DNA of 64,000 nt from Podaxis mareebaensis. Taxonomy: Eukaryota; Basidiomycota; Agaricomycetes; Agaricales; Agaricaceae. The stretch spans positions 1 to 64,000 of the forward strand of contig JAEUWP010000480.1 of NCBI GenBank assembly GCA_018524725.1, read 5' to 3'. Under the pieces are notes generated by a model. It made no database searches and was not told the origin of the DNA. It saw only the letters and a list, made by a program, of their open reading frames with translations. Shown here piece by piece: positions 1 through 64,000 of this stretch. How positions within the stretch are numbered: position 1 is the stretch's first letter; each line of letters opens with the position of its first letter. A program made the translations under genes and the position numbers.

Positions 1-700
1 CGTTAGGAAGTCCAAGCTCGTGGACTAAGGCGTGATAAATGATGTTGCGGCGGGGGGTACCAGGCTGGTTCATAACAATGTCAGTGTCTTGATAAACACT
101 GAGTGGAGATTTAGGGAGTTCTGTCTTGCCTTCTCATGAGTAATGGAGGGTGTAGTAGACTCCTAATAGTTCTCATTTGGTGTAAGATTTTCTGTTGATA
201 AGGATTATGTTCTCTGTACCATGGGTGTAGTTGTTGAGTCAATTTTGAAAGTCACTCTCAGAGCATGCTCTCTGAAGGAGGGTTTGGAGTTCTTGAAGAT
301 GAGAGTCAGAGAAGGGTCAGTAAGAAGGAGGAGGGAGTTGAGGATATGGGTTCAATGGAGTGTGCCTAGTTATAGGCAGGGGTAAGTGAGATGTGTTGGA
401 CAACAGTCCAGACAAAAGGTTGTAAGATGCTCCACTGAAGTTATCTTGCAGGAGATTTTGGCTGAGGATGCTCCACTGAAATTATCTTGCAGGAGACTTG
501 GGTCAACTCATAGCCACAAGGACAAAAGAGAAGGTAAGGAGTGGAAGTTTAGCTTTATGATTCTGTTACTTAGGCACAGTATGGATGTCATGCCAGTGCA
601 GAGAGATACTGTCCTAAGACAACCCAACACTATTAAGTTCCTAAGCAGAATGCCTGTCCATTCACCTGAGTGAACTAGAGGCTGGTCAGAAATTTTGCAG
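1..700. other. Decayed retroelement-like or intergenic DNA
   Basis: No intact gene is visible. On the plus strand near 390-450 a short reading frame contains QSRQKVV followed by STE, which weakly resembles the RNase H segment of Ty1/copia polyproteins (W.S..Q..VA.S.TEAE). On the minus strand two short open stretches (about 133 to 1 and 330 to 210) read like protein but end in stops and match nothing I can name. The best reading is a heavily mutated transposable element. A partial host exon at the left edge on the minus strand cannot be excluded. Confidence 0.3.
426..496 (+). repeat. 41-bp tandem duplication
   Basis: Positions 426-455 and 467-496 are the same 30-base sequence with one mismatch, offset by 41 bases. 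It lies inside the copia-like remnant, so it looks like a recent local duplication in non-functional DNA. Confidence 0.75.
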
Positions 701-2285
701 GGACTGCCAAGGGAGAGATACAACTTGTAAGGTCACAGGCTACTCCATTGGTTTAGCTGTTACACCAATTATCCTGTCAAGGCAGGTAGAGCTCTCATGT
801 GGCAAGAAGATAGAGCAGAAGGCAGACTTGCTATTCTCATGCTATGTACAAGTGATCATAAAGCTAAGTTCTACTTACTTTATGAGCTACCTAAATACTA
901 GAACAATTACTATTCTACATGTCCTGATTGAGATGCACATAACTACTTTGGTGTTCTAATTATACTAGACCAAGCCTGAAGTAAGACATCAGATCTACTG
1001 AAAGAGGATGATTACTATACAAGGTATCACTGAATCTGAGTGCTAAACATAGTGTGACTTCAGAGATCTGAGATGGGACAAATGACTGAGGCATGAGTCA
1101 AGGCAAAGATAGAAGACATAGAATGTTGAGAGAGGGAGAACGAAGAGAGTCTGACAAGTGGTGAGAACAATAGGAAGAAACAAAAAGTGGCATAGATGAA
1201 GACGGAAACAAGAGGAGTGTAACAATTTATACCATATTATAGATCCCACGTGAAGGTGAATTTCTACTGATCTTAACCCTCAGCAGCTCAACTGATAGGC
1301 AAGCTGATAGTCATGGGTACTTATCTGATGACCTCGATCCTTCGAGAAACATTCTTAATGTCAAAACCAAAGGTAAGACTGCACCCAGCACGGCATTGGT
1401 TTCTCCTCAATACCTCGCCCGATGTCTGGAGGCTAGTTTTCTATTCCATCGAGTGCTCTAATCCCTGTATTCCCTGGACACGTTCCCATCGGGGCTTTAT
1501 CACCGAATAAGGTTTTGCAATGCCAGCCATAAAAATGTTTCCAGGGCTGTACAAGGTTCCTTGGCGAACGACTGACTGTAGATCTATCGACATCGATCAC
1601 CGTTCGCTATCACAGTCCTAATTATCCATCATGTTTATTTTTGGATACATCAAGGACTGTCCACGTGAACATGCAAGATTTTATCTGCAGGGAACGATGT
1701 CGTCATTGCTCTGATGTTGATAGAGGGGTATAAAAGAAACACGAAGATTAACTGAGATTGTCGTCGTAGCTAAAGCTCCCACATGGTGCGAAAAATGGAG
1801 TGAATAGAGGGAGACAATGTAAGTGTGGCTACTAAGCACGGTGGACAGTGCGGCGCTTCCGTCAGTTGGTGTTTGACTTCCACAACCACAAATGGTGGAA
1901 CGTTTCATACCCGGCTAGCGGGGACTAACATCCCTAGTGGCAATGGCAATTAATACTGAAGAGAATCAAGGAGAAAGACAATGGTTCCGCGGCCAAGTAC
2001 GAGCCTGATTTCTCGTAGGTCGATCATTCCTCGTGAACATGGCCTTTAGCTGAAGTGCTCGCCGGCTTCTTGCTCCCTCTGAGCCGGGCTGTCTCAAGGT
2101 CTTTCTTCCAGGAACATACTCTTACGCTTGATCTCTACTTACGTAGAGTATACCACTTCTAAGAGTATCACACTTGGACAGTCAGATAAATTCCATACAT
2201 TCATGCCGATTACAAATTGCGTAAATCAAGAGATATTTGATCAACAAGACTACATACCACGAAACATAACTACCAATGGCGCCCT
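700..2285. other. Gene-less stretch
   Basis: Only short frames with stops on both strands are present. I see no splice-connected coding potential, no RNA gene and no clear repeat until the tandem duplication at 2288. The A+T-rich part (700-1250) continues the decayed element; 1250-2285 is more balanced and probably lies downstream of the minus-strand gene that ends at 2322. Confidence 0.4.
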
Positions 2286-2287
2286 TT

Positions 2288-2371
2288 ATTTCCAGGGTTC
2301 GCTGGCGTAGCTACAGAAGACCTACGGAGATTTCCAGGGTTCGCTGACGTAGCTACAGAAGACCTACGGAG
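2288..2371 (-). repeat. 42-bp tandem duplication of a terminal exon and its splice acceptor
   Basis: Positions 2288-2329 and 2330-2371 are tandem copies differing at one base. On the minus strand each copy carries a splice acceptor (CCGTAG followed by GTC) and the complete last exon of gene A. The upstream acceptor gives a tail ending EPWKSP then stop (stop 2322-2324). The downstream one gives EPWK then stop (2286-2288). Two usable ends therefore exist for one gene. Confidence 0.85.
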
Positions 2372-4690
2372 GACCATTGTGTCAACATCACACGTTCTGT
2401 ATGAGAACAAAGCAACTCACTCCCAAGTAATAAACGAGCAATCTCTTGATGTGAACACCTTCCTGGCCGTCGCTGCCAGGCTTGTTGAGGGTCATATCGC
2501 CAAGAGCATACAGGTAGAAGGCGTATTGTTGGATGTCACGCAAAGCAGGGGTGGGATCGTAGTATTCGCGAGTGAAGTCAGCGGTGTACCACCAGTTATT
2601 ATCCTTGGGAGTCTCATCGCTGCCATAACGCATCATGTGGTCAACGATATCATCATACACTGCGGCTATAAAGTGCGGGGAAAGGTTAATTTGTAAGGAC
2701 GGGATGGATTACAAGAATGCGTACCCATAGCGAAATCGGGGAACTTCCTATCATCTCTCCTACAACACGCGAACAAGTTCAGATGACTGACTGCAAACGA
2801 GGCCAAACGTAAACGCACTTAAACACTTCGGCGTCCATCCAAGCCTCGACTTCTTCCCGGGTGACAGGGTAAGACTTGAGTTGGAGCAACTCCTCGTACC
2901 CGTCAACCCTGCCTCCAGGTTTCTTGTTCGGAGGCTCCGAATCCGTGCCCTTATACTCGAAGTTGAATTTCTTCGCAAATTCCTGGGTGGCGTAACTGTA
3001 CATGAACTCTTTGAGCTGGATGGGATCACTGATGTCGCCTGTCCCAGTGTCTCCTTCAATGTGTTGGCGGAGGTTGTTACAGAGGACCTTGAACAGTTCA
3101 CGCGCAAGTTCTTGGTCGGCGTTTTGGCGTTCATAAAACATCTATGGCAAAGATAAAACGGGGTTAGGTGGAACGAAATTGATACACACCGTCATCATGT
3201 AGATGTATGTGACGGAGATGCCGACTTGGGTGTCCGTTGTCTTGTGGTCGTACCAAGACATGATGATACCGGTTTGTCGGATAGGGTTGTTCGTGGGGTC
3301 AGCAGGGACGTAAGTCTTGTCAAGACGCGTGAGGTTCCAAGACTCGGTCGAGGCATTGTTCAGAATTGACTTGTATTGTTCAAACGTATCCTTCATTGCC
3401 ATGCCTATTCACGACTTGTGAGAAAGGTAGGGAATCGGAGGAGACAAGACTAACTCTTGACAGACGGCAACGGAATGTTGATACCGCTGTAAAAAGATTG
3501 TCAGCAAACAGACATCGGGTGAAAGTGTATGAAGTACCTGTAGACTTGGTGCTCGATGTAGTTCAGCAAGTCGTCAGTGTCGGTATCTGGGATGTAGTAC
3601 AACGAAGTATTCTGCGTGATGAACGCGCTGTCGACGCCTTGCGCACGATAGGAGTCTGGAGGAACATCTCCATAGGAGAAGCCGAACTCTGACTGGAATT
3701 TGCCTTTAGCATAGCTGTCGAGGGTGTTTTTGAGAAGCTCATCTGTGGTAGGGACGCTACCGCCCTGATCAAGCCAGCTTAGCTCGTGTACGCTGCTTCG
3801 TACCCAGGAAACCTACGATTAGATTGGCCGCGCCTTTGTATGCGTTAGCTTGAATCTCGTCCCGAGTAGCCTTTGTCTCAGAAGTCGTCTTGTAGTAGAC
3901 CTAGAAGAGGTCTCAGGAGAATGGCGAGAAATGGGTTGTTCAATGACTTACACCACAGTAGTAGATGACGGCAAGTTCAGCCCGAGTGCCATCTTCGACG
4001 AGGGTGCCGAAGCAGTACACCATGACAGAGTTACACTTGAAGGTGTCCTGGTCTTCCACCCTGGCATCGTAGGTCCTTTGGTAGTCATTATATTTCCATT
4101 GCTTCTCAGTGTCGCGCGATGCGATAATGTTTGCAACATTAGAGAGGTCATTTATAGCAGTTTCTGTTAAGCACAACGAACAGCGCCAGTCAGCATCAGG
4201 GAGAGGATGTGCGTAACGGAGGACATACGTTCCATCCACGCGGGCAGGTCGAGTTGGCTGTTGGAAAAGTACGCGTTAACCAGAAGGTTTCCTGGCCTCG
4301 GAACGGCAAAAGCTACCTGAAGATACCGGCCTTCAGGTAGTCGGTGACTTGGTTACCAATCGGTGGGATAATGCTGCAAATCTTTGCGGCGGTTCTCGTG
4401 TCGCCAAGGTTGTTCGGAGGGTTGGTTTGTGCTGGGTCGTCACTATATTCGTACTTGTAGGTCTGTTTGAAGCGATTGGTCGCAATCTTGTTGAGCAAGG
4501 TCTCGAGGTTTGTCGTGTCATCCGTGATGTTGAAGTCCTAGGCGCAGCGGAACATTAGTTCGGGCACAGGTGTAAAAAGAGACAAAGGTCATGCCTGCTT
4601 GAGGAGGTTGCGGGCGTTGTCCGTCAGTTGCTTGACGAGATCAGCCTTGACGTCTTCCAACGATTTCTTGGTTTCTTCGGAACCGCCCAT
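2322..4690 (-). CDS. Gene A: three-module protein of unknown family (paralogue of B and of the C-terminus of C)
   Basis: Twelve exons: 4595-4690, 4317-4537, 4229-4257, 4163-3952, 3900-3817, 3764-3538, 3486-3455, 3404-3190, 3141-2819, 2759-2725, 2665-2421, 2363-2322. They sum to 1,761 nt, or 586 residues. The first intron has a GC donor. After a short charged N-terminus (TKKSLEDVKADLV) come three related modules at about residues 40-190, 215-375 and 395-575. Each has a helical start ending in F..(E/K)F.F.Y, a short LP motif, then W..., an RTY- or KTY-type segment, a T-rich beta stretch and a closing YY.GV. No signal peptide, membrane segment or recognisable catalytic motif is seen, so it looks cytosolic. 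Intron positions and phases match gene B. The function is unknown. The final exon is tandemly duplicated. A TATA-like ATATAT lies near 4760-4770. Confidence 0.8.
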
Positions 4691-5532
4691 GATGTGCGAA
4701 GGTAATGTAGTAAAGGAGAAAAGCTCAAGTGATTGTAAAGGGGATGCTTTTGCGCTCTGGATATATGTACACAAGGAGGCCCCCCTTCCATGACGTGCCT
4801 CGATATGGAGACTCGTTCTTGAGCAGACACAGATAATCGATAACCTTGACAGAACAAGAACATGTTCTAGTGCGGAGATTACCCAAGGTCTTCTAGACTG
4901 TCCATCAGAAGCCAAAGCGGAGGGAGGATGGGACCGAGCCCCATGACCACAATTCATGGGAGTAGATTCGAAATAAAGCGTGTAGAAGTTGAAGTCGAAG
5001 TCGGGCGCGAATAAGGGTGTCGCCGGGAATAGAACCACCCTCGGGCAGACTCTCGGTGTCAATGCGAGTTGTCGCTGTCTGGAATTTTGGGACGCGGTGG
5101 AGTCATGACAGGCATTCGCGAAAGTACAATGAAACCACCACTGAGTGCAGGATGCTAGTGATGTCACAACTAATATTAACGGTCGATGTTCATCGAGATC
5201 AAGTTACCAGTGACGAATCCGAATGGAAAAAGATTCCAGACGCGTGAGAATTGCATTGCAGATTCAGGCACCACTCCCCGTTTAGCGGTATAATTATGTA
5301 GCGCTATTCGTGAGGCACGGTCGGGGGTCCTCGGTTCGGGTTTTGGAGTTCCGTCCCTTCGAATTTGATGGCCGATCATAATGCTCTTCCATGTTCCCTC
5401 TGACCTCTGCCACCATGATCTGTTCTAATCTCCCAATTCTGCCGCGTCCAAATACCCTACTTGGCCTCGTCATAAGGAGAGCTCCCGTTCGCAAAACCAT
5501 CCAGTACAACCTTTTCCCTTCCTCTGAGCATC
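4691..5532. promoter_or_regulatory. Shared divergent promoter region of genes A and B
   Basis: This 842-bp gap separates two head-to-head paralogous genes. A TATA-like element on the minus strand (about 4760-4770) lies roughly 70 bases before the gene A start. A pyrimidine-rich tract (about 5505-5530) lies just before the gene B start and has no obvious TATA box. No other gene is evident. A 192-codon minus-strand frame in this gap (5167 to 4589) runs in frame into the start of gene A, but the TATA position and the alignment with B favour the start at 4690. Confidence 0.5.
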
Positions 5533-7974
5533 ATGGGTATTTTCGGACGCAAGGAAACACAGCCTCCCAAGAAGACCTACGAGCAGGTTTTTGCTGACCT
5601 TGTCAAAAACCTCTGTGAGAAGGCTAACAATACCCTCCCCAACGTGAGATCGACCTCATTTGTAACTGACTTACTCGCTGAACACGTCTCGTAGCCTATA
5701 ACTCTCCCAGCCCAACCTACGCTCAGTGACCTAGAGCAGATTTTCAAACAAATCACACACAACGAGTTCCAAAACAGACTCGGCTACCAATTCGACACGA
5801 CGAACGCCGCGCCACCCGCTCTTGCCCCTGGGACGCTTGTTCTCAGCACCTTCGAGCAGTTCTACAAGGTCGATGACCCCAACAAGCCTGTCTCCCCTCC
5901 GCTAGGCTCTTCCACCACGACGACCGGCGGTGGGACCGATCCCTCATTCACGCCCATCCCGGATGACCGTCAACGTATGTATATCTCCCGTGCTACAAAC
6001 AGAGGACGATATTCATCCTTCCGCTTCAGCCCTTTCCCAGATTCTCGACGACTTCAGAAGCCGAATCACAGGTCTTCCCGACTGGGTCCAAGGTTCATGT
6101 TGAATGCTACTCGAAAATGGCAGTCGCTGACTCCACCTTTTTTTAGGAGAGGCTCAAGATGAAGCCGTCCAGAACCTTGACCGAGTGTTCAATGAACCAA
6201 CGGCTCTTCCGAACGACTGGAGTTTCGACGTCAATACGCCCATTTACGAGCAGTCTGACAAGTACGCCAACTCTATCCGCCTGGACTGTATCTTCGTCAA
6301 ACTGTCGGGGACGCTTACGGAGACAGACGTTACCGCACAACTCAATACCGTCTATTGCGTTGGAGTACGTGCGCTGCAGGTTCACTAGAAAGTCACTGAC
6401 AATTTTCCAGATTTATTACGAAGTTATATCTGCGGCTATGATTGCCAAGAAAGCCCTCTGGAAGCAGTTGTACACCCTAGCAGAGAGTTTGCTAGATACG
6501 GTACTAGTTTCGTTCCCTTTCGACTTCGCAAACTCTCACTTCGCATTCTCTCCAGCCCACTGCAACTCCAGAAGACCCGAGTGCAGCCTCGTTGGAAGAT
6601 ATCCTCATCTGGTATCGCGACCACAAACTTTTCCAAACTGATCACGGTTTTCCATTCAATGGCACTCCGGATGATCTTGTTGCGGATCTTGGTCGTCCCA
6701 CACATCTCTTCATTATTGAAGACGACGACTTCTCTAAGCTGTCCCAAGAGATTGAGGAGAATATTTTCAGGTCCGTCACAAGCTTATCCCATTGTAACCA
6801 TTCCTCATATAACTCCATTATCCAGCAAGATCAACCTCCCGGAATGGGCCGGTATGTCCCTTTCCGAGCTGTTCGTTAATCAGACTTTAACTTGGACTAT
6901 AGTTACTGTGAAACCTGATTTGCAATCCGAAATCGAAAGCCTCCTCAAGTCTCCGGCCTCCGATTCCCGCGGGTGGCTCTCAGTGAAGTACGACACATCG
7001 CCGCCGCCACCGAACGAGGACGACCCAGCCCTTCTCATTAAGGGGGACTTCATTTATTGTAATCTTGTATCGCCCAACCGCAGTGATGTCACTTATCGTG
7101 CCGTATACTTCTGTGGCGTATTCTATATGATACCCTCGGCCAAAGAAAGAGCCACTCAGAAATTGCTTTCTGCCGTTTACAAGAATGCTTTGGGTCTGGT
7201 TTCCGACGTACGCCCGTTCTTCCTTGGCGTTATCAGGAGGAGTTCTGACTTTTTTTGCATTTCTTCTTAGAACCCTGGGACCCCACCCGACCAGCCTACT
7301 CGCTCCGACCTCGACACTTTACTTTATCGAGCTTTGGATCAGAAGTTCCAGGAAGAGTTCAATTTCGCTTACGAAGGAGATAAGACCGCTCCAGGTGATA
7401 AAGTCGGAAACACACTTTATGCTGCTAAAGTTAGTTTCGACTCCGAGACTCGTGACGATGCAGCTGCTACCGAAACAGTCCAAACCATCATCAGGTGATG
7501 CGTTTTTTCGTATTCTGGCCGATGGAAGAAAGGCTCACAGGGCATGATAGTGCTTTCAACTTGCCTTCCGATACAAATGGTACGTCTCTCCAAATCCATT
7601 TTAGTCACCTCACTCATCCACGGATTCCCCGTCAGAAGAAGCCTTTCGCCAACAGATCAGCAACGACATCCTATCGAAGGTCAAGCGATGCCTCGAGGCA
7701 GATCCAGTCCTCGTTCCACTCAACTCATGGAATGCCATGAGCGACGATAGACAATATTCGTACTCTGACCCTGCGAAGAGCGACCTTATTCCGGTTCTCA
7801 AGACTATTTTCTTGTATTGTAATGCAAGTATTACCACTGAGCAGACAGTGGCTAAGCGTAGCTTCATCTACTTCGTTGGGGTGCGACTTTTCCCTTCAAT
7901 CCAGTCTAATTCTCCGTCATTTTTGCTCACGAACCTTACAGGTGCTCTACGACACTGAATCGGAGCCGTGGTGA
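5533..7974 (+). CDS. Gene B: three-module protein of unknown family (paralogue of A)
   Basis: Twelve exons: 5533-5643, 5695-5974, 6030-6092, 6147-6364, 6411-6500, 6556-6770, 6826-6851, 6903-7207, 7271-7494, 7533-7579, 7636-7880, 7942-7974. They sum to 1,857 nt, or 618 residues. The N-terminus (MGIFGRK, then PKKTYEQVFADLV) matches the point where the same part begins in gene C (WIFGSRPKKTREQV), so B looks like the C C-terminus as a stand-alone protein. Three modules lie at about residues 45-226, 262-408 and 440-610, with LPDW and LPEW motifs and FNFAYEG in the third. The tail ends SEPW. No signal peptide or membrane segment is seen. The acceptor of exon 10 (AAAG at 7529-7532) is weak and that junction is the least certain. 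The function is unknown; the family relationship to A and C is clear from residues and intron positions. Confidence 0.8.
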
Positions 7975-9047
7975 ATCTGACGGTGCTGTTCGCATGGACT
8001 GATATCAAGAACGCTTGGTAAATGCTCGATATGTAACCTTGTATAACTTGATTCGTATGTACGACTTGTTGAGTATCAAATATATTGTGGTCCGATCAGA
8101 ACTCCTCGGACATCAATTTACGAATTAAGAGAATGGCTCGGGATCAATTATGCCCAGCCACAGTTGGCTAGAATCAACAGTGTGGAGGCATGAGTCTTCT
8201 AGGACCCGGGAGTACATACCACTTGAGCAAGGTAAATGTGGAGAACGACGGCAGTAGTAGCGGCCACACCTATGACGCAGCGGATGAGCACGTATAAGAG
8301 CATCGATGTCCGGTGTCTTCGACAGACGTTGCCGATCAGAATTCTCGAACAGTGCTACAAGTATCTTTTCCTCCCTTCCGGAACACGACCCACGAAGTCG
8401 GGGCACGGGCAGAAGCACGATACCGAACGCGTTCGCGTGGAGTTTTACCAAGTCTCGGTGGTTTTTGCTCACGCCACCACTTGGCTAAATGCGGGATATG
8501 TACGAGACATATTGCTTCTTGGATACGTAAACATATGGGTGGAGCTTCCATCGTAACGGTCTCAGAATAAAGGCGTTGAACGGATGCCCGTACGCATCGC
8601 ACAGTGCTTCGGGCAAGGACACGTGTGCTTGTTCGGTATCCAAGATTTTTGGACCTCAGCACCACATGCATCACTCACAGAACACTGGCCATAGTCTTAG
8701 CCGACCTTAATCCTCACCGGGAAGGGAGCGTATTCGGTCACGTCGTGCCAACCGAAGACACACCAGGACACACCTCCAAAGTCTTATCAATCAATTCTCG
8801 TAATTAGCCGTTAATCGGTCCCTTTTGCCCTGAAAAAAGGGGACCGGTCAACGGTGTTATGCAGTTCTGTCCGACACCGAGATATCAATAGATCGCACTA
8901 GCGTGTCCCCTAGCTCTTACCCAATTCGAAGCTAGATAAGGATCCATTCTTAGACTTGGGGTCTGACCAATTACAACGAGGGTGCACCTAGGGCTGGATA
9001 TATACACATCCTAGGGTACTGCATGGTTAAGGTCAAGCACTACAAGC
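7975..9047. other. Intergenic stretch with a possible small minus-strand gene
   Basis: On the minus strand an open stretch (about 8360 to 8222) starts at ATG in CGATGCTC and encodes a hydrophobic segment (VIGVAATTAVVLHIYLAQ). It is followed by a well-formed intron (GTATGT...TCTAG) and a very short last exon ending near 8133. Further upstream (to about 8670) more open frame exists, but the joins are unclear. It could be a small membrane protein or a relic. A TATA-like sequence at 8998-9005 belongs to gene C. Confidence 0.25.
8998..9005 (+). promoter_or_regulatory. TATA-like element of gene C
   Basis: A TATATA run lies about 45 bases before the ATG at 9048 and only about 20 bases before the ATG at 9023. 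With transcription starting about 30 bases downstream, the 9048 start is favoured. Confidence 0.45.
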
Positions 9048-12000
9048 ATGACTACAACTGCCAAAACAGCAACTCTACACGTTGTGAGTCGCCCGTTCCT
9101 CGAGCGACGTGTTACTCAGGGCTTTCACTTCGTGAAAGATACAAGCAAGCTATGGAGACGCTCTCGTCCTGGAATACAAAGATGCGGGGACTGGTGATAC
9201 TGTACGAAGCTTCGGCGATCTCCTATGTCGTCGGGCACTCTAACCTGTGGAACCAGAACTACATGCTCATCGATGGCGGCCCCGCCAGTAATGAGCCCAT
9301 GTACACGACGCCTACGCAGGCGCGCGTGAAATTCAATCTATTTTACACCTTGAATCGTCTTTCAGGCTCTACCCAGGCCGCAGGAACGACTCCTCCGGCA
9401 AATGCCATGAAGAAGATCGATACACTGGTCCTGACGCACGACGACGTGGACCATAAGCGAGGTACTTGGCTTGCAATTGATAGCGTGGTCTCTTCTAACG
9501 AGCTCCTGTTTTGCAGGAATTGAGACCTTGTTCGCCTCTCTGTACGTTCTCTTTGCGTGCCTGGACCTCTTTTGGCTGACATTTCGGGTTCAGCTTGAAT
9601 GTGGCGAAGACATCGAAACACAAAGATGACTTGTACAATACCTGGGTTCTTGGAGACGCTAAGATGGCGGCTAAGGAGAAACCGATCGACCGCATCTGGT
9701 ACAACAGGTTCGTACCCAGGTTAAGAAGTCGAGGTCGTCAACCAAATAACTAGTCTACTAGTCTTAAGAACATCACAACTTTGAGAGTTAGTGTGCCGTT
9801 CATATTTGCAGAAATAACCTTGACTCACTCTTCGTAGACTGGGGATAAGGGAGTTGACCCAATGGATAACTGGTTTGACCTCCAGTTGCAGGCTTATAAT
9901 AAGATCGTTTCACCGGTGATTGATTTCAACACGGATTTTGCTCCAAGCACGGACCCACAAGGACGATCAGGGAAGTTCGCGATGTACAACGCCAACGCTG
10001 CGGCCGGTGGCCCTATGCAGAAGGGACAGTTTACCATTCGGTTCTTGGGCCCAGCCTTTGATGTGCTGGAAAGCGATGTTTTGCTTAGCATGCTGCAGGG
10101 AAAGCAATCTCTGAGAGTTCCTAAGTACAAGTTCGAGCAGCAGTAAGTATTGAGGGATAGGGAAGCTGGCGGTGATTGAATCATGTCATTTACAGAAAAC
10201 TCGGGAAAGCGTCGATGACGGCATTATCTGATTCAACGCTCGATGAGTTCGCCCGACTTGGTCAGGACACGCAACTCCAGGTCAAGTTAGACACCTCCAT
10301 GAAAAACCGTTCCAGTATCGCCTTTATCGCAGAGGATGGCCTAACGCGTATACTGCTTCTGGGAGATGCAGTTGCAACAATCCTGAAACCGCTCTATGCC
10401 CCCGGAGGTTCGCCGGTAGACTTTACGTTGATGAAGGTAAGGCTCGGATCACTTATTTATTCATGTTTGTATTGATGGCACTGGTGGCAGGTGATGCACC
10501 ATGGGAGCAGGTACAACAACTACTGGCCACGCGACGCGCAGCGCAAGGCCGAAGAGCAAAATGTGCCGGTCCTCCAGCAAAATAACTTCGATGTTTCCAC
10601 ACTGGCTTATGTCTACTTCTTCGCTAAGTGAGTTTCCCTTTTTGAATGTTTTGTAATTTTCTCCTTACACTTAACCTACTAGGATTCGCGCGAAGAAATA
10701 TGTCGTGAGTCTTCAAAGTTGGTTTGTAGCAATATGTTCCAGTGATTTTCTCTAAATAGATATCAGCCTCTTTGGACGAACACCCAAATCCTCACGTCGC
10801 TACCATGCTTGGCATCATTATAGCCGCGATGGAGAACCAGACGAACGTCGAGATCTTCCTCACCAACTATCTCGCGCCTGATATCCTCCACACGATCGGC
10901 GAGCGTTTCATTAAGGGCACCGATACTTCCATCCCCTATGTCACCATCCATCTCCTAGCCCAAGGATCTCATTCGGGTGCCGTTGCCATCTACGATGGCG
11001 AGAAAGATGGCTCGGAATGGGTTTCGTATATTGCACGGGATCTTCGCACTTCCTACCCGGATAATTTGCTGAAGCTGAATCCAAAGATTGCGAGTAAGAT
11101 AAAGCAGACGAAGGATTACCGTTTCCAACCATACGTCAAGAAGCCTTCAACGATGCTCAGGTTAGTGCGGGCAGCCCCGGATGACCCTGCCATCGCAACA
11201 ATTCCGTTTGCCTCAGAGATCCCTGCACCCATGCCTGTAGTCCCGCGAGCATCTCCACCTGCAAATATGGTCTCTGCAAAGTTAATCAACTCACCCAGGC
11301 CACCAACCTTTGAGGAACTTACTTCATACCAGGTCAATTTTCCGTGTTCGTTATCTATGCGTTTGATTGGCTTACACGCATTGCTTAGCCTTATCCCACA
11401 CGGAGTCTCTCAGGGTTTGATGAGCTTTTGCAATACCTCGTCTCTCAAAACGAGTTCACCTCTCAAGACGTTGAAAATGCGAAAGCCGATATCGTCAACG
11501 ATAATGGTCTCAAATTTGGCGCCTTCGCTGCCTTGTTCATGGGTATCGAACGATCGGAGGAATTCCTGGCCGCAATTCCTTTCGACTTCGTAGACTCGGC
11601 CGAATACCTCAATTCGTCGGAAGGACCTGCAGAGTGGCGCGTACAGAACCTCTCGACCAGAGTTATTGATCCCCCTAGGTGTGTCAATGTGCCACCTTTC
11701 ATACTTCTATCTAACAGTCATCTTGCAGCTCCGACTTCCAGGGCAGCCAGGGCATTTATTCCCTGTCATTTACCATACCTGCGCAAAGTAGCACGTTGAC
11801 CTGGACAATACCTTTTGATCAGAAAGCGTTTTCGGATCCTTATAAGATCACATGGGATGGATCTATGTCTGTTCAGGTCATCTGGCCCCACTATGTAATG
11901 GGGATCACCTCCGCTGAGTTCCGGGGTCAACTCGTCACGACTACGAAGACCTACAACGTGAGTAGATAGTAATGTCGAGTTTCTGTTGGTCTAAGCCTTT

Positions 12001-15000
12001 GACAGGTTGTTTGTCAAATCCTCCTGATGTTTGATCAACCTACCAGCTATATCGTCCGTTTCGCTGATGAAAATTATGATACCGAAAATTACAAGATGTC
12101 TCTCGTCGACTTAGCTCGAGTTTTTGGCACCAACGTGGAATATGGGTTAGCATTTGATCACCTCATCCTACCGGGTAATCTCTTCACCATCCCTGTGATT
12201 TTCATGCTGACTCTATGTCAGGAATTGAGCATGTGCTCGAAGGCTTGGACATCAACGCTGGACTCGACAACGCTGGGTTTACCCTGCACAAGGTTCTCTC
12301 GAAGCTCATCATCAAAAATTTGTTCGCCGAGCTCAAACTCACGGATATTTCCGCCTGGAATCCTTTCAACTCGCCATTCTCTCTTGAGCTTACGGCCTTA
12401 CGGATCATCGTCGAGGATGCGTATTCTCCAGCTGATCGAAAGGTATGGCTTTTTTTCTTCCTATCGACAGGTTGTCTGATGGCCTTTAGATCCTCGGGAG
12501 ACTTATTGGCGTTGCTCACACTTCCGGTGACACAGACATAAATCTCCCAATTCAGTTCACCGTCCAATATACCCCACAACAATTCCTTCTGTACGAGTTG
12601 GCCCTTCTTCCTGGAATACAGGACTCGCTTTCCATTGGTCGCATCCTAGACGTGGTCGGCCTTTCCTCCGCTTTCGATTTGTCACAGACATTCCCTGGAC
12701 TATCCGACCTCTCCAACTCCCTCAGTATATCTCATGTCATTGCTGGCTGGACCTCAGACCCGAAGCCCGATAACCTCCAACTCATGATCTCTCTGGACAA
12801 ATGGGTGCTCGCTGAGGACGTCTTTGAAGTCTCCCAGATCGCGATTGACATTGAAGCCAAGAACCTCACAACGACTGATTCTAGAGTCTTCGCGCTCAAT
12901 GGATGGGGTCTTGTCAATATTGCAAATATTGATGTCGAGGTCTTCTTTGCATATAACCATTCAAGTGATGCCAACGTTCCAGATCAGATTTACTTCCAAG
13001 TCGGAACTCAGCAACGAGCTATCCCGTTGGGGTCCATCATACTTCATCTTTTGGGAGACGGGGCTTCAATTCTTCCGGACGCGTTGTCGTCGATCTTGGA
13101 GGAGACGGTCATGGATAATTTTATTGTCAAGGCGGACAACGTTGGTGGAAAGTGGTCAGTTTCGAAGATCCAGCTATCGATGAGCATCAAGGGCAAGATC
13201 GACGTGTTTGGTATGCTTTCGCCCTTGATCTGGTGTTTGGTGATTGCCGACATGTGTTATAGAAGGTATCGAGATTGCGGAGCCTAACTTAGTCGTCAGT
13301 ATCGACAATCCTTTTGATAAGGTTTGTTCACTTGCATCAGCGAAGCGATCAACACTGATCATCTGCGCGCAGGCGACCAGGGGACTTTACGTCGGCATCA
13401 GCGCCCAGATCGAGATAGCGGATGTCATATGTCAAACTCAATTTACCATCGCTTCGGCCCAGAACAGCGTTATTTCGATGGTCTTTGACGCCGGACAACA
13501 GCCGCTGACGACAGAGGTCATATTAACCCAATTCCTCCCTGGTGAGTAATCTTCTGCGCGAAGTTAAGGTGAATTATACTCAACCGTCTCAGGTGCTGAC
13601 TTCGTTAGCTTGCCTTCGAGCGTCTCGTTCTTAGCTGGAATTGGCATTCAACGCGCGTCGCTCACCCTCGAGATCAATCAGGGCAAATTTTCCATGTCAG
13701 AGATTACCATTTGCGCTGGCTCGACGTCCAAGCTCGAGCTGTGGAAAGAGCTATCTCTTGAACAGATCACGCTCTTTGTCTCTCACTCCAAGTATCGTGG
13801 CAACAAGGTCGAATTCGACGCGATGTTGACGCTCAGCAAGGATCTCGACTTCCTCACTTTCACCCTCGCCTACGACGGACCTTCGGCTACTCCTTCAGGA
13901 CCTTCGACGGATCCCGGAGGTGTCGTCTCTGCTGAGACTCCACCAGGCGCTGTGTGGTCTGCCATGGCAACCTACGAGGGGGAACTCTCTGTTCTTGACA
14001 CGCTCTCGCATATGTCTGGCCTTGAGCTACGAGATATTCTTGATCAAGTCGACCTTCCCGCACTAAAGGACTTCCTGGACATCTACATCACGAAACTTCA
14101 GATAGCGTTCACCCATAAATCTGACAAGTCTTCCTTCTCCTTTGATGCCGATCTCGAGTGGCTTTGCTTCTCTCACCTCCGCTTTGCCTGCTCCAAGACG
14201 GATGTGTGGGCCTACTCATTCGGCTTCGCCATTGGATCCTCCCAGGAGAACCTCATCGAAGACATCCCTGTTCTCGGCCCCATCATTGGTGCCCAAGTCG
14301 CGCTTGAGCATATGTCCGTTGTCGTATACAACTACGATCTCGACGCTGGTGCCCTGGACCCCTTGCTCAATATCCCGAAGACCAGCGGCGGGGGCAATAT
14401 CTCGCTCGCCATCGCATGTCGCCTTGTCTTCAAGGACGTGATGGAAGATTTCACAAAAGTCATTGGTGTGTCCAGCATGGATATTGTTGGTATTGTTAGC
14501 AGCTCGATGGTATCACTCTCTGCTTCTATTGGACAACCTATTACTCTTTTCGATGGCTGTATGTCGTTGTCCGGTGCCATAAAGATCGAGTGTAAGAAGG
14601 AAAACAATATGCTCCCCATGCTGGGAGTTCAGGGTGCGTTTGCTTGTGATATTGTGGTATATCTGAGTCTGACTTACGCAATAAGGTACTGCAACATTGG
14701 ACTTCGGCGAGCTTATTTCCTCGAATGTTATCACTATCTCACTATGGCTGCTCGTCAACACCGCTGATGCCGGTCTGGGTTTCGAGTTCAAGCTTGATCA
14801 CTGGAAGGGCGTTTTTGGTTTCGACGGTCTCAGCTTTGATGATGTAGTCTTCGCTGCAACCTTCCCACCCCAACAATTCCCCATTCCATCGTCCTTTACT
14901 ATCAAGGGCTCGGTGTCGCTGAATATTGCTAAGGAGGGCATCAAAGGAAGGCGAGTTTTTTTTTATATATCTAGTCCTTCGTAGTTTCAGCTGATCCGAA

Positions 15001-18000
15001 ATGCAGTGTCAACCTGCACGTCGTGGAGCAAAACCTGATGAATTCGTACGCTACTGGAAGCATCGAGTACGCCCAAAGCTTTTCCAAAGCATTCATTGAA
15101 TGCTAATCGTCCTTCAGGGGCCTCACGTTGAACAACATCATCCAAATCTTCGCACAAGTTCCACCTGCTCCAGAATACCTCGATGCCGGCTTCGGACCGC
15201 TTAAGTTCGCGATCGTACCGAAAGATACCGTCGATGAAAGTGGCCAGCAATTGAAACAACAATTCATGATGGAAGGTTCTTTCAAGTTGCCTTTCATCCA
15301 CTTTGAAGCCGCTATCAAGATCGACATTACGCCCAGCAAGGTGACGATCGACGGACACTTGAGCCGAATTGTCATTCTCGACGAAAAGCTATTCAGCATC
15401 TTACCTTCTCCAGAAGAACAACCTCCGCCACCACCTGACGCTGGAGCATCGATCCATGTTCATATCAACGACGAAGAGAGCCCGTTCTACGCGCAAGCCT
15501 CAGGAAAACTCACCTTCCTCTCGCTCGAGAAGGACTTGAACTTTGAAATCTCTCAGAAGGGTCTGGAGTTCCTGCTCTCACAAGATGTTTGGGTCAATAA
15601 GGGTAGTTTGAGCGGCTCCATTGACGACACTCACCTCGAAATCGCTGCGTCCTATGAGTTTTCCCTCGACCTTGTCAAGCCTGACTTCACCATTGGAGAC
15701 TTCCATTTCGAGACCACTCGCATCATTGCCTTCGGGGCAGCGCTCTCTCTCAATATCATTTGGGAGAACATCAAGTGGGAGTTGACGATTTCGGGATCGT
15801 TTGAGGCCTTCACGCTCAAGATCCAGAAGTCCTTCACTATCGGAGCAGACCTCATGGACCTGAAAGCCATTGGCGACCAGATTGCCAAGTGGATCGTCGA
15901 GACTCTGGCTCAAGACTTCCTCAATGGTTTGAAGGCCATATTATCATCACTCAAGGAAGTCATCAGAATACTCAAGGAGGCCGGCCTTGTAATGACCGAG
16001 ATCCTAAAATTCCTCATCCACGAACTCGGGGTTGCCTTTGAGGTAGCCGCACAAGCCGTCAAGGAGTTCTTCGGAGTCGCCTGGGATACCATCGTCGATA
16101 TTCTTGACGATCTTGGTTATGTCGCCCAAGAGATTGTTGACGGATTGATGAGAATCGGGGTTGCAGCAATCGAAATCGCCACGTACGTCGAGTCACTATT
16201 TGATTCAAGCCTTTGTTTATGTGGACCCTTTTTACAGTGCTATCGTCAAGAAGTGGGGAGAAGCCGTCAGAGACCTCTGCACAACACTTCTGAAAGAAGC
16301 GGGCGCGATCGCATCCGAAGTCGTTGAGTATGTTGCCTACGTTCTCTACGTTCTCGTTTTTCGCGGTCTTGTGAACTTATGTGTCAAAGGTTCTTCCGCA
16401 ACTTCTTGCACGACCCTGGCCAAGCCATTGTTGATCTCCTGGTTTCCTGGGGACGCAGTATCTTCTCGATCTTTTCCTCTGTCGTCGATGTTCTTGTAGC
16501 TCCATTCAAGGCCGTGCTTGAGTATGACACCACCCCTTTTCTCGCCTCTTTAATCCCTAATCACTCATCCATCTAGTTGGATATTCGGTTCACGACCCAA
16601 GAAAACGCGTGAACAAGTGCAAGAAGAGCTCCTGCTAACTCTGATGGTCCGGATGAATGATCTACTTGACAAGGTGAGATCAGCCATATCTTCAGGAACT
16701 GGTGTTAACGCTGTCATATAGCCTGTTGACATCCAAACTGAAGATGACTTGGAGATTATCATGCGACGATGCTCTGTGCAACGATTCCAGAAGAACTTCA
16801 ACTACTCATTCAACGGCGCCACGACGAGCCCTCCTACCTCGCAGAATCCACAAGCGATAACTGCAACAGAGAACAAGTGCTCGTACACTGACGGTCAGGT
16901 TTCACACATTGATGAATACCGTGATCGTATTTTGAGGTAGGCCATGTTCGTGGATTTCAAAGACGACCATTTAACACCTTGATAAGTGGACTCCAGCTGC
17001 AAACTTGGATGAAGGGTAACGTCTCTTCTAGAAATTTGAAGCTCGTAGCTGACAGCATCTTTAGATGCCGCTACTGCTGACCTGAATGACGAGTTGCAAC
17101 TCCTCATTGGAGTCATCCCGTCAAACTTCTGGCAAGTCTCGGCTCTCAAGAGGACATATTATCCAGCCGACCCAGAGCAAAACCCGGTCGAGCTCAACGG
17201 CATAATCATCTTCGTCAACGGCGCGCTCTCAATTGATGGCCACGATGTCACCAATACCCTGAGCTACTACGTCGGAGTAAGTAGTTCTGATTACGTAACA
17301 TAACCGCCCTCATTGTTGGCATGCCAGGTCTACTACGAAGTCCCGCCACCCGCGCAACTTGCAAGGAAGTCTCTTCAACAAGACGCTTTCAGTCGCGTTC
17401 CAAACGCCAATGTAAGGTCTCACTTGATACATAGGTATCCACACGCCTGAACAATCCTCTCTAGCCGCCGCCAGTAACAGACGAGACGAGCCTCACAAGC
17501 GCGCTTACAATCAATGCTACGAAAGAATTCCAGGACGAGTTCAACTTCGACTACAAGCAACGTCCTCCTGACTCTCAAGACCCATCACTCTTCTACAAGC
17601 CTTTCAATGCGCTATCCTACTTTGAGGACAAGAAGACGGAGGATGTCGAACCATATCTCACCACGAAAATCCTCAGGTCCGGCTGCACCAACTGTTCTCC
17701 TATTCATTGTCTCACGGTCTATATGCAGCATGGCTCCTCTGCCCGAATGGGTGCAAGGTCGGCTTTCTTATCTCCCTGCAGAACACAGAAATGGGAAGCT
17801 GACTCAACGTTCCAGAAAAAGCACTGGCTGATATGGTATCCGATTATGGTCAGATCGTCTCCGGAGAACAGAATGATAACTGGAGAAGTTTCAAAATTGA
17901 TCGTACCTACAGTCGTCAAGGAGAATCTTTCAACGCTGTCAACTGCAAGGGAATAGTCTTCTATTATACTGCTACGAAGACCACTGATCAATCAGTCACT

Positions 18001-18897
18001 GTGTCAATCGCCTATGTCTTCTTCCTCGGCGTAGGTTCTACCCCTTACTCAATGAAAACCATCACTGACCTTTGCAAACAGACCTACTATGAAACCCTCA
18101 ACCATGCTGCTCTCGTTCGTAAAGACTTGATCAGTGACTTGTGCGATAACTTGGTCAAAGACATGAACAACGTGGGTCAACACAACCGATAACCACATTC
18201 CGTGCTGAACAAGGATATCATATTGTCCACAGCCCGAATCCATGCCAACCATACCAGACATGACAAGACTTACAGTCCTCCTCGGTCGTTATGGCCGCGA
18301 CCAGTTCTACAACAAGTATGGTTATGAACTTATGGGTGAGGCCACGAGTCCCGATAAGCTTGTTGCCGGTACACCGCTCTGCACTATCGAGCAAACCGGC
18401 GAATTCGAAAACTGGGATGACCAAAAGATATGGAACTGGATCGATGCCATTCTTTCCGCGTATGTTGAACTTACATGAACGCTCCTTCCGCAAATTGATA
18501 ATCTTATTTTGAAGGAATGAATTCCCTCCCGCGCAGAATAGTAAATTCCCGCTCATTAAGACGTGACTCATTTGCTTAAAGCTTCCTACTTCTAGATCCT
18601 TCTATCCGCCAGGATATGTTTGACACCGTCAAGTACAAGCTCTCCGGCGCGAATGACGCTGGTTTGAACGCATGGAATGTCGATGACTACGACATGAGCT
18701 ACGACTACGACGGATCGACGAAGAACACGAAGGTTGTCGGCATGTTCATTCATACGAATGGAACTTTGACAACAGGAAATGATACCGTCAAAATCAGCTT
18801 TGTTCACTTCTCCGGAGTAAGTGCCCTCAGTCATCAAGTTTTTCCAATTGATTAAGACGGCCCATAGGTCCTTTATGTTGAGGATAACCCCTGGTAG
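9048..18897 (+). CDS. Gene C: giant metallo-beta-lactamase-fold protein with beta-rich region, amphipathic helices and three C-terminal modules
   Basis: About 35 exons, roughly 2,630 residues, stop at 18895-18897. (1) Residues to about 430: ComEC-type metallo-beta-lactamase fold with MLIDGGP, LTHDDVDH (about 9429), LLLGDA and VMHHGS (about 10498), followed by DEHPNPH. The metal ligands look intact. (2) About 480-1950: long beta-rich region with repeated LxLxIxxG-like strands, no named domain. (3) About 1950-2070: amphipathic helices rich in hydrophobic residues and Lys/Glu. (4) About 2070-2633: three modules shared with A and B, starting WIFGSRPKK and ending NPW. No signal peptide is seen. 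The N-terminus is uncertain. An alternative start is 9023 without the first intron, and the AGTGD motif typical of this fold is present in the DNA (9181-9198) but in another frame. At 9834-9891 either a 58-nt intron or a frame break must be assumed. One GC-AG intron lies at 14951-15006. Substrate and role are unknown. Confidence 0.75.
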
Positions 18898-21060
18898 ACA
18901 GCGCCGAGGTCGTACATCTCGTAACAAATTCAATTGTAGCCGTATTGTATGTCTGAATATACTTCTTTTTGTCTCGCAGAGTATCATGATGTGTTACGAC
19001 TCGGATAGCAATAGTATTCCTAACCGGTTCGAATTGCAAATAACCGAAGGCACCGGGTACTAGGCGGCTGGATGATATGTTGAAAGAAAATGAGGAAACC
19101 ATTTTATTATAAATTGCAAGGTGCCAGTCACTTCGGGGTCTCAGAAAGGTTTCTTGAGCTGTGAATCCAACCGCTGCGTCATTCGCAGCACCTGGGTAGT
19201 CTCGCTCAAGTCAAACACACCCATGGTATGCATTGAAAAGTATAAACTAGATCGGTCACATCAACCAATGCCCATAAGATATACAAGTACCGTCATCGGT
19301 CTGGACCCGTTTTCGGTCAAACTCCCCTTGAGATCGTGATTTACGTCCTTCTGCAAAGCTCTCCTATACCTCTTTTATGCCGGATATCTTGATATCTTCT
19401 GAACTTCTTTCACAAACTTTATGACGAATTGCCTACTGAAGAGCGATACATGGCAATCTCACCTGTTTGGAATTGCTTCTGTAGGGTAAGGCGTGCTGCT
19501 GATGGCAAGTATAGAGGCGTGGGATGGCCAATGAAGACTCGTGGTATGGACCAATGGTTTATAACCACGACCTTTGTTTAGCATAGAGTTACCCCATGGG
19601 GCGACGAAACTATGGCGAGCGGAATGGTTAGAGGGCTCAGATTGCAAATTATCATAGGGTCAATTGGCCGCATCTACATCCGGGTCCATGGTTGTCCGTT
19701 GACCACAGAAAACACAATGAACCTTGCATCGGACGGATTGTGCCATTCCCAAAATTGCTTAGTTTCGTCATAGCCCATGAAGAAAATTCGAGACAATGGG
19801 TCTATCCGGAGACATGATTAACAAAATACCAATTCTGAGTGACTGAAGTGCTTACCTGGATAAAGTACGTATCGGAGAGATATTCGGTGACAACGCGAGC
19901 TCAGAGCTACACAAACGAGCTACTGAGTTGGATCGAGTGTCCGCAATCGAAAAAAACGCTACTCAGATCGCTGAACAATCTAGTACGATGGAGTATTGTT
20001 GCGAGCGTTGGGCCGCGCTAGAGGACTCCCCTCCAGCAACTGTAAATCAGGAATCGATGGATGACATTTTCACCTGATGAAAGTGGAAGACAATAAGCTC
20101 CAGTAAAATTTCAGACCTCCCTCAGAAATCCGTGCAGTCAGGCTTGCACCGATATGTTCATATTGCCTCTCCTCGAGGATCCGTCCGCGAATTTTGGTAG
20201 CATGTCTGGTTTTAGAGAAAATTATTTCCCCTCCCAGATCGTAAACGAAAGCGTTTCATTGGGTGGAAGTGAACAGTATTTTGGCCACAGCAAAATGCGA
20301 CAGCGATGCACGCCAGACTCCAGTGATGTGCAAGCCAGATGACCCGATAGCTCCGCAAATTTGCGGTAACTTTGCCAGGCAAACCAAACGTTGCCACGTG
20401 ACGCGCGTTTTGCCGTCTCCCGCGACCCTCCCTCAGACTCTCCTGAGATGTGCATTGTATAATACTTCTTGATTGACATCGTCAATTCCCGCAGTCATGG
20501 CAAAACCAACAACCTGTTGGCTAAGACAATTGGCTAATGCAATTTGGTAGCCAAATTGCGTTGGTCCACCCGGTCTAGCCGTTGGCTGCTCAAGCGCTCA
20601 TCACTGGCGCCGAGGGTGTTCGGGGTGGACCAAAAACGAAAAGAAAAGTTCGGAACCGAAGAGAACCGAACAAGTCAGGGTTTGATTCGGTGAGATAGCG
20701 GCCTGGCACTCGGAGTGTTACACAACCGTCGCCGGCCTCCGCCAATCCTTCGGCTAGCACATCGGTGGTCAGGTCGGGGTTGGTTTCGGGCGCATCAGGT
20801 CCCGCCCTCAGGGTCTACCAATGTGCGCTTGGCCTGTTGGATATTGAGTTGAAAACAGATAGTCTACACGTCTACTGACATGTATTCCAATATCTGAATA
20901 CACCAATGCTTGGAGGGGCCATTTTTCCGAGCTCTAAACCCTGAATATTCTGCGGAGTTCTCTTGTGCGTGTTCGGCCTCCCTATGGTGGGCTGATTTGA
21001 GGAATATTCGAGGTCGGCCTTTGGCCACTCAAGCAGCTGAGGGACTGTCAGTGTAGGCAT
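18898..21060. other. Gene-less stretch with a perfect palindrome
   Basis: No spliced gene can be supported here; frames on both strands are short and lack codon structure. The part from 20560 to 20880 is G+C-richer and contains repeated GAACCG-like words. A palindrome lies at 20539-20559. This may hold transposon debris. Confidence 0.4.
20539..20559. repeat. Perfect 9+3+9 palindrome
   Basis: GCAATTTGG and its exact reverse complement flank the spacer TAG. Nearby copies of TTGGCTAA (about 20516-20537) suggest the end of a small inverted-repeat element, but I found no partner end. Confidence 0.5.
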
Positions 21061-21070
21061 AGATATAAAA
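21061..21070 (+). promoter_or_regulatory. TATA box before the 21.1 kb gene relic
   Basis: GATATAAAAC lies about 75 bases before the ATG at 21139, a normal distance for a fungal core promoter. Confidence 0.45.
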
Positions 21071-21138
21071 CCATCCCTCGCTTCCTTGTTCTACCATTCA
21101 TGATTCCAGCTCCCCACGTTCCTTAGAGAATTATCACA

Positions 21139-21705
21139 ATGCAAGGTACAAGCACCACCGGTATGTAGTATGTATGGCACCGTATAGGACCATACTGACT
21201 TGTGACTGTAGATGAAGTTATTATCATTGATGACGATCCACTGCCTTTCCCAGAAGGCTTCACTCGATACCAAGTCACTCCACGGCTCAGTGTCGAGACT
21301 GTTGTTCACATAAATACTGCTCCGGAATACTGGCCAGTCCCAACCGCAGTTCTGGGAAAGGTTGCTTATATCCTGGATCCGCGTGAAAACCCTCCCGCCA
21401 CTGCATCAAGACTGGGATAAAGCGAGTGGATGCTTTCATCAAACAGGAGGTACATTTAATTTCCGTGGTCGTTAGGTTGAATTTTCTGACACTCGGAGTA
21501 CATTAAGTGTCAAGACTCATGGACTGGCACGACGGGGAGTTGGAAGGATTCAGTCATTGTTCCTCTCCTGGGTGATGTTGAATGTCGACGTTCGACACTC
21601 TACTGCAATGGGTGTTTGATCTGCAACTCAGCTGAGCCCGGATTCCTCAGCTCATTTGTACGCTGGGATGCCGATAACCAGACCCATAAGGATTTACCCA
21701 CTTGA
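21139..21705 (+). pseudogene. Broken gene of a Cys-rich fungal protein family
   Basis: Exon 1 is 21139-21160, exon 2 21212-21449 and exon 3 from 21499. The N-terminus is acidic (VIIIDDDPLPFPEG). The text then continues as RVDAFIKQE, QDSWTGTTGSW, VECRRSTLYCNGCLIC and SSFVRWDADNQTH. These resemble a family of unnamed basidiomycete proteins with a FIK..QDSW segment and a C.G...C cluster, recognised from memory only. Two lesions are visible. The frame shifts by one base within exon 2 (about 21395-21410). An in-frame TGA at 21703-21705 follows DLPT, after which the same frame stays open (LPMETREREASS) to about 21760. An alternative is a short real protein of 76 residues ending at 21420. Confidence 0.45.
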
Positions 21706-22559
21706 CTGCCTATGGAAACTCGTGAACGTGAAGCATCATCGGTTGTAGCACAAACGGAAGGTCAGTGTCCTTCTTCTATCTTTTTGGGATGTACCTGATG
21801 GGACGCATGCTAGATGAACGCTCGCTGGCTGACAGTTTTTCGGGATCCTCTTCCCAGATGATGACACCCAATGCGGCGCCCGTTCCAACCCAACCAGTCA
21901 AAATTGAACCTATCATGCATCCGGTTGATGGTGATCCCACGTTGCTTATTTCTGACCCATATCCCTCTCATTGGGCCCAGTGGTACTAATATATTATGAC
22001 TATGCCTTCGTTACCCACTCGAAAATACTGCTTGAATTTTGAGACCTCCTCGCTCAGTAGTACGCTCCTTATTCTCACGTAATATATATTTATTATTTAT
22101 ATATGACTTCAGCAATTAGCGAGGAATTACAGGAAGGGGTGGCTCGCGAACATGAGGTGTCCGGGGATATTCGGCTTATACAGTTATTCAGGGGATGGCG
22201 CGGGAAAGCGGCGGGTCCAGCGCCAGTGCTGACCGACTGCTGGAGCAACAACGGACACCGCCCGTTATCAGCCGTCATATCTCCTGCGCTTGTTCGGATC
22301 CCCTTCGCTTCCGAACTTTTCTTTTCGATTCTGGTATATACCCGAGGGTGTTACTTATCGAAATAACGTAATAGAATCACTTCTATTGCTACAGTGGAGC
22401 AGAATAATCTAGGAATAAGGAATGGAAAAGGACGTCAAGTAGAGCTTATGGATACTATGGCCCCATAACCCTGCCACCCGTGGCGGGACATTGGGGGCCG
22501 GGTAATATGATACCAAGAAAAAGTAGAGAAAAGAAGTTCAAGCTCACAACTGGGTGCCT
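21706..22559. other. Intergenic, partly A+T-rich
   Basis: A frame at 21765-21989 encodes a Pro/Met-rich stretch (QMMTPNAAPVPTQPVKIEP) that may be a last exon of the relic at 21.1 kb, but I could not join it in frame. The A+T-rich TATATATTTATTATTTATATA lies near 22082-22103. The remainder shows no coding pattern. Confidence 0.35.
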
Positions 22560-23357
22560 TCAGTATATGTCCAAACTCCATCTGTTGCTCCGTTTTCTAC
22601 GACCACTACCACTACTATTCGATTTGCTCAGCTTATTCTTACTGCTACTTGTGCTGGGCGTTGGCGAAAGAATTCGCTTGTACCATGGTTGCGTCTGTGA
22701 TGGCGACTTAGGTTGTTGCGGATACTGTGAGTTTGGCGGTAAGAAAATTGGATGGCGAAACTCGACGAAACATACCACGATTTGGTAAGACACACCCTTG
22801 GGTGGCACAAGAACGTAGCCTCCGGCCCCGCCATTGATCGGCACAAGCGTGGGCTGGCTGAACGGAGATCGGTCGTATCGGGGAGTGTAAGGTTGTGACG
22901 AAGACGGCGGATTAGGGGTGGAAGAAGCAGAAGGATATGCGTATTGTTGGTATTGCGGTCGACCGTATCTATACGAATATGGGTATGGGTATTGGTTGGC
23001 AGGCGATGCAGCATACGGGTACGATGTGGGCGATGCATAAGCCGGGGACGGTGGCGAAGAAGATGATCGTGAGTGTTTCCTCGAATTCTGACTGCGATCC
23101 TGCGAGCCATGATGTGAGTTGCGTCGGTGACTCCGATGCCTGTCGTCCCGGTGTCGGTAGTGCGAGGAAGAATGGCCATGATCAGAGTCTGAATCAAAGC
23201 CCCGCACTAGTGCTGGACCCGGTGACCCTAAAGCTTCGGAAGGTAGGAAAGGGTTCGCGGGTGCATGGTGGCTCGTCTCGTCAACCCAGCGGGTGATAGC
23301 ATGTTGCTTCGCCATGTATCGCTCGTATGCCTCAGGAGAGTAGTCGTACTCTGTCAT
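22560..23357 (-). CDS. Gene E: Ser/Tyr/Pro-rich protein with conserved MTEYDYSP N-terminus
   Basis: Two exons (22776-23357 and 22560-22724) joined over a 51-nt intron with a GTATGT donor; 248 residues. The N-terminus MTEYDYSPEAYERYMAKQ, then WVDETSHHAP, is nearly the same as that of the gene at 45971-46759, and I recall it in many unnamed basidiomycete proteins. The middle is low complexity: an RS/His-rich stretch, then Tyr/Pro/Gln. A conserved block follows (QPTLVPINGGAGGYVLVPPKG), and the C-terminus is basic (GRRKRSNRW). It looks disordered and possibly nuclear. The start is preferred over an upstream in-frame ATG at 23510 because of the paralogue and a TATA-like CTTATAAG at 23394-23401. 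Function unknown. Confidence 0.75.
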   Translation of the reverse strand: MTEYDYSPEAYERYMAKQHAITRWVDETSHHAPANPFLPSEALGSPGPALVRGFDSDSDHGHSSSHYRHRDDRHRSHRRNSHHGSQDRSQNSRKHSRSSSSPPSPAYASPTSYPYAASPANQYPYPYSYRYGRPQYQQYAYPSASSTPNPPSSSQPYTPRYDRSPFSQPTLVPINGGAGGYVLVPPKGVSYQIVVCFVEFRHPIFLPPNSQYPQQPKSPSQTQPWYKRILSPTPSTSSSKNKLSKSNSSGSGRRKRSNRWSLDIY

Positions 23358-23401
23358 GATAGAATGTCGGAGGGAGGAAGAGAGTCCAAGATGCTTATAA
23401 G

Positions 23402-24004
23402 ACGAGTCAAGGGTTGTACCCGTAGAATCTTCGGAAGGCAGTGAAGAGGGAGAATCCGGGGTCCGAAGCGTGCGGTCTCGGGAGAGCCACTGAATGGGCT
23501 TTGTTGCCACTGCGAGAGCAGCTAAAGAAGTGCCAGGCGACCATCATTGTGGCTGTCTGACCCACGTCTGGTAATGTTGTGTCCCAAATATAAACGCCCC
23601 TGCTACTACGGACGCACGTGCCGAAGGCTCGAGGGTTCACAACAGTATTCCCGAAATCATTCCCAGCGCTGTGGTGCCAGCCCAATCCCATATCGGCACG
23701 AAATCAATTCTCAATGGGTCCTACCCAGTCTGTATGACTTGGGCTCCTTCCATATCTGCGTCCTTCTTAGAGTCTACTAACCTATCGTAACGTCCTATCC
23801 CGCGAGAACATCTATTCTGGTCCGGGACTAAACTCGGCACATTGGCTTGAGCCCCATGAAAAGGGCACTTGTGAAGTCTCGTATCATAATGCCTATTTCT
23901 GTTACGGGCTATTTGACCCACTGCTCTACGTTTGGACATACCCACACCACCCAGCGCACCTCAAGACGGGTAACCATTTGTTCGCCTTCATCATCCTGCC
24001 TATA
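23402..24004. other. Gene-less stretch
   Basis: Upstream region of the minus-strand gene E. Frames are short and I see no conserved protein or RNA gene. Confidence 0.4.
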
Positions 24005-24443
24005 TCACAAGTTCGACCACAAAACCAATCTCTTGATACATTCACCATTATCGACTTCCATTCTCACAAATTTCCCTTTTTGCGGTTCAGTAAGGGTGCA
24101 CGGGAGAAAGAATGGGTAACCACTCGAAGATATCAAGCATATTTGCGCACAACCGCCGCTCAGATCTCTTAGTAAGCGCTGATGTCGTGATGTGCCTGTT
24201 CTGGCTTCGGCCATTGCCTCTTCCCCTCTTAACACATCTGACATGTTCTCCGTCACGAAGGGCCACATTATAGCTGCAAGCCATGCCGCCAAATTAAACA
24301 TATAGACCAATGGCAACCCAGAACGACGACGGACTACTCTACGAGCCTCTTTGTCCTCCGTCCAACCATCAACGAATAAAAAGCATACCAAACGCCCTCC
24401 CGATGATCACGCCACTAGAACTTAAGGCTGCCACGGCCGACAT
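24005..24443 (-). CDS. Gene F: possible small membrane protein
   Basis: Tentative two-exon model. Exon 1 is 24443-24389 (MSAVAALSSSGVIIGRAF). A short intron of about 40 nt follows, with a GTATGC donor. Exon 2 encodes EARRVVRRRSGLP and then a hydrophobic stretch (VYMFNLAAWLAAIMWPFV), ending at 24005. An Arg-rich segment before one membrane span would fit a small membrane protein. The intron is unusually short and I recognise no family, so this may be chance open frame. Confidence 0.3.
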
Positions 24444-25950
24444 AGTGACTCTGTTGGGGTTTTGAGAACATTCTCCGGTGGACAAGGGCGGGATACTTGT
24501 CATTTTTCCAATTGTTGGAGTTTAATTGTGATTGACATCGATTCAAACAGTATGGCCGAGCCTCATTGTTCGGGTGTTCCATATGTGACTCCACGCTAGT
24601 GGCGCTGCAGTCAGCGCATCAAGGCCGAGTGGCTTCCTGGAAGCCTTCGGAAGGCCGAGAATTCTAAGAGTAAGAGAGCGTCCAGATTAATTCCACATTC
24701 TCTGGGAGGTGAACCGGGGAAGAAGTTTGAGAGCTCCTTCCTCATAGATCAAAATCGACTACGAAACGCTGTGTATTAAGACGGGCAAGGAGAGGTAGAA
24801 AAGCTAAAGACGGAGCGTTGCGACCAGTGACACTGGCGCCTCCACTGACACGATCTCCGACAACCCGACGACGAGGTGGAAGGGAGGGGCCGTCGTTCCA
24901 TTCTTGTGATTCTGTGATCTAAAGGATTTTGGCTTTCCCATTCTTGGCCAGAATACTTGAAAGCTTGTCCATCCAGCAGCGGGGAAGCTCCAGTTCAGGT
25001 TCCTCAACCTGCATAGTCATCACCACTCAACTCAGCTACAGATAGAGCCACCTAGCCTCAAGATCTTCCACCAGCCCATCTAATGCCATGGCACTTCCCA
25101 CCTCCATCAGCCGAGTCTTCGTTCATTCCTTGTATAGCGTCAGAGTAATAGCTATGCATGTAACAATGTCACGAAGGTTACTTGAGTCAGTTCGGCACTC
25201 GTGATGACAACATGTACTTTGGCTCCTCCAACACCCCAGTGGTGAGGATAGTCACAACATCCAACCTCCTTAAGGTTCAGAGTTTGTATTCATCTGCGAG
25301 ACATGGAAGTACCACTTGCTGTTGAATTATCGAGCGGCAATAAGAATTAACGGAAAGGTAGCAAGGAGTCACCACGAGACGGAATTGGTAGTAAGGACAG
25401 CTCCAACGTTTGAAGGGGAAGGTGGAACACTCAGCGGTAGGGCCCTTGGCGCGTGCAGATAATAGTGGTACAAACCTTGGCTTCACAGTGACGGTAGATG
25501 AGAACGCAAGACCAATGGCCCTTTGTCGTGAGGCAAGAGACTGAGCTACCAGACGGGGGGTAGCCTCAGGGATCGTGACGGTCTCAAGCGGTATGTTGCT
25601 GGCGCAACTAGTCCCCGAGAATGCACCCCAAGGCCCCTGCGATGCCGTGTGTGACAATGGACCTCGTGGGTATACGATGGACGATGGGCGGAGTGTTGCG
25701 CCGACCTGGATCCTACTTGAAACCCAGTTATGAACTCAAATAATCAAAACTCGAATTGGGTCAAAGTTTACTCAATCCGATAGTGATGGGGTGTTACGGC
25801 CTAAGGAAAAAGCTATACCCAACACTCGTGCTACAGATAGTCAGGGGTCTTTGCACGAAGATAATATCACCGATGACTGTACAAATGTCCTTTAAACAGA
25901 GGGCATACAAGAAGGTAGAAGTGATCATGAAGTTATCTGGAAAAGTAAGC
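24444..25950. other. Gene-less stretch
   Basis: A minus-strand frame of 126 codons at 25277-25657 and several shorter ones exist, but none has codon structure or splice partners that I can support. No repeats or RNA genes were noticed. Confidence 0.35.
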
Positions 25951-27010
25951 TTAAGGCTTATGTACAGTAAAATGGCCTCCCTTCGATGCTTCCTTGGGCA
26001 GTTGGAGTGGCACACCCATCCGCAAGGCAATCTCAATTACAATTATGGATACGATTCCCAAGACGATAACTGCCACTGGATTCAGTGCATCGTGGTCGAA
26101 GAATACGTCCTGGTTGCCATATGCCAAACCAATATCAATGATGCGGAACATGGCGCCAATCAGGGAACGGAGATACAACAAAAAACTGTATCGCGTATAA
26201 TCTGATTGCGGAGGTCCCGCGAGCCACATATTGAGATTAAACGCGACTTAATAACAACGTAAAACGTACCTTATCCTGAATGTCACTTTTACGGAACCGA
26301 GAGTATGTTACGATGGATGACACAATCATGCCAAGGCCCGCAACGAACAAGAAAGCCTGGTACGCAATGTTCATGTTACGATTGGCGTCCTGATGAGCCA
26401 TGCCCGCGGTGGGTACACCCGCAATGGCATCCGAAGCGATCCCAAGAATTAGAACCACGGACAGAAGCCAGCTGTCAAGGAAAGACTTGATGTTGAAGGG
26501 CTTTTCCGCTGGATTGAGCTGGATCCTTTCCCGGTGGGCAATGATGAAAAGGAACATTGCCAGGAGAAAGACCTTGGCCAACTGTCCCACAAACGACATC
26601 CCCGACACGAGGCCGAGGGAGGGTAAACCAGAGTTGCTAAGGCTAAACGTCAACGCCACAAACACAGCATAGAAGATGTTATAGATGAGGAAGACGAGAG
26701 TATATAGGGAAAGAAACGGGACAAAGAGCTTTCCAACTTGGTAAGGGAGTGTGGGTGCATCGGGAGGCAAAACCGGAGCCTTGAAGCGGAGAGCAGCGCG
26801 AACCATTTGGTAAAGGGTGACGACGGCTATCACAATTGTAATAGCGAACGCTGCAGTGTAGATGGGTGGGAGATCGAACGAAGCAAGGGCATCTCCAATA
26901 CTGTCGCCCCCACCTCCACCCTTAGATCTCGCACCAGCGGCTCTCCCAACATACCAACCAGCGAGCAGGAGGACATTTACGGGGCGGAGGTAACCAAGGA
27001 GGGGAGTCAT
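25951..27010 (-). pseudogene. Gene H: multi-pass membrane protein (Gly-loop family, member 1), frame broken in exon 2
   Basis: Exon 1 (26270-27010) encodes a signal-like N-terminus, a GARSKGGGGGDS loop and about six hydrophobic segments. It is clearly paralogous to 49118-50148 (shared AFAITIVIAV, TLPYQVG, FN.KSFLD.WLLSV.LILG). A GTACGT donor and a CAG acceptor lead to exon 2 (25951-26201). Its first codons (IIRDTV) match the paralogue's IIRTAT, but the frame is lost in a run of six T on the minus strand (plus 26180-26185). The remainder (RSLIGAMFRIIDIGLAYG to the stop at 25951) is open one frame away. The break is either a real mutation or a homopolymer sequencing error, and everything else looks intact. 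The start at 27010 is chosen over 27121 to give a normal signal sequence. Role unknown. Confidence 0.7.
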
Positions 27011-28457
27011 CGGCGGGAAGAATTTTGCTGACACGTCCAGAAACAGTATTATATCTGACACTTCGTGCAAGGTCGAGGAATTCGGATTTCCATCGAATAT
27101 CTTCGCAACGATGCCTATCACAATGGTTTAAACAGGATAATTGCGGGCAGGGTTAAAGTTCCTGGAGAGGAAACACATCCGTCAATAACGTCCTTTGATA
27201 TAAGGAAACAAAGAGATGACATTGCTGAAAGGCAGCTAATCAGCGCGAAGATCTGTGGAGTTGCAGGTAATTGGGCCTCCGTGATTGAAGGCTGAATATT
27301 GAATGCTAGGATACCCAGACTCCAGTACTCAGCCTGAATAGTGAATACCGAGTATTGTATGGTGAGAGTGGTGTCCGTGAGAAACGTTGTGAGCACGTGT
27401 TCAGTCAGGAATGCGTCACCCTTATAACGATAGTAACGTCGAACAATCAACATCGGGGGATTTTGACCAGAGATTTTTCATTCAGCTTCTGCAGGACGAT
27501 TATCTCAACCTGTTCCCTGATTGGTGGAGGCGGATCAAAATCGTGGGATGCAATGACTTCTCGAGTCCAGAATCATCAAGGCATAAGCCCCTTTCAGGAG
27601 CGGTAATATGAAGATGAACTAATCTAGAGGTCCGGAAGGACAAAAAGGGCGCACGGCGTCAGTAAAGTTGTTTTACATGTGGAAACGTGAAGGCGAGTGT
27701 CCACCCTTTGCATACAGGCTCGTTCCGCATTTTTTTCATCTTCCACCCGCTAGCGCAGATATGACGCATGGACTTTGAAACGTATCACCAAAAATTGCGG
27801 GCCCTTGCTTGCTTTAAAGCCATAGCAATAAACACTATGTGAGTCCTTTGTGCAGACACAACTAGACACGGATCCGACGACTTACGTCCACAATTGTGAA
27901 TTTGCGCCACCCGGTCTCTAATCTGGGGTCTATCTTTTGAATACACAACAAGGATACACACGCTGTACCCTCACCATCTCCATTTTATGCTGAAAGTAGA
28001 CACTCCGACAATCACACAGACCAAGCGCCCCCAGTGCTGTTCTAACCCTGGCATACCGGACTCCACCAATTGTTCATTGTAATAAACCGGTGTTCAAACT
28101 CGCTAACACACGAACGGGACAGCCTGAGAATCATTGTTTAGTCGATGTAGCGCTTGGGCCGTCCTGGGGACAACAGCATTCCTATTTCTTGACCCAAGGA
28201 CAGCACGAGCACGCGGCACTAAGTACCATCGCATGTTTCACTCCCCTTAGTATTCACTACCATAATAAACGACGGAAAAAAACTTCCTTCTACATTAGCC
28301 AGTAGATTTGATGGAGTAGCATCAGCTCGTCCGTGTCCACCTCCCGAAAGTTATTCTACGGCAGTGGACCCTAGTCCACGCAACAAAAAAAACTAGACCT
28401 CAGCCTCATCGATTATCCACCGTGTCACGCTCTCGTTCATGGTCCATGTGTGAACGG
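27011..28457. other. Gene-less stretch
   Basis: Upstream of the minus-strand membrane gene and of the plus-strand gene at 28540. Only short unrelated frames are present. No repeats stand out. Confidence 0.4.
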
Positions 28458-28466
28458 TATAAAAGG
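28458..28466 (+). promoter_or_regulatory. TATA box of gene I
   Basis: TATAAAAGG lies 82 bases before the ATG at 28540 and is followed by a pyrimidine-rich leader. Confidence 0.6.
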
Positions 28467-28539
28467 CCTCCACGCGGGACCGTCACCTCATACTTACTTC
28501 TTTCCGTCAACCACCCGTCTACTTCCTCTTTACTCCTCG

Positions 28540-29958
28540 ATGTCGTCGGTGTCCACATACTCACCAACCTTCGATTCGACACACTCCTCGCCTTACGAGC
28601 ACACCCACCCAGTCCGTAGCTGGCCTACGACTCGTCTCTACAGTATCGACAACTGCGTCAACTGCGGACATCCCTACGAGTACAGGAAGTTGAACGACGA
28701 GCTGAGCGGTGATGCGACAATGCCCTGGAAGCGTTTCTCCTCCGTAGTCACTGACCACTATTATTCCTGCCCAAAGAAATTGGCGTGAGCATTTCAGCCG
28801 TGTTCTGGTTCGGTATTCGCTCACAACTCATGGTCCAGAAATATTATCATACACCAACCCACCTCTGCCATTCGAGGCACTCTTACTGAGCCAAACGAAG
28901 GGAAGAAACGAAGACTTGAGCGAATGAAGTCGCCACCTGTCTCGAAGCCGTGTTCCCGGAGTCCAGCCCGCCACGATTGGGGCCGCATGGAAGTCGACAG
29001 CCCCCACTTTTATGACTTTCGTTCTGCTTCGCCGGAGCCATCACTTGCGGTGGCACAACAGAACACTCCGGAACGTGTTGAGTCATCCACAATCGCAGTG
29101 CGGCCACAGCATATGGAGATAACTAGAACCATGCCACGCAGTCCTCATCGAGTCCCCGAGACGCCTCGAGGGCTCAGTGATAGGACCACAAATATTTCAT
29201 ACCCGCCTTCCAGTCCCTTGAATCGACTTCCACCTCCCCCTACCCTCCGGACCATTGCAGATGACGAACCCACCTTAACCCCTCTTCCTTCACCTCATGT
29301 TCTCCCTCCTGTGTGGAATCGCAAGCGGAAACGCGCGCAATTCCAGGAATCCTCGCTAGCAGATCCTTCCCCCTCTCATGGACACCCGCGAGAGCCTTCA
29401 AATGCTGTCGAAGTGCGACCACGAAGCTCCTCCCCCACTCCCACGGAACGGCCTGCCACAATCGAAGTCATCACCGCAGCAAGGGACGTTAGCTCCCTTA
29501 AGCCGTATCCGGCTTGCGCTGATGAAGACGCAGAAGAACAGAGACCGGCAAAAAAGGAAAAGAAGAATGTTATGAGCTGGGAGAGGCGGCGAGAGAATAT
29601 GATGCAAGATCAGCTTTTGCTCAAAGTAGAGGCTAAGCGGGTTTTCTGCAAGCCTTGCCAGAAGTGGATCAAGCTCGACGCCCGCAACGACTACTACCCT
29701 GGGCTGTGGATTAAGCATAGGAGAACTATGCATAGCTCGGAAGGAGGTGTTGCTCCCTTCCCTGTGTCCGAGCGCCGTAGAAGGTCTCGATCTGATGATG
29801 AGAAGACCGCGGTGAGCAGGAAAAGGAAGGTAGTTGGGACTGGTCGCCATTGTCAAGAACAATTCCAAGAGTCATACCGGGGAAATGCGACCTTAACCAC
29901 GCGGTCCATTCGTTCATCCTCGCGTATCAGTCGTAGTTCTTCTGGGACATCGACTTAG
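28540..29958 (+). CDS. Gene I: disordered, probably nuclear protein with two Cys/His metal-binding motifs
   Basis: Two exons (28540-28784, 28839-29958) joined over a 54-nt intron (GTGAGC...CCAG); 454 residues. Near residue 45 there is NCVNCGHPYEY and near 80 SCPKK, a possible zinc site. The middle is long, Pro/Ser-rich and disordered, with a basic KRKR stretch. Near residue 350 (C at about 29649) comes FCKPCQKWIKLDARNDYY, then W and H.....H, a C2H2-like motif that I know from many basidiomycete proteins of unknown function. The C-terminus is Arg/Ser-rich (RRRRSRSDDEK). Nuclear location and nucleic-acid binding are inferences. Without the intron the first exon would end at a TGA at 28786-28788 as an 82-residue protein, but the in-frame splice is convincing. 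Confidence 0.7.
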
Positions 29959-31468
29959 TGGTGAGTCCGTCCCGGAAAGTCTGATTTGCCGCCTAAAACT
30001 CACCACCTCATTTCAAGTTCCACTCAGGCGTTTCCCCTTTCGTTCTTCAAGTGGTATAGTCATATTCCCATGCGAGGATGCAGACTAGGACGTTCCACTT
30101 GTGTTTTAATAGATAGTGCCTCAAGCATGTCATTCGAGCTTATTTAATGTCCTATACGCCCTGCCTATATATATCAGACTCTGCGTACGATGACGATAGC
30201 GTAATGATACCTTAAATGATGGGAGTACGTTTTCATATCGAATTATAATGAGGAACACGAGGCGCAAACCAAAACACTGGCGTCGAACTGGTATGGGGCA
30301 AGACGTATGATGTAGAGTAACGATGGTACGGACAGAGTGGCTTGGAAATGAATGACATCCAACCACTGATAGGACCCAAGGATGAAGGTGTGGTCCATAT
30401 AATGGTTACATAAGCGTATATTAATCTGCCAAAAAAGGAGTTATGAAGGTACTGCTCGAGTCGATGGTCCAGCTTGCGATGACCTCTTCGCAGATTGTAA
30501 AGAGCCAGGTAAGCAGAGGGTCCATCCTAGGTATCATCAAAGACACTTTCAAACGCAGAGCCAAATATATGAGAGATTAATTGACCTTCAGGAAGGGAAG
30601 AAACAGCAGGGGGTCTAGGATTTGAATTGGAGTCGTGATGGAGCCGTGACTTTTGAGCTGCACTAGCCAAATAGTGCTTCCAAAGACGTCCCCAATGATA
30701 GGGTACCCTTTCTCGCCTTTTGGACTGGGGGCTTGCAGAGCCCGAATACTCGGATTCTGCGCTTGATTTGACAGGGATGTCACTAGGTACACTCGTCGGT
30801 GGCCCGATGATACCTTCTTCTGCACCAGTGATTTAGAGAAGGGACATTTCCAGTTGATTTTCACCAATTGGTGACCGATGGGGCAATTGGTACTGGGGCT
30901 GGCATAACGGTCGGTTGGAAAAGTTCAAGCCCGAGCGTGACTACTGTGGTCACACGTTTTTCTGCAACCAATTCAGAAGACAAGGTCGGAAACAAGCAGA
31001 TAAAACTAGGACTGATCGCCATGAGGGAGGCGGCAAGTAAGTGTAGTACCCGACGTAACGCGTGCACTGATGGTCAATGCTGGTTTCTGCGACATCGAGG
31101 AGGACAAGCGATGGACGGGGGCTCTCGACGCCAGGCCAGGCCGCAGAACAGTATTCAATGGCGTGAACATGTCGATCTTGGGAGACGGATGCTCTTCCAT
31201 ATATACGAGACTCCTGGAAAACCTAGGAGGTTGGGGCACCGGTTGGCATTATACCACGAGTTTTTGCACCAGTGCTTCTGACTCACTATGTCGAACCGCT
31301 TGCAAAAGAACTCGCAAAAAAGCACGTACCTTTTCATCTCGTCATCTTGTAGTGGACGCTGCTCGGTTGTCCTTTGGAGGTGGACGGTTGTGTCACTTGA
31401 TGTCAGGTCCTGTGGCGTTGACCATCCTGCTCGGTATAGTTGAGGATATTGTCTATTAATGTAGTATT

Positions 31469-31537
31469 AAAAAAACAGAAAAAAGAAAAAAGAAAAAAAG
31501 AAAAAAGCAAAAGCAAAAGCAAAAGCAAAAGCAAAAA
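31469..31537 (+). repeat. A-rich simple repeat (AAAAAG, then AAAAGC units)
   Basis: About 70 bases of A runs interrupted by G, then GC every five to six bases. It is low-complexity slippage DNA. Confidence 0.9.
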
Positions 31538-31956
31538 GAGAGGCTGCAAGCTGCCATACCTGAGGGAATATTGAGGGTCTTTTGTGGACCTCGAAATCGA
31601 AGACGGTAAGGAGCCCGAGTGAAGACAAAAGCAAGATGCACCTCATAACCGCCTTTCGTTGGCACATTTATAAAGGCCTGTTGATGGTGCTTATCGCTTC
31701 CTCCAGGGTGACTCTCTACGTTCGAGCGAATGCTGAACACAACATCGGCAGCACTGCGGTATCCTAGACTTAGATCAAGCACACATACATCTACGACAGA
31801 ACTTCCATGTCTGCTTCGACGAGTTTATAGCGTGAGGTCGGGTTTGTGGGTTGAATGGTCGTAATCTGGCCTTGATATGATTACAGGGCTGAAGCTTGAA
31901 TCTTGAAGGGCAAGCACGACACCAGGCCGGAAAGGGCCGGGGTTGGTATACATATG

Positions 31957-32001
31957 GACGCTAAGCTTTTTTCTTTTTTTTTTTTTTTTAATAGACGCTA
32001 A
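31957..32001 (+). repeat. Poly-T tract flanked by 8-bp direct repeats
   Basis: GACGCTAA occurs at 31957-31964 and 31994-32001, on either side of about 25 T residues with one C. The arrangement resembles a target-site duplication around a poly(A) tail on the minus strand. Confidence 0.6.
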
Positions 32002-32053
32002 ACTTTCACTAACCGTGACTCACAAGTCGGCGCGGGGATATGATCACCGCCAG

Positions 32054-32499
32054 GGGGCGTTCACCGGAAGAATCCGGGACACCCACAGGGTACTGTTGGG
32101 GTGTTGAGTAGCATCGCTAACCAGGTAAATAAGGTGTAACATATTAGCATGCGCGCATGAGATTTTATTTCAATATTGAGGCCACTTGGACACATAAGAC
32201 AATGAATCTGCACGTTAATACACGTTGAGCTTTACTGGACTTTTGCAGGCAGCCTGATACACCATCCGAGGATAAAATATATCACATGTCAAACACAGAA
32301 ACGCCTCGTTGGGTGAGATGAGTCTAGCATACTTGCCCCTACCTGATCAACGACAGTCAACGACGCTATCCAGCACCCTAGCCGGAATCCAATACCCGTT
32401 ATGGCAGGTGATGAGACAAGCGCCCTAGATAGCGGAACTTTCCCGCGGTACTCAACGGTATACCCAGTGGGTGTCTCGGATTCTTCCGGTGAACGCCCC
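32054..32499. repeat. 39-bp inverted duplication pair
   Basis: Positions 32054-32092 and the reverse complement of 32461-32499 agree at 37 of 39 bases, with weaker similarity beyond. Both arms read GRSPEES.TPTGY in one frame, so they may derive from one coding fragment copied in opposite orientation. Confidence 0.75.
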
Positions 32500-32947
32500 T
32501 TGGTCACCCGCCAAGTCGCTACATTATGCATGGAGGGGCGCGGAGTCGCGAGATATATTTTTGTCAGAATCAAAATTTTCGGGAATGATCCCCCCCTCCC
32601 ACTAGAAATTTGTCCAGACAGGGCCGAATACATCAAAGTGCAGGCCGGAACATCACGGGGTACAAAGTCTGTGTTAGAAAATTGTTCCGAGGCTGGGCTG
32701 TGGATAAAATCAGTACGAGACATATCGTGAGTAGTCTCGACTCTCGGCTGCTGTGCGCTGTCACCGGCCCCTTCAACGATCCAGGCCAACGCCTCGACGA
32801 TAGAAATCGGAGATAAAATTGGAAGATCCATGAACCGGCCCAGACTCGATCTTACAACAGCCGGCCACAACCGATTTTCCTATAGGACCCAAGAAAATAA
32901 CCCAGACCCATTGTCGATCACCGAACAAGGCCGAGTCATAGAAAGAC

Positions 32948-32956
32948 TATAAAACG
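32948..32956 (+). promoter_or_regulatory. TATA box of the protoglobin gene
   Basis: CTATAAAAC lies 44 bases before the ATG at 32992. Confidence 0.6.
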
Positions 32957-32991
32957 TATGCCCACTTCGATTTTTCTCTTTAAGCATTGAT

Positions 32992-33850
32992 ATGCGCGAA
33001 ATTACCCCATCGTCCTTGGAATCCCTTCATTCACGCGTCGCCTACGCCCGCGACTTTGTGAATTTCACCGCCGAAGACGCTGCAGCATTGCACGCTGCTA
33101 AACCGTACCTCGCACCTCTCGTTCCCTCTGTCGTCGACGCCGTCTATGTGAAATTGTTCGAGTACACGATTACAGCACAGGCTTTCGTGCCCCGCCAAAC
33201 TGGGTACACCGGCGATGCACCAACGTCTCTCAAGGACCTTACGCTTGACCATCCACAAATTAAGTTCCGCAAGGACTTTTTGGCGGGGTACATTGTCAAG
33301 CTTGTGACTATGGACTACGACGATATCAAGAGCTGGGAATATCTCGATAAAGTAGGAAGGATGCACACCGGTGTTGAAGATTCTGGCTTCAAGCACCGTG
33401 CCAAGAAACCAGGACTCCGCGTGGAATATATTCATTGCGCTCTCCTTCTTGGTGCGTAATTCCTTTGATTCCATTGGGTGATACCAGACTAGATGGCACA
33501 TGATAGGTTTCGTCGAAGACATTATTGTTTCGGCAGTTATGGGACACCCGCAACTCGACGACAGCACTAAGCTCGCCGTGGTAAGGGCTGTGAACAAGGT
33601 AAGCGATCAATTAGACGTTGATGCTGTGTACCGATGATGAACCTCCCATCCAGATTCTTTGGCTGCAAAACGGTATATACTGTTCTCATGGGATTTGAAG
33701 GCGCTGCTCACATGCTCAATAACGTCAGATCTCTTCGCTCGACACTACATCAAAGAAAATCCTGAGCCGCACAGGTCGAAGTGGCAAGACTATGTATTAC
33801 CTTTCGTCGCAGGTGTTGCTGCCATTTCCTTGTTTCGCTCTTTCCGTTAG
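32992..33850 (+). CDS. Gene J: protoglobin-domain protein with C-terminal hydrophobic tail
   Basis: Four exons (32992-33451, 33507-33598, 33654-33672, 33729-33850); 693 nt, 230 residues. The body (RVAYARDFVNFTAEDAAAL, DHPQIKFRKDF, then GRMHTG, KPGLRVEYIH and NDLFARHY) matches the protoglobin family, heme proteins related to the sensor domain of globin-coupled sensors. The invariant proximal-type His is probably the one in RMHTG. The last residues (YVLPFVAGVAAISLFRSFR) form one hydrophobic segment with a basic end, which suggests a tail anchor. Fungal members are known by sequence. Binding of O2, CO or NO, and a sensing or scavenging role, are inferred from the family. Confidence 0.85.
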
Positions 33851-33938
33851 TTCCAGTGAACTCGTTCCACATTCTGTGTTATTAGTACGGTCATATCACA
33901 TCCCTCTCTACTCGGATACCAAAATATTACAATTATGA

Positions 33939-35157
33939 TTACACGGCGTAGGCTGCAATGATAGCCGCCGCCCATGCCGCATGCTGGGAACTATCGCGGG
34001 ATGCAGCATCTTGTTCAATATGAATGAATCGACCCAATTCAGTACAAGGGGGCACCGGTGGATCTTCGGTGATGCAAATATCTGACCGGGGGATGCCATT
34101 CAGGAGACGACCGAATATATTTCGGGTGGCGGTGAGGTCACAAGACGGTGTAGTGCCCGGATATCCATGAGTGCCACCGTGGCGGTAGTTATCGAGAGAA
34201 TCCTTGAGACGTCGCACGGGTATGCTCGAGTTGGCATAACAGCTTGATGACGCTAGAAGGATCCATGATAGTTCGAAAATGAGTCACAGGGATTAAACTC
34301 CAGTCGAGCAGAAGGAGACCCTACCTCTTCCATGGGAAAGGAACGCATTGTACGCGCATTGTTTGTTTCCGTGGAATTGCAGATATCCGCAGCTTGCCGT
34401 TGGGCATCCTCCGTGATTGTCCTGCCAATCCCGGATCGTGATCATGGCACTAAAAATAGGCTCACTCTTGGATGCCAAGCCACTTGTTTGTTAACGCCAA
34501 GATCAGAACATGATCAGGGGAACTCACATCGTCGTGACAAGCATCAGTTTCGTAGTAGGGGGCAGTCGCATTTCCAGAGCCTGAACAATCCGTGACCTTG
34601 GAGCAGGCATGTCGGTGCCTCCCAGAGGCCACCATGCTCTTTCCGCCAGTCAATTTGAACAGGGCCGCGGCCTGCTTCACAGTATTCTGATCGAAGATGG
34701 GATGAGGTGCCGAGAAGTGAAGCGGGCGTAATACGTCCCCGCTGTTGGCAGGAACGATAACGAAACCCCAGCCATGCTTGAACTTTGTTGGCTGAGAAGC
34801 GGACGTTGCCGTTTCGTAAAGCAAGCAAAAAGACTTCGACGAGCTAGACTCGGTATACAATGTGAAAGCGAAGTCAGAAGCGAGGGAAGTGCCGAGGACG
34901 TGGGAAGTGCAATCATTGGGAGTCCTCGTGCCCATGAGGTCGATGACTGCTGTGATCCATTCCGTGCCCTGGTCGAGGACAGGGTTCCCGATGTTGGAGC
35001 ACTGAGGAGTCGTGTCAGTAAGCTCTGGAACTGTGTAGTCTTCCAGACACTCTGCGACATCCTCGATGCTTGGTCGTGAGAGACAGGCGCTTGGTGCCGC
35101 CAAACTGTATGAGGCGAAGACTAGGAGAGGGACAAGGGGGGTTCGAATGTACATCAT
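33939..35157 (-). CDS. Gene L: Cys-rich secreted protein with GPI-like tail
   Basis: Three exons (34528-35157, 34325-34466, 33939-34252); 1,086 nt, 361 residues. The N-terminus (MMYIRTPLVPLLVFASYSLAAPS) is a signal peptide. The mature part has at least twelve Cys (CLSRPS, AECLED, QCSN, DCTSHV, CSKVTDCSGSG, DACHDD, GGCPTASCGY), presumably in disulfides. The C-terminus (AAWAAAIIAAYAV) after DSSQH has the shape of a GPI-attachment signal. No catalytic motif is evident. It is probably a cell-wall or membrane-attached extracellular protein of unknown function. Its 3' end lies 88 bases from the convergent end of the protoglobin gene. Confidence 0.7.
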
Positions 35158-36961
35158 AGTCGATATGTCGAAGTTCAATAAAAAAACGACAGAGGTCAGC
35201 TGTGTGCTAGGACGGGAGAGTTTCCACAAGTTTTATGAGGCAGTCGGCGTCAACGACCTCCAATAAGAGTCTACAGCGGAATTGCATACCGGGTCTCCCT
35301 AAACTCAAAGGGCTTGGCGAGAATTAAACTACATAGTACATGCATGAATACGTACGTGATGTTTCAGAACTTTCGAAGGGCCCGAGCGCTGCGATGACAT
35401 CGGATGATCAACTGTTTCAACAAGATAGCCCGAAGACTGAAGTTGTAAAGAGGTATTGATTCTCCTTACTACGGATACACGAATGACTCCACTTAGGCCC
35501 AGTACGTTTAAACCTCCAAAAACAGGAATCACGTGGACTACGTCGTCATTGAAGTTGTTGTTTTCTGCATTTCTATACCGCTACAAGCAAATTAACTGCT
35601 AAGACCCGCATACTGGATAACTACGCCCCTCGGCAGGGTGGTATCTACGTATATATAAGCGGTTCTGAGGTGGTGTGTGGAGAAGTCCGGTTGAACGTGG
35701 ACTAAGCTCAGTAGTTGAGTTGGACGTTCGAGTCATCCGAGTCAACTCCTATCCATCCAACAAGGTTTTATCACCGCAACTTCCTTTGTGTACTTGAATC
35801 TTGAAAACGATCACAAGAGCGACTGAAGTCGTCTTCAGCGGTGCACCAGCTATTGGCGGGCGCCTGAATCCGTTCAACCATTGGCTCCTGTTTTTGATGT
35901 TCCCAAGGACCTCCAGATTACCATGTGCCATGAGCGTAGCCTTCTAAGTTTATGATGCAATGTGCAATTCGATCCCAACATTGTATCAATAACCTTGATG
36001 GTTTGTCCCGGGATCCAACAACCAAGTATATCATTGGAGGAACACCCGAGGTGTGTGAATAGAATGCCTGAAGTCTTTCTTGCAGAATATCGTCTCCTTG
36101 CAAACAGGAAACCGTGGTGGATAATTGTGTGTACATTTATGAAGTATTTTTCAATGATCGAAGGACGCAAGTGATGTCTAGTTGGGCTAGCGTATTGTGT
36201 CCGCTTATAGGGGCATTGTCGCAGGGGCTAGTCGGATTCGTTACGGAGGATCCTTGCAGATTGGAGGATATAGAGGGCCACGTTGCATGCGGCGTGGATC
36301 AAGTGTGCCGGCGATCTACAGATAGTGCTTCCATGCCGCCTGTCGCACCCACGCCTCAGGCCATAAATGGTAGTCGCTTATGCGGCATGCCTACATATCT
36401 AACCATTCAAGCACGCACAAATAAGCGAGACCGGGACCAGCCCTGGCGATGCTGTGCCTGTTAACGGGTCAGGGCCTTCATGATTCTCTCCATTCCTTCA
36501 ACAGGCAGCTTTTTTCAGTCCTGTGTTCACTATGACATTACAATGATCAAAGAAGATACTCACACCTCGAGTGCCATGCCAAAAATAACCATTCGATCGA
36601 CTTCTGCCAATGACGCCCAGGAACCAGATACTTGAGTAGGGGCTCGCCTACCTTTGTGCCGCATCATTGGTCAGGTTTTACTAGATGGACCTGAGAATGA
36701 TTGTGTTTACCACTCTTCGAAAGCTTAATAGTAGACCTCTCGCACAAAAAACTCCGGAGAATACTCATGCCAGTCTCATCAATCCAAAAATAGCTTGATG
36801 CAGAACATGAGGCGAGTGAGACGAATGATGAGAATGAGCAACTGATATTGTACCACCTTTTTACCACCAGGTTGTCCAGCGTTCAACAGGACTACCTATA
36901 CCCCCCGCCCCTTGTTTCACGAAGCAGGACTTACAGAGGGAGCACGCAGCAGTGCCGCTAA
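35158..36961. other. Gene-less stretch
   Basis: Several frames of about 100 codons overlap on both strands, none with splice support. A minus-strand fragment (about 36800 to 36660) reads SYFWIDETGMSILRSFL, faintly like part of a transposase, but nothing around it supports that. Confidence 0.35.
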
Positions 36962-39027
36962 ATGTCCGGTCCACCCGAGACCCCTATTAGCTCAACCCAC
37001 GGTCATGATGGGAACGTTGGAGTAGACCCTGAGAAGGTCAACTCACACCCCAGCTGTCTTGCACTTCAACCATCCTTTGACTACTTTCCGCCAGAGCTTT
37101 GGCTGGGGATTTTCCCCTTCCTCAGTGACAAGGACTTGCGCGCCGTTACCCAAACATGTTCAACTTTCCGCTATCTTGCACAACCCTTCCTCTTCAGAGT
37201 TCTCGATATCTGCCCATTCTTCCTTGCCTATAATACCGATCGGCCCATTCGCCGACCACGTCGATATCTACAAAGTACCTTGGATCGACTGGAGTTTTAC
37301 ACTTCACCTCGGATCGCCCCAGCCGTGAACCAACTTTGGATTTCGCCGTACGCTCGGAGTGGTTTCCCTCCCCGACGGCTCACAGATGATCTCGATCCCA
37401 CCCTCATCATCTCCGCCATCATTGACGCACTCCCAGCCTTTCCTAATATTCGCACTTTGGCGTGGCACTGTATTGACATACGTCCATCTTGGTGGGCCGC
37501 GATACAACGCCTACCAAGTCTGACCAACTTATGGGTGAACTCTTCTGCGATTTTACCTTCAACCTCTCCCCGTGCTTTTACACCTCATCTTCCCCTCGCG
37601 CACATAGCACACCTTGATCTAGATCAGTGGGCTTGGGGGGGACACTTAACCAACCATGTCTCTATACATGAGGAACGGTTGAACGGTGTTGATCCACTGT
37701 TGCTTTCCTCGGTCATTCATGCCGAGACTATACAAACAGTCTCAGTCCCTCGCCACAATACTGCCCTCCACCTCCTCTCAATCCTAGCACACGTTGGCTA
37801 CAATAACCCGTGTATGCTCTGCAGTTTGACCCTTCCTTACTCGAGCATCAGCTCCGAGGATTTTATCCCTACCCTCGCACAATCGACGTTGTTGGAAGAG
37901 CTTTACATTTTACCACCTCATGACGAGCATTTCCGTATTCCGGACCTTCAAGACAAACTTCCCAGTACCTCCATCCCTCACCTCAAGGTATACGACGGGC
38001 CATATCGCCTCTTGCCCATCTTCTCAAACGCTCGCCATCACGAGCCACGAAAATTGCGTTTTATTGGACTTTGGGGCTTGGACGAGCAAATCTCGATGAC
38101 AGTGTGCAATCCGCACCAACTAGAGCCAGTTCTACGGGAGTTGGCACACTCAGACACGGCTTCGACGGCATTGGAGACCATCAGTATCCTTTTGACGCAT
38201 ATCACAGCGGAACTATTGACAATTCTCAGTCGTTTTTCCAATCTGAAGGATATCATTCTTGAGTCTCAGGATAGTTTGATACCAGTTCGGTCCTCCCCTC
38301 CGCGCTCGACGACGGAAATATTGCCCGAATCTCCTATTTCGGTATATCCGGCCTTCTATTCTCATAAGCGCTGTACTTACAGGTTTTGTAGGCTTTATAT
38401 GTGCTCTTGCGTTCGCATAGCTTTGCTATCTCGCTTAAACGTCTGACACTTGTCACCCACCTGAAGACTCCGAGCAACCTCGACTCGATGACCCAACAGA
38501 TGGACGCCGCCAGGTTTCTGGAAGACTTTGGGCGGGCGAACCCACAAGTGGATAATATCGACCTCAGATATGGCACATATTGGACCGGAGTTATTGATAT
38601 AATGTGGCACCGGAGGACATTTACGCCACCTGGAGGTTACGAACCGAGGCGGAGCGAACTCAATCCAAACTGGAATGATGGCCACCCCTCAGATGGCGAT
38701 CGCTCGGCTTCACCTCTCGTGACATCCAGTAGCATTCCATCAGTAGTACCGACCACTTCCGGAGCGCCTCAAGTTGCAGTTGAGGAATTATTCGTCCTGC
38801 CTTCGAGACCCCGGATCACAACTGTCATGAACCTTCATCTCGGGAGGATGGTAGTTACAGAGCAAAGACGAGCTGTTGTACTTCCTGAACAGAGACTATC
38901 CTCTGAGACAAAAAATGGAACCCCAGGCTTGAGGTGGGTGGCAGGAGGAATAAGTTGGGCTTGGCGCCTTGTTGGCAGAGTAGGGAGGATGATCGACGAG
39001 GGGATTGGATCCATTCAACGTGGTTAA
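36962..39027 (+). CDS. Gene M: F-box protein with LRR-like C-terminal part
   Basis: Two exons (36962-38341 and 38392-39027) joined over a 50-nt intron; 671 residues. An F-box lies at about residues 38-80 (PPELWLGIFPFLSDKDLRAV, then CSTFRYLAQPFLF), the usual Skp1-binding motif of SCF ubiquitin ligases. The remainder has irregular leucine-rich segments (IRTLAWHC, LPSLTNLWV, IAHLDLD, LKRLTLVTHL) and ends in a Ser/Pro-rich and then Trp-rich basic tail. Hundreds of divergent F-box genes are typical of Agaricomycetes, and the substrate cannot be inferred. The acceptor GTAG at 38388-38391 is preferred over an earlier CAG because only it keeps the frame open. Confidence 0.85.
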
Positions 39028-39647
39028 CGCCAAGACGGTCGCTGCTGTACGTATTCTCGTTGGAGGAGGGACTCTAGGGCCATGCTTATGAACATTTCTC
39101 TCCATTTTGTTAATGACTTTCTCAGCCTGCTTAGACCGCCTATCCTGTGCTTGATCTATTACGTTTGTACTGAGATGCATGAAATAGACAGAATTTTCTT
39201 TCGAAAACTTAGCAGTAGTACGAGAACCTTTAAACGCGATTTTTATCATATTTATCACTCCTGGATGATCGCTGATCGACATTCGATTGAGGCGTTGATT
39301 ATCATCTGTCCTGAACAGCGCATTGCTGTTTGGCGAGCCCCTACTTCAAATAATTGAAAGAATGACATATGGTATTGTCAAGCCTACCTAAGATGAAGAG
39401 TGAAATGTGAACAAGAGCGACAGCCTGCACAGCAGTACACACCGTGATATGGCACTGATAATGCACAGATTAGCTCCATAATCTGAACTGCGAAGTTTGA
39501 TTTGAGACCGAGACTTCCTTCTGCGTAGAATTCCAAAGCTATTCTTGGGGCTTATGAGCCATGGCCGGGGGGTACTAGGTCCCGAAGTACATGCATGGGC
39601 AGATGGTTTTAAAGAAATTCTCTATCTGGGTCTGGCCCGACTTGATC
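39028..39647. other. Intergenic stretch
   Basis: No coding pattern was seen. It holds the 3' region of the F-box gene and the promoter of the next membrane gene. Confidence 0.4.
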
Positions 39648-40599
39648 ATGCATTCTCATTCCCGCTTTCGTCTTATACCTCTAGCACTACTCGTTGCTAG
39701 TTTTCCGACAGTACACGCAACCTCGGGTGCTGGCCTACGCTTGAGCCCACTTGTCTTCGTTCTTGATCCTCCCTCCGCCAAATACTTTACCTTGTGTTGC
39801 GTTTTCATTGGTTTCGCCTCCCTCGCATCTTTCCAAGCTATCCGCTCGCTGTTCATTATTTACAGGCGTCTATGCCAATCACATGAGGCCACCACAGGTC
39901 CGGATCCCAGCGGGTTATTATTCCCCCTTTTCCTCGCCCTGTCTGCGGTACTACTCACTATAACCCTCATCCTTGACGCCACGGATATCAATGGAGTACC
40001 AACACCACCACGAGCATTCCTCAGCACCATTTCAATGGTTGCATGCCTTGCAGACATCTTCCTCGTCTCAAGCCTCCTTGCGCTGCTCTCGCACCGCCAG
40101 AGCGTGACTTTTAGGTCAACCGGCATCCTATCCAAGGTTAAACCAACCATCGACATTTTCCTCATGTTGACCCTGGTAGGGCTGAGCATGAGCTCAAGTT
40201 GGGTAATCGTCGACGCACCGCCAATGCTTCGACTTGTGAACAAGCTAATATTGGCCTACGTCATCCTACTCTTAATGGCAACGTTGGACGTTATGATTTC
40301 GTCAATAGGCTTACACGTTTGCATGAGAAGAACAGCTTTATCCAACGCAGTTGGTCTTTTTGTTCTCCTGTTGCCAAAATGTTCGATTAATCCCGCGATT
40401 CGTTTAGCGTGACAGCGGCACAATGCTCACTGTTTCTCTTCTCCTCATCATGCATTCGCTATTTCCCATCATACAGAACGTATTGATCGATAACGGTGCC
40501 CTCCCGGGTACCAATGACGAGTGGAATTTGGCCGGCTTGGTCGTCGGAGGTTCTGTCAAGGCCCTGGCATACTTCTTCTGTTTGCCCCTAAGCCAGTAG
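39648..40599 (+). CDS. Gene K1: multi-pass membrane protein (Gly-loop family, member 2)
   Basis: Two exons (39648-40349, 40408-40599) joined over a 58-nt intron; 297 residues. The N-terminus is signal-like (RLIPLALLVASFPTVHA). Seven hydrophobic segments follow, with the same order as in the copy at 41608: ILSKVKPTIDIFLMLTLVGLSMS here against LRDIKMIADAVLTIILLALSMS there. The intron position after the sixth segment is also shared. This copy lacks the poly-Gly loop, having SGAGLRLSP instead, and is the most divergent member. The ATG at 39648 is chosen over 39591 for its signal sequence. Function unknown. Confidence 0.7.
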
Positions 40600-41607
40600 G
40601 AATCATGTACGGTTGAAAGCGTTGAGCGGGGATCATACACGCCGTTGCATCAGCGCCCCCTTGTTTGGCGGGGAAGAACAGTTGACCGTATGTGCAGTAA
40701 AACCGAATTTCATCATTATCTTTCTATGTTACCTTTCTATTCTCTTAGGCCATTGCACCCGCGTTGAAAAGTAGTTCATCTTGCAGGTCTAGCCTGCAGA
40801 ACCGCGCCAGGAATAGAAGTGGAATGGACCTAACAGGTTCTCTTGTAAGCGGAATCGCGGAGTTCATTATCCTCATTGTGTGTCTCGTATCTATGCCAAG
40901 GAGGTCGTAGCAACAGTCGAGCTACTCGAAGGTTACTCGTCCTGATGTCTGTTCCGCTAAGGTATGGTGTACAAGGAAGGGCCTGGCTCCCAAAAACCCT
41001 CAACGCCACTCTTGTTTCCTTCTTATTCCAAAGAATTCCCAACATATGTGTCGATTGCCTTATTAATTAGACTGCGGTGCAACAAACTATGAATAACAAC
41101 CGGCACGTAGGTACTGACGCATCTGACAATCAAACTTCCGGTGTTGTATCTCACAGGATGGCGCTAAACAACCGGCTTCGCTCGGTCTCGTTTGGCCCGG
41201 AGCGCTCTGCCTTGAACTGTTTCTGAAGATCAACGATCAGTTGCTCCAACAATGCGTTGCACTGCTGAAGGTGCCTACTGTGACCTGTATGAGGAGTGTC
41301 AGCCATGTTGTTGTCCATGGTGAAGCGCTCTTCAAATCAAATCTTGTTTCCTAAAACAGCTATTAGATGGTTATCCAATGGTCGCAATGATGTGGCTGAC
41401 AGAAGGTTGATAGAACGCTGCTGCCTTGAGCTCCCGGCGGGCACAGCCTTCGAATTTCAAGCTTCAGGTTACTTAATTTAGGTATATAACACGCTTGTCG
41501 ATTTCTATCGTCATATTTTTAGCTCAAACGATCCCTGAATGCTGAAATGTTCAAATAGCACATCCGCATTCATCTAAGCCAACCTCTTCCACAACCTTTC
41601 CGGCGTG
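40600..41607. other. Intergenic stretch
   Basis: Only short frames are present. It separates two members of the same membrane family, which look like a diverged tandem pair. Confidence 0.4.
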
Positions 41608-42668
41608 ATGCTCCCCTGTAATGTGCAGCTCTTCGCTTTCATCTGTGCTATCCTCCCCTCAGTTGTGTTGGCAAGGCGCGGGGGTGGCGGCGGCGGAGGC
41701 GGGGGAGGTGGCGATTCGTTATCGAGCTTGAGCCTTGAGCCGATAGTTGCCGCTATCTTCGCGTTCTGTGTCATTTTTGCTGTCCTGACTGCCCTTCAAG
41801 CAATCCAAGCAGTTGACAACATACGCAGACGCATCATACGACAACCGCCCTCTATCACTCTATTAGAGTTCAGCGTTGGACCGGTCTTCCCTACATTCCT
41901 CCTTCTATCCACGCTAATGCTCACAACGACCTATGCCCTTCGCGGTACATACTGGGCTCTTGAATACAACCAGAACACATTCGATCCTCCCGATTTTACC
42001 GAGGCTTATTTTGGTGCAGCGGCTGCAACACGAGTCCTCGCCAACATCTTTCTCGCGTCTGGCATTTTGGCGCTCATTTCTAATCGTGAAAAGACGCTGG
42101 TGCACACATCCCGGACGCTTCGCGACATTAAGATGATCGCCGATGCGGTTTTGACCATCATTCTCCTTGCCCTGAGCATGAGCTATATTCGGGTGAGCCT
42201 GGCAAGTGTGACGAGGGCCGACGCACGAACGGCAGAGAATATCTACATCGCGTACATCTCCTTCTTTCTCCTGACTGTGGTCAACATCGCTATCTCCTCG
42301 ATGGTTTTATACGTTCGTTCCAGACACAGCCCGACTAACGACCACAAGGTCCGTGCTCTGAAAACTTCAGTATTTTTTAATAGTCTCACTACTCCTCTCC
42401 TTCGCAGATTGCTCTATGCCTGGCATTCATCATTTCTCCTCTCTTCATCATCTATGCGTTGTACCCTATTGTGGAGAAAGGAATTCAGGATAGCAATATC
42501 GATCTCGTCGTAACCATGGAACAGTGGAGTTTAGCAGGCCTCGTCATCGGCTGCGTAACTAGGTTCATTATCATCGCCACATGCTTGAGATTTGGAATGC
42601 CGACCGTTCCCAAGCAGCAGAAGGGTGTTCAGGAACAACCTCAGTATTACAAGGGATACCATGCGTAA
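41608..42668 (+). CDS. Gene K2: multi-pass membrane protein (Gly-loop family, member 3)
   Basis: Two exons (41608-42348, 42408-42668); 1,002 nt, 333 residues. A signal-like N-terminus (FAFICAILPSVVLA) is followed by RR, eleven consecutive Gly and DSLSSLSLEPI, then seven hydrophobic segments and a short polar tail (PKQQKGVQEQPQ). The topology of a signal sequence, a short Gly-rich loop, seven spans and a cytosolic tail recalls seven-transmembrane receptors, but I see no diagnostic receptor motif. Paralogues lie at 25951, 39648 and 49118. The intron lies at the same place in all, just before the last two spans. Confidence 0.75.
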
Positions 42669-43021
42669 ATATCTCACTTCTCGGGCTGGACTTTGTCGCG
42701 TTTGTCGTTCATTTGCTCTTGATGTGTATGTAATCTTTGTATGCTAAAGTGGTCCTGTAATGAGCGGGTGGGCTGGTGGATTGTCGAACACCTGTCGTAG
42801 TTTGAATATTTTCAGAATCTTCTAGTACCGCCATGATTATACTTTTCTATAATCCGTACTGGTGTATACGCTCAGGTGTGACCTCACTTTGTTCAAGAGA
42901 TCCACTATACATGACGTCACACCTGCAGCTACATATACGGTCACCCAACTCAACCCACAATTCCCTGTTGCACCGTCGCTATCGTATTCCTCAGTAAACG
43001 AACCACACAACTACCTCCATT
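42669..43021. other. Intergenic stretch
   Basis: Terminator and promoter space between two plus-strand genes; nothing else was recognised. Confidence 0.4.
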
Positions 43022-43965
43022 ATGCAAGCAAGTTTTGTTGGTGACAAGCGGGTTGATCCTCAAAACATACCCGAAGCCAACACCAAGAAGGTTCCTGACG
43101 AGGAGCTTGATAAACGGGAGGCCCAGCGTATAAAGGAAGGGGCTAAAGAGCCTGGAATGAACAAAGCTGCAGGAGCGGCAAGCAGGAATCCAGATGGTCA
43201 GTGCCAGCTATCTCTCAGTGCCAGTACTGCGGTAACACCATATGTAGATTATGATACCTCTAGCCGAAGCGGACAAGGAAACACTCAGCCTCAAAAAGGT
43301 GAGCTTTTCCGCGGATACGTACCACCTTTTTTACTTTACTCAGGTAATCTTGTACAAAGATCCTGTGATTTGATCCACGAGCCATTCATTTTCTGTGGAG
43401 CCAACATGTCTCAGTACATACAACTGCATTCTATATACGTACGATGCCCTTGGAAACTTGCAATGACATCATGTCTGAGTCCAAACATAACATACCACAT
43501 CCGCTTGCCCCTGAGCGCTCTTGCCCTAGCTCATCCATCACAGAAATGTCTACCAAGTTGCCAAGCGCTCTTAATCCTTCGAGACCAAGGTACACGCCTA
43601 ACCTCATTCCCACTCGTACCTTACATCATTCCACGAATATCGGAAAGCGACTTGAAGGCGAAACGAACTTGAAAAAGCACTATGATCTCCTATCCACTAC
43701 ACCGTCTTCAGCACCTTCCGAGTTCAATCCCAAACGGAAATTCAACTTCCCTATAGACCCTAAAAGTAATCCAGAGGACTGCGCACCGTATGAGGAGATC
43801 TCCGGCGCTTGCAGTCGATCCGGAATGCGCTCGGCCGAGTATTGCCACGTAGACAAGAAAAAGGAGCCTTACTCGCCCCCAGGCGGCGAACACAGATACG
43901 GTGGGATAAAACGCTACGAATGGAGTGCTGAAAGACTGGAGAGGGAGTCCAGAGAGCAGGGATAA
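43022..43965 (+). CDS. Gene N: hypothetical hydrophilic protein (model uncertain)
   Basis: Tentative three-exon model (43022-43298, 43344-43438, 43480-43965); 285 residues. Exon 1 is charged and Ala/Gly-rich (VDPQNIPEANTKK, ELDKREAQRIKEGAKEP). Exon 3 is basic and ends in a distinctive segment with three spaced Cys (PEDCAPYEE, GACSRSG, EYCHVDKKKEP) and GIKRYEWSAERLERESREQG. The second intron would be only 41 nt. Two separate genes are therefore possible, the second starting at 43444 or 43471. I recognise no family. Confidence 0.4.
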
Positions 43966-44432
43966 TGTGTTTGAGGCTGGAGCGCTATCTCCATTTCTTG
44001 ACAACCCCGAAGTTACTCTGTGCCATGCGTTACTCAATGCAGTTTGCTTACATATCGCCTTTCACCGCTTCCCACTTTCACGCAAGCGCTGTTTGGAAAA
44101 TGTCCTGAATGGAGCTCTTTTTTTTTTGCAATCGGACGATGCTTAATCATGTCCACGCTTGCTCGGCTCAGGCACGGCTGCGGGCCGCGTGCCGCCAATT
44201 GAGAGATCACACCATAACAGCAACCTTCAAGCGAAGAGCCTGGACAGCAGTCAATCAAACTAATGTTAGATGGGCTCCGCGTGTGTATATAAGAACAGCT
44301 ATGGTCGCAAAGAGCACCAGCACAACTAACCCCACATTGTTCTTCGTACGTTCTCAGTTCTGGAATCTCTGATATCTTTGCAATACATCTCGCTAATCAT
44401 CTCTTTCAGTTAATAATCTAAACCTCACCACA
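43966..44432 (+). promoter_or_regulatory. Promoter and leader of the repeat-peptide gene
   Basis: TATATAAG lies at 44286-44293. The leader appears to contain an intron (GTACGT at 44346 to TTTCAG at 44409), after which TTAATAATC leads to the ATG at 44433. No other gene is evident. Confidence 0.5.
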
Positions 44433-44702
44433 ATGAAGGTTCTCACCTCTCAAGCCGTTGCTGCTCTCGCCCTCTTTGTATCGTCCGCCGTTGCCGCTCC
44501 CAGTCCAGCGACCATCGGTCATTGGACTGGCGCACTCGAGGTTTCCATCGGCAAACGTACCGCAGCGCCCGAGCCCCCGTACGACCTCAGTGCCTGGACT
44601 GGATCTCACCATGTCAGTATTGAAGGACGCGAATACGATCTTAGCGGGTGGACGGGCGCCAAGGAGGTTTCTATTGAAGGAAGGGAGGCTGAAGCAGCTT
44701 AA
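44433..44702 (+). CDS. Gene O: small secreted protein with three WTG...VSI repeats
   Basis: A single exon of 89 residues. A clear signal peptide (MKVLTSQAVAALALFVSSAVAA) is followed by PSPATIG. Three related units come next: HWTGALEVSIGKR (about residues 30-42), AWTGSHHVSIEGRE (54-67) and GWTGAKEVSIEGRE (72-85). The first ends in a dibasic KR, a Kex2-type site. The others end in GRE, preceded by YDLS spacers. The layout resembles kexin-processed repeat-peptide precursors of fungi, such as mating-factor or dikaritin-type precursors, but only one clean KR is present and no tailoring gene stands next to it. It could also simply be a small effector-like secreted protein. Confidence 0.7.
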   Translation: MKVLTSQAVAALALFVSSAVAAPSPATIGHWTGALEVSIGKRTAAPEPPYDLSAWTGSHHVSIEGREYDLSGWTGAKEVSIEGREAEAA

Positions 44703-45970
44703 AGTGTTCAGGGTGCGAAATAAGCGGCTCCTGTTGTCCTGGAGTCGAGATCGACTCTCATATCCTTATTATTCTCGTTCGCCAACTGTGACACTCGTTG
44801 CCGTATCTATTTGTTCACAATGATTATCAATTACTCTTTAACCTTTTGGTGTTGGCCGCCTGACCCTCTCGCTTAGACATGTAACAAATCGCCTACTGAG
44901 CACGTAGCAGCAGAGACCAGGAACACGATCAGGAACGTAACTGTGATAGTCGTCTGCAGGGAGTTGGGTTGATCACCTTCCTCCTTGGCGTCAAGGACAG
45001 TGGCGACAGAGGAATACTGGGTAACGCCCTGTAGCGCCGTTCCTATCAACGAGATGCTAGATCTCTCCGCTGTGCATACAGCCCGCAGTGAAACAATCTG
45101 GAACGGTTGATCCATCGCATACATAGGTGAAGGGTTTGGGTCAGAGTCGGCCGCAGTAAGCGAGGTCTTCGGAGATTAGTTGCCACAGCCTTCCATCTCC
45201 GACGTTGAGGATGGACCAACATCTATGCGGAGCGGTATTTTTGTTGCTTGGCCTCGGGACCTACGAGAGTATTCCTGCGCCAGTTGTACAGTGAGCCGCA
45301 AGTGAAAGACGCCGAGCCCAACTGGGGGACCTATCATTCCATCATCTGTGTTGTAATGATTAGCCGGAGAAGGGAGGAGCAGGCCAGGGAATCGACGGAT
45401 GCGGGCAAGGAATCCACCTGCGGCACCGCCAAACAGGTTCAAGGCGGGTGGGACAATTAAGGGGCTCGGCCGTGTCCATTTGACCTTGAAACGAGTGGAA
45501 GCCGCCGGAAGCATATTGTTGATTGCTGAATAAATATTTGAAGTTTAATGGAGATCAACTCATTAAAGCTTTGCCGAGCTATTTCTAGCCGAGGAAACGA
45601 AAGAAGCGCCAACATTTTCCGTGAATTCGGTTGGAGAGCGCGGGGGAGTGTACCTGTTTCAGTACCAAGCCGAGCATTGACAACTACCCAAGCGCGGATG
45701 ATTGGTTAGCGCACCAGGAGATACAGGTCAGGCTTAACGTTTTCACCCTGGTGGAAGTTGGGCCAGAATCGAAAAGATGTGCAACAAATCCGAGGAGGTC
45801 GATTGATATATCCGAGCCAGTCATTATCTCTATCATTGTATGTTGTGTATCATAAATGTGCATGAACTGAATACGTTGTCCAGCCCTGGTCATCATAAAT
45901 CTAAAGGAGCGGTGAACCATCTCACAAGGAGTCTCGTAACACCCACTTGCCACCCTTCCTCCTCTGCCCC
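44703..45970. other. Mostly gene-less stretch with an uncertain minus-strand frame
   Basis: A minus-strand frame of 112 codons at 45176-45514 (AAGGFLARIRRFPGLLLP, GPPVGLGVFHLRLTVQLAQE) and another at 44873-45124 with one hydrophobic segment could be exons of one gene. I found no convincing splice join between them, so no CDS is called. Confidence 0.3.
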
Positions 45971-46759
45971 CTAGTTCGTCTTCCCACCAGGGGAAGAGAA
46001 TCCGGAAAGCAGACGTTTAAAGAAGGACCCGTCTGGATTGGCCCCCTTACTAGCACCCATCCTCGAGTTCCGACTCGGCATTGTATAAGATTGATTCTAG
46101 TCGAAGAAGATCTCGACGTCAGAAGTCGCCCACCAAGCGAGTAAGAGGAGGAGGAGGAGGCAGGAACTCACCAAGACCTCCATCCTCGTGCCTCTTGGCG
46201 GGACAATGACGTACCCGCCACGACCGCTGTCGATGGGAACAAGGATGGGTTGCGTATCTGAACGCTTGACGTAAGTTGGACCGTCCTGGTTCGGAGTAAC
46301 GGTTTTATAGGAGGTAGTGGTAGCGTGAGTGCGATTTGATCTGCTGGTGTATCGAGAAGAACTTGATTGAGATGCGTGACGGGGATGATGGGTTGGTCGA
46401 GAACGAGAAGATGAGGAGGTATGGCGGGAAGTGGGTGAGGGAGAGTATTCTGCGGAGTTTCGTTGAACCGAGGTCGGAGCTTTGTGGGAATGAGGCACTT
46501 CTAGCTTGTAATGTGTCGCGTCTGAGGAAGAACGACTCCTGGTTTTGGGATATTGGGACCCCGAGGAGCGAGAGACCCTCGAAGTGGAGGGGGAATCCGG
46601 AAGAGGCGAGTCATGTTCAGCCTGGGAGTCGACAGTAGGAGAATGGACGAATGGATTGCTAGGACGATATCGGCTTGTGTTGTCGACCCAACGCGCAATG
46701 CGTTGTTGTGTGGCAAGATACCGCTCGTAAGCGTCGGGGGAATAATCATATTCAGTCAT
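45971..46759 (-). CDS. Gene G: second MTEYDYSP protein, Ser-rich
   Basis: Two exons (46172-46759 and 45971-46096) joined over a 75-nt intron at the same position as in gene E; 714 nt, 237 residues. The N-terminus MTEYDYSPDAYERYLATQQ, then WVDNTSRYRPSNPF, and the block QPILVPIDSGRGGYVIVPPRG are shared with E, while the Ser/Arg/Thr-rich middle is not. Exon 2 ends FFKRLLSGFSSPGGKTN, matching the WYKRILSPTPS region of E. The conserved ends around a free-running disordered centre suggest that the two termini are the functional parts. Function unknown. Confidence 0.75.
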
Positions 46760-47779
46760 AGAGATTGTTGTCGAGCACAAGATGGGAATCGGATGGCAGA
46801 GCAGAAATGGAGAGGGTGAAATGAGAAGTCAATGTAGGAGACACCTACAAAGGTATAGACGTAAGTGAATATGCGACAGGGCGACTAACGTGTTGGGACG
46901 TTTGTGGGAGCGTAATCAAACACTCGTGGTTGCGGCGAGGCATGCTGGTGAAGGAGGCTTTATAACACAGACGGAAATGAGTAGTGTGCTTGACGGCAGC
47001 CTACAATGGCTGGGTTGGATGCATTGTGATAATTATGACTTTTGCCTTGTGGTAGGTGGCCGCTGACAAAAGAGATGGATTAATTGACTCAAGGCTATTG
47101 TCCTCGTTGCGTAAAGTAATTGTCCCGGCTCGTTCCGGCCCTACCCCTCATTCCTCTCCACTTAACAAGTAACACCATGAACTAGTTACTTGAGTTGACG
47201 ACGGTCTGGTAGACAATTGACTCGCATCGAAACTATCAAGCTAAAAGGGCGCTACATTGCACAATATACAATGCGCAGTTAAATAAGCACCTCGTCCGGG
47301 GAGGCCAGATGGGAGAAAGATGTATTAAGCCAATGTAAAGAACACCCGCAGTGGAGATTGAATGGAAATTGAAAGGTTGGATCGCGGGTGCTCAGGGAAT
47401 CAAAGCCTCAAGATTGCAAGCGCCGGGAGGTGAGGTCGAGAAGGAACGCGGTCTGTCGTTCCAAGGTGTGCCTCCGATAACCTGTGCCGGAGTCCCGAGA
47501 AATTGGGATGAGAGGGTGAGTTCGTGGAGAACGGCTAATAAGGAGCGGACAGTGATTGAATGGGCCGATGGTCCAGGCGGGTGGTTGCATACTAGGAATA
47601 TGTCAGTGTAAATATGATATCAGGCCATATGGCTTCAGAGCAGAACGGAGGGACCAGGTTCAAATTCGCTAAAAACATACAACACAAGACACAGAACGCC
47701 CTTGAAACTGCACCTATTTGACCCGCGTACTTCCCCCCCAAAGAGTATACATATAAGACCTCTTCTCCCACAGTCTTTC
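46760..47779. other. Gene-less stretch
   Basis: Promoter space of gene G and the 3' side of the small secreted gene at 47780. A plus-strand frame of 86 codons at 47351-47611 shows no supporting features. Confidence 0.35.
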
Positions 47780-47998
47780 CTATACTGTAATTCTGACCGA
47801 ATCCCTCCCAACGATTCCGGGGCTGAATGGTCCATCCCTTGACAGTATTTGGTCAACCTCACGGGTGTTTTTGAACCATCCCGCAGTTGTACCAGGCCTC
47901 TGACGACGTGCGAGGTCAGAAACGTATCCATCATTGGCGGGAGCTGCGAGCGCTGAGGCAACAAAGAGAAAGAAGACAGATGCGATTTGGATCCTCAT
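47780..47998 (-). CDS. Gene Q: small secreted protein
   Basis: A single exon of 72 residues. A signal peptide (MRIQIASVFFLFVASALAAP) is followed by a 50-residue polar part with an RR dibasic site (ARRQRPGT), no Cys and no hydrophobic segment. A TATA-like TTATAAAG on the minus strand lies near 48155. It could be a small effector-like protein or the remnant of a precursor. No family is recognised. Confidence 0.5.
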   Translation of the reverse strand: MRIQIASVFFLFVASALAAPANDGYVSDLARRQRPGTTAGWFKNTREVDQILSRDGPFSPGIVGRDSVRITV

Positions 47999-49117
47999 TC
48001 TTCGTGGCTGTGATCGCAGTTGAAGGTGAGCTGATTACCCTCCACGAGAGGCACAGGCACTATTCACCTGCAACGCACTAATGTGCCGATTTTGAGAAGG
48101 AGGGGACTGGAGAAATGCGTTTACTGGGGGAGAAGCGAGTAACCGCCTGAGCTTTATAACATAATGTTGCCTGCGCGGTGTCGATGTGGTTAGAGCGATG
48201 GATCCAAAATTTCGAGCTAAACTACATCGAGGGTGAATGGAACTCACGAACGGGTTGACTTAATTCGGAGATCACTATCATCTCAGCATAGAAGTGGAGC
48301 TATGCAAAGGGCATCAGCTTCCCCTTCCTATCTGGATGACATTTGACAAGCAAAACGTATGTAGCAGCTGGACGTAGTCACAGCTTCTCGCTCCTTGAAG
48401 TTGATGGTGCGATGCGTCGATATTTCGGACCCAATATCACTTCTCACGGCTTTGCATGACGCAAGTTTGTGACGGATAAGGACTCTCGAATGACCTGGCG
48501 TCTTCGTGAGTCGTCCACACACTATACATCTTGGCTTTTCTGGTTCTAAAATGTCAAGGCCTTCGTTTTAGCAAACTACTATGTGTGTTGTGCGCGGAGG
48601 TTATAGAATGATGCTCCATTCCCTGATCCAGACTACCTCACAGGACGTGGCCACAGTGATGCGTGCGCTAATATCGGTCCTGCACTCGCTGAGCAGCCCT
48701 TTTGGGCGCTTTCCTGCAATGTTCTCACATACCTAATTGTCCAGTGGTTACCAATGTTTTCTCTACATCACAGTTTGTCCGTCGCATAAGCGTCCGGCAC
48801 CGCCACTACAAGCCCAGATGATTCTGATAACTTGGTGAGTTCAAAAGGTCGAATATTGCCTCACCAAATAACCATCTGATTCCGTTTCCTAGTCATGGGT
48901 TGTAAGTGCTGGAAGATCCGAGGATTGCGGACCATTGGCTTGACAGCTTGGCGTATCTTTGTTGTTTCCTTATTGCTGATATAAATCGATCCCATGATAA
49001 TTGCCCATGATTTGGGGGCTCTAACAGCAAGCCGACCCTGCCCGACGTCTCACATATATACCCAGACACATCATTACGACATGCTTGGATCCTACCATTA
49101 CACCGCCCACCGTTGCG
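47999..49117. other. Gene-less stretch
   Basis: Divergent promoter space between the minus-strand small secreted gene and the plus-strand membrane gene at 49118. TATATA near 49051 probably belongs to the latter. No other coding pattern was seen. Confidence 0.4.
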
Positions 49118-50148
49118 ATGCAGGTGTCACGACGCGTTGGAAGCATCTTACTTTTCCTCTCCGCACTTCATATCGGCGAAGTTGTAGGCAAGGGTGGTAG
49201 AAAGGGTGGTGGCGGTTTTGGAGACGCTGTCGGAAGCTCCCTTGACCTTCCTCCACCTATCACTGCGGTTTTCGCCATTACCATCGTCATAGCCGTCCTC
49301 ACCTTGTTTCAACTCGGCGCTGCTGCTGCTCGCTTGAAGAAACCCATCTTGCCAGAGGGCACACCAACACTCCCTTACCAAGTCGGAAGACTCTTCCCAA
49401 TCCTCTTGTTCTCGTACCTACTCATCTACCTGGTATGGAACATTCTCTATGCCATATTCCTCGCACTCGTCTATGGAGGCTTTACGATACAACCAGAGAG
49501 GTTTACTCCAGGGATGGTGTTCGTCAGCCAATTGTCTGATGTGTTGTTCTTTGCCATGCTCCTCTCCATCGTCGCCTATCGTCAAAGAATCCATCTGCAC
49601 CCAGGGGAGAATCTTTTCAACTTGAAATCGTTCCTGGATGGCTGGCTGTTGTCAGTCATCTTAATTCTTGGAGTTGCACAAGACGCGATTCAAGGAGCTG
49701 CCGCGGGACCTTTGGACACCAACTCTGGAATCGCCATACGGAATTTCGAAATCGCATATCAAGTATTCTATTTTCTTGGGAGCGTCGACGTGGCCGTGTC
49801 ATCCATAATGGCCTATGTGCGATTGCAGAAATGCGAAATCCGAGACGACGTACGTAGAAGAATATCCTCAGTAGAATGAGGCGTCAACTCACCTTTGACC
49901 CCTAGATCATACGAACTGCCACCTTTTTCGTTACACCCCTTGTATTGATCGGTGGGATCTATCGTATTATTGCTGCCGGGATATCGTACTCCCCACCCCC
50001 GACTTGGACACCCGACAGCGCTGCGGGGCTGATGATTGCCACCGTGACCATCGGAGGAATAGTGTCAATCTTTGTCGCCGCCTTTGCTATTCGCATGGGT
50101 GCACTACCCAAACCTCCCAAAAACAGTAGTGAAGGCCACAAGGTCTAA
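49118..50148 (+). CDS. Gene K3: multi-pass membrane protein (Gly-loop family, member 4)
   Basis: Two exons (49118-49849, 49906-50148); 975 nt, 324 residues. A signal-like N-terminus (VGSILLFLSALHIGEVVG) is followed by a KGGRKGGGGFGDAVG loop, DLPPPITAVFAITIVIAVLT and further hydrophobic segments to a total of seven. The short cytosolic tail is PKPPKNSSEG. It is the closest relative of the broken copy at 25951-27010 and shows what that gene should look like across the exon junction. Role unknown. Confidence 0.75.
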
Positions 50149-50667
50149 TCCTTGCTGCGTCTTCCCTTTTCTTCTCTGTTGGGCAGTGATTCTCATGAGG
50201 CCTTTATCGGGGTTGTCTGTAGCTCTGAGAGGAGCTCTGGGTATACCCTCAAAGTATAATTGGGAGGTGATATAATATCGGACTTGATACATACTCGTTT
50301 TCAATAATGTTTCTCAGGACATTCATGTTGCTGTTCCCAGTGTATTTCGCCCACATCAAAGGTAGTCAGAGGCAGGGGTCGGGCTTTACCTAATTCGCCG
50401 CTTGAAAGTTTATTACTCGTGTATGAAAGTACATGAGATACACGACACCTAAAAGCCAACAAAGCCACAGCTTCTAGCCATAATTACATTATCGGCTACA
50501 TCCTAACTAAGAACAATAAATATCCGTGTTTCATCAATCAACACCGACGCCCAATGTCAACATGAGACATTATGGTATCATGTCAAGAAGCATCGTCAAG
50601 CTGTCAACAAGGATAACAATATAATGGCTTCGCGACGCTATCCCTCTATGTTTGCCATTTGAAAGGG
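50149..50667. other. Convergent intergenic stretch
   Basis: It lies between the 3' ends of the membrane gene and the first GMC oxidoreductase. No gene or repeat was noticed. Confidence 0.4.
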
Positions 50668-54036
<3,369 letters not shown>

Positions 54037-56426
54037 TTAGAACAAAACGGCCACGATAAAAGTTGAAACAAGTCCCAAAGTCCACGTCGAAACAAGACTG
54101 GTCGCCCTGTTCGCACCATTGGCCGAGTTGTCGGAAGGGGCGGAATGATTCTGCTGCGATCCACTGTTATCACTGGGTGTCGTCGGCGTATAATCCTTTT
54201 CAATGATCTCAGCAGCTTTCTCCACAACGCCATAGAGGGACGCCATCGTCTACAGGGGATCAGCTTTCATCCACAGTAACGCCAAAGTTCGAAACACTTA
54301 CGTGCGCAGCAAAGTTAATCGGAAAAATGGAAGCGTCAATCACGCGAACGTTCTGGATCCCGTACACCTTCATCTTGTTGTCCACCACTCCACCTTGGCC
54401 CCTTGGCAACATGGCGCAAGTGCTTGTAGGATGGAACTCGGTACCACCATTGTTCCTCAACCAGTTGTCCCAGTCATCATCAGTAACGACGCTCGAACCA
54501 GGTTGGACTTCATTGCCAAGAACAGTACTAAGTGGCGGGGTTTGGGCAATCCGGCGAGCAAGTTTAAGGCCCTCCCGCATGGTGGCGACATCTGCGCAAC
54601 ACAGCGATCAGCTGGACCGAAGGCAAAGCGCAATGCCGAATATCACTTACCAGCCCAGTGGCTGAAATACTGGGGATCAATCACAGGCGGATCGAACGCG
54701 GAAGTAGAGTTGATGTAGATTCTGCCTTGGCTGAAAGGATGCTGAATGGCAGCTTGAACAGCCACCTGGCCTGGCGCGTTGATACTGAACAAGAGCTCAA
54801 CGAGGCCAACTTCCGAGGAGAAGATCCTCTCTGTAATCGCATTATAGATGGTCTTGAAGCCTTCAAGGACTCGCGTGTCGCTACTGCCGGTGCCTACAGT
54901 GCTGGCAAACGAGGCCATTTCCTCACGAATTGTCTGTTGCATGGCATTGGCGCCGTCGGCGCCAAAAAGGGTGGTAGCGTTGACGTAGGCAACACCGGAA
55001 TTGATAAACGAAAGAAACTCAGCCGATTCCTATATACTGGTAAGTTCAATGACAGACGTGCAAGGTGATATAGACACACAGAGAAAGCAGATCCCAAGTT
55101 GTAGATATTTCCCTGCGTATCTTCCTTACTCTCATAATAAACACCAGCGCTCTGCATCTGAAATCAGCAAAACTAACATCCAAGAAGTTCAAATCACCCA
55201 CGATGTGGTCTTGTAAATGTGTCCCAACTCCAGGTAGGTCTAGCTTAACCTCGACGCCTGCCTCCTTCAATACATCGGCCGGACCAACACCACTTAGTTG
55301 AAGGATTTGTGGACTATTGACAGAACCACCCGAAACAATGACCTCCTTCCTGACCTGAACGGAGTGCGTAGTGGCACCTCGTCCAGTAGAGAATTCCACT
55401 GCAGTCGCCTTGAGCCCCCCGGACGACGAGGAGTCGAAAATGATACGCGTCACGGTAGTATTGAGAAGGATGTGAAGGTTCGAACGAGGAGGGAGAGGAT
55501 CGATATACGCGGATTTGGCATATGATCTTGTCCAGTTGGATGGATTGATGGCAGAAAGGGAGAAGAATCCACCAGCGGTCTTACCCCCATAAGCGTCAGG
55601 GTTGACAGCGATGCCAGCGGCTTCGACGGTCGGCAACCAGTGCTGGCTTATAGGTACCATACTATGATTCACGTGAGTGAGAGGAAAATCCCATGAAGTA
55701 GAAACACCCACTAAGCGGGGTATGTCTGGTGGACAGCTCCACCAGTTCCATGACTGTCGGCATTCCATTGAATCCCCGCAGTTTCGACGACGGCATCAGT
55801 GGGAGGAGTGAAGGTCTCTCCCTTCTTCATTGCTCCAAAGAGGCTATCCCAGGACCATGAGTCCGCGTCAAGTTGAGAGGAGATCAGGTCGTGCCAAGCG
55901 TTGACTTCAATTTCATGTGGGCGAATCATATACATGCCATTAATCGCAGAGGAACCGCCCAGAATCTGTCGCGAGAACGGTCAGCGGAGCGTTCGGTCAG
56001 GACGAAGGTAGGTTGAGTCACCTTTCCTCGAGGCCAATATACCTCCCTCCCGCCAGCAGAAGGTTGTGCAACTGTATGATAAGCATAATCGTAGGCAGAA
56101 TGAAAGAGCGACTGGTAATATGTGTATGCAGGTGTATCTAAAAAGGTGAATGAGCAACGTCTTCAAACGAAAGGACGGGATGACGCACTAATTTGGTTTG
56201 GGCCGACATCACCAGCTTCGACGACAAGGACGGTGAAATTCGAATTGGCTGATAGGAGGCCTGCCAGAGAAAGACCAGCTTGACCACCGCCCGCAATCAC
56301 GAAATCATATGCGTCGGCTCGACTGTCATCGTCTACGTACTCTCTTGCAACAGGTTTCGAGTGGTGATACGGGAAAGCAGAAGTACTGCAAACTAATGCA
56401 AGGAGGAAGAGTTTGATGGACCACAT
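54037..56426 (-). CDS. Gene S: secreted GMC oxidoreductase, paralogue of R
   Basis: About nine exons, roughly 620 residues. A signal peptide (MWSIKLFLLALVCSTSAFP) leads to FVIAGGGQAGLSLAGLL with VLVVEAG, WPRGK and ILGGSSAINGM, GGSVNSPQILQLSGVGP, TEFHPTSTCAML and FPINFAAH. All the FAD and active-site landmarks of the GMC family are present. Intron positions match R. After the catalytic domain comes a Ser/Asn/Gln-rich linker of about 40 residues (SGSQQNHSAPSDNSANG) and a hydrophobic end (LVSTWTLGLVSTFIVAVLF), again suggesting GPI attachment. Likely role: extracellular H2O2-producing alcohol oxidase at the cell surface. The conserved orientation and order indicate tandem duplication. Confidence 0.85.
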
Positions 56427-57186
56427 TGGAGGTCTGAAGGGTCAACTCGATATTTCGGGATTTGACCTCTGATGGAGTAAGGAATAGCAACCGACGGAAG
56501 GATGGCCCAGGGTTCGCTTAGTCGACGGAATGTGGGTGAGGGCGCCGCCAAGCAAGGCCGTAAAGTCGTAGGGAGAGGGTACGGATAATTTGAAAAGGTA
56601 TATAGCAAAGCTTTTGAGGGGGAATCGTTGGGTATAATCCACTTCAGCTCCACCCTTAAAATATTCACTGGCCATAGCGGAATGGGGCATTGGTATGACG
56701 CAGGTCGTGAGACGAGGACCTAAGAGCCGAGGCATAACAGTGCTTAGCAGTTCGCGAAGCAACAACCGAGGTGGGCCTCGATCGGACGGGGACCAAGGCC
56801 GTTGCTCCAGGGATTCATATGGAGAAAAATGTGCGATGAGTTGCGTCTAGGCTTCAAAAGCCTCATGTGAAATCTTCGTAGTCATGCAGCAGATATCAGT
56901 AAATTGATGATACTTGCCATTTCTCAAAGCTTCAAAGGCCGAAGAACCTGAGAAAATCTAGTGCGAGGCCCGGACGCCAAGTCGTTGTGTTCCGCCAATG
57001 TTCCGTTAAATAGCGACTGAACAATCCAGTATACGATGATATCGGATCAATGCGGATAACTCCCCCCTGTGTGCCGAGTCCCGACCCGACCGGCTCCGAC
57101 TGCCGTCACTTCTGCAATATTTTGGGACTGCATTTCGTCTTCACAGCACTATACTAACAGGCGTTCAAGGACCAAATACCAGCTAC
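56427..57186. other. Promoter space of gene S
   Basis: A minus-strand frame of 107 codons (56442-56765) overlaps the expected promoter and has no signature. Nothing else was recognised. Confidence 0.4.
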
Positions 57187-59372
57187 CTAGAGTCTATCTT
57201 TCCTCCTACTCTCGAAACAGGGGAGCCATTGATCAAGGGCGAGCTGGAACAAACCTAGACCTGTGAAAAATGGCTCTTGTGACACTGGGCTATAAAACCC
57301 TATCGTGTTAAAGTTTGAGTGGTTGGCGTCCGGTGTCAGGAGAACACGCATATCAGAAACGTGGACCATATTGGCGTACGTCATCCCAAAGAAAGTGCTG
57401 TTGTCTGACGGTGCTGTGTTACAGCTTTATTACAGTCTTGAGCGGCCCAGAATACTGCAACGACAATGAGTTAACGACTCACTCGGGAATGACTACCGAA
57501 GGCGTGCGCTTCGGGGAATTGTCCTCGATGGAAGCCAATCCCATCGTTCTCCATGGGTCAACTATCGAACTATGGTTCAGAAACGAGAAAGTCTTGGGGA
57601 GTTCTGTATACATACACTCTCCGTTCGTGAACAAGACATTTGAAGGATTCATCTTCCAACCACCGTATTTGTTGACCTTTTGGGTTTGCGGCGACGCAGG
57701 TAACATCTCTCTAAACGTTTCATTGCATTGCTTTTGAAATAGATCCAATGACAGGAATGCTGTCTCGATCGACAATGGATTACTTCTGTCGCCACGTTGG
57801 TAGAATCCTAGGATCATCGTCAACTACAGATTGTCGGTGACTATTGCGTCAGACTCGCCATATTCCGAGCAGTATTGCCACATCCAGGACCTGTCTCCAA
57901 CCGGATCATCCGTGAAGGGAATAGAGTCGTAGTCCAGCTCTGCAATCGCCGTCAAGAAAGCCTCAAAAGCTGCCTGGACTCCCTCTTGCGCCGCAATCCC
58001 CTTTTCGACGGCGTCCTGGGTGAAGTTTTTCGTTTCCAGGAGATTGCAAAAGGGTAAGAGCGATTCCTTGAAACCGTAATACTGATAAAAGTCCAATGGA
58101 TCCATCAATATACTGGCGGCTGATACATCACTCGTCCTTCCGGCTGTATCCTCAGATATATCGTCAGCCTCTGAAGTATTGCCCCCGGGCTTGCTGGCGC
58201 GTGCCTTCAGGAGGGCGAGTTTCATTTGTGTTTTCGCAGTGTCATCGTCTCCCATGAGTGTGTCATCAACATAACTATACAGTAGTGGTGAGTCACTGAC
58301 CGACCATATGACCAAAATATTCAATATCTCACCGAGTGACAGCAACCCAGTCTGCAGAGCAGTTCCTGGTTAAACTTCTCTCCGCTGCTTTGTAATAGCT
58401 CGCCATGTCTACTTCGGCCTGTACTGGTGCCGATGATGCCCAAGCGGCAAACACAACCTCCGGGTTTCTGATTCTCAGGAACGCGGCTCGAATACCTGGA
58501 TATGACCCTCCGAGAAAGACCCATGGCGTATCACTCGGATGAACTGGCAGCAGGAGGGGGTTGCTCTGAGTGGCACGACTGGGTTGAGCTGGACCACCCC
58601 CTGATTTCTTGAACGAGTTGGCGAAGAAGACGAAGTCTTCGAGCGCCTGCTCTGTATTGAGGAATTGCCACTGATCCCCTGTCGTATTTCTCTGCCAGAG
58701 GGTATTAATCAAGCTCCTCATTGTCGAACTAACCGCCAATCACTCACGTTCACCGGAAAGGGTAAGGATACTCCGTAATAACGATGCTCCCAAAGGATCG
58801 CTAAGCCTTTGTATCTCTCTGCCAAGCGCATCACTGCTGATTTTCCATGAAATTCCTGATGACAGATCATTGATTTGCCATCACTCCAAAACGACATCGC
58901 TTACTTGTAAGTAATAAGGTACCAGCGGTGCGGCGTCCTGCTCTCCTGAGTCAAAAACTACGAGAATCTTATCAATACAGGACTTTTCCAGAACAAGGCC
59001 ACCACCTCACCAAAGACTGGTCCGCCCTTCTCCCAATACGTAGCATTTACCCAGTAACGATTCTTGAAAGTTCGATTCGTCTTATTCCCAAAATGATCCA
59101 CAGGTAGCTAGAATGAAGTATTCGTCTATATGGTAAACCAGCACGCATTGACGGATCCAAGCACTGACCTCGATGAAGTACTCTCCGCCATCATTGATTG
59201 GCTTAGCGCTCGCGGATGCAGACACATCCAGCGCCTCCAGCAGCGTCAATCGTGGGAGCCTAATGCCCGGGGTCAGGGGACGCGAACCTTCTGCAGTAAC
59301 TATGATGGCTCTGAAGATCGCTACTAGCGCAATTGCCAATGCCTGGAACCGAAGTTGGTGGATAAAGGCCAT
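57187..59372 (-). CDS. Gene T: secreted serine carboxypeptidase, family S28
   Basis: About nine exons, roughly 560 residues. A hydrophobic signal sequence (ALAIALVAIFRAIIVTA) is followed by the S28 landmarks in order: RYWVNATYW.KGGPVF, WEHRYYG, the nucleophile motif GGSYPG, a Cys-containing helical insert (YYGFKESLLPFCNLL), FTNGE then DPW (catalytic Asp region), and NMVHVSDMR (catalytic His region). The end is EWLPCF-like (QWLPCFESRRKDRL). S28 includes lysosomal Pro-X carboxypeptidase and DPP II, and fungal members are acid-active, Pro-specific secreted enzymes. The catalytic triad looks complete. The last intron join (about 57396-57480) was chosen by frame and is the least certain. Confidence 0.85.
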
Positions 59373-59861
59373 CACGATTGGGATCGACGGAACTCAAAGG
59401 AACTATCTCAATATGCTCGTGCTACATAGTTGACCAGACTGCTCGGAGCTTGAATCTTGACAAGGGTTAATTAAGGAATTACGGTTCATGAAGTCGTTAT
59501 CATAAGTAACAGTGTGGAGAGCTCATGCTTCGCCAGCGAGGTTGAGAAACAAATCCCGGAAAAGGCTGTGTTGTCCCAAGTTTGACCTTCTGGAAGACCC
59601 GGCTCTAGTCAAATGACACGTTTATCTCTCATGCGACGGATTGGTATCTATTTCTAAGTAAAATTTAATGGGTATCTCATGACAATCATTACAAAATATT
59701 CGTTAGTTAGCAATGCGCAGGAAATAACAAGGCCACGCAAACAAAGGGGGAGAGTGCAAGGATGGGGGAAGGGATCTGTCTGTCCCAGGACCAGGCTGTT
59801 GTCGACTGTAGTGCGACAACGGCACAACCGTGAAACCCAATCGAAATGCGTCAACTATGCA
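59373..59861. other. Intergenic stretch
   Basis: Promoter of the S28 peptidase and 3' region of the transcription-factor gene; no further features. Confidence 0.4.
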
Positions 59862-62800
59862 TCAAACATGCGGCCTGCCGTTCTCCATAATACCACACTC
59901 CCGCATGAACGAAAGCCATCCTTCATCCATCCCACTTTCGCTCGTCAAACCCATTTCCACCATAGGGTCCATTGTGTTCTGGCTGAGAGATAGAGGAGCA
60001 GTACCCGGGATGAAGTTGTTCCCGAAGTAGGGCTCAACACTATAACTCTGGAACGCCATGGGGTCTCCACGTGTATCAAAGGTCGTCCGTCCCATTTCAC
60101 CTTGTGCAGACATCATCATGGCAGAGACGTTCATGTCGTTAGCAGAGGATGAGTCGAGTCCAGTAAAGTATTGATCTGGAGAAACGGACGAGAACCCGGC
60201 GTTTGCAGAATTAAGCGCCATCCAGGAGTTTAACGCGCTGGCGTCCGTCCCCGGAATGTCAGATGATGTGGTTGATGGGTTATGGCGTGGACGGGACCGC
60301 TGAGGGCGTGTTCCGGTTTGCTGCTCCCATTGGTTGATAGCCGAGGGGGTGGGAGCATTGCCACTCGCTTTCCTTCGATTGGGCATATCGTTACCCTGTG
60401 TAGGCGGTCGATAGTCACGCATGGATGGCGGGACCACTCCAGGAGCAGTCGGAGTGTTCGATATTGATTTGCTCGCGAGGTACCCCATGAAGCTGTTATA
60501 CATCTCCCCCATCTCCTTGCTCGAAGGACTCCCAGACCCTGATCTTCTGTTGCTCCCATTCTGAGATGTGGATGTGGTAGGAAGTGAAGCATAGGAGGAA
60601 TGTAATGGCGATTGCGAATGAGGAGGCATTTGTGATTTTCGAATCGAGTCGTGTTTGAGGTACTCGATGAGAGACGGATGGACGTCAGGCATCGAGGAAA
60701 GGTCGAAGGGAGGGACAGAGGAAGAGAAAGTTGCGGCACTATCTGGAGGTGAGTTGTTCTCCGGGGAGGAAAGAGGGGTGGCAGGTCCTGTGGACCTCTG
60801 TCTCGTTTTTCTAGTAAGAACACGTGTCTGTCCTCCAAAGATGGCGAGCTCATCCTCCGCGTCATTGAGTGACTGAGCGGAGAAGATGTTGGACATCTGC
60901 GAATCTATTGCCATGTTGCTGCTTCCGCTGTTGTTGATTTGCGCCGGTAGGGTCAATGAGCAAGACTGATTGTACGACCGAACTGCTTTCTCTTTCAGCT
61001 TTCGAAGGACTCCCTATCATACCAGTTAGCCGAATCCGTCAGCATATACCTTTTGAATCGGGTAAAACCGAGGGACCCACCAGAGCCACCTTGGCGCGGT
61101 ATGACTGTTTTGCCGTTTTGTCGAACAAGTCAAGGGCTACATCAAGATCCAAGAGAGCACTCGCTGCGACAGTTGAATTGGGTGACCTAGTGACCACTGT
61201 GCCAACTATCACCTAAGAGGCCAATCATGAGTATTTAACGCTTAGCGAGCGAGAACCCATCAATGCTTACTGCAGCTGAAAAAGTATGATACATCAGAAA
61301 CCATACTCTCATTGCCAGTGCAGCACATCGTTCGAATTGATGCGCAGCTGCCCGAATAATGACTGATGCACATCTATAAGCCGTCAAAAAGGAAGGAGCA
61401 AATTGACTGAGTAGAGGATTTGCAGGATAATCGAGCACTGCTTGAGCAAAGAAACTTCGATGCAGGTACAACATCGCTTAATATAGTCAGTCATATCAAT
61501 TCGCCGTTGATCACCGATATGTTGCACTCACTGACAGTTCGATGCTGACTGGCGTAGAAGCCTCTCAAGCTCAGTGAGCTAGAGTAAAACTCCTCTTCAC
61601 CTTCCTCGCGTGTCACGTATGGCTTGAAAGAAGCCGGAAAAGATATCTCTCGAACTTTGCGATCGAGATCCAGAACTGTTTTATAGCTGGGCGCCTTCGC
61701 AATAAGAGTTGCCTCCGCTACGGCATTGAAGATATCTTTAGCAAAAATATGCTTCATTCTCCAAACTATGCATGTATTAATTCATGCTTCAGGATAGATG
61801 CAAACACTCACATCCATTCTGATTAGAACCTGTGTTGTCAAGGGTGGCTTCTTCATCAAGAGGGAACTCACAATCCACGTAGGAGAGGTGGATAGCCGGA
61901 GGTCGGCCTAAGGCTAGACTCTAATCGAAGTGAGATAAAGTAGGTAGGACCCAATTCAAATGCTTACATGAGACACATCCGCAGCGAATGTTTCCCAAAA
62001 CAAGTTCCGGCGTTTCTGAACCGTTGTTGCGTCCATTCTCCATCGAGCACTGTCGCGATCTATTGGGTCGGAGGCGTTTGACATGGATTTCGAATTTGTA
62101 AGCAGTCTCAACTTACGAAGTCCGATCTATTACAAGCGTTGTCAGAAAACACGGTTGGTACCACGAGGTGGCTAAGAACTCACGCTTTGTGCTAATTTCG
62201 CTGCAAAGCTCATGATACACCACTGGTGAGCAATCACAACCAGTTGTAAGTGAAGGAGCTAGAGAGAACAAATCTGGCGTACCGCACTGTCCCTTGAGTA
62301 TTTTCTCCCAGCCAGACTATGGTAAGTTGCCATCAATCCCATAGCTTGGACAGTGCTCATGGAAGGCGACTCGTAAACGGCTTGAAGAGAGAGTGCGGCC
62401 CGACCCAAATCGTAGAAATGCTCGGCTTCTGCGTTGTAAGGTGGAAGGTTGAGATCAAGGAGAGCCCCAAGAGCAAGGGTGAAGAAGAATGTTGCAAGCT
62501 CATGGGGTCGTGCACCATCTGTAGCGTTTTGTTCCTCACTGTCATGATCAGATTTCGGATGTTCGCTAGATAGGGATGGTGAACTGGTCGTAGCATAAAT
62601 CCTAGGAAGAATCATGTTGAAGAGTTCCTCCCTTTTAAGTGGCCGATAAAAATAGGACGCATGACTGCAGTAGGACTCGCAAAGTGAGAAAGCCTGCTCC
62701 CTGGGCGGTAAGTGTAATTCCAGAGTCGTCAGAGCCGTTAAGTTGGGCATATTGATTCTGGTGAATGGGAAGAGATTGGATAAATTCTCCAGATCAGGTG

Positions 62801-63675
62801 CCAAAGGGAACCCAATGTCTTCCGCCTCTTCACTTAGAGTGGTGCTTTCGCCTACCGAAGCCTCCGAAGCCTCCGACGCCTATGAATAGGTGAGCGTTCA
62901 GCATCCATGGCGCACAACAAACACATACCATCATTAACGTCTAAGCCGATATCTCAGTGTTACGTGAATGTCGCAGGACAGATCATTACGCACCTCAGAG
63001 CCTGCGGACCGTCCAAAGTATCTCGATTCTCCCGACTCCTCCAGAGTCAGGGTCCCCAAAGCGTCAATTGACGCTTGCGTATTGTCATCCTCATCACTAC
63101 CTTCAGGGGACTTCGGGTTGATGGCTTCGGCACCGAATTTAATCTTGAGGAGGTCGTCTTTCAACAAAGGGTGGGGTTGGTCCGATACCGTCGCTTGGAG
63201 AATGGCCAATGCATCTTCCAACTGACGTATGCGATTGCTCATATCGGATATCTTCCTATGTAGCTGATCCGTATCCGCCAGAATGAATCTATGGAGACAA
63301 TCTCATCAGAATAATGGAAACGTTTGAGCCGCTCCAGTGCACACCTCGTACCCTGGCCAGCAGACAAGATTCCTGAACAACGACAATGAGCCGGCGTGGT
63401 CCTTCGAGTCACGAACACTGACCACAAGGACATATGCTATCGCACCCTCTCCTGACGCACGAGCTACAAGGTACCTTTTTATCACATTTGAGCTTCAGTC
63501 GACGACACTCCGCACATGAGAGCTCCCCTAAGAATCCCTTAGTGACCTCAACCCATTCCCGTGCATCTTGCAACTTACCCCGGATCCGTTTCATCTCAAT
63601 CTCCTTCAACTCCTCCTCTGTAATCTTCCTCTGACTCCGCCTTGTTGGAATGATACGGGTTGTGTCGATGGGCAT
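59862..63675 (-). CDS. Gene U: Zn2Cys6 transcription factor with Fungal_trans domain
   Basis: About ten or more exons, roughly 900-1,000 residues. Near residue 55 lies the Zn(II)2Cys6 cluster (CAECRRLKLKC, then C..C...GC...C), which binds DNA as in Gal4-type regulators. Before it is a basic, helical stretch (RRSQRKITEEELKEIEMKR) and after it a probable coiled coil (MSNRIRQLEDALAILQ). The middle homology region is clear (ARWRMDATTVQKRRNLFWETF, then LGRPPAIHLSYVDCEFP), preceded by SIGLHRD. The C-terminal 360 residues (last exon from about 60956) are Ser/Pro/Asn-rich and probably activating. It acts in the nucleus. Targets are unknown. It neighbours secreted oxidases and a peptidase, which invites but does not prove a regulatory link. 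Confidence 0.85.
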
Positions 63676-64000
63676 GGCTTGGTGACCATAGGATTCAAAG
63701 TAGAGATGAATTGCACATCACTTTTCTCACCTATATATAAGGAACCTAGGATTCGCCGATCCGAGTTTCGTATCCTATGAGAAACAGGACGTCAAACTAG
63801 GCATCAGCGGCGAATGCGGCCTATTTCCAAATAAGTCGAAGGGAGCCGCGAGAGGGAATGTACACATATTTTCGCCGGCGTATCGGATATTGTAAACAAC
63901 GGGGGGATGTCCTATTATTAGAAAGACACAGGAAGGCTTTGATGAGAATTTTTGTGAAGAGTAGAGTGAGTGGATGAATTCATACCTCGGGGCCTCGAAA
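63676..64000 (-). promoter_or_regulatory. Promoter of the Zn2Cys6 gene
   Basis: A TATATATA element (63732-63739, minus-strand TTATATATAG) lies about 60 bases before the start at 63675. The rest to the window edge shows no gene. Confidence 0.5.

Follow-up and report, generated by a model that had tools for sequence, protein, structure and literature searches.

A possible fungal defence locus: three neighbouring genes built from triple modules with a predicted Cyt/volvatoxin-like fold

What might three neighbouring genes do together when all are built from one repeated module, two consisting of little else and the third carrying it at the end of a giant protein? The genes lie in a 64-kb window (the whole stretch of DNA analysed) on contig C288 of a 37-Mb genome assembly of 429 contigs. 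We describe their organization, their relatives and the predicted fold of the module, and weigh the roles that these suggest.

Three genes and nine modules

Gene A (4690..2322, minus strand) encodes 586 aa in 12 exons with 11 introns, the first of which is GC-AG; gene B (5533..7974, plus strand) encodes 612 aa, also in 12 exons with 11 introns; and gene C (9048..18897, plus strand) encodes 2640 aa in 36 exons, with relatives elsewhere in the genome (C′) and in Macrolepiota fuliginosa (P0004). The many short introns, 46–126 bases long, mark the window as eukaryotic, and all are GT-AG except for two; those for which the models require GC-AG are intron 1 of A (4538-4594) and one intron of C (14951-15006). 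Splice sites were chosen partly by analogy between modules, so an independent check of A matters: when P0002, a Macrolepiota protein from existing annotation, is aligned with splicing to the window DNA, 11 of the 11 introns of A are recovered; those of B and C are from the spliced models alone. The start of the C model was set with P0004, which is 61% identical to C over 99% of its length; that homologue search and the Pfam search used an earlier 2642-aa model of C that is wrong over its first ~35 residues. The last exon of A falls within a tandem duplication of ~41 bp (window ~2288-2370), and a second, downstream acceptor would give an alternative end (...EPWK). Also in the window are genes for an F-box-like protein (36962-38443, plus strand) and a GMC oxidoreductase (51.2-55.8 kb, minus strand; Pfam match at 51803-52471, with similar ORFs to 55.8 kb by eye).

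Related modules of ~190 aa, three per gene, make up all of A, all of B and the C-terminal 562 residues of C. Those of A are at 3952..4690 (A1, aa 1-186), 3190..3900 (A2, aa 187-372) and 2322..3141 (A3, aa 373-586), all on the minus strand; those of B are at 5533..6364 (B1, aa 1-224, including ~40 inserted residues), 6411..7120 (B2, aa 225-407) and 7121..7974 (B3, aa 408-612), and those of C at 16577..17276 (C1), 17328..18030 (C2) and 18082..18897 (C3), all on the plus strand. A preliminary description had proposed that these nine modules are homologous, and this is borne out by one-sequence phmmer searches (A vs B 9e-27; A vs the C-terminus of C 6e-50; B vs the same 3e-38) and by profile-profile comparison, in which 28 of 36 module pairs have a probability of ≥85%, with a maximum of 15.5% among 81 reversed-profile control comparisons. 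The other eight pairs are at 1.4–55.9%, and four of these are no better than the controls. The profiles were built from 14 A-type, two B-type and four C-type sequences, excluding the zero-stop copies L046 and L058, the B copies L076 and L077, and P0003, P0006, P0007 and P0009.

The intron phases are 0,2,1,0 in each module in the A/B/C alignment. Positions and phases had been described as common to all three genes, which holds for nine of the 12 intron slots (in phase and within 4 columns) but not for the remaining three, each common to two genes only: in B one intron is displaced with another phase and one is absent, and in A one is absent. All three proteins end, as had been observed, with -PW near the stop (EPWKSP in A, SEPW in B, DNPW in C), and eight of the nine MGNS-type proteins listed have no terminal W. 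By score, the best profile match of eight of the nine modules is the module at the same position in another gene (e.g. A1-C1, A2-C2, A3-C3, B3-C3), the exception being B2. The triple array thus looks old and kept in register; it probably predates the split of A, B and C, with no swapping of modules since, which counts against the exchangeable parts envisaged at first.

The module was initially reported as unrecognised, and profile and sequence searches indeed give nothing above cut-off in Pfam, NCBIfam or PDB sequences. We judge the weaker matches to be chance; in Pfam these are Sde2_N_Ubi_vert to B (0.066), Lactamase_B_2 to C (0.022), PBP to P0001 (0.11), Tubulin_2 and MOR2-PAG1_C to P0002 (0.074 and 0.26) and PhageMin_Tail to P0005 (0.2), with PADLOC mad5 to P0002 (0.017) and a TorD-family chaperone among PDB sequences (1.7).

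Relatives in this genome and in Macrolepiota fuliginosa

There are at least 19 A-type loci in the genome (gene A and 18 others), of which eight of the 18 are apparently broken; such counts are lower bounds because the own-genome searches score the best candidates only. Five of the 23 loci modelled are C-type pieces and lie outside the A-type count, as do fragments at C146:23.3 kb and on C148. Ten A-type loci have no in-frame stop (L003, L005, L030, L035, L046, L055, L056, L058, L060 and L064), with model ends that are doubtful in L046 and L058, where the aligner could have skirted a stop; the eight others have one to six (L002, L004, L057, L059, L061, L062, L063 and L065). One region (C382:192-205 kb; L019-L024, L046, L064) holds two A-type copies together with several fragments like module 3 of C at 55–74% identity.

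B-type loci number at least four, and each adjoins an A-type gene (in the window and on C146, C364 and C19); the other 15 A-type loci are without B. None of the four B models or their A neighbours has a stop, with the proviso that models L076 and L077 have odd small exons where the aligner could have skirted one. A tree of 21 zero-stop rows places the A copies adjoining B in one group together with P0001 and P0002 (85/97 support), whereas the copy on C415, which is without B, falls in the MGNS group (90/74); B is on a long branch. The A-like copies on C231 and C228 (83% and 71% DNA identity to A) are without B and broken, such that A copies are intact in four of four instances with B adjoining and in neither of these two without it, a contrast that is only suggestive because the numbers are small.

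A second complete C gene, C′, lies on C146 and has an uninterrupted frame of 2656 aa. The layout of the window is repeated there, with C′ (minus), A′ (minus), B′ (plus) and then an MBL-only remnant, so that the forms first seen in the window, two free-standing and one fused, recur together, both in the four A-B neighbour pairs and in this second region. The remnant (L079, C146:18700-21200) is C-type and is located where C would follow B′.

Of the 11 proteins obtained in three protein searches, each scoring ~8000 candidates, ten belong to Macrolepiota fuliginosa and one to a JGI contig. Since all the named relatives are from this species, the window probably comes from an agaric close to it. 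A-type and C-type proteins are present in Macrolepiota, and no B-type protein of this species is among the 11 returned from those candidates. P0001, P0002 and P0004 are each on a contig of 138,317, apparently one and the same, which makes linkage of A- and C-type genes probable in that species also. A further Macrolepiota C-type protein, P0005 (2306 aa), has no MBL match and may be cut, since its contig is only 22 kb.

The MBL domain and remainder of gene C

Residues 1 to ~437 of C (9048..10918, plus strand) form a ComEC-type metallo-beta-lactamase (MBL) domain with the motifs IDGG, THDDVDH, GDA, HHGS and NPH. Hydrolases of this type are defined by HxDxDH, the D of GDA, and HHGS, all of which are present in C, C′ and P0004; the second motif is THDDVDH in C and C′ and THDDADH in P0004, and the other four are conserved throughout. 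The best PADLOC matches are to LmuA (6.7e-28, residues 8-341), RTasMBL and Avs1a, and the stretch of C aligned to the LmuA model is ~66 residues longer than the model (334 vs 268), in keeping with inserts. NCBIfam scores are below cut-off (Avs1a 63.7 vs 420 bits; 6A-MBL 22.2 vs 220; ComEC_Rec2 23.3 vs 190), and the best match among PDB sequences is to a competence protein (0.0093). Bacterial MBLs of the LmuA/Avs1a kind belong to AVAST, Lamassu, Hachiman and DRT systems; those tested are protease-activated pro-nucleases (PMC12799240). A Pfam scan of ten of the 103 neighbouring ORFs of ≥95 aa gave only F-box-like and GMC matches, and no trypsin- or caspase-like partner protease is seen among these ten. 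None of 44 matches in a pattern scan of genome contigs for close bacterial relatives of the C MBL was confirmed.

The middle part of C (11729..15860, plus strand) is beta-rich by eye and has no family above cut-off. A likeness to DUF6603 gained no support from Pfam; a short stretch of this part recurs at four sites, and at the two examined (C410 and C374) there is no long related frame. Between it and the module array is a stretch that is helical by eye (15861..16576, plus strand), with the highest hydropathy in A, B or C (1.81), and the corresponding stretch of relatives gives weak tape-measure matches. We do not take these as a sign of phage origin for C, as those of P0005 (best 1.8e-4) have a likelier explanation in long amphipathic helices than in homology.

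Predicted fold and possible roles

The predicted module topology is a helix hairpin, a strand, a second helix hairpin and then antiparallel strands. In VIA-align the same nine Cyt/volvatoxin entries rank first for two different modules (1 and 3) and in two models, with PAS, START-like and thioesterase rows lower in the lists, and a Cyt/volvatoxin-like fold is supported by this prediction. The corresponding Pfam family, PF01338, has no match in A, B or C at E≤1, in P0001, P0002, P0004 or P0005 at E≤5, or in P0006-P0011 at E≤10; a genome search at E≤10 is also empty, although this is a weak search because introns cut the modules. We met no one-module form in searches that were not designed for such forms. 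MACPF/perforin is the automatic UniRef name of P0007 only, which has no Pfam match at E≤10, and we set it aside. The P0002 model has no clear match in the viral fold library (BFVD), where two unnamed viral proteins, M1I283 and M1HBT0, have Foldseek probabilities of 0.96 and 0.60. Neither A nor B has a hydrophobic N-terminus. N-myristoylation-like starts, judged by sequence pattern, are present in 11 of 18 free-standing N-termini (excluding P0003, P0006 and P0007, which have no MG start), and A and B do not fit the pattern.

The reading that we favour, with a probability of about 0.38, is that A, B and C form a defence set acting on membranes from inside the cell, in which A is the effector and B its partner or regulator. 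We prefer it because of the cytolysin likeness, the absence of a hydrophobic N-terminus, the N-myristoylation-like starts, the turnover of copies, the presence of an A beside every B, and the antiphage-type MBL. Under such a scheme A and B would be directed at membranes from within the cell, each with three linked Cyt/volvatoxin-like modules. On the mechanism put forward for Cyt toxins and volvatoxin A2, the sheet would act on the membrane once the helix layers had swung away from it, and the three modules per chain could pre-assemble part of an oligomer. B may either restrain or complete A; the parallel is volvatoxin A1, which is of double size and restrains A2. In C a module array is joined to a ComEC-type MBL hydrolase like those of antiphage systems. 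This hydrolase is probably a nuclease, so C could combine membrane action and DNA cleavage in one protein, and the set would kill or disarm the cell upon infection or non-self contact. Of the roles in the preliminary description, a self/non-self one would be conjectural, and a conflict-related one would be suggested by likeness only, that is, by the Cyt/volvatoxin fold rank and the antiphage-type MBL at the N-terminus of C. The fuller claim, of a fungal immunity or conflict system of a kind undescribed in the papers searched, comprising a triple Cyt/volvatoxin-fold membrane-attack pair (A and B) and a giant with a bacterial-type antiphage pro-nuclease, we regard as rather unlikely.

The main rival, somewhat doubtful in our view, is that these are cytoplasmic toxins stored in the mushroom against predators, permeabilising the gut cells of nematodes or insects, with C as a large accessory toxin. 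It draws on the same fold evidence and on the N-termini of A and B without a hydrophobic segment, many diverging copies would suit a toxin repertoire, and there is a precedent in volvatoxin A, described in PMC9230820 as a two-part mushroom cytolysin with one part double-size and inhibitory. However, the N-myristoylation-like starts (in 11 of 18, A and B not among them) point to the cell's own membranes, and an MBL of antiphage type is better suited to intracellular use. It is unlikely that the fold call is wrong and that the module is a new alpha/beta sandwich merely packing in a similar way, given that the nine top-ranked entries are the same for both modules and both models.

Over eight pairs of zero-stop copies dN/dS is 0.21–0.56, and module 3 is lowest or tied in seven of the eight (0.14–0.35; the exception is A/L003), with maxima of 0.82 in module 1 and 0.70 in module 2. 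A few of the 60-column windows scanned in two pairs have dN≥dS; these lie towards the N-terminus, within module 2 or at the C-terminal end, and are no proof of positive selection. Ratios below 1 in all eight pairs and the low ratio of module 3 would fit a non-toxic use, in which the modules serve as a scaffold that binds a lipid or other ligand and the MBL has a housekeeping substrate, and a fold resemblance (with PAS, START-like and thioesterase rows further down) does not itself show function, but this is distinctly unlikely, as both the copy turnover (eight of 18 apparently broken) and the likeness to defence-type MBLs would be unusual for housekeeping genes.

Returning to the defence set, we found no paper in the open-licence PMC literature, with subscription papers outside this scope, that combines volvatoxin with metallo-beta-lactamase or Macrolepiota fuliginosa with pore-forming, none on tandem or multidomain volvatoxin or Cyt-like proteins of fungi, and none combining myristoyl, pore-forming, fungal and volvatoxin; the terms 'metallo', 'MBL' and 'volvatoxin' are absent from a 2025 review of fungal cell death. 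Should the fold call hold, triple Cyt-like proteins would make up a large and so far unannotated family in these fungi, one branch of it fused to an MBL of the bacterial anti-phage kind, and fungal cytolysins would be linked to intracellular immunity through a concrete pair (A and B) and a giant (C).

Three known systems invite comparison. The fungal cell-death pore formers (HeLo/HET-S and the gasdermin-like RCD-1) are possibly alike in intracellular membrane attack and in gene clusters with a partner (PMC12881547), but A, B, C and their relatives have no match to those Pfam families. The antiphage ComEC-type MBLs (LmuA, Avs1a, RT-associated MBL and HamM) are like C in their motifs and are its best profile matches, whereas C is below the family cut-offs and eukaryotic, and its MBL is joined in one chain to a beta-rich part and a module array. 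Cyt and volvatoxin A2 (PF01338, fungal volvatoxin clade) differ from the proteins described here in having no detected sequence similarity to them, and in that the latter have three modules per chain and, in C, a fusion to an MBL giant, but the module topology, as predicted, may be alike, and A and B would form a two-part set as do volvatoxin A1 and A2.
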